A DNA stretch of 64,000 nt from Clostridiales bacterium (GTDB lineage: Bacteria > Bacillota > Clostridia > Monoglobales > Monoglobaceae), in NCBI GenBank assembly GCA_019419865.1, contig JAHZIG010000014.1, positions 7,684-71,683 of the forward strand, given 5' to 3'. The notes under the pieces are model-generated. The model saw only the letters and a program-made list of their open reading frames with translations, had not been told where the DNA came from and searched no databases. A program made the translations under genes and the position numbers. Shown in pieces: positions 1 through 64,000 of the stretch. How positions within the stretch are numbered: the stretch's first letter is position 1; each line of letters begins with the position of its first letter.

Positions 1-45
1 TCCAGTAGCTCCGGTCTTGCCGGTAGCTCCGGCCTCGCCGGCCGG
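1..45. repeat. 18-bp tandem repeat at window edge
   Basis: Two adjacent copies of an 18-bp unit (TAGCTCCGGTCTTGCCGG and TAGCTCCGGCCTCGCCGG) end just before the mmdA stop codon. Read on the minus strand in the same frame as that stop, the codons give a Gly-X-Y pattern (PAGEAGATGKTGATG) like bacterial collagen-like tracts. The array runs off the window, so its true length and any host gene are unknown. Confidence 0.7.
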
Positions 46-1587
46 TTAGAGCGGGATATTCCCGTGTTTCTTGCTCGGTCTCGTCTCGCGCTTGCTCATA
101 AGCATCTCAAGCGCGCTTATAAGCCTCGGTCTTGTCGAGTCCGGCTCGATAACGTCGTCCACGTATCCTCTTGCCGCCGCAACGTACGGATTCGCGAATT
201 TGTCGGTGTACTCCTGTATCTTCTCCTGTCTTGCGGTAATCGGATCTTCCGCATTCTTTATATCCTTCTTGAATATTATGTTCGCCGCTCCCGAAGGACC
301 CATAACGGCTATCTCCGCCGTCGGCCAAGCGAACACCATATCCGCGCCGAGATGTTTGCTGTTCATAGCTATATACGCGCCGCCGTAAGCCTTTCTGATT
401 ATGACGTTTATCTTCGGCACGGTAGCCTCCGAAAACGCGTAAAGCAGCTTCGCGCCGTGGCGTATAACTCCGCTGTGCTCCTGCTCGACGCCCGGCAGAT
501 ACCCCGGAACGTCGGTGAACGTGATTATCGGTATATTGAAGCAGTCGCAGAAACGAACGAATCTCGCTCCCTTATCGGACGAGTTACAGTCGAGCGAACC
601 CGCCATGAACTTGGGCTGGTTAGCTATTATTCCGACCGTGGCGCCGTTCATTCTCGCAAAGCCGGTAACGATGTTTTTAGCGAAGTTCTCAAATATCTCC
701 ACAAACTCGCCGTTATCCACGATCTCGGCTATGACGTTCTTCATGTCGTACGCCTTGTTTACGTCCTCCGGAACGATCTCGGTCAGCTTCTCGGACAGCC
801 TGTTCAGATCGTCCGTGCACTCGTAGACCGGCGCCATATCGAGATTGTTGGAAGGCAGGTATGAAAGCAGTTCCTTAACTCTCGCGAAACACTCCTCCTC
901 GGTCGCGCAGGCGACGCCCGCGACGCCGCTCTTAGACGCGTGAGTCTTAGCTCCGCCGAGCTCGTCGAAACTTACTTCCTCGCCCGTCACCGACTTGATG
1001 ACCGACGGTCCCGTGATGAACATCTGCGAAGTCTTTTCGACCATAAAAATAAAGTCGCAAATCGCCGGCGAATAAACGGCTCCTCCGGCGCAGGGTCCCA
1101 TTATGATGGAAATCTGAGGTATAACGCCGGACGAAAGCGTATTTCTGTAAAAAATATCGCCGAATCCCTTGAGCGCGTCGATACCTTCCTGGATCCTCGC
1201 GCCGCCCGAATCGTTAATACCTACGATAGGAGCGCCCATCTTTACCGCCATGTCCATGACCTTGCAGATCTTCGCGGCGTGCATCTCGCCCAAGGCCCCG
1301 CCTATTACGGTAAAGTCCTGCGCGTACGCGTAGACCAGTCTGCCGTCCACCGTGCCGTAACCGGTGACCACGCCGTCTCCGGGCGCCTCGGTCTTAGGCA
1401 TGCCGAACTCGTTGCACCTGTGCTTTACAAACGCGTCGATCTCGACAAAGCTTCCCTCGTCGAACAGCATAGCGAGTCTCTCGCGGGCGGTCTTCTTGCC
1501 GCTGTCGTGCTGTTTCTTGATCTTGTCGGGTCCGCCGCCTTGTTCAATGACGCTGCGTTTTTGCTGTAATTCGTCTAATTTCCCCAT
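46..1587 (-). CDS. mmdA: acyl-CoA carboxylase / methylmalonyl-CoA decarboxylase carboxyltransferase subunit
   Basis: This 513-residue protein has the full length and sequence of the biotin-dependent carboxyltransferase family (MmdA/PccB). The family moves a carboxyl group between carboxybiotin and propionyl- or methylmalonyl-CoA; in decarboxylating sodium pumps it is the alpha subunit. Visible family blocks are [15 protein letters not shown] near residue 33, the glycine-rich [13 protein letters not shown] near 123, and the C-terminal crotonase-like half with [10 protein letters not shown] and [12 protein letters not shown]. The ATG start follows AAGGAGG at a normal distance. No biotin carrier, beta or gamma subunit gene lies inside the window, so the exact complex (decarboxylase pump or carboxylase) cannot be decided. 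Confidence 0.88.
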
Positions 1588-1680
1588 TATTAAACCTCCT
1601 TGTATATAAAACTGATAATTTTTACAAATGTATTTAAACCGGCTTTTATCAAGCCGAATCAGTTTTCCCTATTTAAGTTT

Positions 1681-2478
1681 TCAGTTCTTCTTATTGTATC
1701 CGCCCCGACCGCCGGAGCCGTTTTTCATATATCTCGCCCTATTCTCCCGGGACGACTTCTTGCCCGTTCCGATCTTCTTGAGCATATTCACTTCGGATTC
1801 GGTGAGCTTTCTCCATCTGCCGAGCGGAACGTGGCCGAGATTGAGACCGGCTTCCTTAGTCCTCTTGAGCCGCTTGACCTTGCACCCTACCGCCTCGAAC
1901 ATTCGCCTCACCTGGCGGTTACGGCCTTCGTGGATCGTTATCTCCATCTTTGTTCCGAGCTGGGTCGCGCCCAAGACCTCGACTTTGGCCGGGCTGGTCT
2001 TGACGCCGTCGATATATACGCCGTTTCTGAGACTGGTTATAGTCGCCATATTCATATTCCCGGCGACCTCCGCGACGTAGGTCTTCTCGACGTTGTTCTT
2101 AGGGTGCGTTATCTTATAGGTCAGGTCTCCGTCGTTGGTCATCAGCAGGAGCCCCTCGGTGTCGTAGTCGAGTCTGCCGACCGGGTAGATCCTGACCGGA
2201 ATATCGGCGACCAGATCCATGACCGTCTGCCGCCCTTTCTCGTCGCTCGCCGTGGTCACAAACCCCGCGGGCTTGTTGAGCATCACGTAAACCATTTTCT
2301 TTTCGGGCTTTACGACGGAGCCGTCGAGAGTTATAACGTCGTTTTCCTCGTCTATCTGAACGCCCATCTCGCGAACCACCTCGCCGTTGACGCTCACTCT
2401 CCCGCTCCTTATTATGTCCTCGCTCTTTCTGCGCGAAGCCACGCCGCAGCCCGCAAGATACTTTTGCAGTCTAACCAA
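1681..2478 (-). CDS. rluB: RsuA/RluB-family rRNA pseudouridine synthase
   Basis: The protein begins with an S4 RNA-binding domain (RLQKYLAGCGVASRRKSE, residues 3-20) and continues with the pseudouridine synthase core. The catalytic block is PVGRLDYDTEGLLLMTNDG with the active-site Asp in GRLDYDT, and GRNRQVRRMFEAVG follows near residue 190. Members of this family isomerise one uridine in 23S or 16S rRNA. I chose the TTG at 2478, giving MVRLQKYL, because AGAAAGG sits about nine bases upstream; the TTG at 2487 would nearly touch that site. The C-terminus is a basic, glycine-rich tail (GSGGRGGYNKKN), common in Clostridia. RluB is preferred over RsuA by overall resemblance only. Confidence 0.85.
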   Translation of the reverse strand: MVRLQKYLAGCGVASRRKSEDIIRSGRVSVNGEVVREMGVQIDEENDVITLDGSVVKPEKKMVYVMLNKPAGFVTTASDEKGRQTVMDLVADIPVRIYPVGRLDYDTEGLLLMTNDGDLTYKITHPKNNVEKTYVAEVAGNMNMATITSLRNGVYIDGVKTSPAKVEVLGATQLGTKMEITIHEGRNRQVRRMFEAVGCKVKRLKRTKEAGLNLGHVPLGRWRKLTESEVNMLKKIGTGKKSSRENRARYMKNGSGGRGGYNKKN

Positions 2479-2487
2479 AAAAATCAA

Positions 2488-2834
2488 TACCTTTCTCTTA
2501 AACGCTGATACTTCACAGCAGATATACTATCAAAATATAAATATTATAATACTATCAGCCGCCGCTTTGCTTGATCAATCTTCTAATTAACCAAAATCCA
2601 GCCAATTATATAATATATTCCTTATTATAACCCAACAAAGCCTGAAATTCAATAATAAAAATATTAAAAACAAAAAACATATATGTAGATAAAAGGATTT
2701 TTATAAAAAACCGTTTTGTAGATTTTGCACAATCAGCCGTCGACGATCGCGCCGAATAATATAGAAAATAATTCCGAAATTTTATAAGCTTAAAAAACGG
2801 AGCGCCTCGCATAAGGCCGCTCCGCCGAATCAAA
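2488..2834. other. AT-rich intergenic region with a minus-strand terminator
   Basis: This AT-rich stretch holds no convincing gene. The only open frame (2606-2914, minus) is made of repeat-derived sequence and overlaps the DUF3737 gene. The supported content is the DUF3737 terminator at 2791-2824. Confidence 0.6.
2791..2824 (-). terminator. Rho-independent terminator after DUF3737 gene
   Basis: On the minus strand a CGGAGCG/CGCTCCG stem with a short loop is followed by six T residues. It lies about 50 bases after the DUF3737 stop codon. Confidence 0.7.
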
Positions 2835-2888
2835 ATATTACCGCTTACGAATACGGGTAAGATATTCCCGCTTACGAACAACGGGACA
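2835..2888. repeat. 27-bp imperfect direct repeat across the DUF3737 stop codon
   Basis: Two adjacent units, 2835-2861 and 2862-2888, share ATATTnCCGCTTACGAA and then a nearly identical CGGG-containing end. The second unit covers the DUF3737 stop codon at 2872-2874. Confidence 0.6.
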
Positions 2889-3726
2889 ACGCGGATAAAA
2901 TATCGATCTCGCACGCGCCGTCCGCGTCGTCCCGGATTATCTCGCCTATGCTGTCCGCTACGATCTTCCCGCTCTTCGGGTTCTTAACGCTTAGAATATT
3001 TCCGTTTATCTCCGCTCTCACGTCGCTCTTCTCAAACGCCAGGTCGCAGTCTATCATCTCGCAGTCTTCCAAAACCAAGCCTTTTGCGTAACACAGCGGC
3101 TGAGTTCCGATTATCTTGCATCTTACAAGGCGCAGACCCTCGCTGTACCAGCCCAGATACTCCCCGCGCACTACGCTGTCGTATACCGTAACGTTTTTAC
3201 TGTGCCAGAAAGCGTCCTTCGTGTTTAGGTTAGAGTTTCTTATAGTAACGTCCTCGACGTACTGAAACGAATACTTCGCGCTCATGTTCAAATTCTCAAA
3301 CTCCATGTTTTTGCTCTTAAGGAACGGATATTCGGAACTTAGCTCGCAGTCGTTCATCTTTATATCGCCGCAGAACCAGCCGAACTCGGTGGAGTCTATC
3401 CTGCAATTATTTAAAGTTACGTCCTTGCACTCTCTGAGCGCCTTGATCCCGCCCAAGGTCGAATCGGATATCCTTATATTCTCGTCGTACCAGAGCGCGG
3501 CGCGGCAGGTCTCGGTCATAACGCAGCGTTTTACATCGCCTCCGGTCACGTGCCAGAGCGGATATCTGAGCAAAAATCTGCAATCCTCGACGTCTATATC
3601 GGAGGTCTCTTTGAGCGCCGACTCTCCGTCCGCCGGTCCCTCGAACGAACAGTTCTTGATCTTTACGTCTTTGACTCCGTAAAGTGCGCGTTCTTCATCG
3701 AACGTCATATCTGAATATATTTTCAT
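2872..3726 (-). CDS. DUF3737 family beta-helix protein
   Basis: This protein of about 284 residues belongs to the DUF3737 family by overall resemblance (MKIYSDMTFDEERALYG start). It is built of short repeats of the form xVxxxNCxIxS, such as VKIKNCSFEG, IDVEDCRFL, VTLNNCRIDS and VTIRNSNLNT, which is the pattern of a right-handed parallel beta-helix. No signal peptide is visible and the function is unknown. The ATG at 3726 is chosen because AAAGGGTG lies about six bases upstream; the GTG at 3735 is inside that ribosome site. Its promoter carries the box shared with the MATE, acetyltransferase and alcohol dehydrogenase genes, so it is likely co-regulated with them. Confidence 0.85.
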   Translation of the reverse strand: MKIYSDMTFDEERALYGVKDVKIKNCSFEGPADGESALKETSDIDVEDCRFLLRYPLWHVTGGDVKRCVMTETCRAALWYDENIRISDSTLGGIKALRECKDVTLNNCRIDSTEFGWFCGDIKMNDCELSSEYPFLKSKNMEFENLNMSAKYSFQYVEDVTIRNSNLNTKDAFWHSKNVTVYDSVVRGEYLGWYSEGLRLVRCKIIGTQPLCYAKGLVLEDCEMIDCDLAFEKSDVRAEINGNILSVKNPKSGKIVADSIGEIIRDDADGACEIDILSALSRCS

Positions 3727-3849
3727 ATAAATCACCCTTTCCGCCGCCCGCTTTAAACGCGCGGTCTTTAAAAATCCATCTTAAAAATGTTATCTTATCT
3801 AAGGTATGACCTATAAATATACATACGGTCGCCTCTTACCTACGTCTAT

Positions 3850-3896
3850 ATTCTACAACAAAAATCCAAAAATAGCAAATACTTATCATGTATACC
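3850..3896 (-). promoter_or_regulatory. Promoter of DUF3737 gene with shared LysR-like box
   Basis: Read on the minus strand: GGTAT-N5-ATAAG, then TAT, a -35 TTTGCT (3874-3879), exactly 18 bases, and TAGAAT (3850-3855). The layout is the same as at three other promoters in the cluster, although the -35 is weaker. Confidence 0.6.
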
Positions 3897-3910
3897 GAAC
3901 TATTACAATC

Positions 3911-3942
3911 AGGCATACGTATCGCGCCGAGGTCGTATGCCT
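3911..3942. promoter_or_regulatory. Perfect 9-bp inverted repeat between divergent promoters
   Basis: AGGCATACG (3911-3919) and CGTATGCCT (3934-3942) are perfectly complementary across a 14-base spacer. They lie between the DUF3737 and MATE promoters. There is no T-run, so an operator is more likely than a terminator. Confidence 0.5.
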
Positions 3943-3956
3943 CTCCTCTATATTGG

Positions 3957-4003
3957 TTTATTAAATATAAGTATTGGACAATCCGCCGCTTTAGCGCTAA
4001 AAT
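3957..4003 (+). promoter_or_regulatory. MATE promoter with shared LysR-like box
   Basis: TTTAT-TAAAT-ATAAG (3957-3971) is followed by TAT, a -35 TTGGAC (3974-3979), 18 bases, and TAAAAT (3998-4003). A leader of about 165 bases precedes the MATE start codon; it contains short GC-rich inverted repeats but no riboswitch that I recognise. Confidence 0.65.
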
Positions 4004-4174
4004 ATAGTTTCGTACGCGGCGGAAAGAGCCGCTATACGCAAAAGACTAAATATATAGGGCGCCTTTCGCGCCGCAGAAATAATATCTATAATATCGATAT
4101 CTATGCGCCCGCCGCGAAACTCCGGACGGTCACGCGGCGGCGCGCCTATATTGGAAATTCGGGAGGATCGTTTT

Positions 4175-5587
4175 ATGGGCAAAAATACAGGCTTTTTACA
4201 GTTCGACAGTATGAGCGGCATATCCTTTTTCAGTATGGTAAAAACCGTATTCAGACTTAGCGTTCCCGCTATCATGGCTCAGATAACGTCTACCGCCATG
4301 CAGTACATCGACTCCGCTATGGTCGGCAGTCTCGGCGCGGAGGCCTCGGCTTCCATCGGTCTCGTCAGTACCACGACCTGGCTGATCAACGGGCTGTGCA
4401 TCGCGGCGGCTACGGGGTTTTCGGTTCAGGTCGCCCAGCTCGTGGGCGGCGGCCGCGACGAGGACGCGCGCAGCGTTTTCAGGCAGTCGCTGATAATAGC
4501 CGTATGTATCGGTCTTGTATTGGCGGGGGCGGCGGTAAGCATAAGCGGATATCTGCCGTCCTGGCTCGGCGGCGCCGAGGAGATCCGCCTCGACGCTTCG
4601 CGGTATTTTTTCATCTACGCCTGCGCGCTCCCCTTCTCTCAGCTTCGCCAGCTCTCGGGCGGTATGCTCCAAAGCTGCGGCGATATGAAGACGCCGAGCA
4701 TACTAAACATCATGCTGTGCGTATTCGACATTATATTTAACTCGATCTTTATCTTCCCTTCAAGGGAGATCGTAGTCGGAGCGCTGACGTTTACAATACC
4801 GGGCGCGGGTCTCGGAGTAAGCGGCGCGGCGCTCGGAACGGCGCTCGCCGAGGTCTGTACGGCCTCGCTCATGCTCGCGGCGGCTTGTCTGCGTTCGCCC
4901 AAATTGGCGTTTAAGCATGGCGGAAAGTGGAAAATAAGGCTCCATTGTATAAAAACGGCTATGAAGATCTCGATCCCCGCCGCGTTCGAACACGCCGTGA
5001 TGTGCGGCGCGTATATAGCCTCGACCCGGATAGTGGCGCCCCTCGGCACGGTGTCGGTGGCCGCCAATTCTCTGGCCGTGACCGCGGAGAGCTTCTGTTA
5101 TATGCCGGGCTACGGAATATCCGCGGCGGCTACGACCTTGGTAGGACAGAGCATAGGCGCGGGCAGGCAGGATCTCGCCAAACGCTTCGCAAGGACGTCG
5201 GTCATATTGGGGATCGTGATAATGTCCTGCACGGGGGCGATAATGTTCTGCGCGGCTCCGTGGATGTTCAGCCTGCTGACCCCGTCCGAAGAGGTGCGGA
5301 GCCTGGGCGCTAACCTGCTCAGGATCGAATCTTTCGCGGAGCCTCTGTACGCGGCGTCTATCGTCTGCGCGGGCGCGCTTCGCGGCGCGGGCGACGCGCT
5401 TGTCCCAAGCCTCTTAAATCTCGCGAGCATGTGGGGAGTCCGCATAAGTTCGTCGATCCTGCTCGTCCCCCATTTCGGCTTATACGGCGTTTGGTTCGCA
5501 ATGGCCGGAGAACTCTGTTTCAGGGGAATAGTTTTCCTGATAAGACTCCTTAGGGGAAAATGGCTGGATAAAAGCATACTCGTTTAG
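4175..5587 (+). CDS. MATE family multidrug/cation efflux transporter
   Basis: The 470-residue protein is a polytopic membrane protein of normal MATE length with about twelve hydrophobic segments in two similar halves. Typical blocks are SVPAIMAQITSTAMQYIDSAMVG at the N-terminus and GALRGAGDALVPSLLN in the second half. Such carriers export cationic drugs or toxic metabolites in exchange for sodium or protons. The start at 4175 follows GGGAGG at 4161-4166; the longer frame from 4103 has an arginine-rich non-membrane lead and no ribosome site. Its promoter carries the box found before DUF3737, the acetyltransferase and the alcohol dehydrogenase, which suggests export of a compound sensed by the LysR protein at 7.7 kb. 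Confidence 0.9.
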   Translation: MGKNTGFLQFDSMSGISFFSMVKTVFRLSVPAIMAQITSTAMQYIDSAMVGSLGAEASASIGLVSTTTWLINGLCIAAATGFSVQVAQLVGGGRDEDARSVFRQSLIIAVCIGLVLAGAAVSISGYLPSWLGGAEEIRLDASRYFFIYACALPFSQLRQLSGGMLQSCGDMKTPSILNIMLCVFDIIFNSIFIFPSREIVVGALTFTIPGAGLGVSGAALGTALAEVCTASLMLAAACLRSPKLAFKHGGKWKIRLHCIKTAMKISIPAAFEHAVMCGAYIASTRIVAPLGTVSVAANSLAVTAESFCYMPGYGISAAATTLVGQSIGAGRQDLAKRFARTSVILGIVIMSCTGAIMFCAAPWMFSLLTPSEEVRSLGANLLRIESFAEPLYAASIVCAGALRGAGDALVPSLLNLASMWGVRISSSILLVPHFGLYGVWFAMAGELCFRGIVFLIRLLRGKWLDKSILV

Positions 5588-5721
5588 CTTTAATCGGCCG
5601 GAGTTTGCGCGATCGCTTAAGGCGCAAGTAAAATTTACTGCAATCGGGGCTATCGATCCGCCGTCGCCGATTTGATCTCATATCAGTTCGCGTCTATCTC
5701 TTTTTATCTGTTCTAAGACGC

Positions 5722-5756
5722 AAAAAAACGGGGAAAGAAAACGCCTCTTTCCCCGT
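5722..5756 (-). terminator. Terminator for the cyclophilin-like lipoprotein locus
   Basis: An 11-bp perfect stem (ACGGGGAAAGA/TCTTTCCCCGT) is followed by seven T residues on the minus strand, just after the stop at 5770. Confidence 0.85.
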
Positions 5757-5769
5757 ACGCATATTCAAT

Positions 5770-6543
5770 TTAATCCAATTCAAAGCCTATCGTAACGTCG
5801 CCGGAGCCGAGCGCGGCCGCGAGCCCGTCCGGATCTTCTATATATCCGAGCCTCGTATAGCTGTACGAAGTCTGAAACGTATCGTAGAACAGAACTATGC
5901 AGCTCGAGCCGTAGAGCATTATATCGCCCGCGTTTACGCCGCCCGCGTTTACGCTGTCGGTCGGCAGGGCGTCCTGCAAATAGTAGTACTTCTCGTTGCC
6001 GTTGAGCTCGCTCATTTCGTACTCGGCGGGAAACTGTTTTACCCATTCCCTCGCGGTCTCGTTATCGTACAGCTTAGCGCTATACTCTTCTCCGCCTATT
6101 ATTACGCTTATTGAGATCGTTCCGTCGTCCTCCTCCGCTTGTTCTGTTTCGCTTAAGACCGTATTCTGCGCCTCTTCGCCCGCGCCGGCCTCAAGATCCG
6201 TATCCGCGCCCTGCTTAACGATCGTTATACTCTGTTCCGCCTCGTACCAATCCACCGAAAGCCCGAAACTTTCCGCGATAAAACGTATCGGCAGCATGGT
6301 CCTTCCGTTTATCACGACCGGCGCCGTATCTAAGATATGCTCCTCGCCGTTTAGATAGGCCGCGTCGGAATCTATCGTAAGGCTTATCACGTCCGAGTTC
6401 ATCGTCAGTACGACCTCCCGCTCTGCCTCGTTCCACTCGACGCTTCCGCCAAGCGCTTCTATCACGGCGCGGATCGGGACTAAGGTCCTCTCGCCGCTGA
6501 TCATGGGCGCCGTTCCATATCCCGGGTCTATCTCCGCCTCGGC
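5770..6543 (-). pseudogene. Frameshifted lipoprotein, C-terminal part: copper-amine-oxidase-like domain plus cyclophilin-like domain
   Basis: This is the larger part of one disrupted gene. From AEAEIDPGYGTAPM it continues the copper amine oxidase N-terminal-like stalk domain (GERTLVPIRAVIEALGG, then GRTMLPIRFIAESFGL). It ends with a domain of about 115 residues that resembles the cyclophilin-like fold family (SVIIGGEEYSAKLYDN, LYDTFQTSYSYTRLGYI). The stalk domain is normally a cell-surface module, and the cyclophilin-like family often neighbours oxidoreductases and DUF3737 genes. The first ATG in this frame is at 6504, inside the stalk domain, so it is not the natural start. The upstream part lies in another frame at 6543-6788. 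A sequencing error is possible. Confidence 0.75.
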
Positions 6544-6788
6544 GCGGTTACCGTCATTACTGGGTCGCCTATCCGCATTACGATCCGGGTCTCTTCGGTC
6601 GCTCCTGTCGTATCGGTCGCGCTGGTCGTTCCGGTCGCGCCGTTCGCCTCGTTTGTATCGGTGGCTTGGGCGGCTCTGTCGGCCGCAGTCGTATCAAGCG
6701 TTCCGCCTTGTTCCGTAGCCGCCGCGCAGCCTGTGAAGTTTATAACGATAAGAAACATGACGAGCAGACTTGAAATCGATCTTTTCAT
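6543..6788 (-). pseudogene. Frameshifted lipoprotein, N-terminal part: signal peptide and Thr/Ala/Gly-rich linker
   Basis: The first 20 residues form a lipoprotein signal (MKRSISSLLVMFLIVINFTG) ending in a lipobox-like FTGC with cysteine 21. A low-complexity Thr/Ala/Gly/Asp linker follows, then RIVMRIGDPVMTV, the start of a copper-amine-oxidase-type stalk domain. The frame then runs into APRRR and a stop, while the rest of the domain continues in another frame. The break lies in GTAACCGCGCC (6541-6551), where families of this type usually have V-N-G. Restoring one base would give a 339-residue lipoprotein from 6788 to 5770. It sits 58 bases after the acetyltransferase gene and probably shares its promoter. 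Confidence 0.75.
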
Positions 6789-6846
6789 ATCATCGTCTCC
6801 TTTTTTGTTTTACTTATTATTTCTTGACCGCTTTTTGTATTCGGCT

Positions 6847-7440
6847 CTAACCTACCCGTTCAATATCCGCCTTATCTATATTCTCTCTTAGTATTCTCGC
6901 CGGATTGCCCGCGACCACGGCGTTGGCGGGTACGTCCTTAGTGACGACCGAACCCGCGGCGACAATAGCGTTCTCGCCTATCGTTATTCCGGGTAGGATT
7001 ATCGAGCCGGAGCCTATCCACGCCTTATTCCCGATCCTTACCGGAGCCGGGATCAGATCCGCTCTGTTCTCCGGCTTAAAACCGTGGTTTAAAGTGGCGA
7101 TTATCACGTTGTGACCGACCAATACGCCGTCGCCGATAAATATTCCGCCCTGATCCTGGAACCTACAGCCCGAATTGATAAATACGTTCTTTCCAAGATT
7201 GATATTCTTGCCGCAGTCGGTAGTAAACGGCGGAAACAGCATAAAAGTCTTATCCACCGGCTTCCCGATCAGCTCGGAGAACAGCTCGCGCATCTGATCC
7301 GGTTCGTGATACTTACTGTTGATCTCGGTCGTTATCCTGATCGCTTCCATGCTCAGCTCGGTCATGCGTATGTGCGCCTCGCTGCCGCCGACGACCGTCT
7401 TGCCGCTGTTTAAATAGTCTAAAAATTCTTCGGTGTTCAT
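6847..7440 (-). CDS. Maltose/galactoside-type sugar O-acetyltransferase
   Basis: The 197-residue protein is a left-handed beta-helix acyltransferase of the LacA/Maa type, which transfers acetyl from acetyl-CoA to sugars. It has the N-terminal MAT segment ([31 protein letters not shown]), hexapeptide repeats ([20 protein letters not shown] with the catalytic His, [20 protein letters not shown]) and the closing [12 protein letters not shown]. The start at 7440 ([10 protein letters not shown]) follows GGAGGG; the frame extends 39 residues upstream, but that basic lead has no family support and would begin at the transcription start. The promoter has the clearest copy of the shared box, a perfect CTTAT-N5-ATAAG palindrome. 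Confidence 0.9.
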
Positions 7441-7543
7441 AAAATTTACCCTCCGTCTATATCGCTTTTTATTATTTACAACCCGCCGCGCGCCGCCGTT
7501 ATCTCCGTCTCGCTCATGGTCGGGTCTATCGTTCTTCGGTTTG

Positions 7544-7590
7544 ATTATACGATACAAAGCGCCAAATGTCCAATACTTATGTTAAATAAG
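7544..7590 (-). promoter_or_regulatory. Acetyltransferase promoter with perfect CTTAT-N5-ATAAG box
   Basis: On the minus strand CTTAT-TTAAC-ATAAG (7576-7590) is followed by TAT, -35 TTGGAC (7568-7573), 18 bases and TATAAT (7544-7549). The palindrome contains TTAT-N5-ATAA, which has the T-N11-A form expected for LysR-type operators. Confidence 0.7.
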
Positions 7591-7612
7591 CGCCTATAGC
7601 TTTTGGGCATAG

Positions 7613-7637
7613 AAAAACAGAGCCGTTCAAGGCTCTG
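7613..7637 (-). terminator. Terminator after LysR gene
   Basis: On the minus strand a CAGAGCC/GGCTCTG stem with a six-base loop is followed by TTTTTCT, 18 bases after the LysR stop. Confidence 0.75.
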
Positions 7638-7654
7638 CGCGCGTTTAGGTCATT

Positions 7655-8545
7655 TTATTTATCGCCGCCGTACGTCTCGCGCAGGCGATTTAAAAACAGT
7701 TCGGACGCCTTGGAGAAGACCTGATTTTTCTTCCACACCACGTCGAGCTTTACCTCGAGAGACGGATATATAGGTCTGAAGCAGAGCGCGCCGTCGTCGG
7801 GCGTCTTTATCAGTTTATCGAGGCAGAGCGCGTATCCCAAGCCCTCCTCCGCCATGATCGACGCGTTGAAGATCAGATTATAGGTCGAAACGATATTCAG
7901 CCCGCCTATATCGATCTTAAACAGCTTATAAAATTCTTTGGGATTTGAATAGACCTGCTTCGAGCATATGAGCGGAAGGCCGTACAGGTCCTCGATCTCG
8001 ACGAACTCCTTTTCGGCGAGCGGGCTGTCCTTTCTCATAAGCAAACCCCAGGTATCGGTCGCGGGCAGTCGGATAGATTCGTACTTGGCGGCGCTCACCG
8101 GCTCGATCAGCAGACCGAAGTCTATCAGGCCTTTATCCAGCTTTTCCGTTACCTCCTCGGCGTTGCCGCTGAAGACGTGCATATGTATATCCGGATATTC
8201 GTCCGAGAGCCGTTTTGCGACTTCGGCGATCAGCCGCATAGCGTCCGTCTCCCCCGCGCCTATCAGCACGTCGCCGCTTATCTTATCGTCTGCCGCCTTT
8301 ATCTCGGCCTCGGTCTTATCGACCAGATCGATTATCTCCTCGGCTCTCTTCCTGAGCAAAACGCCCTCCTCGGTGAGAGTCAGCCGCCTCGTGCCGCGTA
8401 TCATGAGCTGTTTGCCGAGTTCGGTCTCTAAGTCCATAAGCTGCCTCGACAGCGTCGGCTGCGAGAGATGGAGCGCCTGCGCGGCTCTTGAAATCGATTG
8501 TTCTTTTGCGACCGCGAGAAAATATCTCAAAACGCGGATCTCCAT
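7655..8545 (-). CDS. LysR-type transcriptional regulator
   Basis: The 296-residue protein has the usual LysR layout: a winged helix-turn-helix (residues 1-60, QSISRAAQALHLSQPTLSRQLMDLE) and a periplasmic-binding-like effector domain from about residue 90 (GDVLIGAGETDAMRLIAEVAKRL). It is transcribed divergently from the iron alcohol dehydrogenase at 8748. Four promoters in the surrounding 5 kb, including that of the dehydrogenase, carry a T-N11-A type palindrome next to the -35 element, so this protein is the natural candidate to bind them. The inducer is unknown. The ATG start is preceded by GGAGG at about eight bases. Confidence 0.93.
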   Translation of the reverse strand: MEIRVLRYFLAVAKEQSISRAAQALHLSQPTLSRQLMDLETELGKQLMIRGTRRLTLTEEGVLLRKRAEEIIDLVDKTEAEIKAADDKISGDVLIGAGETDAMRLIAEVAKRLSDEYPDIHMHVFSGNAEEVTEKLDKGLIDFGLLIEPVSAAKYESIRLPATDTWGLLMRKDSPLAEKEFVEIEDLYGLPLICSKQVYSNPKEFYKLFKIDIGGLNIVSTYNLIFNASIMAEEGLGYALCLDKLIKTPDDGALCFRPIYPSLEVKLDVVWKKNQVFSKASELFLNRLRETYGGDK

Positions 8546-8620
8546 ATTAAAAACCTCCGGATCCTTTGATTATCATATTTGAATTTTATCATTCGGCGTC
8601 ATAGCCGTCAAGCATAACTT

Positions 8621-8667
8621 TATATTCAACATAAGTATTGGACATTTTAAGTAAGTTGTATTATAAT
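8621..8667 (+). promoter_or_regulatory. Alcohol dehydrogenase promoter with shared LysR-like box
   Basis: TATAT-TCAAC-ATAAG (8621-8635), TAT, -35 TTGGAC (8638-8643), 18 bases, TATAAT (8662-8667). From CAACATAAG to GGACATTT it matches the acetyltransferase promoter almost base for base. Confidence 0.7.
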
Positions 8668-8747
8668 CAAAGTATAGGAAAATATATCCTCGGCTATATT
8701 TCTTTAAGAAGATACAAACTACGCTTTATATTACAGGAGGACTTACT

Positions 8748-9914
8748 ATGTTAGGAAATTTTAGTTACTGCAACCCGACGAGAATATATTTCGGCGAGGA
8801 TTCGCTAAATTACTTAAACGAAGAACTGGCTAAATACGGCGATAACGTAATGCTGGTATACGGCGGCGGTTCGATCAAGAAAAACGGTATTTACGACAAG
8901 GTCGTAGACATACTCAAGGCTTGCGGAAAGAATATCTTCGAGGATCCGGGAGTTATGCCCAACCCGACCGTGGAGAAGTTATACGAGGGCTGCAAGATCG
9001 CGAAGGAAGCGAAAGCCGACCTGATCTTAGCCGTCGGCGGCGGCTCGGTCTGCGACTACGCAAAAGCCGTGTCGGTATCGACCTACTGCGAGGAAGACCC
9101 GTGGGAGAAATACTACCTTAAAATGGAGGACGTTGACAACGAGATAATCCCGGTCGGCTGCGTGCTCACGATGGTGGGAACAGGTTCGGAGATGAACGGC
9201 GGCTCGGTAATAACCAACCATGAGAGCAAGCTCAAGATAGGTCATGTATTCGGAGACAACGTATTCCCCAAATTCTCGATACTGAACCCGATCTTCACAT
9301 ACACGCTCCCCGAATATCAGATGATCGCCGGGTTCTACGATATCATGTCCCACATCTTAGAGCAGTACTTCTCCGGCGAGGACGACAACACCTCCGACTA
9401 TATAATGGAGGGGCTTTTAAGATCGCTGATCCACAGCTCAAAGATAGCCGTTAAGGATCCCAAGAACTACGAGGCGAGAAGCAATATTATGTGGATCGCG
9501 ACATGGGCGCTGAACACGCTGGTCGCAAAGGGCAAGGCCACCGACTGGATGGTCCATATGATAGGCCAGGCTATAGGCGCGTACACCGACGCGACTCACG
9601 GCATGACGCTGTCGGCCGTTTCTATGGCGTATTACAGGCATATCATGCCTTACGGTCTTGAAAAGTTCAAGCGCTACGCTATAAACGTGTGGAACGTCGA
9701 TCCCGAAGGTAAGTCCGACGAAGATATAGCCAAGGAAGGTCTTAGCGAGATGGAGAAATACATGAACGAGATCGGCCTTGTTATGAATATAAAAGAGCTG
9801 GGCGTGACCGAGGATATGCTGGACGGTATCGCCGACTCCACCTTCATTATGGAAGGCGGATACAAGGTACTAAACCACGACGAGGTCGTAGAGATATTAA
9901 AGGAATCTATGTAA
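8748..9914 (+). CDS. Iron-containing alcohol dehydrogenase (BDH/YqhD-like)
   Basis: At 388 residues it has the size and blocks of group III iron-dependent alcohol dehydrogenases, which reduce aldehydes to alcohols with NAD(P)H. Seen are the nucleotide-binding GGGSVCDYAKAVSV (near residue 97), the metal-ligand region FYDIMSHILEQYF (Asp and His), and MVHMIGQAIGAYTDATHGMTLSA with the further histidines. The opening FSYCNPTRIYFGED resembles butanol dehydrogenases and YqhD, the latter known for clearing reactive aldehydes. It starts with ATG after AGGAGG. Divergence from LysR and the shared operator suggest induction by the same signal as the MATE pump and acetyltransferase. Substrate cannot be read from sequence. 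Confidence 0.92.
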   Translation: MLGNFSYCNPTRIYFGEDSLNYLNEELAKYGDNVMLVYGGGSIKKNGIYDKVVDILKACGKNIFEDPGVMPNPTVEKLYEGCKIAKEAKADLILAVGGGSVCDYAKAVSVSTYCEEDPWEKYYLKMEDVDNEIIPVGCVLTMVGTGSEMNGGSVITNHESKLKIGHVFGDNVFPKFSILNPIFTYTLPEYQMIAGFYDIMSHILEQYFSGEDDNTSDYIMEGLLRSLIHSSKIAVKDPKNYEARSNIMWIATWALNTLVAKGKATDWMVHMIGQAIGAYTDATHGMTLSAVSMAYYRHIMPYGLEKFKRYAINVWNVDPEGKSDEDIAKEGLSEMEKYMNEIGLVMNIKELGVTEDMLDGIADSTFIMEGGYKVLNHDEVVEILKESM

Positions 9915-9932
9915 CCGAAAGTTAAAATTTAG

Positions 9933-10002
9933 ACGCCGGCGCCGCGAAGCAAGAACGCGTTTCCATACGATACGCATCATATGCCCACGGCGCCGGCGTT
10001 TT
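9933..10002 (+). terminator. Terminator after alcohol dehydrogenase
   Basis: A perfect 12-bp stem (ACGCCGGCGCCG/CGGCGCCGGCGT) with a loop of about 43 bases is followed by TTTT. The large loop is unusual. Confidence 0.6.
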
Positions 10003-10141
10003 GTCGTCGATCATGTTATTAAGAGTTCTGCGGAAAAGGCTCGCGCCGTAGACTTTTATCCAAAGCCGCTTCTATAACCGGCGTTATCCTCTTTTAGAAA
10101 CTCCTCTTTCAATTTATATGGTCATATTATATATCCCGGCC

Positions 10142-12460
10142 TCATTGTTCGTTTATGGTTTCCGCTATAGACAGGTTGGCGATACGTTTCGTCGGGGCGT
10201 ATACCGCGGCGGCGACGGCTATCAAAACGATCGCCGCTATTATAAGCGTCTCCCCGACCGGAATACTCCAATCTATCCCCCAATAATCGGATACCATGAC
10301 CCTGAACAAAAACCTGTTGAGCGGCAAGCCGAGCGCGCACCCGACCGCGCAGCCGGAGAGCGCGTAGGTAACCGCTTCGGCCAGGATCGTCTTGGCGACC
10401 TGTCCGATCTCCATGCCCACGGCGCGCATCGCTCCGTACTGCTTCGTTCTTGCGGCCGCGCTCATCGAAACGCTGTTCATTATATTAAACACGGTAATGA
10501 TCGCAATGATGGCCAAAAAGCCGTATACCAGAAGAGTAAACGCCAAGTATGTGGCCGTTGTCTCGCGGTTGGTATCCCGCCTGTCGGAGAACAGGTATTC
10601 GTCGCCCGCCATATCCCGGATAGCGCTTACGTCCGCGTCAGTCGCTCCTCTCTCAAGCTGCACGTCTACGACCGAATAGTCGCTCTCCCCGGTCAGCTGC
10701 GTAAACGTCTCCTCGGAACATATCAGCGTCGGTGTATCGTCCGCGCTGAACGGACTGTCGGACAATACGCAAGCGACTTCAAGTTCCGTATTATCAAGCC
10801 GTATCTTATCGCCGACCCGCAGGGGATTGTTTTTATCGTAGATCGTCATTACATAGCCGCCGCCTTCGGCCGCTTTCGATAGGTCGCCTTCCGCGACGTC
10901 CTCCTCGGCCCACTCGAACTGATAATCCTCGTATGAGATCAGGTCGATCTTATCCACTCCTCTGTCGGACGACGCCGGGACGTCTCCCATGAACATTCTG
11001 CCGAAGACGCGCTTAACGCCCGGGCTTTCGCTTATCTCGGCGATCAGGCTTCTGTCCACCGTACGCGATCTGTCCTCGCTGAGGATAGAAAGATCCGGCG
11101 CGTACGGACTCAGCGGCTGCAGGGCGTTTTGCGTCCAGTCGAGTATTACCGAAAAACTTAAAAACAAAATGATACTGAGCGCGAACGATCCGGTCATAAG
11201 AATAAGGTTTTTCTTCGCCGATATCGCGTGATGGATGCCGAGCGCGGTCTCAATTTTGAAAAAGCGAGCGCGGGCGCCGTGCCGAACTTCTTTGACGTTT
11301 CCCGAGTTACCGGACGCCGCCGCTACGGGAGAAGTTTTGGCCGCGCGCTTTGCGGGCGACTGCGCCGCGATCAATACGGCGAGCAGACCCACGATAACTC
11401 CGCAGACGATACCGATCCAGCTTACTTCAAAGATCGGTATATTGATAAACTCTCCGCCGATCCCAAAACGCAGCGCCGCGCACAAGATCCATGTTATCGC
11501 TATCCCAAGCGCGACGCCTATCGGAACGGCGGTCTTACACCAGCGCAGCGCCTCTAAACGGACGAAACGCACGATCTGCCTTTTACTCGCGCCGATGCAT
11601 CTCAGCATTCCAAAGAACTGCGTCCTCTCCGCGACGCCGCTGTTTATGCTTCCGGCGATCATAAAGACTCCCGCGGTCAGTATCAGGACGAACAACACCC
11701 CCGCGATCATATACAGCCCCATAACGTACGAACTGGAGCTGAACCCGGTCACGCCCAAAAGCGCGGTGTTTTCCGACACGTTATCGTCGGTCAGACCGTA
11801 CTCCTCTTTTATCTCCGAGATAGCGCGCCTTACGTTTGTATGCTCGCCGAACTGAACGTAATAGACGTTGTCGGTCCCGGTCGCGCCGAAGAGTTTATTA
11901 AACGACGTAATATCCGTTATGATAACGAACGCGTCGTAAAGCCTCGATGAACTCTCGTCGGTAAAACCGGAGACCGTATACTCGATATCGCCCGACGGCG
12001 TGTTTAGCGTAACGCTGTCGCCCACGTTTATCCTCATGATATCCTTGGCGTTATCGGTCAGTATCGCCTCGTTCTCGTTTTCGGGGAAGCTTCCCTCGTT
12101 TATGCAGTCTAATATATCGGTCATATACGCCTTTTCGACTCCGCATACCGCCGCTTTTTTACCGTCTATATAATAGTCCTCGTCGATCCTGTAATTTATC
12201 ACGTCGTACCAGGACGCGGCGGCCACGTCCGAACGCGAGCCGATCCGCTCCGCTTGATCCGGCGAAATATTTTTAAGCATGATATGCCAGTTACCGTGAT
12301 TCTCTATCGCGCGGTCTTTCTCCATCCTAACGCCCATGTCGGCCATGGAAAATACGGCGGTCACGAGAAAAACCGCGAGTATGATACAAAATAGGGTCAT
12401 GCGGTTCCTGCGCCTGTTCGCCTTTGCCGAGATCGTAATAAGACTTAAATAACTCCTCAT
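10142..12460 (-). CDS. FtsX-like ABC transporter permease
   Basis: The 772-residue protein is a macrolide-export/lipoprotein-release type permease. It has an N-terminal membrane helix (residues about 20-42), a large outer domain, three helices between about 255 and 375, a second domain after a linker near 400, and a last helix group near 650-755. The two FtsX blocks are visible as FGMLRCIGASKRQIVRFV and QYGAMRAVGMEIGQVAKTI. Its start overlaps the stop of the ATPase gene (ATGA), so the two are translationally coupled. With the two-component pair upstream it forms a four-gene unit of the kind used against cell-envelope antibiotics or peptides; the substrate is unknown. Confidence 0.9.
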   Translation of the reverse strand: MRSYLSLITISAKANRRRNRMTLFCIILAVFLVTAVFSMADMGVRMEKDRAIENHGNWHIMLKNISPDQAERIGSRSDVAAASWYDVINYRIDEDYYIDGKKAAVCGVEKAYMTDILDCINEGSFPENENEAILTDNAKDIMRINVGDSVTLNTPSGDIEYTVSGFTDESSSRLYDAFVIITDITSFNKLFGATGTDNVYYVQFGEHTNVRRAISEIKEEYGLTDDNVSENTALLGVTGFSSSSYVMGLYMIAGVLFVLILTAGVFMIAGSINSGVAERTQFFGMLRCIGASKRQIVRFVRLEALRWCKTAVPIGVALGIAITWILCAALRFGIGGEFINIPIFEVSWIGIVCGVIVGLLAVLIAAQSPAKRAAKTSPVAAASGNSGNVKEVRHGARARFFKIETALGIHHAISAKKNLILMTGSFALSIILFLSFSVILDWTQNALQPLSPYAPDLSILSEDRSRTVDRSLIAEISESPGVKRVFGRMFMGDVPASSDRGVDKIDLISYEDYQFEWAEEDVAEGDLSKAAEGGGYVMTIYDKNNPLRVGDKIRLDNTELEVACVLSDSPFSADDTPTLICSEETFTQLTGESDYSVVDVQLERGATDADVSAIRDMAGDEYLFSDRRDTNRETTATYLAFTLLVYGFLAIIAIITVFNIMNSVSMSAAARTKQYGAMRAVGMEIGQVAKTILAEAVTYALSGCAVGCALGLPLNRFLFRVMVSDYWGIDWSIPVGETLIIAAIVLIAVAAAVYAPTKRIANLSIAETINEQ

Positions 12461-13140
12461 TCGCTCCGCCTCCCGAAATCGGTCAGCTCTCCGTCCGACA
12501 CCTGCAATACACGGTCCGCGGTCTGGGCGATCGAACGGTTATGCGTGATCATTATTATGGTCTGCTCGTACTTTCTCGACGCTTCTTTCAGGAGCGCTAT
12601 CACCTCGGCGCTGTTCTGAGTGTCCAGATTCCCGGTCGGCTCGTCCGCAAGTATCAGCGACGGCCGGGTTATCAACGCGCGTCCTATCGCCGCTCTCTGC
12701 TGCTGTCCGCCGGATAGTTGGCCGGGCAGATGACGGCGCCGGTCTTTTAGATTTAGCGCTCCGAGGATCTCTTCTAAGTACTTCTTATCCGGCTTTTGGT
12801 AGTCGAGCAGCAGTGGGAAAATTATGTTTTGCTCGACGTTTAGCTCCCGGATCAAATTAAACGCCTGAAATACAAAGCCGATATTCCGCCTGCGGAAGAT
12901 CGTAAGCTCGCCGTCGTTCATCGCAAAAATATCGGTCCCGTCGATAAAGACCTTTCCCGAAGTCGGCGTATCGAGCCCGCCTATCATATTGAGCAGCGTG
13001 CTTTTACCCGAGCCGGACTCTCCGACCACGGCGACAAACTCGCCCTTTGAAACCGAAAAACTTACGTCTTTCAGAGCGCGCACCGCCGCTTCGCCCTGTC
13101 CGTAGGTTTTAGAAACCGATCTAACTTCCAATAAATTCAT
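12457..13140 (-). CDS. ABC transporter ATP-binding protein (MacB/LolD type)
   Basis: The 227-residue ATPase carries Walker [10 protein letters not shown] (about residue 40), the Q-loop FVFQAFNLI, the signature [15 protein letters not shown] and Walker [13 protein letters not shown], followed by the H-loop MITHN. This subgroup powers FtsX-type permeases, here the overlapping downstream gene. It lies 65 bases after the histidine kinase gene on the same strand, so one operon is likely. Confidence 0.95.
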
Positions 13141-13205
13141 ATTACTTACACCTCTTTCCTATAAAGAGAATAGCGCCCGCTCCCTACTGCAATATGAATC
13201 TAATC

Positions 13206-14243
13206 CTACAAATCTGTAGTAATCAAAAAATTGATCGTAAACACCGAACCTTTTCCCAATTCGCTGTCTACCTCGATACTGCCGTTATGCGCTTCGACGA
13301 TCGTTTTGGCGAGCGGCAGGCCGAGGCCTATCCCCTGAACGTCCTGAGAGAACCTGCTCCGGTAAAACCTTTTGAATATGTGGCATATATCCTCGGGATG
13401 GATCCCTGCGCCGTCGTCCTTTATAACGACCTGAACGACGGACGCGAACTCCTTCCACATAATATCTATCCGCCCGCCCGGCGCCGTATGGTCGAGAGCG
13501 TTTTTTACGATATTGCAGACCGCCTCCAAGATCCAGTCGCGGTCGCACAACAGCATGACCCCGTCTTCCCCGCTAAGTTCTATCCGCTTATCCTCGCTTC
13601 TTGCCCTGAACGCAAACTGCTCGCGGACGCGGTTCATCATCTCCGCCACGTTTTCCATGGATTTATTTAAAACTATCGCCTCCGCGTCAAACCTCGTTAT
13701 TTTCAAAAGGTTCTGTATCAGGACCTCTATTCTGTCAAGCTCCTTTTCCGAGAGTTCGGCGAGGTTTTTGATCTCGGGCAGCTCCTCGCCCTCGGCCTGG
13801 ATCAGTCCGTTATAGATATTCAGCGCGGCGACCGGCGTTTTTAATTGATGAGAAATGTCCGAGATCGTATCTTTCAAAAACTCCTTGGCTCTCAGCTCGT
13901 TCTCGGCGTGAGCGTTGAGCGCCGCGACCAGATTGTTGACCTCGTGAAAAAGCCTGTACAACTCGCCTTCGCGCATACAATCGATCCGCGCGGTCCGATC
14001 GCCCGAAAGATAGTTCCTGACCTGCAGCGCGGCCTGTTCTATCGACCTATTCTGCTTGATAAAATAGTTAAGACTAACGGCCAGTATTCCGACCGCCATA
14101 AGCGCCGATAATAAAAACACCCATACGGCGGCGTTGTCCAAGCCCAAAAACACGATCGACAGCGCCGCCAAAGCGTATACGGCCGCGCAGATTAAAATAC
14201 TTGTGAAAAATTGTTTTATATACTTATTTGCAAAAATCTTCAT
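13206..14243 (-). CDS. Sensor histidine kinase (HAMP type)
   Basis: The 345-residue kinase has two membrane helices (about residues 10-33 and 39-61) separated by only a few residues, so there is almost no outer sensing domain. A linker/HAMP-like region follows, then the H-box DISHQLKTPVAAL with phospho-acceptor His132, the N-box region (ICNIVKNALDHT) and the G-boxes DDGAGI and GIGLGLPLAKTIV. A tiny extracellular loop is typical of kinases that sense through a partner transporter, which fits the ABC genes downstream. It lies 12 bases after the response regulator gene. Confidence 0.93.
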   Translation of the reverse strand: MKIFANKYIKQFFTSILICAAVYALAALSIVFLGLDNAAVWVFLLSALMAVGILAVSLNYFIKQNRSIEQAALQVRNYLSGDRTARIDCMREGELYRLFHEVNNLVAALNAHAENELRAKEFLKDTISDISHQLKTPVAALNIYNGLIQAEGEELPEIKNLAELSEKELDRIEVLIQNLLKITRFDAEAIVLNKSMENVAEMMNRVREQFAFRARSEDKRIELSGEDGVMLLCDRDWILEAVCNIVKNALDHTAPGGRIDIMWKEFASVVQVVIKDDGAGIHPEDICHIFKRFYRSRFSQDVQGIGLGLPLAKTIVEAHNGSIEVDSELGKGSVFTINFLITTDL

Positions 14244-14255
14244 AATATACGCCTC

Positions 14256-14942
14256 TTATTCGATATCGTTCCATTTATACCCCATTCTCCTGACGGTTAT
14301 TATCAATTTTGGCTCGCTCGGCTCGTCCTCTATCTTAGCGCGGAGCCTGCGGATATAGACCGTGAGGGTGTTGTTGTCCACAAACCGCTCGTCGCAATCC
14401 CAAAGCCTGCTCAAGATCCGCTCGGGCGACAATATAGTGTTGGGATTTTCCATAAACAGGCGCAGTAATTTATATTCGCCCGCCGTCAGATCGAGCGGAT
14501 TTCCGTTTTTGTATACCCGCCCCTTTAGCAGATCGATCTTTATTCCGCCCGAACTTAACTCTGTATCCGCCGCTGCGGCGTAATCGTTGGTCCTTCTTAA
14601 TACGGCGTTTATCCTCGATATGAGCACGGCCAATTTGAACGGCTTTGTGATATAGTCGTCGCCGCCTATCTCAAGCCCGGTTATGATATTTATCTCCTCG
14701 TCCGAAGCGGTGAGGAATATTATCGGAACTTTAGACGTCCTGCGGATCTCGCGGCAGATGTCGAAGCCGGATCCGTCCGGCAGCGAGACGTCCAAAAGAA
14801 CCAGATCGAATTTCCCGTCCGCCCATGACCGCTCCGCCTCCTTGGCCGTTCGCGCGACCTCCAATTCAAAACCCTGTTTTTCTATCGCGAGCGACAAGCC
14901 GCCCGCTAAGCTCAGATCGTCCTCGACCAATAATATCTTCAT
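14256..14942 (-). CDS. OmpR-family response regulator
   Basis: The 228-residue protein has a receiver domain (MKILLVEDD at the start, phospho-acceptor Asp51 in LVLLDVSLPDG, Thr in IFLTASDE, Lys in DDYITKPF) and a winged-helix DNA-binding domain (LTAGEYKLLRLFMENP to TVYIRRLRAKIED). The start at 14942 follows AGGAGGAA; the frame upstream to 14966 lacks support. It opens the four-gene unit regulator-kinase-ATPase-permease and probably controls it. Confidence 0.95.
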   Translation of the reverse strand: MKILLVEDDLSLAGGLSLAIEKQGFELEVARTAKEAERSWADGKFDLVLLDVSLPDGSGFDICREIRRTSKVPIIFLTASDEEINIITGLEIGGDDYITKPFKLAVLISRINAVLRRTNDYAAAADTELSSGGIKIDLLKGRVYKNGNPLDLTAGEYKLLRLFMENPNTILSPERILSRLWDCDERFVDNNTLTVYIRRLRAKIEDEPSEPKLIITVRRMGYKWNDIE

Positions 14943-15045
14943 TCGTCTTCCTCCTGATCTAATCATCCCGTTTTTGCGCGTCCGCGCGGCTCAAACTAAA
15001 TAAGCTCAGCGCCCGCGGCTATATCTTACGCCTACTTTTATAATA

Positions 15046-15079
15046 TCCGTCCGGCGTCTAACGCCGCCGTAACGGACGG
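15046..15079 (-). promoter_or_regulatory. Nested inverted repeat upstream of the response regulator
   Basis: A CCGTCCG/CGGACGG pair encloses a second small hairpin, GGCGT-CTA-ACGCC. It lies about 100-140 bases before the regulator gene and just upstream of a TATTATAAA sequence on the minus strand. It could be an operator or part of a leader; I cannot decide. Confidence 0.4.
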
Positions 15080-15185
15080 CTACGCGGCCGTATAACTTTG
15101 AGCGCGCAGTTTAAGCAATTACTATTATATACCCTCAGGCCGAGAATATCAACGCAAATAATTTTGAAAGTATTTAAACCGAGGC

Positions 15186-15224
15186 AAAAAATCACGCGCC
15201 TCCCGGACGATCCGCGAAGGCGCG
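15186..15224 (-). terminator. Terminator after Tam-like methyltransferase
   Basis: CGCGCCT/AGGCGCG stem followed by a TGATTTTTT tail on the minus strand, 25 bases beyond the methyltransferase stop. Confidence 0.65.
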
Positions 15225-15248
15225 ATGAAATTATATAGACTTTTAAAT

Positions 15249-16016
15249 TTATTTTTCCGCAGTGAAGAAAAATCTGCGGAACCTAAATATGATCTCTCCG
15301 TTTGCCTGACGGCGGTAGAGCGACGACGCCCGGGAAGCTATTTCGGCTTCGAGTTCTTCAGCCGATTCCCTGTCTAACGCGCCGAGATACGGTCTCAGCC
15401 TCGTTCCCTTTACCCATTCGATCATGGCCTGAATATTAGGCATGTTGTGATAATACACCGTCTCCCATATATCGAACTTTTCCGAACATCCGGAAAGTAT
15501 ATCGAAATATTCGTCAGGTTCTAAGGTTCCGTTTGCTTCAATATTCAACGAATCAAAGTTCCATTTAGGATCCTTTACCGTCTCGGCTATGATCCTAAAC
15601 AGCGGCTCCCGACCGTTCATCGGCATTTGCACCGCTAAAACGCCTCCGGGATTGAGCTTATCCATCAGCTTAGGTATAAAATTCTTATGATCCGGTATCC
15701 ATTGCAGACAAGCGTTGGAAAAAATAACGTCGTAACCGCCGAGCTTGTCCAGCTCGGTACATACGTCGCACAGCATAAAACGCATGTCCGGATAGGTTTC
15801 CCCCGCCTTCTTTATCATATCCTCCGAACTGTCGACGCCGAGTATATCCGCCTGAGGGAAAACTTCCCTGAGAACCGACGTGCTGTTTCCGGGACCGCAG
15901 CCCACGTCCAATACGCTCTCCGGCCTGCGCGGCGCCAATCTTCGCGCCAGATCCACCGCCGGCTGAGTCCGCTGATTTTTAAATTTCAAGTATTGCTCCG
16001 AGCTCCATGCTGACAT
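15249..16016 (-). CDS. SAM-dependent methyltransferase, trans-aconitate 2-methyltransferase-like
   Basis: The 255-residue protein is a class I methyltransferase with SAM motif I VLDVGCGPGNSTSVL (near residue 33), acidic loop VDSSEDM and motif IV YDVIFSNACLQWIPDH. The opening AWSSEQYLKFKNQRTQPAVDLA and the NMPNIQAMIEWVKGTRLRPYL region match the Tam family, which methylates trans-aconitate. Start chosen at ATG 16016 (MSAWSSEQY); GGAGG lies 11 bases upstream and the alternative TTG at 16034 overlaps it. It is a single gene with its own terminator. Confidence 0.85.
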   Translation of the reverse strand: MSAWSSEQYLKFKNQRTQPAVDLARRLAPRRPESVLDVGCGPGNSTSVLREVFPQADILGVDSSEDMIKKAGETYPDMRFMLCDVCTELDKLGGYDVIFSNACLQWIPDHKNFIPKLMDKLNPGGVLAVQMPMNGREPLFRIIAETVKDPKWNFDSLNIEANGTLEPDEYFDILSGCSEKFDIWETVYYHNMPNIQAMIEWVKGTRLRPYLGALDRESAEELEAEIASRASSLYRRQANGEIIFRFRRFFFTAEK

Positions 16017-16193
16017 ATATGCGTATACCTCCAAATTTTAAAGTTTATGTTAACGATATTGAATATTTTAGCACATGGATTTAAAAAATCTATTCGCATA
16101 TTCAACAAAATTGGGAGCCAAGCCGGGACGCGCACGATCCCTGCAAAAAGCGGCGAACGTACAAATTTTTGATCTCTAAGCGCGTCGCTGTGA

Positions 16194-17114
16194 TCATACG
16201 TCTTCATTAAAGAAATCCGAATCGATACGTTTAACCTTGTACGTCGCAACAGTGGATACGCCGAGATCGTAATCTATCATGAGTTTCGTCAGCTGTTTCC
16301 CGTCTACGAGGACAATTTTGCTATGTAGTTGCTTTTTAGCAAAATCAAGCGCCTCTTTTGAAAATTGAGCCGTTGTGATGAAGATTCCTTTTGTCGCTCC
16401 CTGACCGGCAAGCGCGCCCAAAAACTTTTGGATCTCGGGTCGACCTACGACGCTGTCGGGTTTCCACTGTTTGGCCTGGATATAGATAGAATCAAACCCG
16501 AATTTATCCGCGCTCACAATACCGTCTATGCCTTCGTCGTTCGATCTTCGAGTAACCGCGTCTTTATTCTGCTCCATAGTTCCGTATCCCATTTTGATCA
16601 ACAGCTTAACTACAAGACGCTCGAACTCATAAGAAGAAATTTTTATTATTTCCTCCATCAGATCGTCTGAAAGTCCGTTATCTAATTCTTTAAGCGCAGA
16701 CTCCATCCGCTCCTGCGGACTTTCGCTTTTTACGACGTCCGTTTGCTCCGGATCGTCATGTTTTCGTCTGCTCCCGTCTCTGAATTCGTTGAAAGAATCG
16801 AATTGGGAAAGATAATCCAGCGTAACGCGCTCGGCGCCCTTTTGCAAAGCTTTTCGATCTTCGTCCGTAAGACGAACATGCGCCCTTTTGGGACTCTCTA
16901 CCAATCCGGCCTTTTTCAAATACGTGTTTGCCCAACCGACCCGGTTATGCAGCTTGTTCTGACCGCTGCTTTCAATCGTCTCGGCTCTGTCAGCGTCCGA
17001 GAGCTTAAATTCCTCGGCGCAATATTCCGTCAATTCTCTAAGTGAATGTTGTTCTCCGTCGCCTAAACAACGAATGATCGACGGCATAAATTCGTTATAT
17101 TTTGGTACGGGCAT
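16194..17114 (-). CDS. mrr: Mrr-type restriction endonuclease
   Basis: The 306-residue protein has an N-terminal winged-helix Mrr_N domain (residues 1-95, MPSIIRCLGDGEQHSLRELTEY) and a C-terminal Mrr catalytic domain of the PD-(D/E)xK type. Catalytic residues are seen in FERLVVKLLIKMGYG, NDEGIDGIVSADKFGFDSIYIQAKQWK (Asp and QxK) and the closing KGIFITTAQFSKEALDFA. Mrr proteins are type IV enzymes that cut methylated DNA. It lies on the same strand as, and 169 bases beyond, the restriction-modification/TIR operon. Its base composition is closer to the host genome than that operon, so it may have a separate origin. Confidence 0.9.
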   Translation of the reverse strand: MPVPKYNEFMPSIIRCLGDGEQHSLRELTEYCAEEFKLSDADRAETIESSGQNKLHNRVGWANTYLKKAGLVESPKRAHVRLTDEDRKALQKGAERVTLDYLSQFDSFNEFRDGSRRKHDDPEQTDVVKSESPQERMESALKELDNGLSDDLMEEIIKISSYEFERLVVKLLIKMGYGTMEQNKDAVTRRSNDEGIDGIVSADKFGFDSIYIQAKQWKPDSVVGRPEIQKFLGALAGQGATKGIFITTAQFSKEALDFAKKQLHSKIVLVDGKQLTKLMIDYDLGVSTVATYKVKRIDSDFFNEDV

Positions 17115-17283
17115 GGCTTTCGCTCCTTAATTCCTATCTCGCACTACTCCCACTCGCTCCTGACAAACTCATCTTAAACGATTTTGTATAGATGGTTTAT
17201 CACAGAGTGTTTGTATTGTCTGTATTATTCATTTGATTTGAGCTATCTGATTTTATGTTGCCATATTGTTGCCGCGGATAAGG

Positions 17284-17895
17284 TTATCTTTGTTTCACAA
17301 GGTCATACCCACTAGCATCATTTTCGCTTTTATCATACGCATTGTTGATGTATTTTTGAGGATCCGCTAAAAAATCTGCTTCTTCAACAAACGCAATGTA
17401 TGACCCATTCAGCCAATCATAGGTTTTGCATTTCTCACAATGCCACTGCTTAGGATTGGAATTGAAATGGTTTTCAGAAACGATATTGAAAACTTTACTC
17501 ATCTCGTAAGATGCGGTAGAATTCCCGTGACAGTTAGTACTTGTTTTTTTGAACCAACTATAACCACCATCAACCTTCATAATAACACCGACCACTCCAT
17601 TTGTATGAGATGTACGATTTTTTCTTTCTATATTTTTTAGGCAGTATTCAATCTCCCAATCTATCCATTTGCTTTCTGTCATGTTGGGAGACAGAATTAC
17701 AATAGTAACAGATGTATCGTACATCATATCTTTAAGATTCTTCTTTATATTTTCTGTCGAGGTATCTGTCAAATCTGGAGAGTCGCTTGTTTCCCCCTTA
17801 TAGTATGTAGCATCATCTCCGAGAGCGTCGATTATATTGTCTCTCAAATCCTGGGCTTCACTCCATTTATATGAAATAAAAGTCTTATGTGCCAT
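17284..17895 (-). CDS. ThsB-like TIR domain protein (DUF1863 type)
   Basis: The 203-residue protein opens with HKTFISYKWSEAQDLRDNI and contains DLTDTSTENIKKNLKDMM and VTIVILSPNMTESKWIDWEIEY, all typical of the TIR-like ThsB/DUF1863 family. ThsB proteins of Thoeris sense phage and make NAD-derived signals. The tail has a possible zinc site (CEKCKTY plus nearby His/Cys). The start at 17895 follows GGGAGG; the frame extends upstream without support. It overlaps the stop of the three-TM protein (TAATG) and is the last gene of the defence operon. No SIR2-SLOG or macro-domain ThsA is nearby, so I do not call it Thoeris. Confidence 0.85.
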   Translation of the reverse strand: MAHKTFISYKWSEAQDLRDNIIDALGDDATYYKGETSDSPDLTDTSTENIKKNLKDMMYDTSVTIVILSPNMTESKWIDWEIEYCLKNIERKNRTSHTNGVVGVIMKVDGGYSWFKKTSTNCHGNSTASYEMSKVFNIVSENHFNSNPKQWHCEKCKTYDWLNGSYIAFVEEADFLADPQKYINNAYDKSENDASGYDLVKQR

Positions 17896-18317
17896 TATAT
17901 CCTCCCGCTTGTTTTTAAAATTATAACTACGACAAGAATTGCAATCATACATGGATAAAACAGATAGATACTAGGGGACTTAATGCAATCCAAAGTACGA
18001 GCTTTTGCGCTGATTATTTCCAATGGATCGTTGGTCAACTTCATGGAAAAATCAATTTCATGTTTGTCCATACGCACTTGATCAAACAAGAATCGAAATT
18101 TTCTTTCCAATTTAAAGTAATAAACGTCCAAAACAGCAAAAGCTAGCACGGGCAAAAAAGAAAGTCCTAAAACCCAAATATTTGTGGACGCATATGATAT
18201 TGCTGAAATACCTGCAACAATAGTAGCAGCAAACCCTTTGAAGATTGCAGATATCGTAGACATTCTGCAAATCGGTTCCTGTAACATTTGTAAGTACGCT
18301 CTTTTATCTTCGGACAT
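17895..18317 (-). CDS. Small three-TM membrane protein paired with TIR gene
   Basis: The 140-residue protein has two hydrophobic helices (about residues 27-45 and 47-67), a charged cytoplasmic helix region (KLERKFRFLFDQVRMDKHEID), and a third membrane helix near the end (residues about 117-136). Its shape recalls SLATT-type membrane effectors, but I cannot confirm that family. It has a strong ribosome site (AAGGAGA) and overlaps the TIR gene by one base. A role as the membrane-disrupting effector of the TIR protein is inference from this coupling. Confidence 0.7.
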   Translation of the reverse strand: MSEDKRAYLQMLQEPICRMSTISAIFKGFAATIVAGISAISYASTNIWVLGLSFLPVLAFAVLDVYYFKLERKFRFLFDQVRMDKHEIDFSMKLTNDPLEIISAKARTLDCIKSPSIYLFYPCMIAILVVVIILKTSGRI

Positions 18318-18335
18318 TGTTTTTCTCCTTATATG

Positions 18336-19082
18336 CTATTTTCTAAACACAAATAAATACTCATGTGCAATCAGCAAAAAATTATATTTCACGCTATTTG
18401 TTTTCCAATACCCTGTTGCCTTGCAATTATGCTGTTCTTTTATGATCAGCTCTTTCAATTTAAACCCCGCATCCTCAAAAATACGCATCACCTCAAAAGA
18501 CATCGGTATCATATGTCCTTTTTGACGTGTATCACCCATCAGAACAGCACAAAACTTGTCATTTTTAAGCACCCGATAGCTTTCAGCTGCAACCTTATGC
18601 ATCTCTTCAAGAAAGTCTTTAATTTTTAATTGTGACAAATCTCCATCAATCCCGTCGCTGTATTTGATAATATTCGCATACGGCGGATGCGTGCATATTA
18701 AATCAATACTATCATCGTGTATAAAATCAAGATTTCTTGCATCGCCTTTTTTTATATACACTTTTCCTTTCGCAGGTTCATAATCAAAATCTGTTTTTTC
18801 TCTGCATCTGTCAAGCGCCGCATCATTTACATCAACGCCGATTATATCCCGATTTAAAAGCTTCGCTTCAATAAGAGTAGTGCCGCCGCCGGCGAATTGA
18901 TCTAATACAAGCTCTCCCTCTTTAGAATATCGAAGTATAATATTTCTTGGGATATAAGGCGACCAATTCCCGCGCCATTTGGCATCGTGTGTTGCCCAAT
19001 CTCCACGCTTGGGGAAAGACCAGTGCGTAGTCATTTCAAGTTCAAAATCCTCTGGCTCCCATTTTTTGATTTTCTTAGCCAT
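18336..19082 (-). CDS. DNA methyltransferase (amino-MTase, second methylase of the DpnII-like system)
   Basis: The 248-residue protein has the SAM motif DQFAGGGTTLIEA (residues 61-73), the acidic GVDVND, and the catalytic motif THPPY (131-135), which marks N4-cytosine or N6-adenine amino-methylases. Motif I precedes the catalytic motif with a short spacing. The start overlaps the DpnII stop (TAATG) and has only a weak ribosome site, so translational coupling is likely. DpnII systems of streptococci also carry two methylases (DpnM and DpnA), so this may be the functional counterpart of DpnA, although the sequence differs from what I know of it. Confidence 0.85.
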   Translation of the reverse strand: MAKKIKKWEPEDFELEMTTHWSFPKRGDWATHDAKWRGNWSPYIPRNIILRYSKEGELVLDQFAGGGTTLIEAKLLNRDIIGVDVNDAALDRCREKTDFDYEPAKGKVYIKKGDARNLDFIHDDSIDLICTHPPYANIIKYSDGIDGDLSQLKIKDFLEEMHKVAAESYRVLKNDKFCAVLMGDTRQKGHMIPMSFEVMRIFEDAGFKLKELIIKEQHNCKATGYWKTNSVKYNFLLIAHEYLFVFRK

Positions 19083-19963
19083 TATCTAAAAACCTCTGTG
19101 ATGATACCATTCTCCAAATCCTTGATGCTGTAGATGTGTTCCATCACATCAAAAGTTTCTTCAAGGTTGTTACGGGCACTGGTCCATCCTTTACCATCTG
19201 TAAACCAAACGAATGTGAATCCATTGATAGTATCAGTTTCTAATGCAAGCGTCTTAAAACTACGGGCAGTCTCATTAAGTTTACTACCACCACTACCGTA
19301 GAAGTTCGTTTCTATGGCATAAATCATGGTAGGTGTTTTAACAACGAAGTCAAAACGTTTTTCCATCTTACCTTGATTGGAAATAGCAGAAAGATCGATA
19401 CCCCACTTTGCGGTAATCTGATGAATATACATTTCCTTAAAATAGGTCTTGTCCTTTACAAAACCAGCTTTCTTAATAAAGCTCTCAACCAAATCCTCCA
19501 TAAGATGCCCGCCTCGATTTTTACGACCATTGGAATCAAGACCAGTTTCAACGCCTGTCGCATAGTCGACCAGATTATTGATGATATGATTTTCAAGTAA
19601 GTCGAAAAGACCTGTATGCTCCATAAAATATGTGTAGCGTTTATAATAAGTATGACTGTTAGGCGGATATTTGCCGAAGTCAAATTGATACATATAGCCA
19701 CCGTTTTCGTCTTGACAATATATTTCATTAGCTCTTACAGCGAGTAGCAAAGGAATACATTTCAATGTTTCAGGATATTTCTTGATTAACGCCTTGAAAT
19801 CCTCCTTGATGTTTTTAGAGCCAATAAGTGAGTTGAGGATATTAAGTTCAACCTTAATCCTATCGACGTTGCGGTGTACTTTTTCAAAATCTATGTAATA
19901 TCCATAATTCGCAATACTGCCGCGAAAGCCTGACAGCCAAATATTAAAATCCCGTTTTCCCAT
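19082..19963 (-). CDS. DpnII/MboI-family type II restriction endonuclease
   Basis: The 293-residue protein matches DpnII-type enzymes, which cut unmethylated GATC. Features are the N-terminal DFNIWLSGFRGSIANYGYYIDF, the region NRGGHLMEDLVESFIKKAG, and the nuclease core KRFDFVVKTPTMIYAIETNFYGSGGSKLNE with the Asp and Glu-x-Asn catalytic pattern. The start at 19963 follows GGAGGAAGG; the frame extends 34 residues upstream inside the preceding gene and is not used. It is flanked by a Dam-type methylase and a second methylase on the same strand. Confidence 0.92.
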   Translation of the reverse strand: MGKRDFNIWLSGFRGSIANYGYYIDFEKVHRNVDRIKVELNILNSLIGSKNIKEDFKALIKKYPETLKCIPLLLAVRANEIYCQDENGGYMYQFDFGKYPPNSHTYYKRYTYFMEHTGLFDLLENHIINNLVDYATGVETGLDSNGRKNRGGHLMEDLVESFIKKAGFVKDKTYFKEMYIHQITAKWGIDLSAISNQGKMEKRFDFVVKTPTMIYAIETNFYGSGGSKLNETARSFKTLALETDTINGFTFVWFTDGKGWTSARNNLEETFDVMEHIYSIKDLENGIITEVFR

Positions 19964-19964
19964 A

Positions 19965-20501
19965 TTAGCCTTTCCTTCCTCCAAATCCCGCTGTAGATAT
20001 AATTGAAAAAATATCTCTATCCGTATCAAGCAATTCTTCAATAATTTTCCCAAACATATATGCATCCGCTCTGTTTGTCTTTTCTTGCACCGCCAACAAT
20101 TCCATCAATACATAGAGAAATTCAACATCATATTCCCCAAACATATTAAGATCGAAAAATTGTGTTATTTCAATATCTTCCTCACCGTTCTCAATCAAAG
20201 CTTTTAATGTTTCAAACTCGTTGTTGACAAGCGGCACACAAGAGTTCCAACAGTTTTGAATCGCAAGCAAGTATCTCTTGGTAAGAGCTTCATTCCCTTG
20301 CATTTTCATTAAAATATCTACTACCCAATGAATATGTTTTGGTGTACGAATGCGTTTACCGTCTTTTTTATACCTAATTAGTATATCAAACTGAGATAGA
20401 CCTCCTTGAAAAACATAAATAATGTAATCTGTAAAGACATATTCTATAATTGCCTTTTGAGTGCCATTTTTTATAAGCCTTGTTCCTTCTCTAATTTCCA
20501 T
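19965..20501 (-). CDS. Unknown 178-residue protein in the DpnII operon
   Basis: I do not recognise this protein. It is soluble, acidic in its second half (ENGEEDIEITQFFDLNMFGEYDVEFLYVLMELLAVQEK) and predicted mostly helical after residue 60. It lies 12 bases after the Dam gene and ends one base before the DpnII start, so it is embedded in the operon. A regulatory or specificity role in the restriction system is possible, as is an unrelated defence function. Its AT-rich codon use matches its neighbours. Confidence 0.7.
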   Translation of the reverse strand: MEIREGTRLIKNGTQKAIIEYVFTDYIIYVFQGGLSQFDILIRYKKDGKRIRTPKHIHWVVDILMKMQGNEALTKRYLLAIQNCWNSCVPLVNNEFETLKALIENGEEDIEITQFFDLNMFGEYDVEFLYVLMELLAVQEKTNRADAYMFGKIIEELLDTDRDIFSIISTAGFGGRKG

Positions 20502-20513
20502 ATTTGCGACTCC

Positions 20514-21581
20514 TTAAAAATTCGATATTAGAAGCTCTTTTATTCTCCCTCTTGAGTTGCTGTTGCAATTTATCATACGGGTAGCTTCAACTCTTTTTAT
20601 GTTGTGAATCGCATAAATATTGTCAAAGAAATCATCTTCTTCATTTGTGTTTTTAGGATCTGAGTTGCTAACCACAACCCTTGCGCCTTTTTCACTCATC
20701 CTTTTTACGTAATCCGCAAGCTCTATCTGTTTTTCATCGTCAAATGCGTTCTCTGTATAAGCGGTAAAACTTGCTGTTTCGGTAAGCGGTCTATAAGGAG
20801 GATCAAAATACACAAAAGTATACTCATCTATAAAATCAGCAGAACTTTTATAATCTCCGCAAACAATTCTCACATTTTGCATTTTTTCTGACACCGTTCT
20901 GAGATTTTTTTCATCACAAATAAGCGGAGCTTTATATGCACCCATAGGTACATTAAAAAGCCCTTTTCGGTTTACCCTGTAAAGACCGTTAAAGCACGTT
21001 TTATTCAAAAATATCATAAGTGCAGCCTTTTCAATATTTTCAGATTCATTTCCGTTTATTTTTAACTCGTTAAATCTCTCTCGTTTTGACATATAATACG
21101 CTTTTCTCTCTGCTGTTTCAAGAGGTATATATTCATACTGATATACAGAAAGCAATTCCAAAAGCTCATCCACACACGTCTTTACAATGCTATACGTATT
21201 AATAAGCTCTGTGTTTATATCGCTTATATAAACCGATTCCAAATTATATCTGTTTAATATATCAAACAGCACCGCACCGCCGCCAACAAACGGTTCAGCA
21301 TATTTGGTTATGGTACCGTCTTCAAATGGATAATATTTTTCAATCTCACGAATAAGCTGTCCTTTGCCTCCAGCCCATTTCAAAAAAGGTCTTGCCATTC
21401 CGTCATTTATTTCAACTTTCACTTTTCTTGCATCCTCCGGTTTTTTTGCATCGCACGGGATAATCCACATATTTCCGACCATTTCAGCACCGATAATTCT
21501 ATTCTCCGAACATAGCACCGCAACACGCCGCTGTGATATACCCCATTTTTGAGCTGCATCTCTTGCTGATATATATTTCAT
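20514..21581 (-). CDS. dam: Dam/DpnM-type DNA adenine methyltransferase with N-terminal helix-turn-helix domain
   Basis: The 355-residue protein begins with a small DNA-binding domain (residues 1-50, ISARDAAQKWGISQRRVAVLC) and then has the Dam fold: FLKWAGGKGQLI (about 67-78), the AEPFVGGGAVLFDI block, FLNKTCFNGLYRVN, and the catalytic DPPY at 260-263. Dam/DpnM enzymes methylate adenine in GATC, which protects against the adjacent DpnII-type nuclease. The start at 21581 is placed by GGAG nine bases upstream. The promoter is wrapped in ATGAT/ATCAT inverted repeats, so the extra domain may repress its own operon, as known for some HTH-methylases such as M.EcoRII and M.SsoII. Confidence 0.92.
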   Translation of the reverse strand: MKYISARDAAQKWGISQRRVAVLCSENRIIGAEMVGNMWIIPCDAKKPEDARKVKVEINDGMARPFLKWAGGKGQLIREIEKYYPFEDGTITKYAEPFVGGGAVLFDILNRYNLESVYISDINTELINTYSIVKTCVDELLELLSVYQYEYIPLETAERKAYYMSKRERFNELKINGNESENIEKAALMIFLNKTCFNGLYRVNRKGLFNVPMGAYKAPLICDEKNLRTVSEKMQNVRIVCGDYKSSADFIDEYTFVYFDPPYRPLTETASFTAYTENAFDDEKQIELADYVKRMSEKGARVVVSNSDPKNTNEEDDFFDNIYAIHNIKRVEATRMINCNSNSRGRIKELLISNF

Positions 21582-21595
21582 AATCATGCACTCCA

Positions 21596-21640
21596 ATCAT
21601 ATATTATGATATACTAAAGCTCGAATGATGTCAATATCAT
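21596..21640 (-). promoter_or_regulatory. Promoter and candidate operators of the DpnII operon
   Basis: On the minus strand TTGACA (21629-21634), 17 bases, TATCAT (21606-21611). The -35 is covered by ATGAT-N6-ATCAT (21625-21640) and the -10 by ATCAT-N5-ATGAT (21596-21610). Two inverted repeats of the same half-sites at one promoter suggest autoregulation by the helix-turn-helix methylase. Confidence 0.65.
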
Positions 21641-22102
21641 TTCTAACTTTTTTCTATGTTTTGCACAATTTTTGGGTATGATAGTATAAATACAATCACT
21701 AGCGCGCAAAAAGCCAACTTTACAAATATATTCTTATCCAAGTTCAAGCTTTTAACTTATAACGTACCTTTTCTTCAGAAAACTTTAGAATTTTTTCATC
21801 AAATCTTTACCCCTCTTTTTCTGCTCGGTAACGTCTTCGAACAAGGTCTTGAATTATTTCAATCAGCTTTTTTGTAAAATGGCTAACAACTTTTATTTTC
21901 AAGTCTTTGCCGATATAAAAGGCGGAGGCTCTATTATTTTAAGGCCAGCATTTTCTTTCAACTTTGTTGCAGCGTGCGGTGCATATTCTTTTACGTCATT
22001 ATAAGTAGATATTTTATGTTCTGTATCCGCGTTCTTTCTCTTCAAGAGCCTCCATTTTTCAATCAGTTTATCCCTCTTATGCGGATTTATGGATATTGTT
22101 TA
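21641..22102. other. Intergenic junction between guaA and the defence island, with gene remnants
   Basis: The stretch is AT-rich and holds no intact gene. On the minus strand an open frame without a usual start runs from about 22095 to 21899 (KRDKLIEKWRLLKRK to KIIEPPPFISAKT). A second broken frame follows, with pieces such as KKLIEIIQDLVRRRYRAEK. They look like decayed gene ends at the island border. I cannot name the parent genes. Confidence 0.4.
21899..22095 (-). pseudogene. Possible gene fragment downstream of guaA
   Basis: About 64 codons are open without ATG, GTG or a ribosome site, ending at TGA 21899-21901. The translation reads like ordinary protein (charged helix, then EYAPHAATKLKENAG). 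It is probably a remnant left at the insertion edge of the AT-rich island. Confidence 0.35.
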
Positions 22103-23635
22103 TTACTCCCACTCAATAGTAGCGGGCGGCTTAGAAGTAATATCATACACAATCCTATTCACATGCTTCACCTCGTTGACGATCCTGCGGCTTACTTTAT
22201 CTAAAACCTCGTACGGGATCTTAGCCCAGTCGCCGGTCATGAAGTCGGTCGTCGTTACCGCTCTGAGCGCTACTGTGTAATCGTACGTACGCTCGTCGCC
22301 CATTACGCCTACGCTGCGCATGTTGGTTATAACGGCGAAGTATTGGTTTATATCGCGGTCTAAGCCGGCGTTCTTGATCTCCTCGCGGAAGATGTAGTCC
22401 GCGTCTTTTAATATCTCTAATCTGTCCTTCGTTATCTCGCCGATACATCTTATCGCGAGTCCGGGACCCGGAAACGGCTGTCTCCATACTAAATAATCAG
22501 GTATGCCGAGCTCTAATCCAAGCTTGCGCACTTCGTCCTTGAACAGGCTTCTGAGCGGCTCGATTATCTCCTTAAAATCAACGTGGTCGGGAAGTCCGCC
22601 TACGTTATGATGGCTCTTGATCACCGACGCGTCTCCCGCTCCGCTTTCAATCACGTCGGGATAGATCGTGCCCTGTACCAGATAATCCACACGGCCGACC
22701 TTTTTCGCCTCTTCTTCGAACACGCGTATAAACTCTTCGCCTATTATTTTGCGCTTCGTCTCGGGATCGCTCACGCCCTTTAACTTGCCCAAAAATCTGT
22801 CCTCGCAGTTTACTCTGATCATATTTATGTCGAACTGCTTTGTAAATATCTCCTCCACCTCGTCGCCTTCGTTTTTACGAAGCAGACCGTGATCCACAAA
22901 TATACAGGTGAGCTGTTTGCCTATAGCCTTATAGAGCAGCACCGCGGCTACGCTGCTGTCGACCCCGCCGGAGAGAGCGCACAATACTTTTTTATCGCCG
23001 ATCTTCTCCCGCGCGCTTTCAATATATCTCTTCGCGTAATCCGCCATCGTCCAATCGCCGGATACTTTGCATATATTATACAGGAAATTATGCATAAGTT
23101 CCTTGCCGAAAGGCGTATGCTTAACTTCGGGATGGAACTGGACCCCGTAAAATCCTTTTTCAGCGTTTTCAAACGCCGCAAGAGGACAATCCGCAGTATG
23201 AGCTATCACCTTGAACCCGTCCGGGAGCGCCTCTACCTTATCGGTATGGCTCATAAGACACCTGCTCTTTCTCTCGATCCCGTCGAACAATTCGCTGTCC
23301 GAAAGTTCTATATCGATAACTCCGTACTCTCTCGTGTCCGCGTGTACGACGGTTCCGCCAAGCGTCATGCTCATGAGCTGAGCGCCGTAGCATATCCCGA
23401 GAACCGGAACTCCCAATTCAAATATCTCAGGATCGACCTTAGGCGCGTTCTCGTCGAATACGCTGTTAGGGCCGCCCGTGAATATTATTCCCTTCGGCGA
23501 ATACGCTTTTATCTCATCAATACTTTTAGTATATGGCAATACAACGCAATAAACGTTAGCTTCACGCACGTTTCTCGCTATTAATTGGTTATACTGACCC
23601 CCAAAATCAATAATTACAATCGTTTCGTTCTGCAT
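22103..23635 (-). CDS. guaA: GMP synthase (glutamine-hydrolysing)
   Basis: The 510-residue enzyme converts XMP, ATP and glutamine to GMP. It has the class I glutamine amidotransferase domain ([18 protein letters not shown], nucleophile Cys in [14 protein letters not shown]), the ATP pyrophosphatase P-loop [16 protein letters not shown] (about residue 220) and the C-terminal dimerisation domain ending KPPATIEWE. The ATG follows AAGGAG. It lies downstream of purF and purC on the same strand, with an unusual structured leader of 247 bases between purF and guaA. Confidence 0.97.
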
Positions 23636-23737
23636 ATTTCTCTCCTTAAATATCTCCGGCCTCGGATACTTATTTATTTTTATCGTTCTATTTAGTACTC
23701 AAAACCTTTTCGCTGATAAATATTTCTAAATAAAACA

Positions 23738-23818
23738 AAATAGGAGTATGAATGAATTAAACCTATGCTCCTCCGCAAGTTCGATTCTGCGGATATAATA
23801 CATTTCTAACTCCTATTT
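23738..23818 (-). terminator. Branched terminator/leader structure between purF and guaA
   Basis: A perfect 10-bp inverted repeat (AAATAGGAGT/ACTCCTATTT, at 23738-23747 and 23809-23818) encloses a second stem CCGCA/TGCGG (23773-23777 and 23788-23792). On the minus strand the outer stem is followed by TTGTTTTATTTAG, so it can end purF transcripts. An inner GGAG segment could pair with the same CTCC half, allowing an alternative fold. Confidence 0.5.
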
Positions 23819-23882
23819 CATACCGCCGAACAAGCGCGCGCTTCATTTGCCCGACGATTTCTAATCGTATATTTTCACTTTT

Positions 23883-25328
23883 TTAATTGTTAAGCGCTTC
23901 CGTGTTATTCTCCTGCGGCACATACACCGGATACTCGCCCGTGAAACAAGCGTCGCAATGTCCGCATTTTGAATTTTGCGCCAGTTTCTTCATCGATTCT
24001 ATAGACAGATACGCCAGAGAATCCGCGCCTATATGCTTACGCGTCTCCTCTACCGACATATGACAGGCGATAAGGCTGTCTCTGTTCGGAATATCCGTTC
24101 CAAAATAGCAGGGGTTTTTAAACTGCGGCGACGATACCCTGACGTGAACCTCTTTAGCTCCCGCGTCGCGCAGCAGTTTAACGATCCTGCCGGACGTAGT
24201 GCCTCTTACGATAGAATCGTCTATCATTATGACCCTTTTTCCTTCGACAGCGTCTCTCATGGCGTTGAGCTTTATTTTAAGCGCCATCTCGCGTTCCGCT
24301 TGCGTCGGCTGGATAAAGGTTCGTCCTATATATCTGTTTTTTATAAATCCAACGCCGTACGGTATCTTAGATTCTCTCGAATATCCGAGCGCCGCGTCGA
24401 GTCCCGAATCCGGCACTCCGATCACCACGTCGGCGTCGACCGGACTCTCCTGAGCCAAATACTTACCCGCGTCCAGTCTCGCTCTGTGAACGCTCTCTCC
24501 GTCTATCACGCTGTCCGGACGCGCGAAGTAAATATATTCAAACACGCATAACGCCGACTTCTGTCCGCATCTGTCGCGGTACGACTTAAGCCCGTCCTCG
24601 TCTATCACTATCACTTCTCCCGGCTCGACGTCGCGCGCAAACTCGGCGCCCACCGCGTCGAGAGCGCAGGATTCGCTCGCAAATACGTACGACTTGCCGA
24701 TCATGCCCATGCAAAGCGGCTTAAATCCCTGGGGATCGCGCGCTACGACCATCCTCTTTGGAGTCAGGATTATGATCGAATAAGCGCCGCTGATCTCTCC
24801 CATCAGCTTCAGCATCGCCTCTGCGGTAGAATTCGTCTTTATTCTCTCCTTGGCCATCAAATGAGCTATTATCTCGCTGTCGTTATTGGTCTGAAAAATA
24901 GCGCCCTTGTCTTCAAGTTCTTTGCGCATGCTTTCAACATTGACAAGATTGCCGTTGTGGACCAGGGCGAATGTTCCCTTCTGATATTTAGACACAAGCG
25001 GCTGGGCGTTCATTCTGCTGCTCGAACCGGCGGTGGTGTATCTGACGTGTCCTACCGCCGCTCTCCCTTTAAGTTCGTTTAGAATCAGATTATTGAACAC
25101 TTCCTGAACCAAGCCCATATCCTTGTACTGCAATATCTCTATCTTATCGTTTTCATCTAAATTGTTTACAGCTATACCGCAGCTTTCCTGACCTCTGTGC
25201 TGCAGAGCATATAATCCGTAATATGTGAGTCTGGAAACATCCAAACCGTCTCCCATGTCGTAAATACCAAATACTCCGCATTCTTCATGTATCGAATCCG
25301 CGCCTAAAATATCCTCGTATTTGCTCAC
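23883..25328 (-). CDS. purF: Amidophosphoribosyltransferase
   Basis: The 481-residue enzyme makes phosphoribosylamine from PRPP and glutamine, the first step of purine synthesis. I place the start at GTG 25328 (VSKYEDILGADSIHEECGVFG) because GGAGGATATT precedes it; the ATG at 25385 has no ribosome site. The first 16 residues would then be a propeptide before the catalytic Cys of CGVFGIYD, as in the Bacillus enzyme. The PRPP site VIMIDDSIVRGTTS is present, and the cysteines of the iron-sulfur type are seen (CVFEYIYFARPDS and CGHCDACF). It lies 150 bases downstream of purC. Confidence 0.95.
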   Translation of the reverse strand: MSKYEDILGADSIHEECGVFGIYDMGDGLDVSRLTYYGLYALQHRGQESCGIAVNNLDENDKIEILQYKDMGLVQEVFNNLILNELKGRAAVGHVRYTTAGSSSRMNAQPLVSKYQKGTFALVHNGNLVNVESMRKELEDKGAIFQTNNDSEIIAHLMAKERIKTNSTAEAMLKLMGEISGAYSIIILTPKRMVVARDPQGFKPLCMGMIGKSYVFASESCALDAVGAEFARDVEPGEVIVIDEDGLKSYRDRCGQKSALCVFEYIYFARPDSVIDGESVHRARLDAGKYLAQESPVDADVVIGVPDSGLDAALGYSRESKIPYGVGFIKNRYIGRTFIQPTQAEREMALKIKLNAMRDAVEGKRVIMIDDSIVRGTTSGRIVKLLRDAGAKEVHVRVSSPQFKNPCYFGTDIPNRDSLIACHMSVEETRKHIGADSLAYLSIESMKKLAQNSKCGHCDACFTGEYPVYVPQENNTEALNN

Positions 25329-25478
25329 AGAATATCCTCCTAATGTGTTTTTTCTTAGCATAGCAAAATTATAATCTAAAATCAAACGTTCGATTTCATA
25401 ACGCCTATTAACTTAACGAACGTTCGGTAAAATTAAATCGCATACCCCAATAAACATTATTGAGCTTACGCGCTAAAA

Positions 25479-26195
25479 TTAAACCTCTTCGCCCATAAGA
25501 CGTCTCATTATCTCTTCGTAGGCGTCTTCAACGTTGCCCATATCTCTTCTGAAGCGATCCTTATCGAGCTTCTCGTTGGTCTCGGCGTCCCAGAATCTGC
25601 ACGTGTCGGGCGAGATCTCGTCTGCGAGAACGATCGTTCCGTCCGAAGTCTTTCCAAACTCAAGCTTAAAGTCGATAAGCTTTATGCCAAGACCGATCAA
25701 GTATTCCTTTAAAATATCGTTTACCTTAAACGCATACTCGGCTATTTGATCGAGCTCCTCTCTCGTCGCAACGCCTAAAGCGATAGCGTGATAGCTGTTC
25801 ATGAGCGGATCTCCGAGATCGTCGTTCTTATAGCTGTACTCGAGCGTCGGGCTTTTAAATTCAACGCCCTCCTCAACGCCGTAACGCTTAGAAAACGAAC
25901 CGGCGGCCACGTTTCTTATTATTACCTCCAAAGGTATTATATCGACCTTTTTTACAAGAGTCTCTCTGTCCGAGATCTCTTCGATAAGATGCGTGGGGAT
26001 CCCTTTTTCGGCAAGCATCTTCATTAAGTGGTTGGTAACTCGGTTGTTGATGATACCCTTAGACTGGATAGTTCCCTTTTTCTCGCCGTTAAAAGCCGTA
26101 GCGTCGTCCTTATAATCTACTATCAACACTTCGGGATCGTCCGTTTTAAATACTTTCTTAGCCTTTCCCTCATATAGTTGTTCCAATTTCTGCAT
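25479..26195 (-). CDS. purC: SAICAR synthase
   Basis: The 238-residue enzyme joins CAIR and aspartate in purine synthesis. Family blocks are [10 protein letters not shown] at the start, [25 protein letters not shown], and [31 protein letters not shown]. The ATG follows GGAGG at a normal distance. Together with purF and guaA it forms a purine cluster on the minus strand. Confidence 0.97.
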
Positions 26196-26262
26196 CTTTG
26201 ACCGCCTCCGTATTTATTAAAATTTTAGCTTCAAATAATTTTACAAATAAAAATACTTATAT

Positions 26263-26291
26263 ATTGTATTACATAAATCGATAAAAAGCAA
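26263..26291 (-). promoter_or_regulatory. purC promoter
   Basis: On the minus strand TTGCTT (26286-26291), 17 bases, TACAAT (26263-26268). The remaining 317-base gap before the peptidase gene contains no gene, only this promoter and the terminator at 26440-26472. Confidence 0.55.
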
Positions 26292-26439
26292 TACTTCATT
26301 GCAGATTTAAGGCGAAAAAATTGACATTATTTAAAGAAAAGAATTATCCAAATTGGTTGTTTTATTCAAAATCCACAATATCGATATAGTATTGAGCAGG
26401 TTTTTCATAGCGCGTCGGATCTAACTATTTTAAAACATC

Positions 26440-26472
26440 AAAGACCGCCGCCGCGTTAAACGGCAACGGTCG
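26440..26472 (-). terminator. Terminator after M13 peptidase
   Basis: GACCG-rich stem (26443-26455 with 26461-26471) followed by TTTGATGTTTT on the minus strand, about 40 bases after the peptidase stop. Confidence 0.6.
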
Positions 26473-26513
26473 AATTAGATCATTTTTAATATTTCACACA
26501 AATAACGCCGATC

Positions 26514-28874
26514 TTACCAGATCCTCGCCCTGTCTTCAGGAGCTACGTACATTCCGTCTCCGGGCTGTATATCGTAGACCTCGTAGAATTTATCGACGCT
26601 TTGCAAAACTCTGTCGGTGCGCACATTATTGGGGCTGTGAACGTCCATATATACAAGCGCCTGCGTATATTCTCTTGTAGCGACCGACAACCACAGAGTG
26701 GAATAACTCTCGTACATGGCTTTAAAGTCAAAATCCTCGTGCTTCGAGCCGATCTCGGTTATACAGGACATAGCGCCTAAGTCGGCGATATTTTCGGTCA
26801 GCGTCTGCTCCGAATCGATAACGATCCCGGGCGCCGATTCAAGGCCGTCGTAATATTCCACGACGTCTTGGCAAAGACTGTCGAAAGCCGCCGCATCTTC
26901 TTCGGTCCACCAATTGACCGCGTTGCCGTTCTCGTCGTACTGCGATCCCGAGCTGTCGAACGCGTGGGTTATCTCGTGGCCTACAACAAAGCCGATCGTG
27001 CCGAGCCGCTCTTCATACGACCCGTCGATATCGTATATCGGCTCCTGGAGAAACGCCACAGGGAAGTTGATCGAGTTGAAAGACGGCATATAAAACGCGT
27101 TTACCGTCTGCGGCGTGGTTATCCATTGGGTTCTATCGATCTCGGTTCCTGCAAGCTCCGTCATATAATCCTTGTTCGCCTTAGATATCTCGATCATATT
27201 CTGATAGTAGCTTCCGCCGTCTTCCGCGCTTCTCAGATCCGCCGTTTCAAGAGTAAACTCGTAGTCGTCGTAATCCGGAGCGCCGACGTTTACTATCATT
27301 GTATCTAATTTGAGCAAAGCCTTTTCCTTCGTTGTATCGCTCATCCAGTCAAGTTCGCTTATCCTTTCTCTGTACACCTCTATAACGTCGTCGATCATAC
27401 CGGTAACGTCTTCTACGATCTCATCCGTGCAATATCTTTCCGCATAGGCCTGACCTACGTAATCTGCCAAAACGTTCGATACCGTGCTTGAAGCGACGTC
27501 TTCAAGAGACGTCGTTCCGGTAGTTCCCATCATCTCCTGCTGATAGGTATTTCCGGCGTCTATAAACTCCTCTCCAAACATCGACGCGCAGCTTCCTATC
27601 AATGAGATCTTAATGTAATTTTTAACGCTCTCTATATTATCGTCGCTGAGCAACGACGCGACCTCTTCCATCTGACCGACGTCGCTTACGAGAATCTCGT
27701 CCTGATCGATAAGTCCGGCCGCCTCATAGAGCGCGTCCAGATCGCAGGACGGGAACAGAGCCTTAAGCTCTTCCAACGTATAAATATTATAAGTATTCTC
27801 TATATCGTACTGCTCCGCTACAGTCAAAGACGCGTCGGATATCCGCTTCTCAAACTCGAAGTACTCGTTTGCGTCCGCCTCGGCTTCCGCCTGATCTTCT
27901 CCGCAAAGCGTAAGTAAAGCCGTTATATATTTCAAGTAAGCCGCTTTCTGATATTCCACTTCGCCGTCGTATACCTGTTGGTTCAAAGACGGAGACGCCA
28001 CGGAGAAAGAGCTCATATACGAGCTGCTGTCCATGGGATCGATCGTCGGCGAAAACGAAATAAGCGTCGTGATCGCAGAGCCGGAATCCTCTAATATAGA
28101 TATTTCATTTAGATCGGATATCGACTCAGCCGCGTCGACGGCTTCCAGATCGTCCCTGATCGGTTCGTATCCGGCGGCGTTCCTCGCGTCCATATCCATT
28201 ATATTATCGTATAAAATCTTTATCTTCTCCTGCGGCGAACCGCTCTCAGGCGTACCTTCCGCCGCCTCGGTTATTATTTCCTTTACCTGCTCCGAAGTGT
28301 TCTCGACCGCCTGAGCTATCGTTCCGTTTTCCGCCATTCCGTCCTCGATCTGGAGAGAGTCGAGTTCGGCTTTGTTGACCGAGCTGTAGAAGCTGTCCTT
28401 GGGATTTGAGCCGTATAGCGTGAACACGCGGTTTATGAACGTCTGCATTTCCTCGGTCGTGACGTTTCTGTCCGGAGAAAACGTTCCCTCGCCGGTACCG
28501 GCTACAATACCCGCGTCGAACACAGGATCAAGCTCAGCCTCCGCCCACTCGGGAATATCGGTAAAGTTTTCTCTGGGTATCGCAAGACGCAGATTATTTC
28601 CGGTCAGCTCCGGAAAATCGCCGAAAGCTCGGCCAAGCATGATAAGCGCCTCGGCTCTGGTGACGGGATCGTCTTCCCTTAAACCGTTCTCGTCGCCGTG
28701 CATTATATCGCTTTCCAGAACGTTCGGATTATAGTCGTCGACCGCCGTCATAAGCGCTTGTAGGACCTCGCCTCTCGTGGCGTAACCGTCGTCGGCCAAT
28801 ACGGCTACAGACGGCAGAGAACATACCGCCACCAACGCCGAAACCGACGCGCAAATAAATCTCTTCAACCTCAT
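26514..28874 (-). CDS. Secreted M13 (neprilysin/PepO) metallopeptidase with SLH domains
   Basis: The 786-residue protein has a signal peptide (residues 1-27, SALVAVCSLPSVAVLADD) and two S-layer homology-like repeats (about 30-75 and 100-150, TRGEVLQALMTAV and FTDIPEWAEAELDPVFDAGIVAGTGEGTFSPDRNVTTEEMQ). The M13 peptidase follows. The zinc site HEITHAF lies near residue 630 with the third ligand in ENIADLGA, and NAFYMPSFNSINFP is the usual substrate-binding block. The SLH part should tie it to the cell wall, which is uncommon for PepO-type enzymes. It stands alone with its own terminator between purC and groEL. Confidence 0.92.
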   Translation of the reverse strand: MRLKRFICASVSALVAVCSLPSVAVLADDGYATRGEVLQALMTAVDDYNPNVLESDIMHGDENGLREDDPVTRAEALIMLGRAFGDFPELTGNNLRLAIPRENFTDIPEWAEAELDPVFDAGIVAGTGEGTFSPDRNVTTEEMQTFINRVFTLYGSNPKDSFYSSVNKAELDSLQIEDGMAENGTIAQAVENTSEQVKEIITEAAEGTPESGSPQEKIKILYDNIMDMDARNAAGYEPIRDDLEAVDAAESISDLNEISILEDSGSAITTLISFSPTIDPMDSSSYMSSFSVASPSLNQQVYDGEVEYQKAAYLKYITALLTLCGEDQAEAEADANEYFEFEKRISDASLTVAEQYDIENTYNIYTLEELKALFPSCDLDALYEAAGLIDQDEILVSDVGQMEEVASLLSDDNIESVKNYIKISLIGSCASMFGEEFIDAGNTYQQEMMGTTGTTSLEDVASSTVSNVLADYVGQAYAERYCTDEIVEDVTGMIDDVIEVYRERISELDWMSDTTKEKALLKLDTMIVNVGAPDYDDYEFTLETADLRSAEDGGSYYQNMIEISKANKDYMTELAGTEIDRTQWITTPQTVNAFYMPSFNSINFPVAFLQEPIYDIDGSYEERLGTIGFVVGHEITHAFDSSGSQYDENGNAVNWWTEEDAAAFDSLCQDVVEYYDGLESAPGIVIDSEQTLTENIADLGAMSCITEIGSKHEDFDFKAMYESYSTLWLSVATREYTQALVYMDVHSPNNVRTDRVLQSVDKFYEVYDIQPGDGMYVAPEDRARIW

Positions 28875-29006
28875 TGATTTACCTCCTTATATCAAAAAAA
28901 GTTTGATTTATTATATCATTTTATCCCGCGCAGGTCAACGTATATATGCAATGTTAGGAATATTCTTTTTCTTTCGACATATTATTGCTCGCAGTTGCCG
29001 AACAAA

Positions 29007-29040
29007 GCAAAACCGCAGACCCTAAACCTGAGTCTGCGGT
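29007..29040 (-). terminator. groEL terminator
   Basis: Perfect ACCGCAGAC/GTCTGCGGT stem with TTTTGC after it on the minus strand, about 40 bases beyond the groEL stop. Confidence 0.85.
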
Positions 29041-29078
29041 CAAATATCAAATTATAAATCAAACGGAGAACTAATCTA

Positions 29079-30743
<1,665 letters not shown>

Positions 30744-30787
30744 TTACAATCAAATTTATTTAAATTCCGTATCCGTAAGCCGAACTA

Positions 30788-31093
<306 letters not shown>

Positions 31094-31111
31094 TTAACGA
31101 GTTCAGTTTTA

Positions 31112-31138
31112 TTAGCGCTCATACCTTTTGAGCGCTAA
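31112..31138. promoter_or_regulatory. CIRCE operator (HrcA site)
   Basis: TTAGCGCTC-N9-GAGCGCTAA lies 40 bases before the groES start. It differs from the classic TTAGCACTC half-site by a symmetrical A-to-G change, so the palindrome is perfect. A TATAAA-like -10 lies just upstream on the minus strand. Confidence 0.92.
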
Positions 31139-31329
31139 CGATTTTATAATACTAAATTAAAACGCTAAAATCAAACATGATTATATCCGATTAGGATCGA
31201 TTATATACCTATTTTTACCATTTTCTTTGATTTTTATTAAATCTCTTGTAATTACTTATATTTAGCCGTTTTACCAATAATATAATTATGCGCGAGAACT
31301 CGGCTTAATAATCCTCAAAAACGTTTTAC

Positions 31330-31388
31330 AAAAAATAAGTTACTCCTATTCGGACGGTTCTCAAGCCGCCGCATAATAAAAGTAACTT
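31330..31388 (-). terminator. Terminator after ispF
   Basis: AAGTTACT (31337-31344) pairs with AGTAACTT (31381-31388); on the minus strand the stem is followed by ATTTTTTG. The loop of about 36 bases contains a smaller GCGGC/GCCG fold. Confidence 0.6.
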
Positions 31389-31400
31389 TTGTATTCGCGT

Positions 31401-31871
31401 TTATTCTTCAAGAAGGCAGACCGCGTATGAAGAGATCCCCTCGCGGCGGCCTTCGAAGCCGAGCTTTTCGGTCGTTGTGGCCTTTACGTTCACGCGGCCT
31501 ATATCTATTTTTAAACGCTCGGATATATTCTTTCGCATTTGTTCGATATACGGCGCCAGTTTCGGGCTTTGCGCCGCGACCACCGCGTCGATATTTCCGA
31601 CCCTATACCCCGCCTCGGCGAGCATATCCCTCGTATGAGCGAGCAGCTCGAGGCTGTCCGCGCCGCGGTACTTCTCGTCGGTATCCGGGAAATGCTTTCC
31701 TATATCTCCGAGCGCGGCGGCTCCGAGGAGCGCGTCCATGACCGCGTGCACGAGCGCGTCGGCGTCCGAATGGCCGAGCAGTCCGTATTCGTATTCTATC
31801 TTCACGCCGCCCAATATCAAATCTCTGTCCTCTACCAGTTTATGTACGTCGTAACCAAAACCTATTCGCAT
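31401..31871 (-). CDS. ispF: 2-C-methyl-D-erythritol 2,4-cyclodiphosphate synthase
   Basis: The 156-residue enzyme of the non-mevalonate isoprenoid pathway has the metal-binding [21 protein letters not shown] with [20 protein letters not shown] and the closing [25 protein letters not shown]. It overlaps the end of ispD by about ten bases, so the two are translated in tandem. Confidence 0.97.
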
Positions 31872-32536
31872 AAATACGCCTCCGCTAATTTAATATCCTC
31901 AGGCGTGGTTATCTTGATATTTCTGTAATCGCCTGTTATGACCTTTACCTTTATCCCGTCCGCCTCGGCGAGAGCGCAGTCGTCCGTGACGTCTATATTG
32001 TCGCGCCGAGCCTTAGCGTGCAGTCTTTTTATATCCGCCGCCCTGAACGCCTGAGGCGTCTGTATCGCAATCAGTTTATCTCTGTCGGGCGTACTGACTA
32101 TAATATTATCCGGATCGACCACCTTTATTGTGTCCTTAACTCTGACCCCGCACGCCGCGGCGCGGTTATCCCCCAGCGCTTCTATGATCTTTGAAATCGT
32201 CTCGCCGCTGATAAGCGGACGCGCTCCGTCGTGGATAAGGACGATATCGTCGTCGCCGACCAACTCAAGCCCGCAGGCTACCGACTCCCTCCGGCAGTCT
32301 CCGCCCGGAACCACGTCCAAAACTTTTTTTATCCCATATTCTTCAATAAGCGACTTAAAAACGTCTATATCCTCCGATCTTGCGACCGTTATTATATTGT
32401 CGATATACGCGTTGTTCTCGAACGCTAAAAGAGTCCTTACGATAACCGGGACCCCTTTTAACTCGACCAACTGTTTATTCTTGTCGCTCTTCATCCTCGA
32501 ACCGCTCCCGGCGGCGACTATCAACGCTGTGTTCAT
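31862..32536 (-). CDS. ispD: 2-C-methyl-D-erythritol 4-phosphate cytidylyltransferase
   Basis: The 224-residue enzyme carries the nucleotide-binding [19 protein letters not shown], the [11 protein letters not shown] block and the [14 protein letters not shown] region of IspD. I place the start at 32536 because GGGAGAAAAGAT precedes it; the frame extends 16 residues upstream without support. It precedes ispF in the same pathway and strand. Confidence 0.96.
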
Positions 32537-32681
32537 ATCTTTTCTCCCGTAATAAAAAATAAGGGACGATCGCAACTCGCCCATTCAAATCAAACATGTC
32601 CAAAAGCAAAGAATTTTAAATAAAATTCCCGCTAATGAACCATATTTTTTGTCCGTAAATTATTTCAGATAAAATTTATCT

Positions 32682-33152
32682 TTAACTTATGTCGAGAAGC
32701 CGCTCGATATCTTCATAAGAAGAATTCTTCGAAAGAACCAACTCCGATATAAGTATGTTCTTGGCGTTATTGTACATCTTCCTCTCCGCGTTAGAGAGAC
32801 TCTTCTTCTTATCGCGTAGGAGGAGGCTTTTAGCCACAAACGCCACGTCCGAAAGTTTACCGTCTTTAAGCCTGCTTATATTATCCTTATAACGCTTATT
32901 CCAATTGTTGTCTCCTTCGTTGCTGCAATTTTTGAAACCGGAAATAACCTTGTCGGCTTCGTCCGGAGTCACAATATATCTGATCCCGATCTCGTCAACG
33001 TTGGATATGGGAAGCATGACCTTGATGTTTCCAACGGTAAGCTTTAATATAAAATACTTATGTTCCTGACCTAATATCCGTTTATTTTCGACCCCCTCGA
33101 TTATGCCTGCCCCGTGCATTGGGTAGGCGACTTTGTCACCTATTTCAAACAT
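32682..33152 (-). CDS. CarD family transcriptional regulator
   Basis: The 156-residue protein begins MFEIGDKVAYPMHGAGIIEGVENK, the RNA-polymerase-interacting domain of CarD/CdnL/TRCF type, followed by a helical DNA-binding part (SLSNAERKMYNNAKNILISEL). CarD proteins bind the polymerase beta subunit and adjust open-complex stability. The start at 33152 is nine bases after AAGGAG; the in-frame ATG at 33158 is too close to it. It sits between radA and ispD, a common order in Clostridia. Confidence 0.9.
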   Translation of the reverse strand: MFEIGDKVAYPMHGAGIIEGVENKRILGQEHKYFILKLTVGNIKVMLPISNVDEIGIRYIVTPDEADKVISGFKNCSNEGDNNWNKRYKDNISRLKDGKLSDVAFVAKSLLLRDKKKSLSNAERKMYNNAKNILISELVLSKNSSYEDIERLLDIS

Positions 33153-33369
33153 TTTCATTATCTCCTTCTTTATACGCGGAGTAGCGCCGGGCTTAAAGCC
33201 CCTCGGCTCCGTCGTACAATTTAACGTCCGTAAGCGTCCGCAAACCGGCGCTAAAAACAAACCTCGAAAATTAAACCGCCGTGGCTTGCGCGCTGCAACT
33301 TACGCCGGCGCGCCATTTTGAGCCGTCCGTCTTCCTCGGTCGGTTTTAAACGCTAGTTTTGAGAAACGC

Positions 33370-34752
33370 TTATAAAACGTCGTTTAATATTTGTAGGATA
33401 TTGAAGTACGGGCAAACTTCAATATTATTAAATTTGCTTAGGTTTTTACTGTTGGACGCCGGGATTATGCATTTGGTAAAGCCGAGCTTTTCCGCCTCGC
33501 GTATTCTGTTCTCCACAAAATTACAAGAGCGAAGCTCTCCGGTAAGACCGACCTCGCCTATAGCGACTATTCCCTCGTCGATCGCGGAATTTCTGTAGGC
33601 GGACGCTATCGCGAGTATTATGCCTACGTCGAGCGCCGGCTCTGTTATCTTTATCCCGCCGACCGCGTTTACATATGTATCGTAGGTCGATATGCGCAGT
33701 CCCGCGCGTTTTTCAAGTACCGCGAGCAACATTATCGTACGGCTCAAATCGAGGCCGCTCGTCATCCGCCGCGGATTTCCAAAAACGGTCGGCGTCGCGA
33801 GCGCCTGTATCTCGGCTAGCATCGGACGGCTTCCTTCCATAGCGCATACTATACAGGATCCCGGAGTGTTCTTCGGGCGTCCGGACAGCATCGCCATCGA
33901 CGGATTCTTTATTTCCTGAAGTCCCGAGCCGGTCATCTCAAACACGCCTATTTCGTTCGTCGAGCCGAACCTATTTTTAACCGAGCGTATGATCCTGTAC
34001 GAGCGGTGCTGTTCTCCCTCGAAGTAGAGCACGCAGTCGACCATATGCTCCAAGATCTTAGGCCCCGCTATCGAGCCTTCCTTTGTAACGTGTCCTACGA
34101 GGAAGATCGGTATAGAGCTTTCTTTTGCGATCCGCATAAGCGTTACCGTTATGTCTCTGATCTGCGAGACCGAACCGGGAGCCGAATCTATGTTGGGATT
34201 ATACACCGTCTGGACCGAATCGACTATCAGCACATCCGGCTTCTCGCGGCTCAGACATTCCAATATATCAGCCATATTCGTGCTTGAAAACACCTTTAAT
34301 TTATCGGTGGTAACGCCAAGCCTGTCCGCTCTGAGCTTTATCTGCCGCTGCGACTCCTCGCCGGATACATATAGTATTTCCGAACTCTTCCCCAAACATT
34401 CGCACATCTGGAGCAAAATAGTGGATTTTCCTATACCCGGATCGCCGCCGAGCAGTATCAGCGAACCCGGCACGATCCCGCCGCCGAGTACTCTGTCGAA
34501 CTCCTCTATTCCTGTCTTGATCCTCTCCTCGTCGTTTGAAGACAATTCCGAAAGCCGTTTCGGCTTAGCCAGACTCCCCGTCGCCGTCGCATACGAAGAC
34601 GAAGACGAAGACGAGGACGATGACGACTTCGGCATAATAGTCTTTGTTTCCTCGACGACGCTGTTCCAAGCGCCGCAGGCGGTGCATCTTCCCATCCACT
34701 TGGGAAATTCGTTCCCGCACTCGGTACATACGAACACTTTTTTCGTTTTCAT
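33370..34752 (-). CDS. radA: DNA repair protein RadA
   Basis: The 460-residue protein has an N-terminal zinc finger (CTECGNEFPKWMGRCTAC, residues 9-26), a RecA-like ATPase with Walker A GGDPGIGKST and Walker B VLIVDSVQT, the diagnostic KNRFGSTNEIG motif and a C-terminal Lon-like domain. RadA is a helicase that extends recombination intermediates. Between finger and ATPase there is an uninterrupted run of about eleven serines (about residues 43-53), encoded by a simple TCG/TCT/TCC codon tract at 34594-34627, so its length may vary. Confidence 0.96.
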   Translation of the reverse strand: MKTKKVFVCTECGNEFPKWMGRCTACGAWNSVVEETKTIMPKSSSSSSSSSSSYATATGSLAKPKRLSELSSNDEERIKTGIEEFDRVLGGGIVPGSLILLGGDPGIGKSTILLQMCECLGKSSEILYVSGEESQRQIKLRADRLGVTTDKLKVFSSTNMADILECLSREKPDVLIVDSVQTVYNPNIDSAPGSVSQIRDITVTLMRIAKESSIPIFLVGHVTKEGSIAGPKILEHMVDCVLYFEGEQHRSYRIIRSVKNRFGSTNEIGVFEMTGSGLQEIKNPSMAMLSGRPKNTPGSCIVCAMEGSRPMLAEIQALATPTVFGNPRRMTSGLDLSRTIMLLAVLEKRAGLRISTYDTYVNAVGGIKITEPALDVGIILAIASAYRNSAIDEGIVAIGEVGLTGELRSCNFVENRIREAEKLGFTKCIIPASNSKNLSKFNNIEVCPYFNILQILNDVL

Positions 34753-35225
34753 TATATCTAAATTACTCCTTATAACCGTCTACAATATATTCGTCGTTTT
34801 TTCAAATAAGCCGTCCGACGGCCCATAGTATAATTTATGATCGAATCCTGTTATTCTAAAGAATCAAAATGATCCTAAGCTTTAAAATTACGAAGCGGAA
34901 TATTCGACCCCAAAAATATTTATTTACAAGAATCAAACGGCATAAATAAAAATTATTGCGTCTTTTGAATAATTCCACATATCCTGCTAATATATATTAT
35001 ATCAATACAAATTTCATTTGTCCATATTTTTTTGTTACAAAAGCTATAAAAATTATTTAAAATAGCCAAAAAGTTTATTCAATTCTAATGATTAATTCGA
35101 GAAAATTTATTATGCCGTTTATAAAATCGGGAGATAATATGTACCAAAATTCTATACGGCCAGCTTTTTATTTAAGACGGCTATATCTAATTGTTAGGCA
35201 AACGTCTATAATAAAATAAAATTAC
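34753..35225. other. AT-rich divergent intergenic region
   Basis: About 470 bases between radA and the glycosyltransferase are strongly AT-rich. I see no open frame with a ribosome site and no clear RNA structure. Confidence 0.5.
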
Positions 35226-35254
35226 TTGAAAAATTCTTTCAGATAGTATATAAT
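35226..35254 (+). promoter_or_regulatory. Promoter of the glycosyltransferase-glmS unit
   Basis: TTGAAA (35226-35231), 17 bases, TATAAT (35249-35254), followed 17 bases later by the ribosome site GAGGAG. Confidence 0.7.
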
Positions 35255-35281
35255 GAATAGAAATGTAGAGGAGTGAGGCTT

Positions 35282-36526
35282 TTGCAGGAATATTTAAAAG
35301 CGGCGATAGACGTCTTTGAGCTTTTACTCTTTTTCATAGGCGTATACTATACGCTCGTCGGGCTGTTCTCGTTTTTCGGGACTCCGGTTAAAAGAAGGCG
35401 CGAATACTCGGGCGGCGATCATAGCGAAAAAAAGAAGTTCGCGATAATCGTGCCGGCTCACAACGAGGAGAAGGCTCTGCCGGGTCTGCTGCGCTCGATC
35501 TATAGCTCCGAATATCCTAAGGAGCTGTACAGCGTATACGTAATAGCCGACAACTGCGGCGACGGAACCGCCGAAATCGCAAGAAAGCACGGCGCCTTTG
35601 TCGTTGAAAGATTCGACGGCTCGAGCCTTGGCAAGAATCACGCGCTGAGCTATGCGTTTGAATATTTGCAAAAAGAAAAAAACGATTACGACTGCTACGT
35701 CATAGTAGACGCAGATAATATGATCGACGTCAATTTCTTAGACGAGCTGAACGAGACGTTTCGCTCAGGAAGCGAGATCGTACAGGGATACGTGGACAGC
35801 AAAAACCCCTACGAGAATTGGCTTTCCGCGGCGTATTCCATGTGGTATTGGATAGAGAACAGGATCCGTCAAACGGCTTGTCATAACTTAGGGCTCGGCT
35901 GCAAGCTGAGCGGAACGGGCTTCGCCTTCAAAAAAGAAATTTTGGACGCCGTACCGTGGAACTGCGAAAGTCTTGCCGAGGATCTGGAATATACAGTCCT
36001 GCTCAACTTGAGCGGGATCAGAATAGATTACGCCAAATATGCGGTCGTATACGACGAAAAACCCGCGCGCTTCAAAAACTCCGTTATGCAGCGGCTGAGA
36101 TGGTGCAAGGGTATCGTAGACGTTCAGGGAAGATACGGATTTAAACTGTTGAAAAAACGAAAATTATGCGCTTGGCTGAACTTATACGCCGAATCGCTCA
36201 GTTTGATCTGTTACGCGTTTTTCCTGATAATCGGTCTGCTTGCGGCGATATCGAATATAAGCGGCGTAAACATCTCGTGCTGCGAGCTATGGACGAATCC
36301 TATAAGCGCGTTTACTCTGAACTTATATCTGTTCGGGAACTTGCTTATAGTAATATGCGGATTGATAATTGATAAAAAAATGAATAAATTGACGTTTGCA
36401 AATTTATTCGGCTTTATATTATATATATTGAGTTGGATACCGATTGGCATTATAGGCTTTTTTAGGCACAATAATAAAAATTGGTATCATACAAAGCACT
36501 CAGGTTCATTCTACGAACCGGATTAA
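35282..36526 (+). CDS. Membrane glycosyltransferase family 2
   Basis: The 414-residue protein has one N-terminal membrane helix (LLLFFIGVYYTLVGLFSFF), a GT2 catalytic domain and three to four C-terminal membrane helices. Catalytic motifs are AIIVPAHNEEKALPGLL, the VDADN metal motif, the acceptor-side Glu-Asp in SLAEDLEYT, and QRLRWCKGIVD (the QxxRW type). This layout fits processive or exported polysaccharide synthesis. The start is a TTG at 35282, eight bases after AGAGGAG; the GTG at 35273 lies in the ribosome site. glmS, which makes glucosamine-6-phosphate for amino-sugar precursors, follows after 17 bases. Confidence 0.88.
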   Translation: MQEYLKAAIDVFELLLFFIGVYYTLVGLFSFFGTPVKRRREYSGGDHSEKKKFAIIVPAHNEEKALPGLLRSIYSSEYPKELYSVYVIADNCGDGTAEIARKHGAFVVERFDGSSLGKNHALSYAFEYLQKEKNDYDCYVIVDADNMIDVNFLDELNETFRSGSEIVQGYVDSKNPYENWLSAAYSMWYWIENRIRQTACHNLGLGCKLSGTGFAFKKEILDAVPWNCESLAEDLEYTVLLNLSGIRIDYAKYAVVYDEKPARFKNSVMQRLRWCKGIVDVQGRYGFKLLKKRKLCAWLNLYAESLSLICYAFFLIIGLLAAISNISGVNISCCELWTNPISAFTLNLYLFGNLLIVICGLIIDKKMNKLTFANLFGFILYILSWIPIGIIGFFRHNNKNWYHTKHSGSFYEPD

Positions 36527-36543
36527 ATGGAGGTATACTGACT

Positions 36544-38370
36544 ATGTGTGGAATAGTAGGTTATGTTGGAAGCAAGCAAGCGGCGCCGATCCTGCTTGAA
36601 GGATTGTCTAAGCTTGAGTACAGAGGATACGACTCCGCCGGAGTCGCGGTCATGACCGGACACGGTATCGAGGTCAAAAAGGCTAAGGGCAGACTGTCCG
36701 TTTTAAACGAAATGCTCGACGGCGGACGCGCGATAGACGGAGTTATGGGAATAGGCCACACACGCTGGGCGACCCACGGCGAGCCGTCGGATACGAACGC
36801 ACATCCGCATTTAAGCAGATCCGGCCGTTTTGCGGTCGTACATAACGGTATAATCGAGAATTATCTTAAACTGAGAGAATACTTGACCAAAAAGGGCTTT
36901 GACTTTATATCCGAAACGGATACCGAGGTCATCGCGCATCTTGTTGAATATTATTACACCGGAGATATCGTCGATACGCTGATAAAGGTGATCAATAAAG
37001 TAGAGGGTTCTTACTCTCTCGGTATTTTATGCGCGGATAACCCCGAATCTTTCTACGCCGTTCGTAAGGAAAGCCCGCTCGTAGTCGGACTCGGCGAGGG
37101 CGAGAACTTTATCGCGTCGGATATCCCGGCGATACTCAAGCATACCAAAAATGTGTATTTCCTGGAAAACGACGAGATCGTTATGCTAAGCAAAGACGAC
37201 GTCAAGATCTTTAATACCGATAAGGAAGAGGTCGAGAAGGAAGTCTTCACAGTCGATTGGGACGTGTCGGCCGCCGAGAAGGGCGGGTACGAACATTTTA
37301 TGTTCAAAGAGATAATGGAACAGCCCAGAGCTATCGCCGATACGATAAATCCGAGGATAAAGGACGGCAAGATAGTTTTAGACGACATAACTCTTTCCGC
37401 TTCATACCTGAGAGATATGAAGAAGATATATATCGTCGCCTGCGGCAGCGCGTATCACGTCGGAGTCGTTGGCAAATATATCATAGAGGGAATGGTAAGG
37501 ATACCGGTAGAGGTATCGGTCGCTTCCGAATTTAGGTACTGCGATCCTATAGTAGACGAAAACACGCTCGTGATATTGATCTCCCAGTCCGGAGAGACCG
37601 CGGACACGATAGCCGCGATGCGCGAAGCGAAGAGACTTGGCGCGAGAACGTTCGCTATCGTAAACGCCGTAGGCAGCTCTATAGCGAGAGAAGCGGACGA
37701 CGTGCTCTACACTTGGGCGGGGCCGGAGATCGCGGTCGCTACCACAAAAGCGTACAGCACTCAGCTCACGGCGATCTATCTGCTTTCGCTGTACATGGCC
37801 GAACAACTGGGGCTTATCGAAAAAGAACAGATGGAAAAATACATACGCGTTCTTCAGCAGCTTCCCGACAATGTCAAAAAGATACTGGACAACGAAGGCG
37901 AGATACAATATATCGCCTCAAGATACTATAACAGCAAGAGCGTATTCTTCCTCGGAAGGACTTTAGACTACGCGGTCGCGCTCGAGGGCTCGCTAAAGCT
38001 CAAAGAGATCTCGTATATACACTCTGAGGCGTACGCGGCCGGAGAATTAAAGCACGGCACTATCGCGCTGATCGAAAAAGGAACCGTCGTCGTAGCGCTC
38101 TGCACCGTCAAGAAGTTGTTTGATAAGATGCTGAGCAACATCAAAGAGGTAAAAGCGAGGGGCGCGGTAGTCATAGCCGTAGCCGAAGAAGGGCATACCG
38201 AGATCGAGCAGGAAGCCGATTACGTGATATACGTGCCTAAGATCGACGAGCTGGCTATGCCGAGCGAGGTCGTTATTCCTCTTCAGCTATTCTCATATTA
38301 CGTAGCTTCGCTGAAAGGTCTCGATATCGATAAGCCGAGAAATCTCGCTAAATCCGTAACGGTTGAATAA
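36544..38370 (+). CDS. glmS: Glutamine-fructose-6-phosphate aminotransferase
   Basis: The 608-residue enzyme makes glucosamine-6-phosphate for cell-wall and surface polysaccharides. It has the N-terminal amidotransferase with catalytic Cys2 (MCGIVGYVGSKQAAPILLEGL), the GIGHTRWATHG block, two SIS sugar isomerase domains (ISQSGETADTIAAM near residue 350) and the C-terminal DKPRNLAKSVTVE. The start at 36544 follows GGAGG; an extension to 36481 would overlap the glycosyltransferase and hide Cys2. No glmS ribozyme is seen in the 17-base gap. Confidence 0.97.
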   Translation: MCGIVGYVGSKQAAPILLEGLSKLEYRGYDSAGVAVMTGHGIEVKKAKGRLSVLNEMLDGGRAIDGVMGIGHTRWATHGEPSDTNAHPHLSRSGRFAVVHNGIIENYLKLREYLTKKGFDFISETDTEVIAHLVEYYYTGDIVDTLIKVINKVEGSYSLGILCADNPESFYAVRKESPLVVGLGEGENFIASDIPAILKHTKNVYFLENDEIVMLSKDDVKIFNTDKEEVEKEVFTVDWDVSAAEKGGYEHFMFKEIMEQPRAIADTINPRIKDGKIVLDDITLSASYLRDMKKIYIVACGSAYHVGVVGKYIIEGMVRIPVEVSVASEFRYCDPIVDENTLVILISQSGETADTIAAMREAKRLGARTFAIVNAVGSSIAREADDVLYTWAGPEIAVATTKAYSTQLTAIYLLSLYMAEQLGLIEKEQMEKYIRVLQQLPDNVKKILDNEGEIQYIASRYYNSKSVFFLGRTLDYAVALEGSLKLKEISYIHSEAYAAGELKHGTIALIEKGTVVVALCTVKKLFDKMLSNIKEVKARGAVVIAVAEEGHTEIEQEADYVIYVPKIDELAMPSEVVIPLQLFSYYVASLKGLDIDKPRNLAKSVTVE

Positions 38371-38385
38371 TTCTTAACTTAACGC

Positions 38386-38417
38386 GCCGGTTTTCGTTAA
38401 ACGGAAACCGGCTTTTA
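38386..38417 (+). terminator. glmS terminator
   Basis: A 12-bp stem GCCGGTTTTCGT/ACGGAAACCGGC with a short TAA loop, followed by TTTTATT. Confidence 0.8.
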
Positions 38418-38517
38418 TTGTTTAGACCGCGGTATTTTTTATGAAGAAACAACAAATAATTCCAAAGACTCGTTATCGATACGGCAAATTTTCAGTAAAG
38501 TTTATTATTGAATATAC

Positions 38518-38546
38518 TTGACTGAATATAGAATTTCTGATAGAAT
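38518..38546 (+). promoter_or_regulatory. Promoter upstream of a small open frame
   Basis: TTGACT (38518-38523), exactly 17 bases, TAGAAT (38541-38546). It could serve the small frame at 38600, or the CorC-like gene with a leader of about 300 bases. Confidence 0.6.
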
Positions 38547-38599
38547 AGCTTCATATATTTTAATAATTATCATTTTTACAGAAAGGAAACGTTAATATT

Positions 38600-38743
38600 A
38601 TGGACGACTCGGATAGCGACGCGGCCGATCAAAATTACGCGGATACATATTTAAAATTGAATTTATCTCCGCTTATTTGGACGGACTATGTTTGCTATGT
38701 TTTTTGCAGAACTATAATTTTTTTCATTAAAAACCGTAGTTAG
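38600..38743 (+). CDS. Possible small membrane-associated protein (47 residues)
   Basis: A short frame starts with ATG 38600 after GAAAGGAAAC and lies 54 bases below a good promoter. The product has an acidic head (MDDSDSDAADQNYAD) and a hydrophobic, cysteine-containing tail (WTDYVCYVFCRTIIFFIKNRS). I know no family for it. The rest of the 489-base gap between glmS and the next gene shows nothing else except the glmS terminator. It may be chance. Confidence 0.35.
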   Translation: MDDSDSDAADQNYADTYLKLNLSPLIWTDYVCYVFCRTIIFFIKNRS

Positions 38744-38859
38744 CGTTTTGGCTATATCCAATAATTAAGACGCGACGATCCAATTCGCTTTGTTTCCCAA
38801 CAGATCTGATAAAAACAGTCTGGCGGAACAAAAATATAATTTTAAGGAGAGGTTTTTAA

Positions 38860-40209
38860 TTGAATCAAATACCTGCGCAATTATTATTGCAAGTAGTTCT
38901 TATATTACTGAACGCGTTTTTCGCTATGACGGAGATCGCGGTTATTTCGCTGAATTCGACTAAGCTGAAGAAGGACGCCGAAGCCGGCGACAAAAAAGCT
39001 AAAAAGCTCTTAAAGATGGTCGAAGAACCCAACAGGTTCTTATCGACGATACAGATCGCGATAACCCTGTCCGGATTCTTGGGCAGCGCGTTTGCGGCGG
39101 ATAACTTCTCAGGCTACTTAGTAGACTGGATACACGACGATCTGAACTTCACCGCTATTCCGGTCGGCGCGCTCGACACCTTAGCGCTTATCGTAATAAC
39201 GCTGATAATATCCTACTTCACCCTTGTTTTGGGCGAGCTTGTGCCGAAACGTATCGCGATGCAAAAGCCGATGCAAGTCGCAAGAATAACCTGCGGAGTA
39301 GTGTCTTTTGTAGCGCTTATCACAAAACCGATCGTGTGGTTTCTCTCCGTCTCGACGAACGCCGTCCTCAGAGCTTTAAAGATGAAGACCGACGCTGAAG
39401 AGGAGGCCGTCACCGAGGAAGAAATCCGCATGATGGTCGAGAGCGGCGAAGAAAGCGGAGCTATAGATAAAGAAGAAAAGGAATGGATAGAAAACGTTTT
39501 CGATTTCGGAGACAGCACCGTACGCGAGTGTATGACTCACTTATCGGAGGTCGTCGCGATAGCCGTGAACACAAGCAAAGACGAGATAATGGAGCTCATA
39601 AAGAGCACCGGTCTTTCGCGTTTCCCGGTATATCATAAGGATATACACGACGTTTTCGGCGTATTATATGCGAGAGATTTCCTGATAGCTATGAGTTCCG
39701 GAGGGAATGTGTCTCTTGAAATGCTTGTCAGACCGACGCATTTTGTTCCCGAGACGGTTCGCTCTTCTATCGCTTTTCGCGATATGCAGGCGAGAAAAAT
39801 GCATCTTTCGGTAGTAGTGGACGAATACGGCGACGTCAGCGGTATAGTAACTCTTGAGGACTTGCTCGAGGAGATAGTGGGTAATATATACGACGAGTTC
39901 GACGAGCCGGAACCGGCCGAGATCAAACAAGTGGCCGAAAATTTGTGGAAGGCTTCGGGCAGCGTGCCCATGGATGAGATCGAGTCCATGCTCGACATAA
40001 AATTCCCGGACGATCTGGATTTCGACACGCTTAACGGAATGGTCTACTACTGCTTAAGCGCGATCCCTAACGACGGCGTTGAATTAGATATTGAGGATTT
40101 CGGTATCCACGTACACGTAAAACGTATCGTAAACCGCCGCGTAGAGGAAGCCGATATCTGGAAGGTGGAGCCAGCCGAGGAATCGGAAGAAAACGAAGAA
40201 TCAAAATAA
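38860..40209 (+). CDS. CNNM/CorC-HlyC family membrane protein with CBS domains
   Basis: The 449-residue protein has a DUF21 (CNNM) membrane domain of about 190 residues with three to four helices (LNAFFAMTEIAVISLNSTKLKKDAE, LIVITLIISYFTLVLGELVPKRIAM), two CBS domains (about 205-330, ending VVDEYGDVSGIVTLEDLLEEIVG) and the CorC/HlyC C-terminal domain (WKASGSVPMDEIESMLDIKFPDD). The family is linked to magnesium and cobalt efflux or ion homeostasis; older names call it hemolysin. The start is TTG 38860 after AAGGAGAGG. Confidence 0.92.
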   Translation: MNQIPAQLLLQVVLILLNAFFAMTEIAVISLNSTKLKKDAEAGDKKAKKLLKMVEEPNRFLSTIQIAITLSGFLGSAFAADNFSGYLVDWIHDDLNFTAIPVGALDTLALIVITLIISYFTLVLGELVPKRIAMQKPMQVARITCGVVSFVALITKPIVWFLSVSTNAVLRALKMKTDAEEEAVTEEEIRMMVESGEESGAIDKEEKEWIENVFDFGDSTVRECMTHLSEVVAIAVNTSKDEIMELIKSTGLSRFPVYHKDIHDVFGVLYARDFLIAMSSGGNVSLEMLVRPTHFVPETVRSSIAFRDMQARKMHLSVVVDEYGDVSGIVTLEDLLEEIVGNIYDEFDEPEPAEIKQVAENLWKASGSVPMDEIESMLDIKFPDDLDFDTLNGMVYYCLSAIPNDGVELDIEDFGIHVHVKRIVNRRVEEADIWKVEPAEESEENEESK

Positions 40210-40223
40210 GACGATCTAAGATC

Positions 40224-40249
40224 AAGAGGAGCCGCGCGCTCCTCTTTTT
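40224..40249 (+). terminator. Terminator after the CorC-like gene
   Basis: AAGAGGAG/CTCCTCTT stem with a seven-base loop and a TTTTT tail. Confidence 0.8.
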
Positions 40250-40370
40250 ATACGTTTTATTGGTTTTGCGCCGGAGACGATCTACTGCGCATCGACTGAC
40301 AAATCGAATATATATAACAAACGCGCGGAGGCGTAATTCGGCCCCCGCGCTTTAATTGATAACTCCGTCT

Positions 40371-42068
40371 TTACTTCAAATGCAATCCGCACGGATACGG
40401 CGCGTCTTTTTCGGGCGCTCCGTTTTTTAATACGTTTTCATAAAACTTATATCCGCCTGAAAAGTTCGAGCATTTAAACCCGTTCTCGGATAAAATACGG
40501 CACGCTATATAGCTTCTCAGGCCGCTGTGGCAATTGACGTAAATAAACTTCTCTTTATCCAACTCTCCAAGTCTGTCTCTCAGCCCGTCGAGAGGTATGT
40601 TCACCGCGCCTTTGAACCTTCCACGCTCAAATTCTCCGCGCGTTCTCACGTCGAGCATGAACGCGTTTTCGTCCTTGCAAATTTTATCCATATCGAACCA
40701 GTGATGCTGCTTGACAAGTCCGCTCCTCACGTTCTCGGCGACGAATCCCAGCATATTTACCGGGTCCTTTGCCAACGAATACGGCGGAGCGTAGGCGAGT
40801 TCAAGCTCCTCCAGATCGGAAGTCGTCATTTTTGCTCGGATCGCGGTCGCGATAACGTCTATCCTCTTATCGACGCCGCTGTAACCGACTATCTGAGCGC
40901 CCAAGATCCTTCCCGTATCGGTTTCAAATATCAATTTTGATACCATTTCCTCTGCGCCGGGATAATACGTAGCGTGAGACGCAGAGGATATCACGACTCT
41001 GTCATATTTAAGCCCCGCGTTCTCGGCCTGGCTCTCGTTCATTCCGGTCGACGCCGCCGTCAGCTCGAAAACCTTTATAACGGACGAACCCTGCGAACCG
41101 TTAAACCGCGAATTTCGACCCATTATATGATCCGCGGCTATTCTCCCCTGCTTATTAGCCGGTCCCGCCAAGGCGATATGCGCAGCGGCTCCGGTTACAA
41201 GACGCTCGACTTCGACCGCGTCGCCGACCGCGTATATATCGGGATCGGACGTCTGCATATGGGAATTAACTTTTATCGCTTTCTTTATCCCAAGCTCAAG
41301 TCCCGCTTCCTCGGCAAGATGCGACTCGGGAACGACTCCTACGGCAAGTATCGCAAACTCCGTCTCTATCGGCGCCTCCTCCTCTATCCTCGCTTCGAGC
41401 TTATCGCGTATATTCCCAAACCCGACGACGTTTTTGCTCAGCATAAGCTCTACGCCGTTGTTTAAAAGCTCGGCGTGAAGCATACACGCCATGTCGTAGT
41501 CAAGATTCGGCATGACGCTCTCCGTGCGCTGGATAAGCTTGACTTTTATGCCGCGGCGGGTCAGATTTTCCGCCATTTCAAGTCCTATAAAGCCGCCGCC
41601 TATCACGACCGCCGTTTCCGGGCTATTCTTTTTGATATAATCGTCGATCTCAAAGGTGTTTTCGACCGTTCTCAGCGTAAAGATCTTATCGCTTGCGATC
41701 CCGTCAATATCCGGAACGATCGCCTTAGCTCCGGGCGAGAGTATCAGCTTATCGTAGGTCTCGGTATACTCGCTCCCGTCGTTTAAATTACGTACCCGCA
41801 CGGTCTTATTCGCCCTGTCTATAGCTATCGCTTCATTTTTAATTCTGACGTCGATATTGAATCTCTGCTTAAAGCCGCCCGGGGTCTGAAGCGTAAGCGC
41901 GCTCCTATTCTTGATCTCGCCGCCTATATAATACGGCAGACCGCAATTCGCGTACGAAACAAAGCCGCTCCTTTCGAGTATGATTATCTCCGCGTCCTCG
42001 CTGAGCCTCCTGAGCCGCGCCGCCGCGGTCGCACCGCCGGCCACTCCGCCGACAATAACTATCTTCAT
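40371..42068 (-). CDS. CoA-disulfide reductase fused to rhodanese domain
   Basis: The 565-residue flavoprotein has an FAD-binding start (IVIVGGVAGGATAAARLRR), the single active-site Cys of CoA-disulfide reductases in FVSYANCGLPYYIGG (about residue 43), an NAD(P) site (AVVIGGGFIGLEMAENL), and the dimerisation domain. From about residue 455 a rhodanese domain follows, with active Cys in IYVNCHSGLRSYIA. Such CoADR-Rhd enzymes reduce CoA disulfides, persulfides or polysulfide. It lies downstream of thioredoxin and a Crp/Fnr regulator on the same strand, which suggests a thiol-redox unit. Confidence 0.92.
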   Translation of the reverse strand: MKIVIVGGVAGGATAAARLRRLSEDAEIIILERSGFVSYANCGLPYYIGGEIKNRSALTLQTPGGFKQRFNIDVRIKNEAIAIDRANKTVRVRNLNDGSEYTETYDKLILSPGAKAIVPDIDGIASDKIFTLRTVENTFEIDDYIKKNSPETAVVIGGGFIGLEMAENLTRRGIKVKLIQRTESVMPNLDYDMACMLHAELLNNGVELMLSKNVVGFGNIRDKLEARIEEEAPIETEFAILAVGVVPESHLAEEAGLELGIKKAIKVNSHMQTSDPDIYAVGDAVEVERLVTGAAAHIALAGPANKQGRIAADHIMGRNSRFNGSQGSSVIKVFELTAASTGMNESQAENAGLKYDRVVISSASHATYYPGAEEMVSKLIFETDTGRILGAQIVGYSGVDKRIDVIATAIRAKMTTSDLEELELAYAPPYSLAKDPVNMLGFVAENVRSGLVKQHHWFDMDKICKDENAFMLDVRTRGEFERGRFKGAVNIPLDGLRDRLGELDKEKFIYVNCHSGLRSYIACRILSENGFKCSNFSGGYKFYENVLKNGAPEKDAPYPCGLHLK

Positions 42069-42104
42069 CCTAATTTCTCCTTCTCGGCTCTTTTGAGCGT
42101 ATTA

Positions 42105-42410
42105 TTAAAGCATCTTTTCAATTTCTTCCTTCGGTCTCAGACCCGAGGATATTTTGACCGCCTTTCCGTCCTTAAACACGATAAGGGTCGGTATGCTCAT
42201 TATCTGAAACTCCGCGGCGAGTTCTTTTTCCTCGTCGACGTTGATCTTTCCTACCTTGATATCCGGATTCTCCTCCGCCACCTGTTCTACGATAGGCGCC
42301 AGCATTTTGCAGGGCATGCACCACTCCGCCCAAAAATCCACCAAAACCGTTCCCGGCGCTTTTCTTACCTCTGTTTCAAAATTGTCCTTTGTTATTTTTA
42401 TACTGCTCAT
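42105..42410 (-). CDS. Thioredoxin with WCMPC active site
   Basis: The 101-residue protein is a complete thioredoxin (VDFWAEWCMPCKMLAPIVEQVA, the cis-Pro block SIPTLIVFKDG). The active site is WCMPC, not the usual WCGPC, and this change affects redox potential and partner choice in other thioredoxins. The start at 42410 follows AGGAGG; the longer frame from 42452 has no support. It sits 36 bases before the CoA-disulfide reductase gene. Confidence 0.92.
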   Translation of the reverse strand: MSSIKITKDNFETEVRKAPGTVLVDFWAEWCMPCKMLAPIVEQVAEENPDIKVGKINVDEEKELAAEFQIMSIPTLIVFKDGKAVKISSGLRPKEEIEKML

Positions 42411-42569
42411 CTTCAAATACCTCCTATAACATTTCTTTGTTATTATTAACAAGCGTTTTATTTCTTAAAATTAATACGATAATATTATATCTAAAAAATA
42501 GCGCCTATACTGTAACTTTATCACACGCAAGCCGTTCTGATTCTCTCACGACTAATATCTTCAGACCCC

Positions 42570-43226
42570 TCAGTTCGCGGCGATCTTCTTCAAGGCGTCC
42601 GCGTCCAATATCCTGATCTCGCCTCTGCCAAGCTCTATCGCTCCGTCGCTTTCAAACAGCTTCAATATCCTCGACGCCACTTCGCGCGCGCTGCCCAAAT
42701 GGTTGGCTATTTGACTGTGAGTGAGTTTGAGGGTAGCGCTCTCCTCTAAAACGCTCTCCTCCAGAAGAAAATCAGCGATCCTCGAATCCATTCTTTTATT
42801 CACGATCTGATCCATGACCTGCATTATATCTGACAGTCTCGACGCCATAAGCTCGTTTGTATAATTAGCGACGACGAGCGACTCGTTTAACAAACGTTTG
42901 TATACGTCGGAAGGTATATAAACCGCCTCGGCGTCCGTTTCCGCATATACCATAACGTCGAAACTCAGACTGTTTATCGCGCACGACGCGCTGAATAAGC
43001 AGGCGTCGTATTCCAAAAGCCGGTAGAGGGTCAGCTCTTTGCCTTCCTCGAAAATAGTGTACGCCCTGAGCCGCCCCGATACGACGACCAAAAAGCCTAA
43101 GCAGTCGGACGCGTCGTGTATACGCTCGCCGCTCTTAAACGTTTTGATCCGTATGCGCTCGCTTAAGTACGATTTTTGCTCGTCGCTTAGCTTATCCCAA
43201 AACGGGAAATATTTTTTATATTCCAT
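42570..43226 (-). CDS. Crp/Fnr family transcriptional regulator
   Basis: The 218-residue protein has a cyclic-nucleotide-binding-like beta-roll (KSGERIHDASDCLGFLVVVSGRLRAYTI) and a C-terminal winged helix (LKLTHSQIANHLGSAREVASRILKLFESDGAI). It lacks the N-terminal four-cysteine set of Fnr. Cysteines occur at CLGF, CLFSASCAI; these might be redox-sensitive but this is speculation. It lies upstream of thioredoxin and the CoA-disulfide reductase, about 160 bases away, so it may control them. Confidence 0.88.
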   Translation of the reverse strand: MEYKKYFPFWDKLSDEQKSYLSERIRIKTFKSGERIHDASDCLGFLVVVSGRLRAYTIFEEGKELTLYRLLEYDACLFSASCAINSLSFDVMVYAETDAEAVYIPSDVYKRLLNESLVVANYTNELMASRLSDIMQVMDQIVNKRMDSRIADFLLEESVLEESATLKLTHSQIANHLGSAREVASRILKLFESDGAIELGRGEIRILDADALKKIAAN

Positions 43227-43304
43227 AACGCTGCCTCAGTTAAAAAGTTTTTGTTAGTTTCTATTTAATTTTAACTAATTATTGCTTTTACGTCAACAGT
43301 AAAA

Positions 43305-43342
43305 TAAAAAACAGATACGAATACAAAACGCAGCGTATCTGT
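43305..43342 (-). terminator. Citrate synthase terminator
   Basis: ACAGATACG/CGTATCTGT stem (43311-43319, 43334-43342) with TTTTTTATTTT after it on the minus strand. Confidence 0.8.
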
Positions 43343-43371
43343 TTAAATCGATTCTATATCTTACTTTAGTC

Positions 43372-44823
43372 TCAGTCGCCGTCCGTATTTATATCGACGT
43401 CGTCGTTTATCTTAAGGCTGGCGGCGAATTCGTCCTTGCCGAAAATAGTCCTGTCGTCTATCGACACGTACGGCATCCTTTTAACGACGCTTCTGTACGC
43501 GGGTCTTATTATCTTATTGCTGGTCATGATCTCTTCCATTCTGTGAGCGCACCACCCGACGATCCTCGACATTGCGAAGATAGGCGTAAACAGCTCCTGG
43601 GGGATCTTCAGCATCTGATATACAAATCCCGAATAGAAATCGACGTTCGCGCAGATCGGCTTATCCGTTCCCTTTAATTCTCTGAACGCGACTGGCGCCA
43701 GACGTTCTACCAGATCGTATAAGGCGAATTCTTTCGAATTACCGGTCTCCTCCGCCAAATACTCCGCGCGTTCTTTTAATATGACCGCGCGCGGATCCGA
43801 AAGCGTATACACCGCGTGTCCCATTCCGTAGATCAGGCCCTTGCCGTCTCCGGCTTCCTTACGAAGGATCTTCTTGAGATACTCGAGAACCTCTCCCTCG
43901 TCTTCCCAGTTTTTAACGTTTTCCTTGATCTCGTTCATCTGCGACATCATTTTATCGTTCGCGCCGCCGTGCTTAGGCCCCTTAAGCGAGCCTACGGCCG
44001 CCGCAATAGCCGAATACGTATCCGTGCCGGTAGACGAGAGCACGTGAACCGCAAACGCCGAGTTATTTCCGCCGCCGTGTTCCGCCTGCAGCATCATCGC
44101 AAGATCGAGTATCTGCGCTTCAAGCTCGGTATACTGATTATCGTCTCTGATCATATACAAAAAGTTCTCGGCGGTAGACAGCTTGGGATTTGGATTATGT
44201 ATCACAAGACTCTGGTTATCAAAATAATGCCGCTTACACGCGTACGAATTCGCGATCAGGACCGGGAACCTCGCTATCAGCTCTAAACTCTGCCTGATCA
44301 GATTCGGGATCGATATGTCGTCCGGATTATCGTCGTATGAATAAAGCGCCAATATGCCTCTTCCCAGCTTGTTCATAACGTTTTTGCCGGGCGCTTTTAG
44401 GATCATATCCTCCGTAAACTCGAACGGCAGATTTCGCATATCCGCAAGCTGAGCGGTAAACGTATCGAGCAGCTCTCTTGTGGGCAAAAAACCAAAAAGC
44501 AACAAAAACGTAACTTCTTCAAAACCGTACCTATGCTCCGCCATGCAATGCGCGACGATATCCTCTATATCTATGCCGCGGTATCTGAGTTTACCTTCGA
44601 CCGGCGACTTGTTTCCCTCGTCGATAACATAACCGTGAACCTCGCCTATAGAAGTCAAACCCGCCAACACTCCCGTGCCGTCCGAGTTTCTAAGTCCGCG
44701 TTTAACATTATATTCGGAATAATAATGAGCTGGTATTTTATTCCATGTCGAGTTCTGGCTTCTTATCAGATCGATATATCTGTCAATATTGATCTTACTT
44801 TTATCATTATCAAAATTCGGCAT
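43372..44823 (-). CDS. Citrate synthase
   Basis: The 483-residue protein belongs to the citrate/2-methylcitrate synthase family, longer at the N-terminus like several Clostridia enzymes. Seen are YRGIDIEDIVAH, the substrate histidine in LQAEHGGGNNSAFAVHVLSSTGTD, KGPKHGGANDKM, YGMGHAVYTLSDPRA and the closing RPAYRSVVKRMPYVSIDDR. It condenses acetyl-CoA and oxaloacetate, giving citrate for glutamate synthesis in anaerobes. The start at 44823 lies eight bases after GGAG. It is a single gene with its own terminator. Confidence 0.93.
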   Translation of the reverse strand: MPNFDNDKSKINIDRYIDLIRSQNSTWNKIPAHYYSEYNVKRGLRNSDGTGVLAGLTSIGEVHGYVIDEGNKSPVEGKLRYRGIDIEDIVAHCMAEHRYGFEEVTFLLLFGFLPTRELLDTFTAQLADMRNLPFEFTEDMILKAPGKNVMNKLGRGILALYSYDDNPDDISIPNLIRQSLELIARFPVLIANSYACKRHYFDNQSLVIHNPNPKLSTAENFLYMIRDDNQYTELEAQILDLAMMLQAEHGGGNNSAFAVHVLSSTGTDTYSAIAAAVGSLKGPKHGGANDKMMSQMNEIKENVKNWEDEGEVLEYLKKILRKEAGDGKGLIYGMGHAVYTLSDPRAVILKERAEYLAEETGNSKEFALYDLVERLAPVAFRELKGTDKPICANVDFYSGFVYQMLKIPQELFTPIFAMSRIVGWCAHRMEEIMTSNKIIRPAYRSVVKRMPYVSIDDRTIFGKDEFAASLKINDDVDINTDGD

Positions 44824-44966
44824 TTCCAACACTCCATTTCTTTATATCATTACACCCTGTACTTACTATTACAGACTATTATCATATGAATATTATAACC
44901 TTAATCCGAGATTGTGTCAAGCTAAGACGCTTGCCTGTGAAAACCGCGCCAATATCCGCGCGTTTC

Positions 44967-45764
44967 TCATTCCTTGATAAATTTATTGACGTTATGCTTA
45001 TATTCCTGCGGCGTCATGCCGTACGCGGCCTTGAACATCCTGTTAAACGTTCGCTGAGTCTCAAACCCGGAAAGTTGGCTTATAACGGTAAACGTCTCGT
45101 TGGTCGTGCGTATGAGATTGGCCGCGTATTCCGCTCTTATAAGCCCCAAATAGTTTCTTAAATTCATTTTGAATTTCTTACTGAATATCTCTGATATATA
45201 GCATTCGCTCACATTAAAATGCTTAGCGAGCGAGGCTCTTGTGATCGGCTCGGTGAAGTTTTCTTCAACGTATTTAACTATCTTTGAAGTTATATCCTTT
45301 ACCGGCGGACTCGAGCTTTGTTCGAGCTTAAGCGTTTCCAAAATATACGACATTATCACGCACGCCCAGGAAAATCTTATCTCAAACGAATCGTCCGGGT
45401 TTATGCAATTAAGCGCGCATCTAAAGCCTTCGCCTATCTGTTCGGAGGTTATGACCGGCGTCCGAGGCTTAAAATTACCCAGATCCGGAAACAGCTTTCC
45501 AAACAGCTTTGGCTCTATCATCAATATCAAAACTTCCGAATCCTTTTTTTCCAGACTGAAGAACGAATGCACCGTCTCGGGGAACACCACGACGGCCGAA
45601 CCCTGGTTTACGGTATACGGTCTATCCTCGATCTTTACATGCTGAACGCCGTTGTATACGTATACAATTTCTATATATCTGTGCATATGCTCGGGAAAAT
45701 CGAGCTCGTAATTATTATGTTTTACGGTAAGGTCCGTTTTTCTAATCTCATATTTAGGCAGCAA
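44967..45764 (-). CDS. AraC family transcriptional regulator
   Basis: The 265-residue protein has an N-terminal cupin-like sensing domain (ELDFPEHMHRYIEIVYVYNGVQHVKIEDRPYTVNQGSAVVV) and two C-terminal helix-turn-helix motifs (TRASLAKHFNVSECYISEIFSKKFKMNLRNYL, then VISQLSGFETQRTFNRMFKAAYGMTPQEYK). AraC proteins of this form control sugar use. It is divergent from the giant GH3 gene at 45900 with 135 bases between, so it probably activates that gene in response to a plant sugar. Confidence 0.93.
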   Translation of the reverse strand: MLPKYEIRKTDLTVKHNNYELDFPEHMHRYIEIVYVYNGVQHVKIEDRPYTVNQGSAVVVFPETVHSFFSLEKKDSEVLILMIEPKLFGKLFPDLGNFKPRTPVITSEQIGEGFRCALNCINPDDSFEIRFSWACVIMSYILETLKLEQSSSPPVKDITSKIVKYVEENFTEPITRASLAKHFNVSECYISEIFSKKFKMNLRNYLGLIRAEYAANLIRTTNETFTVISQLSGFETQRTFNRMFKAAYGMTPQEYKHNVNKFIKE

Positions 45765-45899
45765 AACCCTCGCCTCCTAAGAGTCTACATTTTGTCTAAT
45801 AAAACACATTTTATGACTTTTATTATAGCTTATAAAGCGCTATAGTTCAAGTAGAAAATAAATTTAACGCTACATTAATATATTTAAGGAGGAAAAACA

Positions 45900-48800
45900 A
45901 TGAATATGCGAAAAATTATATCCTCGATCACGGCGGCGGTCATGACCGTAACATGTCTGCCCGCGGCGATGGTATACGCGGACGACTCCGTGCAGACGAC
46001 GGCGTATGTTTCCGAAGAGACTCCGAACGAGACGCCGGGCGACGATGCGAGCGTCTCCGAGACTGCTTCCGCCGCTCAGGCGAATACCGCAGATGCGGGC
46101 GAGGCGGTCGAAACGAGCGAAAGCGCCCAGCTTTCTAACGATCTCCTGCCGTATCAGGATACGTCTCTTTCGTTTGAGGAAAGAGCGGCCGATCTGGTGG
46201 CGAGAATGACGCTCGAGGAGAAGGCGGCTCAGACCGCGGCCAAAGGGGCTCCGGCTATCCCGCGTCTTGGCGTGCACTCCTACTACTACTGGAGAGAGGC
46301 CATTCACGGCGTTGCAAGACAGGGCGGAGCTACGAGTTTCCCGTCGAGCCTCGCTATGTCCAACACATGGGACAGAGACCTTATCTTTGAGACTATGGAC
46401 ATCACCTCTACCGAGGCGAGAGGTAAAAACAACCGTTACGACCTTAACTATTGGAACCCGACCATCAACATGGCGAGAGATCCGAGATGGGGCAGAAACG
46501 AGGAATCCTACGGCGAGGATCCGTATCTGACCTCCGAGCTCGGTTCCCAGGCCGTTAAGGGTATGCAGGGTACGGACGAGAAATATCTTAAGACAATTTC
46601 AACGCTTAAGCATTACGCGGCCAACAACTGCGAGGGCGAGCGCCAAAGCGGAACGTCTATCATGAACGAGAGTACTATGAGAGAGTACTACTCGAGAGCC
46701 TTTAGAGATATAGTAGAAAGCGCGGATCCGGGAGCGGCTATGACCTCTTATAACGGAACCACGATATATAGAAACGGCGAAATACTCGTATCTTCCACCG
46801 GCCAAGCAATAGACTATATCGCGTCGAGCGCAAACTCGTATCTGGTAAACGATCTCTTAAGACGTACCTACGGTTTCGACGGCTTTATTGTCGGCGACTG
46901 CGGCGCATGGGACAACCTTTTTGGACAGCAGCCTATTCGTCAAAAGTTATATCCTAACGAAACGCTCGAAAATATTACGGCGCCTATGACCGTATCGAAA
47001 GCCATAGAGGCCGGCTCAAGCCTCGACTGTAACAGCGGCGGCTCGGGTACGGCTCAGGTAGCCACGGCTGTCGAACAGGGACTTATCAGCGAAGATCTGC
47101 TCGACATTGCGGTATACGAGCTCTTCCTGCAGAGATTCAAGACCGGCGAATTCGACGACGGAGCTACGTATCAGGACATCGACTCCGACGTGATCGAATC
47201 CGACGATCATGTCGCAAAAGCCGAAGAGGCGGCGGAGAAGAGCTGGGTCCTGCTTGAGAACAACGACGGAACTCTTCCGCTTAGCGCTGACGACGATACG
47301 CTCGATATAGCCGTCGTCGGTAATCTTGCGGGCGAAGTCGTACTCGGCGACTACTCGGCCGATATGGATCAGATGACCTCCGAACTCACCTCTCCTATAG
47401 ACGGTATAGAAAGCGCGTTCCCCAATGCAAACGTCCAGTACATAGGCAACGTAGACGAGAACACGCCGCTCTTCAATATCAGGAACATAACCCTCGTAAG
47501 GAGCTCTGGCGGAAACGTGACCTTGGATCTGTCGGAAGCTGAAAATCTCATCGGCATGACCGAGTCGGACGGACAGTTAAACGACATCACCTCTGCGGGT
47601 CTTGCTATAATACCCGACGTTGATTTTTCAAACGTCACCGACATACAGATAGAGGCTTCATCCATGCCCGGTATGCCTAACGTCACGGTAGCGATAGGCT
47701 ACGGCAGCGCTTCTCAGAACGCGGCCAACGTCGAGATCGCGGACACCGGTTCCGAGGATAAATATCAAACCAATACCGGCGTATACAACGGAGCTACGGG
47801 CGGTTATACCGAAGTCAGGGATATGCATATAACGATAACCGCAAACACCGACTTCACCGTGGATAACTACAGATCCTCGCTGGACGGCGCCGACTACATC
47901 ATAGCCTACGGCGGAACTACCGAAGCGGATTCCGGCGAGTCCAACGACAGAGAATCTATAGATCTGCCGGATAGTCAGTCGCACGTTCAGCAGCTCTGCG
48001 ACGCGTATCCCGAAAAGACCATTGTAGCGCTCCAGACCGTAGGTCAGGTAAACGTCGAGGGCTTTAAAGACAAATGCGCGGCGCTGCTCTGGACCTCTTA
48101 TAACGGTCAAACTCAGGGCAGAGCGCTCGGATACATACTGAACGGAACTGTCAACCCCTCCGGTAAGCTCTCCACTACCTGGTATACGAGCGAAGATCTC
48201 GAGAAGATGCCAATCGGCACTTCCAGACAGAGCATAGACGGCATCAACTATAACTTTACAAGCTACGAACTGACGGAGGATATAAACAATCCGGACGCTG
48301 AATATCCCGGACGCACCTATCAATATTATAAAGGAACTCCGGTCTACCCGTTCGGCTACGGTACGAGCTACACGACTTTCGCATACTCTAACGTAAACGT
48401 AAGCCAGTCGACCGCCGACGCGAACGATGTAATAACCGTAACGGCGGACGTGACCAATACCGGTTCGGTCGCTGGAACCGATGTCGCTCAGCTCTATATC
48501 TCCGTACCCGGAGCGGACGGCGACAATCTCCCTCTGAAACAACTAAAAGGCTTCGAGAGAGTAGAGCTCGAGCCGCAAGAGACCAAGACGGTATCATTTG
48601 ATCTCGATATCTCAGACGTATATTTCTTCGACGAAACTACTCAGAAGAACTATGTTATAAGCGGCGACTATACTGCGTATGTAGCCGGAAGTTCGGATAT
48701 TGAGAACGCAAACAACGTAAAATTCAGCGTAAGCGGCGATATCGCCGAGACTCTCAAGAGCGCTTACGCGATCCCGTCCGGAATCAAGCTCTATATAGCG

Positions 48801-51800
48801 ACCGACGAGACCGGAACGCATGAGAACGAACCCGGAAACTCCATAGACGCGGGCGTAAGCGTAACCTTAAAGAACGACGCGGTCGTTACGGACTTTGCCG
48901 CAAACGGCGTTACGGTTTCATATAGCAGCTCGGATAACGACGTGGCGACCGTAGACGAAAACGGCATAGTCAGAGCCGGAACTTCCGAAGGCGTAGCGAC
49001 TATAACCGTTACCGCCTCTAAAGCCGGAAGCGAAAACGTTACGACGACCTTCCCGGTAGTTACGCAGGAAAAAGAGAGAATGAGCGACGAAACCAAGAAC
49101 GGCTATCTCGCCGAGCTCGACGCCGCTTTTGCAAACTGCCCCGAGATAGCGTACACCGCCGAGAACTGGCGCCTCCTTGAGGATACGTACAATTCGGCGC
49201 GCGAGTTTGTTGAAAACGCAGTCTTAGAAGACGGAGTGGCGCTGCAAGTCGAGGACGCGATAAACGCTATAGAATCGATAGAGAGAATCGCGCTTGAGGA
49301 GAGTTACTCTATAGCGTCGACCAACAGCTACGCTATAGTAGATAATCGAATAGAATATTCGCCGAGCGGAATAGGAACATATACCGCGACGGAGACGACG
49401 ATCGACGGCACGATCACCGTGGATAATCCCGCGACCATCGATCTGACCGCGCTGGACGGCGGCGCTGCTGTCGATTCCCAGCTCATATGGTCGGTCGAGA
49501 GGCTCGACGGCTCCGGCAGACAGGACGCGGAGATAGATATAAACACCGGCAGACTTACCCTCTACGAGAACGGCGTGTTTAGGATAACCGCTTCCGACTA
49601 CCCGAACGAGAAATCCGGTTCTATCGTCGTATACGCAAACCTGCAGATAGAGGGCGAGAGCGCCGACGACGGCGGCGGCGCGGATCTTGAAGACGAAAAG
49701 AGCGGCGCGAGCGGCGGCCTTAACGCCGGAAGTTCTGAGGACTACTGGCTCAGATTCGACGGAGTCAAGCTCGATAAGCTGACCGACATTACGTTTAGGA
49801 TCTCCAAAAACCAGGATCCGAGCGTTATCAACGTCTCGCTCCTGCCCAATTCGGATTGGATATTCGCCACCGTCGAGGCTCCGGCTACCGGCTCGTGGTC
49901 GAACTGGACCGAGGTCAAAGCCGACGTAAACCGCAACGAACTGGATAAGCTCACGCTTGACGAAAACGGCTGCGGAACGATATACGTACAGACAAACGCG
50001 GCTAATCTCGACTTTATGAAACTGAACTACAACACCTCCGACCTCGACGTGGTTTGTCTGGAAGACGGAGAGATAGAGGTTACCTCCCCCTACGACTCCG
50101 GCGTGCTGACGAGCGCGGTATACGACGAGAACGGAACGATGACGAACTACGAGACCCAAGAGATGAACGCGGAGACCGACGTCTATACCTTTAACGGATT
50201 TAGCGAGGGCGACGACGTCAAACTATTCGCTTGGGAAAATACAGAGTCTATAGCTCCCCTTGACGACGCGGTAAGCGTTACATATCGCGAACCTACCGCC
50301 AAGGAGCTCACCGTATACAACTTCAGCGACTCGGTATTCGACTCCTTCTTTAATTCGCCAAGAGGCCAGTTCTTAACGAGCGGCATCGGTATGGACGGTT
50401 ACGGCGGCTGGAATACCGGCTCAGGCGGCAGTTATACATACAACGGAAGAACGTATAATTTCACCAGGAGTCTCAGAGGCGGACGCGGCGGAGAGACGGA
50501 GCTTAGAGTATATTTCACTCCCGACAGCGACGGCGTGGTCACGGCGATATTCAGCGCAAGCTCGGATAGATTCATGGCGATCGAGCAGGACGGCGAGGTT
50601 GTTGAAAGATACGGCAACGGCGAAATATCAATCGTTCAGGCAAACGTAACCGCCGGAATTCCCGTCTCGATCTACGGCGGCGGTTCAAACAAAGAGCTCT
50701 ACGGAGTCCTGTTCGAGGCGGACGCCGAAGTCGAGATCACGACTCCTTCTCCGACCGTCGAGCCCACGCCTACGGCTACTCCCGAACCTCTTCCGGAAAT
50801 AATTACCGAGTTCGACCTGCAATTTGAAAACTTCCAGAATAAGTGGGGCGACGCTAATATAGCTTCGGGCGCTACCGGAAGTATGGTAGAAAACACCAGA
50901 GACGGGGATATCCTCTATTTCGGAGAACAGACTATGGACGGACTTGTCGCGATCGATATCAACGCCGCTATAAGACACGACGCGGGTACGGCTACGGCAA
51001 CTCTTTACGCGGTCGATATGAATGGCGTAAACGTAGGCTCCGCGAGCCAGAGCGAGATAAACGCTCTCCTGACCGACGAAAACAGGCTCGGCTCCGTGAA
51101 CCTCATAGCGACCGAGGGGAGCTGGAGTACCTACTACGACCATCGGATACGTCTAAGTTCGAGCGGAAGAAAGGGGCTTTTCGTCAAGCTCAACACCACC
51201 GGCAAATACTGCGGAAACTTCGACTTCATGCACCTGATGTATACGCGCGCGGACGCCTCTTCGGCGAGCGCCGCGGAAGAGCCCGCGGTTCTGACCGCCG
51301 AAAACGCTAACGCGAAGATAAGCGTGGTCGGAGATACGATAAGCGTAACAAACAAATCCGACTCTTCGGTATCGCAGCTGAGCTATAACGAGACGTACGG
51401 GAAAAACGTTACGTTTAAGAAGTTAGTTAACTGGAACGGAGTTATCGCCGCTCTCGTCGAGGACAACGATACCGGGGCTACGCAAATAATCACAAGCCCC
51501 GCGGGAACGGTTTGGATGGACGCGACGCCGACCGACTTCGCTGAAGCCGACGTGCAGACGAGCGACTTTATCATAAACGATATGCTTGTATCAGGCGATC
51601 AGATGTACTTAGGCTGCGACGACGGTCTGCTGATAACAATGCCGATCTGCACGAAGTGCGCGACCTTAAAACAGGTATGCGATTTCGATATAACCGAACT
51701 CGAAGAGTCCGAGGGAACGCTCTACTTATACGGCAGATCCGATCAGGCGCAGATCGATCTTTCAGAGGCGAGACAGAGCGAGATCTCTGCGGAGACGGCG

Positions 51801-52055
51801 CTTGAACTCAGCTCGAGCGGCGAAGCCGTACTCGTCGATCTAAGAAGCGCGGAGGAGTTCGCGGCTAACAGTATAGACGGAGCCGTAAACGTTCCGAGCG
51901 ACGGATTTGCAAATTGGCTCGCGACCCAATCGGTCGACAGTACTATAATCGTTTACTGCGCGTCCGGAACGCGTTCGGCCAAAGCGATCGAAACGGCTTT
52001 GGAATTGGGATATCTAAACGTTTACAACGCCGGCGGTATTGATAATTTGATCTAA
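45900..52055 (+). CDS. Secreted GH3 glycosidase (beta-xylosidase/beta-glucosidase type) with CBM-like modules and C-terminal rhodanese domain
   Basis: This 2051-residue protein starts with a signal peptide (1-27, cleavage after VYA) and an acidic linker. The GH3 part spans about 85-820; it has YDLNYWNPTINMARDPRWGR, KHYAANNCEGER (near 237) and the nucleophile Asp333 in FIVGDCGAWD, most like xylosidase-type GH3 enzymes. A CBM6-like insert lies near 525-650 and a fibronectin-III-like domain near 842-911. Then come an Ig-like domain (958-1054), a helical FIVAR-like stretch (1059-1134), two CBM6-like modules (about 1249-1379 and 1636-1782) separated by a PT-rich linker, and a rhodanese domain (1961-2051) with Cys2020 in IVYCASGTRS. 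The ATG follows GGAGG. The rhodanese end is very unusual for an exported hydrolase. Confidence 0.92.
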   Translation: MNMRKIISSITAAVMTVTCLPAAMVYADDSVQTTAYVSEETPNETPGDDASVSETASAAQANTADAGEAVETSESAQLSNDLLPYQDTSLSFEERAADLVARMTLEEKAAQTAAKGAPAIPRLGVHSYYYWREAIHGVARQGGATSFPSSLAMSNTWDRDLIFETMDITSTEARGKNNRYDLNYWNPTINMARDPRWGRNEESYGEDPYLTSELGSQAVKGMQGTDEKYLKTISTLKHYAANNCEGERQSGTSIMNESTMREYYSRAFRDIVESADPGAAMTSYNGTTIYRNGEILVSSTGQAIDYIASSANSYLVNDLLRRTYGFDGFIVGDCGAWDNLFGQQPIRQKLYPNETLENITAPMTVSKAIEAGSSLDCNSGGSGTAQVATAVEQGLISEDLLDIAVYELFLQRFKTGEFDDGATYQDIDSDVIESDDHVAKAEEAAEKSWVLLENNDGTLPLSADDDTLDIAVVGNLAGEVVLGDYSADMDQMTSELTSPIDGIESAFPNANVQYIGNVDENTPLFNIRNITLVRSSGGNVTLDLSEAENLIGMTESDGQLNDITSAGLAIIPDVDFSNVTDIQIEASSMPGMPNVTVAIGYGSASQNAANVEIADTGSEDKYQTNTGVYNGATGGYTEVRDMHITITANTDFTVDNYRSSLDGADYIIAYGGTTEADSGESNDRESIDLPDSQSHVQQLCDAYPEKTIVALQTVGQVNVEGFKDKCAALLWTSYNGQTQGRALGYILNGTVNPSGKLSTTWYTSEDLEKMPIGTSRQSIDGINYNFTSYELTEDINNPDAEYPGRTYQYYKGTPVYPFGYGTSYTTFAYSNVNVSQSTADANDVITVTADVTNTGSVAGTDVAQLYISVPGADGDNLPLKQLKGFERVELEPQETKTVSFDLDISDVYFFDETTQKNYVISGDYTAYVAGSSDIENANNVKFSVSGDIAETLKSAYAIPSGIKLYIATDETGTHENEPGNSIDAGVSVTLKNDAVVTDFAANGVTVSYSSSDNDVATVDENGIVRAGTSEGVATITVTASKAGSENVTTTFPVVTQEKERMSDETKNGYLAELDAAFANCPEIAYTAENWRLLEDTYNSAREFVENAVLEDGVALQVEDAINAIESIERIALEESYSIASTNSYAIVDNRIEYSPSGIGTYTATETTIDGTITVDNPATIDLTALDGGAAVDSQLIWSVERLDGSGRQDAEIDINTGRLTLYENGVFRITASDYPNEKSGSIVVYANLQIEGESADDGGGADLEDEKSGASGGLNAGSSEDYWLRFDGVKLDKLTDITFRISKNQDPSVINVSLLPNSDWIFATVEAPATGSWSNWTEVKADVNRNELDKLTLDENGCGTIYVQTNAANLDFMKLNYNTSDLDVVCLEDGEIEVTSPYDSGVLTSAVYDENGTMTNYETQEMNAETDVYTFNGFSEGDDVKLFAWENTESIAPLDDAVSVTYREPTAKELTVYNFSDSVFDSFFNSPRGQFLTSGIGMDGYGGWNTGSGGSYTYNGRTYNFTRSLRGGRGGETELRVYFTPDSDGVVTAIFSASSDRFMAIEQDGEVVERYGNGEISIVQANVTAGIPVSIYGGGSNKELYGVLFEADAEVEITTPSPTVEPTPTATPEPLPEIITEFDLQFENFQNKWGDANIASGATGSMVENTRDGDILYFGEQTMDGLVAIDINAAIRHDAGTATATLYAVDMNGVNVGSASQSEINALLTDENRLGSVNLIATEGSWSTYYDHRIRLSSSGRKGLFVKLNTTGKYCGNFDFMHLMYTRADASSASAAEEPAVLTAENANAKISVVGDTISVTNKSDSSVSQLSYNETYGKNVTFKKLVNWNGVIAALVEDNDTGATQIITSPAGTVWMDATPTDFAEADVQTSDFIINDMLVSGDQMYLGCDDGLLITMPICTKCATLKQVCDFDITELEESEGTLYLYGRSDQAQIDLSEARQSEISAETALELSSSGEAVLVDLRSAEEFAANSIDGAVNVPSDGFANWLATQSVDSTIIVYCASGTRSAKAIETALELGYLNVYNAGGIDNLI

Positions 52056-52062
52056 AAATTAA

Positions 52063-52091
52063 AATCCCGGCCGCGGTCCGCGCGGTCGGGG
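52063..52091 (+). terminator. GC-rich hairpin after GH3 gene
   Basis: A CCCGGCCGCG/CGCGCGGTCGGGG-like stem lies ten bases after the GH3 stop. It lacks a clear T-run, so termination is only likely. Confidence 0.45.
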
Positions 52092-52163
52092 CGTAAATTG
52101 ATTTCTTCCCAATACTATCAATTTTATGAAAGGCCATGATCGAATCTCATGGCTTTTTCTAAC

Positions 52164-52195
52164 GAAAAAAAACGAGCCGGGACGACGCCCGACTC
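52164..52195 (-). terminator. galK terminator
   Basis: GAGCCGGG/CCCGACTC stem (one G-T pair) followed by GTTTTTTTT on the minus strand, 36 bases after the galK stop. Confidence 0.8.
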
Positions 52196-52230
52196 ATGGG
52201 GGGATTATTATAAATTAGTTTTAAATGAAG

Positions 52231-53421
52231 TTATATCTTACCTAAGAACCTTCCTCCGTCGCCTATCTCTGAGATATAGAAATCGGCGTCGTAACCTATT
52301 TTTTCTTTATACGCGGCTCCCGCCTGTTTTATGTATTTGTCTACGCTCTCGTCCTTAACGAGACTTACGGTGCAGCCGCCGAAACCGGCGCCGGACATCC
52401 TCGAACCGAGTACGCCGTCCACTTTTCTCGCCTCTTCTACCAGCGTATCGAGTTCTACGCAGCTGACCTCGTAGTCGTCGCGAAGCGAGTCGTGGGATTC
52501 GTTCATCAATCTGCCGAACGCCTCAAGATCTCCGTTATTTAACACTTCAACAGACTTCTTAACTCTGTCGTCCTCGGATATTACGTGTCTAACCCTTCTT
52601 CTTATTACTTCGTCCTCGATTTTATCTTCATACTTTTCAAATTCGCCGAGGCTTATATCGCCGAGGCAGTCCGCGTCCGGGATATGTTTTTGAAGTATCT
52701 TAAGTCCTGCCTCGCACTCCGCGCGTCTCTCGTTATACTTAGACGAAGCGAGCGAACGCTTTTTATTCGTATTGGAGACCACTATCTTTATTCCATGCTT
52801 GCTAAGTTCAACCGGGACAAGCTCGTATTCCAGCGTCTTGCAGTTTAAAAATATAGCGTGGTTTTCCTTGCCCATAGCCGAAGAGAACTGATCCATTATG
52901 CCGCAGTTGACCCCGATATAATGGTGCTCCGCCATCTGCCCGATCTTCGCGATCTCTATCCCGTCTATGTCGCGGCGGCCGCCGAGATACGCCATAGCTA
53001 TACCCGACGCTACCTCTATCGCCGCCGACGAAGAAAGTCCGCCGCCGTGGGGCGTGGTGTCGTCGTAGAGCATATCGGCGCCGACTATGTTATAGCCGTT
53101 GTCTCTCAGTTCTTTAAACACGCCGAACTGGTAATTGCCCCATTTCAGATCCTTATATTCGTCTATCGTATTTAGATCTCCCTCTACCATCTCGCCGAGA
53201 TCGGTCGCCATCATCCGAACGATACTGTCCTCTCTCGGTCTTGCGATTATCGTCGTAGCCATCGTAAGCGCCGCGGGAAAAACGTAACCGCCGTTGTAGT
53301 CCGTGTGCTCGCCGATCAAGTTGACGCGGCCCGGAGATCTGAATACGTACAATTCTCCGCCCTCGCCAAATTCCTTTATAAATCGCTCCTTAAGCTTCAT
53401 TATCTTTTCATCCATCGTCAT
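52231..53421 (-). CDS. galK: Galactokinase
   Basis: The 396-residue kinase phosphorylates galactose at C1. It shows the galactokinase signature GRVNLIGEHTDYNGGYVFPAAL (about residue 30), the ATP loop HGGGLSSSAAIEVASG and the closing RMSGAGFGGCTVSLV. It ends 90 bases below galT on the same strand, and the alpha-galactosidase gene is divergent from galT, so the three form a galactoside-use locus (Leloir pathway). Confidence 0.97.
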   Translation of the reverse strand: MTMDEKIMKLKERFIKEFGEGGELYVFRSPGRVNLIGEHTDYNGGYVFPAALTMATTIIARPREDSIVRMMATDLGEMVEGDLNTIDEYKDLKWGNYQFGVFKELRDNGYNIVGADMLYDDTTPHGGGLSSSAAIEVASGIAMAYLGGRRDIDGIEIAKIGQMAEHHYIGVNCGIMDQFSSAMGKENHAIFLNCKTLEYELVPVELSKHGIKIVVSNTNKKRSLASSKYNERRAECEAGLKILQKHIPDADCLGDISLGEFEKYEDKIEDEVIRRRVRHVISEDDRVKKSVEVLNNGDLEAFGRLMNESHDSLRDDYEVSCVELDTLVEEARKVDGVLGSRMSGAGFGGCTVSLVKDESVDKYIKQAGAAYKEKIGYDADFYISEIGDGGRFLGKI

Positions 53422-53511
53422 TATCCCATACCTTTCCGCCCGCTTCTATACCACAAATTATACAAAGCTATTTTAGGCAAATATATTTATCTAATTATAT
53501 CACGCCGCCGT

Positions 53512-54489
53512 CTATTTTTCCATACTTTTTAAAAACTTTTCGTGCGCTTTTTTAAGCTGCTCCGCCATCTCCTCGGGAGCAGTCGGGTTGCACGACGCCC
53601 ACGCGCCGGTCTCGCTGGAAGCGTTGAACTTCTGCTTGTCCGCGGACCGCATCGGCGGGTAGAACTCAATATGAAAATGGTAATACTCGCTCGCGTCCTC
53701 GCCGTTTACCGGATCCTGATGCATACACATCATATACGGGAAAGTATAATCGAACAGGCTGTCCAATGTTCCGGCGGTCTCTTTGAGTATCTTCGCCAGA
53801 TTGTCCTTTTGACGATCGCTGAATTGAGTCAAGTTCTGCACATGTCCCTTCGCCGCGACGTATACGCCGTATGGGTAGTCGGCGAAGAACGGAAGGAAGG
53901 TTATAAAGTCCTCGTTCTCTATGATCACGCGCTTTCCGAACTCCTTCTCGTTTTTAACTATATCGCAGATCAGACATTCGCCCTTTTCCTCTTTATACTC
54001 CTTACATGAAGCAAGCTCGAGTTCGAGTTTCTTCGGGATATAGCTGTAGCCGTAGATCTGACCGTGCGGATGCGGCATGGTGACTCCGACCACGTCGCCC
54101 CTGTTCTCGAAGATGAATATGTATTTTATCCTTTCATCTTTGCGAAGTTCTTCAAAGCGCGACGTCCACAGGTCTACAAGCTCTCTTATATGCTCTACGC
54201 TGAGCTCGGGCAGCGTGACCGTGTGCTCCGGCGAATACAGTATAACCTCGCACTTTCCGTACGCTTCTTTGGTCTTATACAGCTCGGTCGCCACGTCGTC
54301 CGGGACCGGCGGATTCTGCGACAGCGCCGGAAAATCGTTGTCATACTCGTACACCGTGAAATGTTCGGGAACCTTACCCGAACCCGGACAGAACGGACAC
54401 CAATCCTTAGGCATCTGCGGCCTATTCTGTCTGTGCGACGCGATCATTACCCAATCCTTGATAAGCGGATTATACCTCAATTCAGCCAT
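53512..54489 (-). CDS. galT: Galactose-1-phosphate uridylyltransferase
   Basis: The 325-residue enzyme exchanges UMP between UDP-glucose and galactose-1-phosphate. It has the zinc ligands of CPFCPGS, the active-site histidine triad in VTMPHPHGQIYGYSYIP and a second metal region with HIEFYPP. It follows the GalT class I fold. It lies directly upstream of galK. Confidence 0.97.
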   Translation of the reverse strand: MAELRYNPLIKDWVMIASHRQNRPQMPKDWCPFCPGSGKVPEHFTVYEYDNDFPALSQNPPVPDDVATELYKTKEAYGKCEVILYSPEHTVTLPELSVEHIRELVDLWTSRFEELRKDERIKYIFIFENRGDVVGVTMPHPHGQIYGYSYIPKKLELELASCKEYKEEKGECLICDIVKNEKEFGKRVIIENEDFITFLPFFADYPYGVYVAAKGHVQNLTQFSDRQKDNLAKILKETAGTLDSLFDYTFPYMMCMHQDPVNGEDASEYYHFHIEFYPPMRSADKQKFNASSETGAWASCNPTAPEEMAEQLKKAHEKFLKSMEK

Positions 54490-54608
54490 CTTTTATCACT
54501 CCAAATATAAAAATTTAAACTGTTTTTATTAATTTGAGTTTAGTACACTATCTTTCTTAAGTCAATATAAAATAATTGATAACAACGTCTTAAATTATCA
54601 CCAAAGCA

Positions 54609-54637
54609 TTGGAATCGCGCAAAACATATGCTATAAT
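54609..54637 (+). promoter_or_regulatory. Alpha-galactosidase promoter
   Basis: TTGGAA (54609-54614), 17 bases, TATAAT (54632-54637), 47 bases before the start codon. Confidence 0.65.
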
Positions 54638-54683
54638 ACACCTATCAAAAATATGTCAAATACGCGCGATAAGGAGAATCGAT

Positions 54684-56948
54684 ATGCCTATTATTTGCAA
54701 CCAAAACCAAAACTCAACCGAGTTTCATCTATTTAACGACAACGTAAGCTACATAATCGCGGTTCTGCCGAGCGGCGACCTGGCTCAGCTCTATTTCGGG
54801 AAGAGGCTTAGACACTGCGATTCGTTTTCGCATATGTTTGAGAACGAGCTGCGCCCGTTCTCGTCCGTGTCAAAACAGACGGAGTTTGCCTATACGTTAG
54901 AACATATCAAGCAGGAATACCCGTCCTGCGGCAACACCGATATGAGAAACCCCGCCGTCGAGATTGTATCTCAAAACGGATGCTTCGCGACCGATTTCAA
55001 ATACCGCTCCCACGAAATATATAAGGGTAAAAAACCGCTGAGCGGACTCCCCGCCGCCTACGTCGAAAGCGAAGACGAGGCGGACACGCTCGAGATACTC
55101 CTCTACGACGACGTGATAAAATGCGGCGTCGAGCTGAGCTATACTATATTCAGAGATTACGCCGCGATAACCAGGAGCGCAAGGATCGTAAACGAAGGCG
55201 ACGGTTCTGTCAAATTAAACCGCGCTATGAGCTTAAATCTCGATCTGCCGGACTGCAACTTTGATATGGTAACGCTTTGCGGCGCGTGGGCGAGAGAGCG
55301 AAACGTCAATATCAGAAAGCTCGGCTACGGCTCCCAGTCCGTGCAGAGCCTGCGCGGGGCGAGCAGCCACCATTTTAACCCGTTCATGGCGCTTAAAAGG
55401 CCGAATACCGACGAGTTCTCGGGCGAGGTCTACGGCTTCAGCCTGGTCTACAGCGGCAATTTCTTAGTCTCCGCCGATGTGGACACCTACGACGTGACCC
55501 GCGTTCAGCTCGGTATAAATCCTCAAAACTTCCGCTGGACTTTGAAGCGGGGCGAGGAATTTCAGACGCCCGAGGCCGTCATGGTCTACTCCCGCGGCGG
55601 TCTGAACGGCATGAGCCGTCAGTTTCACGACCTGTTCAAAAACAGGCTCGCGCGCGGAAAATGGCGGGACAGGGAACGCCCGATCCTGCTCAATAACTGG
55701 GAAGCGACTTACTTCGACTTCGACGAGGAGAAGATACTCGGCATAGCCGAGACCGGCAAGGAGCTCGGCGTCGAACTCTTCGTATTGGACGACGGCTGGT
55801 TCGGGAAACGCAACGACGATACCTCATCGCTGGGCGACTGGTTCGTGAATAAAGAAAAGCTGCCGAGCGGACTTACCGGGCTGTCCAAAAAGATAAACGA
55901 TATGGGACTGATGTTCGGCCTTTGGATAGAGCCCGAGATGGTGAACAAGGACAGCGAACTGTACCGCAATCATCCGGACTGGGTCCTTGGAACCGTAGAC
56001 AGGGAGCCGGCGCTCTGCAGGAATCAGCTCATACTCGACTTTTCAAAGAGCGAAGTCGTAGACTATATATACGACGCGCTCTACAAACTATTTTCGGAGA
56101 TAAATCTGTCCTACGTAAAATGGGATATGAACAGAAACATGAGTCATGTGTTTTCAAGAGGCAACGACGCGGATTATCAGGGAATGGTCGTCCACAAATA
56201 CATCCTCGGCGTATACGACCTGTACGAACGCCTGACGACCGCGTTCCCCAACATACTTTTCGAATCCTGCGCGGGAGGCGGCGGCAGGTTCGATCCCGGC
56301 ATGCTCTACTACGCGCCGCAGGGCTGGACGAGCGACGACACGGACGCCGTGGAACGCCTTAAAATACAGTACGGAACGTCGCTGGTATACCCGGTCTGCT
56401 CGATGGGCGCTCACGTCTCGGCCGTACCCAATCACCAGCTCTCAAGAACTACGAGCATCGACACGAGGGCGGCGGTGGCTTATTTCGGCGCGTTCGGCTA
56501 CGAGCTTGATCTGGCTAAGCTCTCGGACGCCGAGAAAGAAAAGGTAAAGGCGCAGATCGCGTTTATGAAGGCTAATCGAAAGCTTCTCCAGTTCGGCGAC
56601 TTCTACAGGCTCAGAGCGCCCTCTTACAAGGAGCTGACCGGGAGCGACGGCAACACGGTCGCATGGATGTCGGTATCCCCCGATAAGAAGCATGCGGTCT
56701 TAGGGTATTATAAAATACTTAGCGACGTCAATATGGGCTTCGACAGACTTCCATTAATTGGGCTTGACGAAAACAGTCGTTATGTAGTATCATTAAATGG
56801 AACTCGATGCTATGATACTGCTGTGAACGGAGACGAGCTGATAAACCACGGTCTCATAATCCAAAAATACGACTATAACGAGACAAACCCAAACCCGTCT
56901 TTGTTCGGCGACTTCACATGCAGAGTTTACACATTCGACGCTGAGTAA
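54684..56948 (+). CDS. Alpha-galactosidase, GH36
   Basis: The 754-residue enzyme has the beta-sandwich N-terminal domain and the catalytic barrel of bacterial GH36 enzymes. Motifs are LNNWEATYFDFDEEKIL, LFVLDDGWFGKRNDD, the nucleophile Asp in YVKWDMNRNMS, and the acid/base Asp in APQGWTSDDTDAVERL. It releases galactose from melibiose or raffinose-type sugars. No signal peptide is seen, so it acts inside the cell on imported oligosaccharides. The start at 54684 follows AAGGAG; the longer frame begins inside the promoter. galT and galK, divergent, handle the galactose. Confidence 0.95.
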   Translation: MPIICNQNQNSTEFHLFNDNVSYIIAVLPSGDLAQLYFGKRLRHCDSFSHMFENELRPFSSVSKQTEFAYTLEHIKQEYPSCGNTDMRNPAVEIVSQNGCFATDFKYRSHEIYKGKKPLSGLPAAYVESEDEADTLEILLYDDVIKCGVELSYTIFRDYAAITRSARIVNEGDGSVKLNRAMSLNLDLPDCNFDMVTLCGAWARERNVNIRKLGYGSQSVQSLRGASSHHFNPFMALKRPNTDEFSGEVYGFSLVYSGNFLVSADVDTYDVTRVQLGINPQNFRWTLKRGEEFQTPEAVMVYSRGGLNGMSRQFHDLFKNRLARGKWRDRERPILLNNWEATYFDFDEEKILGIAETGKELGVELFVLDDGWFGKRNDDTSSLGDWFVNKEKLPSGLTGLSKKINDMGLMFGLWIEPEMVNKDSELYRNHPDWVLGTVDREPALCRNQLILDFSKSEVVDYIYDALYKLFSEINLSYVKWDMNRNMSHVFSRGNDADYQGMVVHKYILGVYDLYERLTTAFPNILFESCAGGGGRFDPGMLYYAPQGWTSDDTDAVERLKIQYGTSLVYPVCSMGAHVSAVPNHQLSRTTSIDTRAAVAYFGAFGYELDLAKLSDAEKEKVKAQIAFMKANRKLLQFGDFYRLRAPSYKELTGSDGNTVAWMSVSPDKKHAVLGYYKILSDVNMGFDRLPLIGLDENSRYVVSLNGTRCYDTAVNGDELINHGLIIQKYDYNETNPNPSLFGDFTCRVYTFDAE

Positions 56949-56994
56949 CCTCCGTCTCACGCGTCGCATACAAAATATTGGATGGTGAAAGCGC

Positions 56995-58626
56995 GTGACA
57001 AAAACAACCTATAGCGTCCTTTGCATTTTTATATTGTTGCTTGCGGCCGCTATAACGCTAATTTTTAGCGTGAATGGATACGCATATGAGATCGACGAAA
57101 ACGGCGGCGAATACGACGGATACATAGTAAAATTCAAACAGTATGAGCCGGACGTAACCGGAATAAACCAAAGCTCCGACATAAACGTCTGGGACGAGCT
57201 TGTTCCGAACCATTATATATATACTCTGAAAAACCCGACCGACGAGTATATCGACTACCTCTATGAGTCGGGAACGACCGAATATATATGCAAGAACTAC
57301 ATAATAGAGAACGAGACGCCCGAATCCGAGACGGGGATTAACGTATTCCCCGCGCCCGGCAACGGCGCAGTTCTCTCGGACGAATTGCCCGAGCCTAACG
57401 ATCCGTACTATGCGAGCAGGCAGTGGAATCTCAGAATGATAAACGCGGCGTACGCTTGGGCTACGGGCGCGACCGGCGAAGGGGTCCGCGTGGGCGTTAT
57501 CGACAGCGGAGTCGAATCTACGCACGACGACTTGTCCGCGCATGTTACTACCGGGTATAACGTAATAAACAACTCTTACGATACCGAACCCGACGGCAAC
57601 CGGCACGGCACGTTTGTCTCGGGTATAATCGCCGCCGAGACGAATAACGGAATCGGGATAGCGGGCTGTTCGGACGCTACAATCGTTCCGATAAAGGCGT
57701 TCTCAGGGAGCAAAACCTCGCTGAGTTACATAACAAGATCGATATACGTCGCGGTTGACGACTTAGACTGCGAAGTCCTAAACCTCAGCTTCACTATAGC
57801 CTATAACGAATCGAGCGCCAACCAGACAGCGATGCGCGAGGCTGTAGATTACGCGACGTCAAAAGACGTTATATGCGTGGCCGCCGCGGGAAATCAGAAT
57901 TCTTCCCAGATAAACGCTCCGGCGTGTTTCGACAACGTAGTCGGAGTAGGCTCGCTGACCTCGTCCGGCGTTAGGGCGAGTACTTCAAATTATAACTATA
58001 CGGTAGACGCGACCGCTCCCGGCGTGAACGTATATAGCTCTACCTTGAATAATTCGTATACAACCGGTTCGGGTACTTCGTACGCGGCTCCGCACGTCGC
58101 CGCGGCGGCGGCTATAGCTAAGTCGCTCGACCCGTATATCACGCCCGCCGAGTTTAACGCAGTACTCTCGGTCTGCTCGGACGATCTTGGAGATACGGGT
58201 TACGACGTCGAATACGGCTGGGGATGTCTGAATATACAAAAAATAATCGACTTCATGTCCGGCGGAGAATTTGGAATAGCCGACTCGTCCGTCGCTGTCG
58301 ACGCCGGGGCTCCTTCTGTTGCCGACGTAAAGCTGACCCTAAACAACACGCTGTATAAGGACGTAAGCGCTACGGTATATTTAGCCGCGTTCGACCAAAA
58401 CGGCGCCTTGTATTCGTTGGTATGCGACGAGACCCTCGTCGGTACGGATACCGAGACGATCATATCCGAAACGCTTGAACTCCCCGACGGCGGCGGAGTT
58501 GTAAAAGCGTACGTATGGGATGAAAACCAGCGGCCGCTGACCGACGTATATGATATTTATCGATCGGACGACATTCAAACGGACGGCAGTCAAACCGATA
58601 CTTATCAAACGGACGGCGCGGCTTAA
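56995..58626 (+). CDS. Secreted subtilisin-like serine peptidase (S8)
   Basis: The 543-residue protein has a signal-anchor segment (residues 5-25, LCIFILLLAAAITLIFSVNG), a pro-region, and an S8 domain with the complete triad: Asp in VRVGVIDSGVES (near 171), His in GNRHGTFVSGIIAAE (near 203), Ser in GSGTSYAAPHVAAAAAIAKSL (near 360), with the oxyanion Asn in AAAGNQN. A beta-rich domain follows and the end is a Gln/Thr/Asp-rich repeat (QTDGSQTDTYQTDGAA). The start is GTG 56995 with a weak ribosome site (GGTGAAAG), 46 bases after the alpha-galactosidase stop. Confidence 0.93.
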   Translation: MTKTTYSVLCIFILLLAAAITLIFSVNGYAYEIDENGGEYDGYIVKFKQYEPDVTGINQSSDINVWDELVPNHYIYTLKNPTDEYIDYLYESGTTEYICKNYIIENETPESETGINVFPAPGNGAVLSDELPEPNDPYYASRQWNLRMINAAYAWATGATGEGVRVGVIDSGVESTHDDLSAHVTTGYNVINNSYDTEPDGNRHGTFVSGIIAAETNNGIGIAGCSDATIVPIKAFSGSKTSLSYITRSIYVAVDDLDCEVLNLSFTIAYNESSANQTAMREAVDYATSKDVICVAAAGNQNSSQINAPACFDNVVGVGSLTSSGVRASTSNYNYTVDATAPGVNVYSSTLNNSYTTGSGTSYAAPHVAAAAAIAKSLDPYITPAEFNAVLSVCSDDLGDTGYDVEYGWGCLNIQKIIDFMSGGEFGIADSSVAVDAGAPSVADVKLTLNNTLYKDVSATVYLAAFDQNGALYSLVCDETLVGTDTETIISETLELPDGGGVVKAYVWDENQRPLTDVYDIYRSDDIQTDGSQTDTYQTDGAA

Positions 58627-58646
58627 AAAGTTATTTTCTTGTTTTT

Positions 58647-58673
58647 CCGGAGCTTTTGAAGCTCCGGTTTTTT
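58647..58673 (+). terminator. Terminator after subtilisin gene
   Basis: Perfect CCGGAGCTT/AAGCTCCGG stem with a three-base loop followed by six T residues. Confidence 0.9.
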
Positions 58674-58767
58674 GCCGCTCAAACCAATTTGACGGATACG
58701 AACATATTTATCCCAAATACAAAATATAATATCATATGGGAAAAATACGCCTTAGGGAGTGAGAAAT

Positions 58768-59637
58768 ATGTATGTATTCAGGTTTAAGACGGTCTTACTG
58801 TTTTTAGCGCTCTTCTGCGCTTTGGCTTTCAGTCTCAATTATTTTATAATACAAGACCGCGGCGGCGCGTACGACGAGCTTGCGGTCTCGGGCGATGCGT
58901 CCGTCGAGTTGCCGATAATAATGTATCACGGCGTGATAGACCAGAGCAAATGGGTAAACGAATACGTAATTTCCAAGGAGAGCTTTGAATCCGACCTTAT
59001 ATATCTTAAGCAAAACGGGTATACGACCGTGACGATCGGCGAGGTAATAGACTATGTATATAGCGGCGCGCCGCTTCCAGAAAAACCGATCGTTCTCACA
59101 TTCGACGACGGCTTTTACAACAACCTGAGCATCGTATATCCGCTGCTTGAGAAATATAATATGAAAGCCGTGATCTCAGTCGTCGGCGCGTATACAGATA
59201 AATATTCCGAACTGGACGATAAGAACCCCGGCTACGCGTACCTGAGCTGGGACGACGTCCGCTTTCTTTCAGAATCTGGCTTAGTGGAAATAGGCAACCA
59301 CAGCTACGACATGCACAGCATAGATTCCGCAAGGAACGGGACTAAAAAGAACAAAAACGAGAGCGAAGAACATTACAGAAAGGCGCTCACCGAAGACGCC
59401 GGAAAGATGCAGGAACTTTGCGCCAAGAATTTGGGCTTCGAGCCCGCGGTGTTCACATACCCGTACGGGGCTATAAGCGAATGTTCGATCGATATCCTAA
59501 ACGAAATCGGCTTCAAAGCTTCGCTCTCCTGCGAGGAGAGAATAAACTACATAAGCGTCGGCGATACCTCCTCTCTCTGCTGTATGAATAGGTTCTTCAG
59601 AAGTAACGATAAATCTTTAAGCGCGATACTAACGTAG
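58768..59637 (+). CDS. Membrane-anchored polysaccharide deacetylase (CE4)
   Basis: The 289-residue protein has an N-terminal membrane helix (TVLLFLALFCALAFSLNYFII) and a NodB-type deacetylase domain: MYHGVID, the metal and base motif VLTFDDGFYNN, the HxxxH ligand pair in GNHSYDMH, and FTYPYGAIS. It probably removes acetyl groups from cell-wall or surface polysaccharide outside the cell. The start at 58768 is eight bases after GGGAG. Its last codon and stop (ACG TAG) merge with the end of the heptad repeat element that follows. Confidence 0.9.
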   Translation: MYVFRFKTVLLFLALFCALAFSLNYFIIQDRGGAYDELAVSGDASVELPIIMYHGVIDQSKWVNEYVISKESFESDLIYLKQNGYTTVTIGEVIDYVYSGAPLPEKPIVLTFDDGFYNNLSIVYPLLEKYNMKAVISVVGAYTDKYSELDDKNPGYAYLSWDDVRFLSESGLVEIGNHSYDMHSIDSARNGTKKNKNESEEHYRKALTEDAGKMQELCAKNLGFEPAVFTYPYGAISECSIDILNEIGFKASLSCEERINYISVGDTSSLCCMNRFFRSNDKSLSAILT

Positions 59638-59828
59638 AGATTAGCGATTAGAGATTAGCGATTAGGAAGTCCAATACGTTTCTGTAGCGTTAAAAACGGT
59701 TTCTTAAGCCGCATAGGAAAACAGAGTATTCCATTCGCTTGCCGTATCGTTCGGCGTTAAACTAGCAAATATCCGCCCCTATTCGCTATTCGCTAATCTC
59801 TAATCTCTACTTCTCTAATCGCTACGTT
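59631..59828. repeat. Heptad-ended repeat element, copy A
   Basis: The element opens with AACGTAG and four heptads of the type (A/C)GATTAG (59638-59665). It closes with CTATTCG, CTATTCG, CTAATCT, CTAATCT heptads (59779-59806) and CTACGTTG. The ends are thus inverted repeats. The roughly 110-base core contains ACGTTTCTGTAGCG and TAAAAACGG. The left end overlaps the deacetylase stop codon. Copies B, C and D share the ends and core. Confidence 0.75.
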
Positions 59829-59829
59829 G

Positions 59830-59858
59830 TTGACAACTGAAAAATTTTATTGTATAAT
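59830..59858 (+). promoter_or_regulatory. Consensus promoter of putative antitoxin RNA
   Basis: TTGACA (59830-59835), exactly 17 bases, TATAAT (59853-59858). It is a perfect sigma-A promoter pointing into the small hydrophobic frame on the other strand. Confidence 0.8.
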
Positions 59859-59864
59859 AAAAGC

Positions 59865-59952
59865 AGAAAAGAGGAGAACCGTTAAACGGTTAGCCAGAGA
59901 ATGATTTAAATTAATATAGTCGCTCTCTGCCAAGGGCGGCTATATCGCTTTT
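59865..59952 (+). ncRNA. Putative antisense RNA (type I antitoxin-like)
   Basis: Expected transcript from the consensus promoter. It contains AACCGTTAAACGGTT hairpin (59877-59891), ACGGTTAGCCA (59886-59896) and ends at an ATATAG/CTATAT stem (59914-59945) followed by CGCTTTT. It is complementary to the 3' part of the peptide frame on the minus strand. No open frame of note is inside. The ends are inferred. Confidence 0.5.
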
Positions 59953-60015
59953 ATGGAAACTATTATTAAAAAAAATAATAATAGATACGATCACTTTAAG
60001 TAATGCGTTCCACAT
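59911..60015 (-). CDS. Putative type I toxin-like hydrophobic peptide (34 residues)
   Basis: ATG at 60015 is preceded by a very strong ribosome site (AAGGGGGTGA at 60021-60030). The peptide has a hydrophobic helix (WNALLKVIVSIIIFF, residues 2-16) and a charged tail (HKSDIAALGRERLY). It has a near-consensus promoter (60098-60126) and an opposing, overlapping promoter on the plus strand. The leader's ACGGTTAGCCA can pair with TGGCTAACCGT near the 3' end of the same transcript, like the fold-back known for hok-type mRNAs. I do not recognise the peptide family. The size, layout and strength of the signals favour a type I toxin. Confidence 0.55.
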   Translation of the reverse strand: MWNALLKVIVSIIIFFNNSFHKSDIAALGRERLY

Positions 60016-60097
60016 AAGCGTCACCCCCTTCCTGCCGCTGGTTGCGACAATAGGCGGTGGCTAACCGTCCTTCAATTACCTCTTATCTGCTTCAATA

Positions 60098-60126
60098 ATT
60101 ATATATCATTCGACATACTTAGTCAA
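60098..60126 (-). promoter_or_regulatory. Promoter of putative toxin mRNA
   Basis: On the minus strand TTGACT (60121-60126), 17 bases, TATAAT (60098-60103), giving a leader of about 75 bases before the peptide start. Confidence 0.75.
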
Positions 60127-60229
60127 TTTACAATTCTCTTACAAAGTATCCCAATTACGCAAACATAGCCGCTTAGACGTTAAAGAATCCCGTTTCACTC
60201 CTAATCGCTAATACCTAATCTCTACGTTG
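60127..60229. repeat. Heptad-ended repeat element, truncated copy D
   Basis: Read on the minus strand, right after the metA stop: CAACGTAG, then heptads AGATTAG, GTATTAG, CGATTAG, then a core (TTCTTTAACGTCTAAGCGGCT) that aligns with copy B. The far end is missing; the toxin promoter starts where the similarity fades. Confidence 0.65.
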
Positions 60230-61165
60230 CTAATCCTTACGCTCGTCAATCTCATTTATATCATACGGCGTGGTCTGATATACAAAGTAGTTCAGCCAGT
60301 TCGAATACAAAAGATTCGCGTGGGCTCTCCACTTCATAGGCGGCTTTTGTTTCGGGTCGTCGTTCGGGAAATAGTTTTTAGGCATGTCTATATCCAAACC
60401 CTTTTCCAAATCTCTGAAGTATTCCTTGGCGAGGGTCGTATCGTCGTACTCCGAGTGTCCGGTCACAAAGAACTGCCGCTCGCTCTTCGCGGTGACTATA
60501 TACACGCCGCTCTCGTCCGAGACGGACAGTATCTCAAGCTCGGGAACTTTTTCAATATCCTCCGCCCTGACCTCGGTATGTCTCGACTGCGGCACGTAAA
60601 ACGTATCGTCGAAGCCGCGCAGGAGTATCTTATGCTTCTTCTCCGGCAGTACGTAATGCTCGAACACGCCGAATATCTTTTTATCGGTAGGATACTTCTT
60701 GATCCCATAATGGTAGTAAAGCCCCGCCTGAGCGCCCCAGCAGATATGAAACGTCGAAGTTACGTTCTTCTTCGACCACTCCATGATCTCGCAAAGCTCC
60801 TCCCAGTAATCTACCTCTTCAAATTCAAGGTGTTCGACCGGAGCCCCGGTTATTATCATTCCGTCGAATTTCTTATGCTTTATATTGTCGAACGTCACGT
60901 AAAACGTATCCAGATGGCTCTGCGACGTATTTTTAGATTCATACGACTTGGTATGCATAAACGTGGCGTTGATCTGAAGCGGAGTGTTGCCGAGCATTCT
61001 AAGCAGTTGGGTCTCGGTGTCTATCTTGGTCGGCATCAGGTTCAGAATCACTATTTCAAGCGGACGAATATCCTGGGATATAGCCCGCGTCTCGGTCATA
61101 ACAAATATATTCTCGTTTCCCAAAGTCTCTATTGCCGGTAGATTATCTCTTACTTTTATTGGCAT
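60230..61165 (-). CDS. metA: Homoserine O-acetyl/succinyltransferase
   Basis: The 311-residue enzyme activates homoserine for methionine synthesis. It has the MetA start [21 protein letters not shown], the [21 protein letters not shown] block, nucleophile Cys in [17 protein letters not shown] and the acid residues in TGHSEYD, ending [29 protein letters not shown]. Whether it uses acetyl- or succinyl-CoA cannot be said from the visible motifs with certainty; Firmicute MetA proteins often use acetyl-CoA. A promoter TTTACT-N17-TATAAT lies upstream on the minus strand. The last codons (RKD) and stop touch repeat copy D. Confidence 0.95.
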
Positions 61166-61313
61166 ATAACGTCACTTCCTGAATATAAATTTAAGCTAAT
61201 AAAAGTTATTATATCACAGCGGCGTTCTTTAGTAAAGTAGATTTCTCAAGAATCAAAGTTTTAAAAGCCCCGGCGCGTTCTCCGCGTCTAAAAATTCCCG
61301 CGAGGTATTTGCT

Positions 61314-62849
61314 TTATGGATTTTTATCTTCGTTATAAATGTGAAAACTCCCTTTCCCGGATTTTTTGGCGGTATAGAGAGCGTCGTCCGCCTCGCTGTA
61401 AAGACGCGCGAAGCTCTTGCTTCTTCCTCTTGCGAACGCTATCCCCACGCTGCAGCTCGTCTTTATGTATTCGCCGCCGTAGTTTACCTGCGAAAAGTAA
61501 TCGAGGAGCCTGCGCGCTTTCTCAAGCAAAGCTTCCATCTCCATATCCTCAGCAAACAGGATAAACTCGTCGCCGCCGATCCTTCCGACTCCCTCGCTAA
61601 ACGGAAAAGCCGTCTTGATACATCGCGAAAATTCGCGCAGCGCTTGATCGCCGCATGGGTGGCCGTACCTGTCGTTGATACTCTTGAAATCGTCTATGTC
61701 GAAGATAAGCAAGCTCGCCGTTTCATCGTCGTCAAAACCGCTTATGCGGCTCGTCACATACGCCTCGATCGCCGTCTTGTTAAGCGCGTTCGTAAGCGGG
61801 TCCCTCTGCGTTACGTCTTCCAAACGCAGTATCGTCTCTTTCTGAGACATAATATCGCTGAGCAGGCCGATACCGCATACGGCTTCGCGTTCCATATCGA
61901 ACTGGGATAAGATACGCGCCTGATACCAACGTTCGCGCCCGTTCTCTCCCGAGATCAATATCTCGCCTTCCTGATAATCGATCCCATCTTTCAGCCCTTC
62001 GCTCCAGCTTTTAAAAAGCCGGGTCGTCTCTTCGCTCAGCCCGCGCTCCTTAGCCGCCCATCGCAAAAAACCGGTTATATGCGACGGGTATCCGAAAATC
62101 TCGTTCCAATTTGACGAAAAAACCATATCGTCGTTTTCGACATCCCATCTAAACATTATATCCTTTGTTTTGCCGATGATCAAAAAGAACTGTTCCTGAT
62201 TCAGCCGGAAATTTTTGCGTTCCCGCGACAGCTTCTCCTGCATATTATCCGCGTTTTCCTTTTCTTTCAGCTTAGATACCGCGTCGGTCGTTCTCACGAC
62301 GTTGGTCGCGCAGGCGATACAGATCGCGATCCCGACGTCTATCAGCGCGCCCGCGGTTTGATAAGGGAAGCTCGCCCCCGCGTATACCAAAAAACAGACT
62401 ACGGCGCTCGGGATAAAAATAACCGGCCGCATCAAAAACAACGCCGCGGCGCCCATCATAAAAATACTTATCACAAGCCCCGCCGCCTCTCTTGCGCTCA
62501 AAGAGTTGTACGCGCTCAGGCAGGAGTTCCAAAGCAGAGCTATAATAATGATCGCCGTCTGTACGATACGGCTCTTTATCTCGCTGCGTCTCCATATATA
62601 TTGAAGAAGCAGATATATCGCGGCGCACGCGAAAAGGAAACAATAAAACGCGAAATAGATCCGATTATTCAGCGTGTCGAGCCCCGAATTTGACATAAAC
62701 AGAACGCGCCATATGTTAAAAAGCTCCAGAATAACCGCAAAACTCGCCATTATCGCCAGCGCGAGCCTGTTGTTTCTCACGCATACGCGGTTATAATCGT
62801 CGAGCAGACGCTTGGGGATCAAAAATTCCGTCTTGATAAATCTATCCAT
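61314..62849 (-). CDS. Membrane diguanylate cyclase (GGDEF) with PAS-like domain
   Basis: The 511-residue protein has six membrane helices (about residues 28-190), a short coiled coil (KLKEKENADNMQEKLSRERKNF), a PAS-like domain (about 215-340, IMFRWDVENDDMVFSSNWNEIFGYPS) and a C-terminal GGDEF domain with the intact active site GRIGGDEFILF (near 445). It should make cyclic di-GMP in response to a membrane or ligand signal. No RxxD inhibitory site is seen directly before GGDEF. It is divergent from the LytTR regulator at 63015. Confidence 0.9.
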   Translation of the reverse strand: MDRFIKTEFLIPKRLLDDYNRVCVRNNRLALAIMASFAVILELFNIWRVLFMSNSGLDTLNNRIYFAFYCFLFACAAIYLLLQYIWRRSEIKSRIVQTAIIIIALLWNSCLSAYNSLSAREAAGLVISIFMMGAAALFLMRPVIFIPSAVVCFLVYAGASFPYQTAGALIDVGIAICIACATNVVRTTDAVSKLKEKENADNMQEKLSRERKNFRLNQEQFFLIIGKTKDIMFRWDVENDDMVFSSNWNEIFGYPSHITGFLRWAAKERGLSEETTRLFKSWSEGLKDGIDYQEGEILISGENGRERWYQARILSQFDMEREAVCGIGLLSDIMSQKETILRLEDVTQRDPLTNALNKTAIEAYVTSRISGFDDDETASLLIFDIDDFKSINDRYGHPCGDQALREFSRCIKTAFPFSEGVGRIGGDEFILFAEDMEMEALLEKARRLLDYFSQVNYGGEYIKTSCSVGIAFARGRSKSFARLYSEADDALYTAKKSGKGSFHIYNEDKNP

Positions 62850-62951
62850 CGCTTTTCCTCCATTATCTAAATAACTTTATCATAAATGTTTTCATAATAT
62901 AACGCATGTGACAAATCGGGCGAATTTTTGACAATTTAATCAAGCTAATAT

Positions 62952-62980
62952 TTGATTATATGATCCTGTTCCGGTATAAT
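62952..62980 (+). promoter_or_regulatory. LytTR gene promoter
   Basis: TTGATT (62952-62957), 17 bases, TATAAT (62975-62980), with ribosome site AGGAAGGCGGG following. Confidence 0.6.
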
Positions 62981-63014
62981 AATATTATATGAATAGAGGA
63001 AGGCGGGATTGTAT

Positions 63015-63755
63015 ATGCTGAGAATCGCCCTGTGCGACGACGAAAAGGCGCATCAAGAAAAGATCGGCGCTATGCTGGCCGAGTATCCGGGAAACGATAT
63101 AAACTTAAAAGTCTATTCGGAGGCGGAGAAGCTTTTGGAGCAGATCGAATGGGACGGCAAGGATATTTTCGATCTATATATCCTCGACGTTATCATGCCC
63201 GGCATGTCCGGTATAGAGCTTGGAGAGAGACTGCGCGACGTCGGAGTTTCAGCGCCGATCATCTATCTTACCACGTCTAAAGATTACGCCGTAGACTCTT
63301 ATAACGTGCGCGCGTTTCATTATCTGCTAAAACCGGTGGAGAAGACCAAGCTGTTTTCCGTATTGTCGGAGGCGGAGGAGCAGATCGAGAAGTCGAGGAC
63401 CTACTCTGTAACCATCAACGCCTCGGACGGCGTGGTAGTAGTAGACGCGTCGGACATTTTATACGCGGAACTATACGCAAGGTCGGTCAGATATCACATG
63501 ACAAACGGCGCCGTTATAGACGGCAAAAAGCTGCGCGCCTCCTTCCAAAAAGCCGTAAGCGAATTACTGACCCAGAATAACTTTATGATGATAGGTTCGA
63601 GCTTTCTTGTGAATCTGCATCACATAAAAAAAGTAGGAAAAAGCGAGATGGTCTTAGTAAACGGCGAGACCCTAACGGTGCCCAAAGGCGCAAGAAAAGA
63701 CCTGCTAAGCGGCTGGATGGATTATTGGCTTAACAACGTAGAGATTAGGGATTAG
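63015..63755 (+). CDS. LytTR-type response regulator
   Basis: The 246-residue protein has a receiver domain (LRIALCDDEKAHQEK, phospho-acceptor Asp58 in LYILDVIMPGMSG, Lys in FHYLLKPVEKTK) and a LytTR DNA-binding domain (DILYAELYARSVRYHMTNG, MIGSSFLVNLHHIKKVGKSEMVLVNGETLTVPKGARKDLL). This class controls surface, toxin and signalling-peptide genes. The start ATG 63015 lies seven bases after AGGCGGG. No partner kinase is in the window. The last five residues (VEIRD) and the stop codon are encoded by the end of repeat copy B. Confidence 0.93.
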   Translation: MLRIALCDDEKAHQEKIGAMLAEYPGNDINLKVYSEAEKLLEQIEWDGKDIFDLYILDVIMPGMSGIELGERLRDVGVSAPIIYLTTSKDYAVDSYNVRAFHYLLKPVEKTKLFSVLSEAEEQIEKSRTYSVTINASDGVVVVDASDILYAELYARSVRYHMTNGAVIDGKKLRASFQKAVSELLTQNNFMMIGSSFLVNLHHIKKVGKSEMVLVNGETLTVPKGARKDLLSGWMDYWLNNVEIRD

Positions 63756-63919
63756 GAGTTAGGGAGTAGGAGGTGAAAACGTTTCTTTAACGTTAAAAAC
63801 GGCTTCTGTTACGCGATAGGAATACGGAGTAATTCTTTTTCGCAGGCGCTCGCGTCAGGCGTTACATGGGCAAATTTCCGCTCCTACTCCCTAATACCTA
63901 TTATCCTAACATCTACGTT
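63735..63919. repeat. Heptad-ended repeat element, copy B
   Basis: It begins AACGTAG with AGATTAG, GGATTAG and related heptads and ends with CTACTCC, CTAATAC, CTATTAT and CTACGTT. The core aligns with copy A (AAACGTTTCTTTAACGTTAAAAACGG region, then ATAGGAAnACnGAGTA). Its first 21 bases are read as codons by the LytTR gene. Confidence 0.75.
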
Positions 63920-64000
63920 AACGTAGCGATTAGAGATTAGCGATTAGGGATTAGGCTTGAAAACAAACGCCGCGTCTCTATTTTAAGCGGCTTTATGATA
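63920..64000. repeat. Heptad-ended repeat element, copy C (runs off the window)
   Basis: AACGTAG followed by four heptads (CGATTAG, AGATTAG, CGATTAG, GGATTAG) and the start of a core similar to copy D (TTTTAAGCGGCTTTATG). It directly abuts copy B; the junction CTACGTTAACGTAG is a perfect palindrome. Confidence 0.7.

Follow-up and report, generated by a model that had tools for sequence, protein, structure and literature searches.

Setting and anatomy of the module

The locus described here lies within a stretch of 64,000 nucleotides of clostridial DNA, to which we refer as the window, and occupies the space between two converging gene ends, those of a polysaccharide deacetylase (58759-59637, plus strand) and a homoserine O-succinyltransferase (60230-61165, minus strand); genes for a subtilase and a GGDEF protein are found farther out. 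As both flanking genes end toward the module, neither of its promoters leads into a neighbouring gene. An initial annotation, made from the sequence alone, had read this space as a type I toxin-antitoxin module with opposing consensus promoters, a minus-strand ORF of 34 codons behind AAGGGGGTGA, a hairpin and a repeated ACGGTTAGCCA, and all of these elements are indeed present in the window sequence (Table 1). The two promoters face each other with 239 bases between their -10 hexamers. Sites of this N17 type with at least 11 of 12 consensus matches number ten in the 64-kb window, two of them perfect, as against a mean of 0.1 in 20 Markov-generated sequences; consensus promoters are far from chance here, yet they are not unique to the module locus. 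At the position of the toxin promoter, promoter-like sites occur in most, not all, of the relatives described below.

Table 1. Features of the window module, in the order of the minus-strand toxin mRNA and then of the plus-strand antitoxin RNA
Feature	Position	Strand	Remarks
Toxin mRNA promoter, TTGACT-N17-TATAAT	60126-60098	minus	11/12 consensus matches; predicted
Predicted toxin mRNA at full length, about 237 nt, with 5' and 3' ends paired	59856-60092	minus	ends inferred
5' box A of toxin mRNA, AGCAGATAAGAGG	60079-60091	minus	at predicted transcription start
5' tag (box B) of toxin mRNA, ACGGTTAGCCA	60058-60068	minus	covaries with its partner in relatives
Leader hairpin hiding the ribosome-binding site	60021-60061	minus	AAGGGGGTGA at 60021-60030; predicted fold
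ORF, 34-residue peptide MWNALLKVIVSIIIFFNNSFHKSDIAALGRERLY	59911-60015	minus	34 codons 59914-60015; stop 59911-59913
Hairpin within the ORF, variable T run in its loop	59960-59984	minus	predicted
Hairpin beside the family-ORF stop codon	59914-59945	either strand	terminator-like on plus strand, predicted antitoxin 3' end
Antitoxin RNA promoter, TTGACA-N17-TATAAT	59830-59858	plus	12/12 consensus matches; predicted
5' box A of antitoxin RNA, AGCAGAAAAGAGG	59862-59874	plus	
5' tag (box B) of antitoxin RNA, ACGGTTAGCCA	59886-59896	plus	read on the minus strand, 3' partner of the tag in the toxin mRNA
Predicted antitoxin RNA, about 89 nt	59865-59953	plus	fold z = -2.98; ends inferred

Each RNA would thus begin with two short boxes. 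Box A of the toxin mRNA and the box at 59862-59874 match and change in concert across modules, and the two copies of the tag form an inverted pair of 11 bases. For the toxin mRNA, the only terminator candidate within the window is a weak one (59891-59877). Repeats of the TTAGAGATTAGCGATTAG type flank the module in both orientations (59634-59666, 59778-59826 and 60199-60241). At the gathering score, no Rfam family matched the window module; six sub-threshold matches obtained at relaxed settings were taken as chance.

A multi-copy family across Clostridia

By sequence comparison, the window locus does not stand alone; it represents one chromosomal member of a multi-copy family that occurs across Clostridia. 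In the nearest genome, BLAST with the module DNA returned the orthologous stretch and many more places (79 matches, part of them to flanking repeats); many of the matches to the ends of the query appear due to repeats of the TTAGAGATTAGCGATTAG type. A profile built from 17 family peptides matched 15 places in this genome at E <= 0.01, and an equal number at E <= 0.1. Homologues in Clostridia are found with the same profile in 21 of 38 genomes of the family (E <= 0.1, some matches being weak) and in 21 of 291 genomes of the class (E <= 0.01), 7 of the latter belonging to the same family. In a separate inspection of profile hits for ORFs, 33 gave no acceptable one; some of these were duplicates, degenerate copies or self-matches on the reverse strand.

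A pattern scan of named genome contigs yielded 27 stretches, 25 of which are module-like by eye, among them records of Candidatus Roslinia caecavium, Candidatus Monoglobus merdigallinarum and Desulfosporosinus sp., as well as Clostridia assemblies labelled goat rumen, deer and 'Lapin'; the hits in Kluyvera (L069) and Chloroflexi (L079) were judged by eye to be chance matches. Among viral contigs, the scan gave 7 stretches, by eye only one of them module-like (L081), and BLAST against phages gave 7 records with short matches only (E = 0.9). Against plasmids, BLAST gave 30 records, the best matches falling in three records of Monoglobus pectinilyticus, a cultivable commensal of the gut; these three carry related stretches, and two of them were inspected. 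One such stretch (L052, NZ_OY725742.1) carries four tandem modules, three of them with the identical peptide MEYVYIIIFMIVFITLIESIKK, and no gene is listed for it in the plasmid table, which is itself incomplete.

Some copies show rearrangements. A terminator-like insert, GGGCAGGCGTCGCCTGC followed by T5, is present at three sites in the nearest genome (L006, L015 and L014, on contigs C15, C5 and C17), with 2 mismatches at one of them; in L006 and L015 it stands directly 3' of the 5' box of the toxin leader, and in L014 only the 5' part was seen. The insert could silence these copies; it was looked for in the window and is absent there. In L026, L033 and L035, by eye, genomic repeats replace part of the toxin leader, and in L035 also most of the ORF, the far end being kept, an apparent case of natural decay.

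Peptide, coding constraint and reading frame

The peptides of most intact relatives have 22-25 residues, comprising a single hydrophobic segment and a short end that is often basic. Across the 13 modules with exactly 24 codons and a profile score over 140, pN/pS is 0.49 and pN lies below pS in 76 of 78 pairs, with codon position 3 the most variable and position 2 the least. Judging from these substitution patterns, the small hydrophobic ORF of intact relatives is under purifying selection, the window copy itself being out of frame. The stop codon of the 24-codon copies sits at the foot of the central hairpin. In L068 and L063-like modules, the Lys-Lys-stop codons by the hairpin amount, by eye, to a U-rich tract on the opposite strand, and the C-terminus of the peptide may there double as the antitoxin terminator.

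The initial annotation recognised no named family for the peptide, and in our searches the window peptide matched none of the Pfam and NCBIfam families. The Hol_Tox model (PF16935) was likewise without a match in the 4 intact and 7 wider relatives tested and, at E <= 0.01, in the nearest genome; one module (L056) gave a sub-threshold match of 13.9 bits. A 'smalltalk' match of one family peptide was set aside at 16.4 bits, below the cut-off of 24.7. L060 and L081 combine the same tags and ribosome-binding site with another peptide, a basic one (MRISFDIWRF.. and MRITLHIGAF..), which suggests a further peptide type on this RNA scaffold.

Intact copies exist at other loci (e.g. L002, L003 and L012). 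The window copy and its orthologue L001, which aligns with the window over 3,189 bases at 96.4%, share the first approximately 16 codons, whereupon both depart from the family frame as a result of differing lengths of the T run in the ORF hairpin loop (59960-59984); the ORF of L001 comprises 16 codons. The 34-codon ORF of the initial annotation is open as described, but its second half lies outside the frame of the intact relatives, so that its product is probably not the family toxin. On this comparison, the 34-residue peptide is probably a frame-disturbed version of the family peptide of about 24 residues, a by-product of the change in the T run, and the window copy is probably decayed or frame-variable rather than a working toxin gene as it stands. 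It may make no working peptide, and may be dead; decay, slippage-dependent output and a homopolymer assembly error are all compatible with the change of frame.

The toxin mRNA is predicted to close end to end

The initial annotation had also pointed to folding of the minus transcript. In our predictions, the window toxin mRNA folds at -94.1 kcal/mol (z = -9.33), with none of 200 shuffles as stable, its first ~35 nt pairing with its last ~35 nt and 5 of the 6 Shine-Dalgarno (SD) bases being paired. Seventeen modules picked by hand from the 55 at our disposal, each folded from predicted start to predicted end against 40 shuffles, all have z-scores of -6.2 or lower. In 16 of the 17, at least 17 bases among the first 45 have partners within the last 65, the exception being L058, which shows no closed fold from its script-picked start; the SD bases are predicted to be paired in all 17, to the extent of 2 to 6 out of 6.

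Two sets of nine modules, likewise hand-chosen from the 55, were submitted to RNAalifold, and no consensus helix of either set is without a two-sided change. For the wider set, both partners are changed in 7 of 16 pairs in the outer closing helix (121 of 140 cells paired) and in 5 of 12 in the inner one (101 of 108 cells). In the Monoglobaceae set, the outer helix has 2 two-sided pairs out of 18 and 14 invariant ones (144 of 159 cells paired, 15 unpaired), and the inner helix 5 of 11 (95 of 99 cells). The tag accordingly appears in several forms, each with its complement at the other end of the module (GGTTAGCCA, GGTTGTCAT, GGTTATCC, GGTTTGC and GGTTGCCC, and at peptide-profile loci also GGTTATGCCA, GGTTGTGCCA and GGTTGAC), and matched forms of the outer box include AGCAGAAAAGAGG, CACAAAAGGG, GATAGAG and GGGCAAG. 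Eighteen loci were hand-chosen from the profile searches, 14 lying outside the family, and in 14 of the 18 a perfect stem of at least 8 bases joining the two ends was seen by eye in box A or box B; L157 and L158 are identical in the stretch shown, and L158 is the same as L044 of the DNA search. L162, L173 and L140 are without such a stem, and the profile locus L170 looks spurious.

The ends of a module change in concert from the predicted transcription start

If the two ends of a module are compared with each other and with the ends of other modules, they are more alike within modules downstream of the -10 hexamer (21.26 versus 16.07; 47 modules, 0 of 10,000 permutations) and much the same upstream of it (12.55 versus 12.08; 1,207 of 10,000). 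This alignment test used 47 of the 55 modules; the promoters were chosen by a script, and 11 of the 47 modules have a weak one at one end. For the 16 whose two ends both show a clear promoter and a CGGTT tag, the figures are 29.19 versus 20.42 downstream (0 of 10,000) and 12.81 versus 12.60 upstream (3,810 of 10,000); the window is not among the 16 because its later stop shortens the antitoxin-side segment taken by the script. In modules of the L025 type, about 40 nt separate the -10 from the box on the antitoxin side. For the Monoglobaceae-type set by itself, the alignment test again gave 0 of 10,000 (n = 16), and a test by stem score was weak (503 of 10,000, n = 18). As the permutations compare means, single modules are less clear: in the stem-score test, which used 49 of the 55, the own ends are the best of their row in 9 of 49. 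Moreover, the modules are related by descent, so that these counts have to be read as strong indications and not as probabilities. With this reading, they indicate from sequence a concerted change in the 5' ends of the two RNAs, beginning at the predicted transcription start.

The mismatches between the ends are also informative. Written as toxin-strand RNA, transition mismatches give G·U in 284 cases versus A·C in 91, with G·U prevailing in 45 modules, A·C in 3 and ties in 5 (53 of the 55 modules; L001 and L072 were left out, L072 as near-identical or short). The G·U share of 0.757 exceeds that of shuffled ends (0.585, sd 0.030, largest 0.663 in 40 rounds); between the ends of different modules the share is 0.695, as related modules share the pattern. 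Similarity bound to the transcription start and G·U mismatches biased to one strand together point to pairing inside the toxin mRNA. The initial annotation had suggested a fold-back of the hok type for both RNAs; it is to be expected in the toxin mRNA, but not equally in both. The plus-strand RNA, with its predicted end at the hairpin at 59914-59945, would stop short of its own tag's complement, and a fold-back in the toxin mRNA rather than equally in the two also accords with the G·U bias.

Relation to known type I systems

A link to described toxins came with a locus found by tag pattern (L061), whose peptide, alone among the window and family peptides searched, exceeds the cut-off of PF16935 (Hol_Tox, 'putative holin-like toxin', Firmicutes) with 24.4 versus 23.3 bits. 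In genomes of the phylum, this family is matched in 25 of 199 at E <= 0.01, and above the cut-off in 19. At 23 Hol_Tox loci found by protein alone, out of 30 fetched (L113-L119 being left out), pairing averages -51.6 kcal/mol for own ends and -39.3 kcal/mol for mismatched ones (0 of 10,000 permutations). In 10 of 23 the own partner is the best of its row; L110 and L111 each pair less well than almost any mismatched ends, and L104 and L121 do not stand out. Matching ends are also present at an SPbeta-like phage locus (L125) and at a Paenibacillus phage locus annotated as 'putative holin-like toxin'. In its predicted fold, the window module has the end-to-end pairing seen at PF16935 loci as a group, and shares with them the ribosome-binding site near the tag and the ORF ending beside a hairpin. 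The two differ in that the window peptide and its tested relatives are without a PF16935 match, in the sequences of the boxes, and in that several Hol_Tox loci (e.g. L061) have an extra terminator-like hairpin after the closing helix, none being seen by eye in the window. BsrE is presumably a PF16935-type peptide, as the PF16935 match of B. subtilis among the control genomes and the close match at the SPbeta-like locus would suggest. As far as sequences can tell, the module belongs by its RNA scaffold beside the BsrE/Hol_Tox systems, its own peptide matching no family; it is the RNA scaffold, more than the peptide, that defines the group.

The bsrE/SR5, bsrG/SR4 and txpA/RatA pairs of Bacillus subtilis are described as proven chromosomal type I systems with small membrane toxins and 3'-overlapping antitoxins, in which ribosome-binding sites are hidden in 4-5 GC pairs; RNase III is reported to cut the duplex of sense and antisense RNA in most of these Bacillus systems (PMC6562991). 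In bsrG RNA, helix P1 is said to take part in antitoxin pairing (PMC7430163), and for the closing helix in Bacillus systems we claim no novelty. The window and the 17 folded modules resemble these systems in the predicted placement of the ribosome-binding site in a short stem; they differ in that the window antitoxin is predicted to have ~90 nt, whereas SR5, SR4 and RatA are given as 163-222 nt (PMC7430163), and in a peptide without recognisable similarity by Pfam model.

With the par/Fst system of pAD1, as described in PMC7472228, the module has in common convergent promoters, a hydrophobic peptide, an SD-hiding stem-loop and a terminator hairpin between the genes. However, complementarity of the two Fst RNAs is attributed there to direct DNA repeats, DRa and DRb, whereas the repeats of the window module are inverted (59886-59896 and 60058-60068), so that both RNAs carry the same 5' sequence. 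Silencing of a full-length toxin mRNA by long-distance pairing of its ends is described for hok/Sok and aapA/IsoA (PMC6733600), and an mRNA closed end to end is what they share with the module; by that account a distant element masks the SD in these systems, whereas the SD of the window module is placed in its own local hairpin. Any relation in sequence to them was judged through Rfam and Pfam. The type I systems of Clostridioides difficile, which a review presents as multi-copy, with antisense RNAs and small hydrophobic toxins of 34-59 residues (PMC6563280), are likened to the module by description alone: clostridial, multi-copy, small and hydrophobic. In titles and abstract openings, a literature search found no description of the module or of matching 5' tags.

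Discussion

What do these comparisons reveal about the nature of the module? In our judgement it quite probably belongs to a multi-copy family of type I toxin-antitoxin-like units, each predicted to comprise a closed toxin mRNA and an antitoxin RNA, of which the window holds one chromosomal copy, probably disturbed in its frame. The layout proposed in the initial annotation is thereby well supported by comparative evidence and was largely right for the family. The presence of many copies per genome with inverted ends, and in M. pectinilyticus (L052) in tandem, might recall a mobile element of the MITE type, whose ends would be terminal inverted repeats recognised by a transposase, with promoters and ORF incidental. 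Such repeats should resemble each other irrespective of the transcription start and without preference for a strand, and the opposite is observed: the likeness of the two ends is not seen upstream of the -10, and mismatches favour G·U on one strand, for which a repeat at the DNA level gives no reason. As, in addition, the ORF of intact copies is under purifying selection and the internal helices covary, we regard a mobile element as very unlikely. Less probable still is a structured regulatory RNA or leader-peptide attenuator serving a neighbouring gene, a reading suggested by the short hydrophobic ORF within a structured leader; the converging flanking genes end at 59637 and 60230, neither promoter leads into a gene, and by eye the copies at other loci have the appearance of the same closed unit.

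Within the toxin-antitoxin reading, it has to be asked what the window copy itself can do. The proposal of the initial annotation, in which the 34-residue peptide is the toxin of a functional unit, can invoke an open ORF and a good ribosome-binding site, but the departure from the frame of the 13 intact relatives after about 16 codons, a hydrophobic stretch of only about 12 residues (by eye) and the renewed difference of the orthologue L001 in the same T run leave it with little probability. Somewhat less improbable, though still unlikely, is that the copy is kept and its frame rescued or varied by homopolymer slippage, with a low or phase-variable output of toxin. In its favour, the run length varies among window, orthologue and paralogues, promoters, leader and hairpins are intact, and the orthologous region aligns over the length given above; however, the orthologous copies are only two, and plain decay or a homopolymer assembly error would explain them equally well.

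Returning to the family of toxin-antitoxin-like units, its anatomy, the coding constraint in relatives, the concerted ends and the covariation emerge from comparison of the modules. While comparison thus supports the closure and the shared boxes, the remaining mechanism, that is, transcription, transcript ends, translation, toxicity and the order of pairing, we infer from the Bacillus, Helicobacter and plasmid systems. The minus promoter would make an mRNA of ~230 nt for a short hydrophobic peptide, the first ~35 nt of which would pair with the last ~35 nt, with the ribosome-binding site placed in the leader hairpin. With closed ends and a hidden ribosome-binding site, the full-length mRNA should be translationally silent, to judge from its fold and from studied relatives. 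The opposite promoter would make an antitoxin of ~90 nt that starts with nearly the same two boxes as the mRNA, is complementary to its 3' part and stops at the hairpin beside the stop codon. Binding to the 3' region, this RNA would displace the mRNA's own 5' end, giving a duplex to be cut by RNase III. If the antitoxin falls, or if the 3' end of the mRNA is trimmed or opened, the peptide would be made and act on the membrane.

More tentatively, and as a possibility that we would not yet call probable, the modules may be part of a Firmicutes-wide toxin-antitoxin superfamily defined by its RNA scaffold and not by its peptide, in which two RNAs with the same boxes evolve in concert, the antitoxin acts as a decoy of the mRNA 5' end, and unrelated membrane peptides are carried. 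If true, the antitoxin would compete for the 3' complement of the mRNA and switch a closed mRNA to a cleavable duplex, and the peptide types would comprise the Hol_Tox/BsrE-like one, the MW..LLKxIVSxIIFLIIVSIKAM type and the MEYVYII...IKK type.

Whether copies whose 5' tags are nearly identical engage in cross-talk is a question raised by the 15 profile places in the nearest genome. Short, fast-drifting peptides make type I toxins hard to find, and a covarying scaffold that extends from both predicted transcript starts allows them to be sought independently of the peptide. The scaffold links an unrecognised group of peptides from gut Clostridia with the Hol_Tox and BsrE systems, and gives a concrete, testable claim on how an antitoxin would open a closed mRNA.
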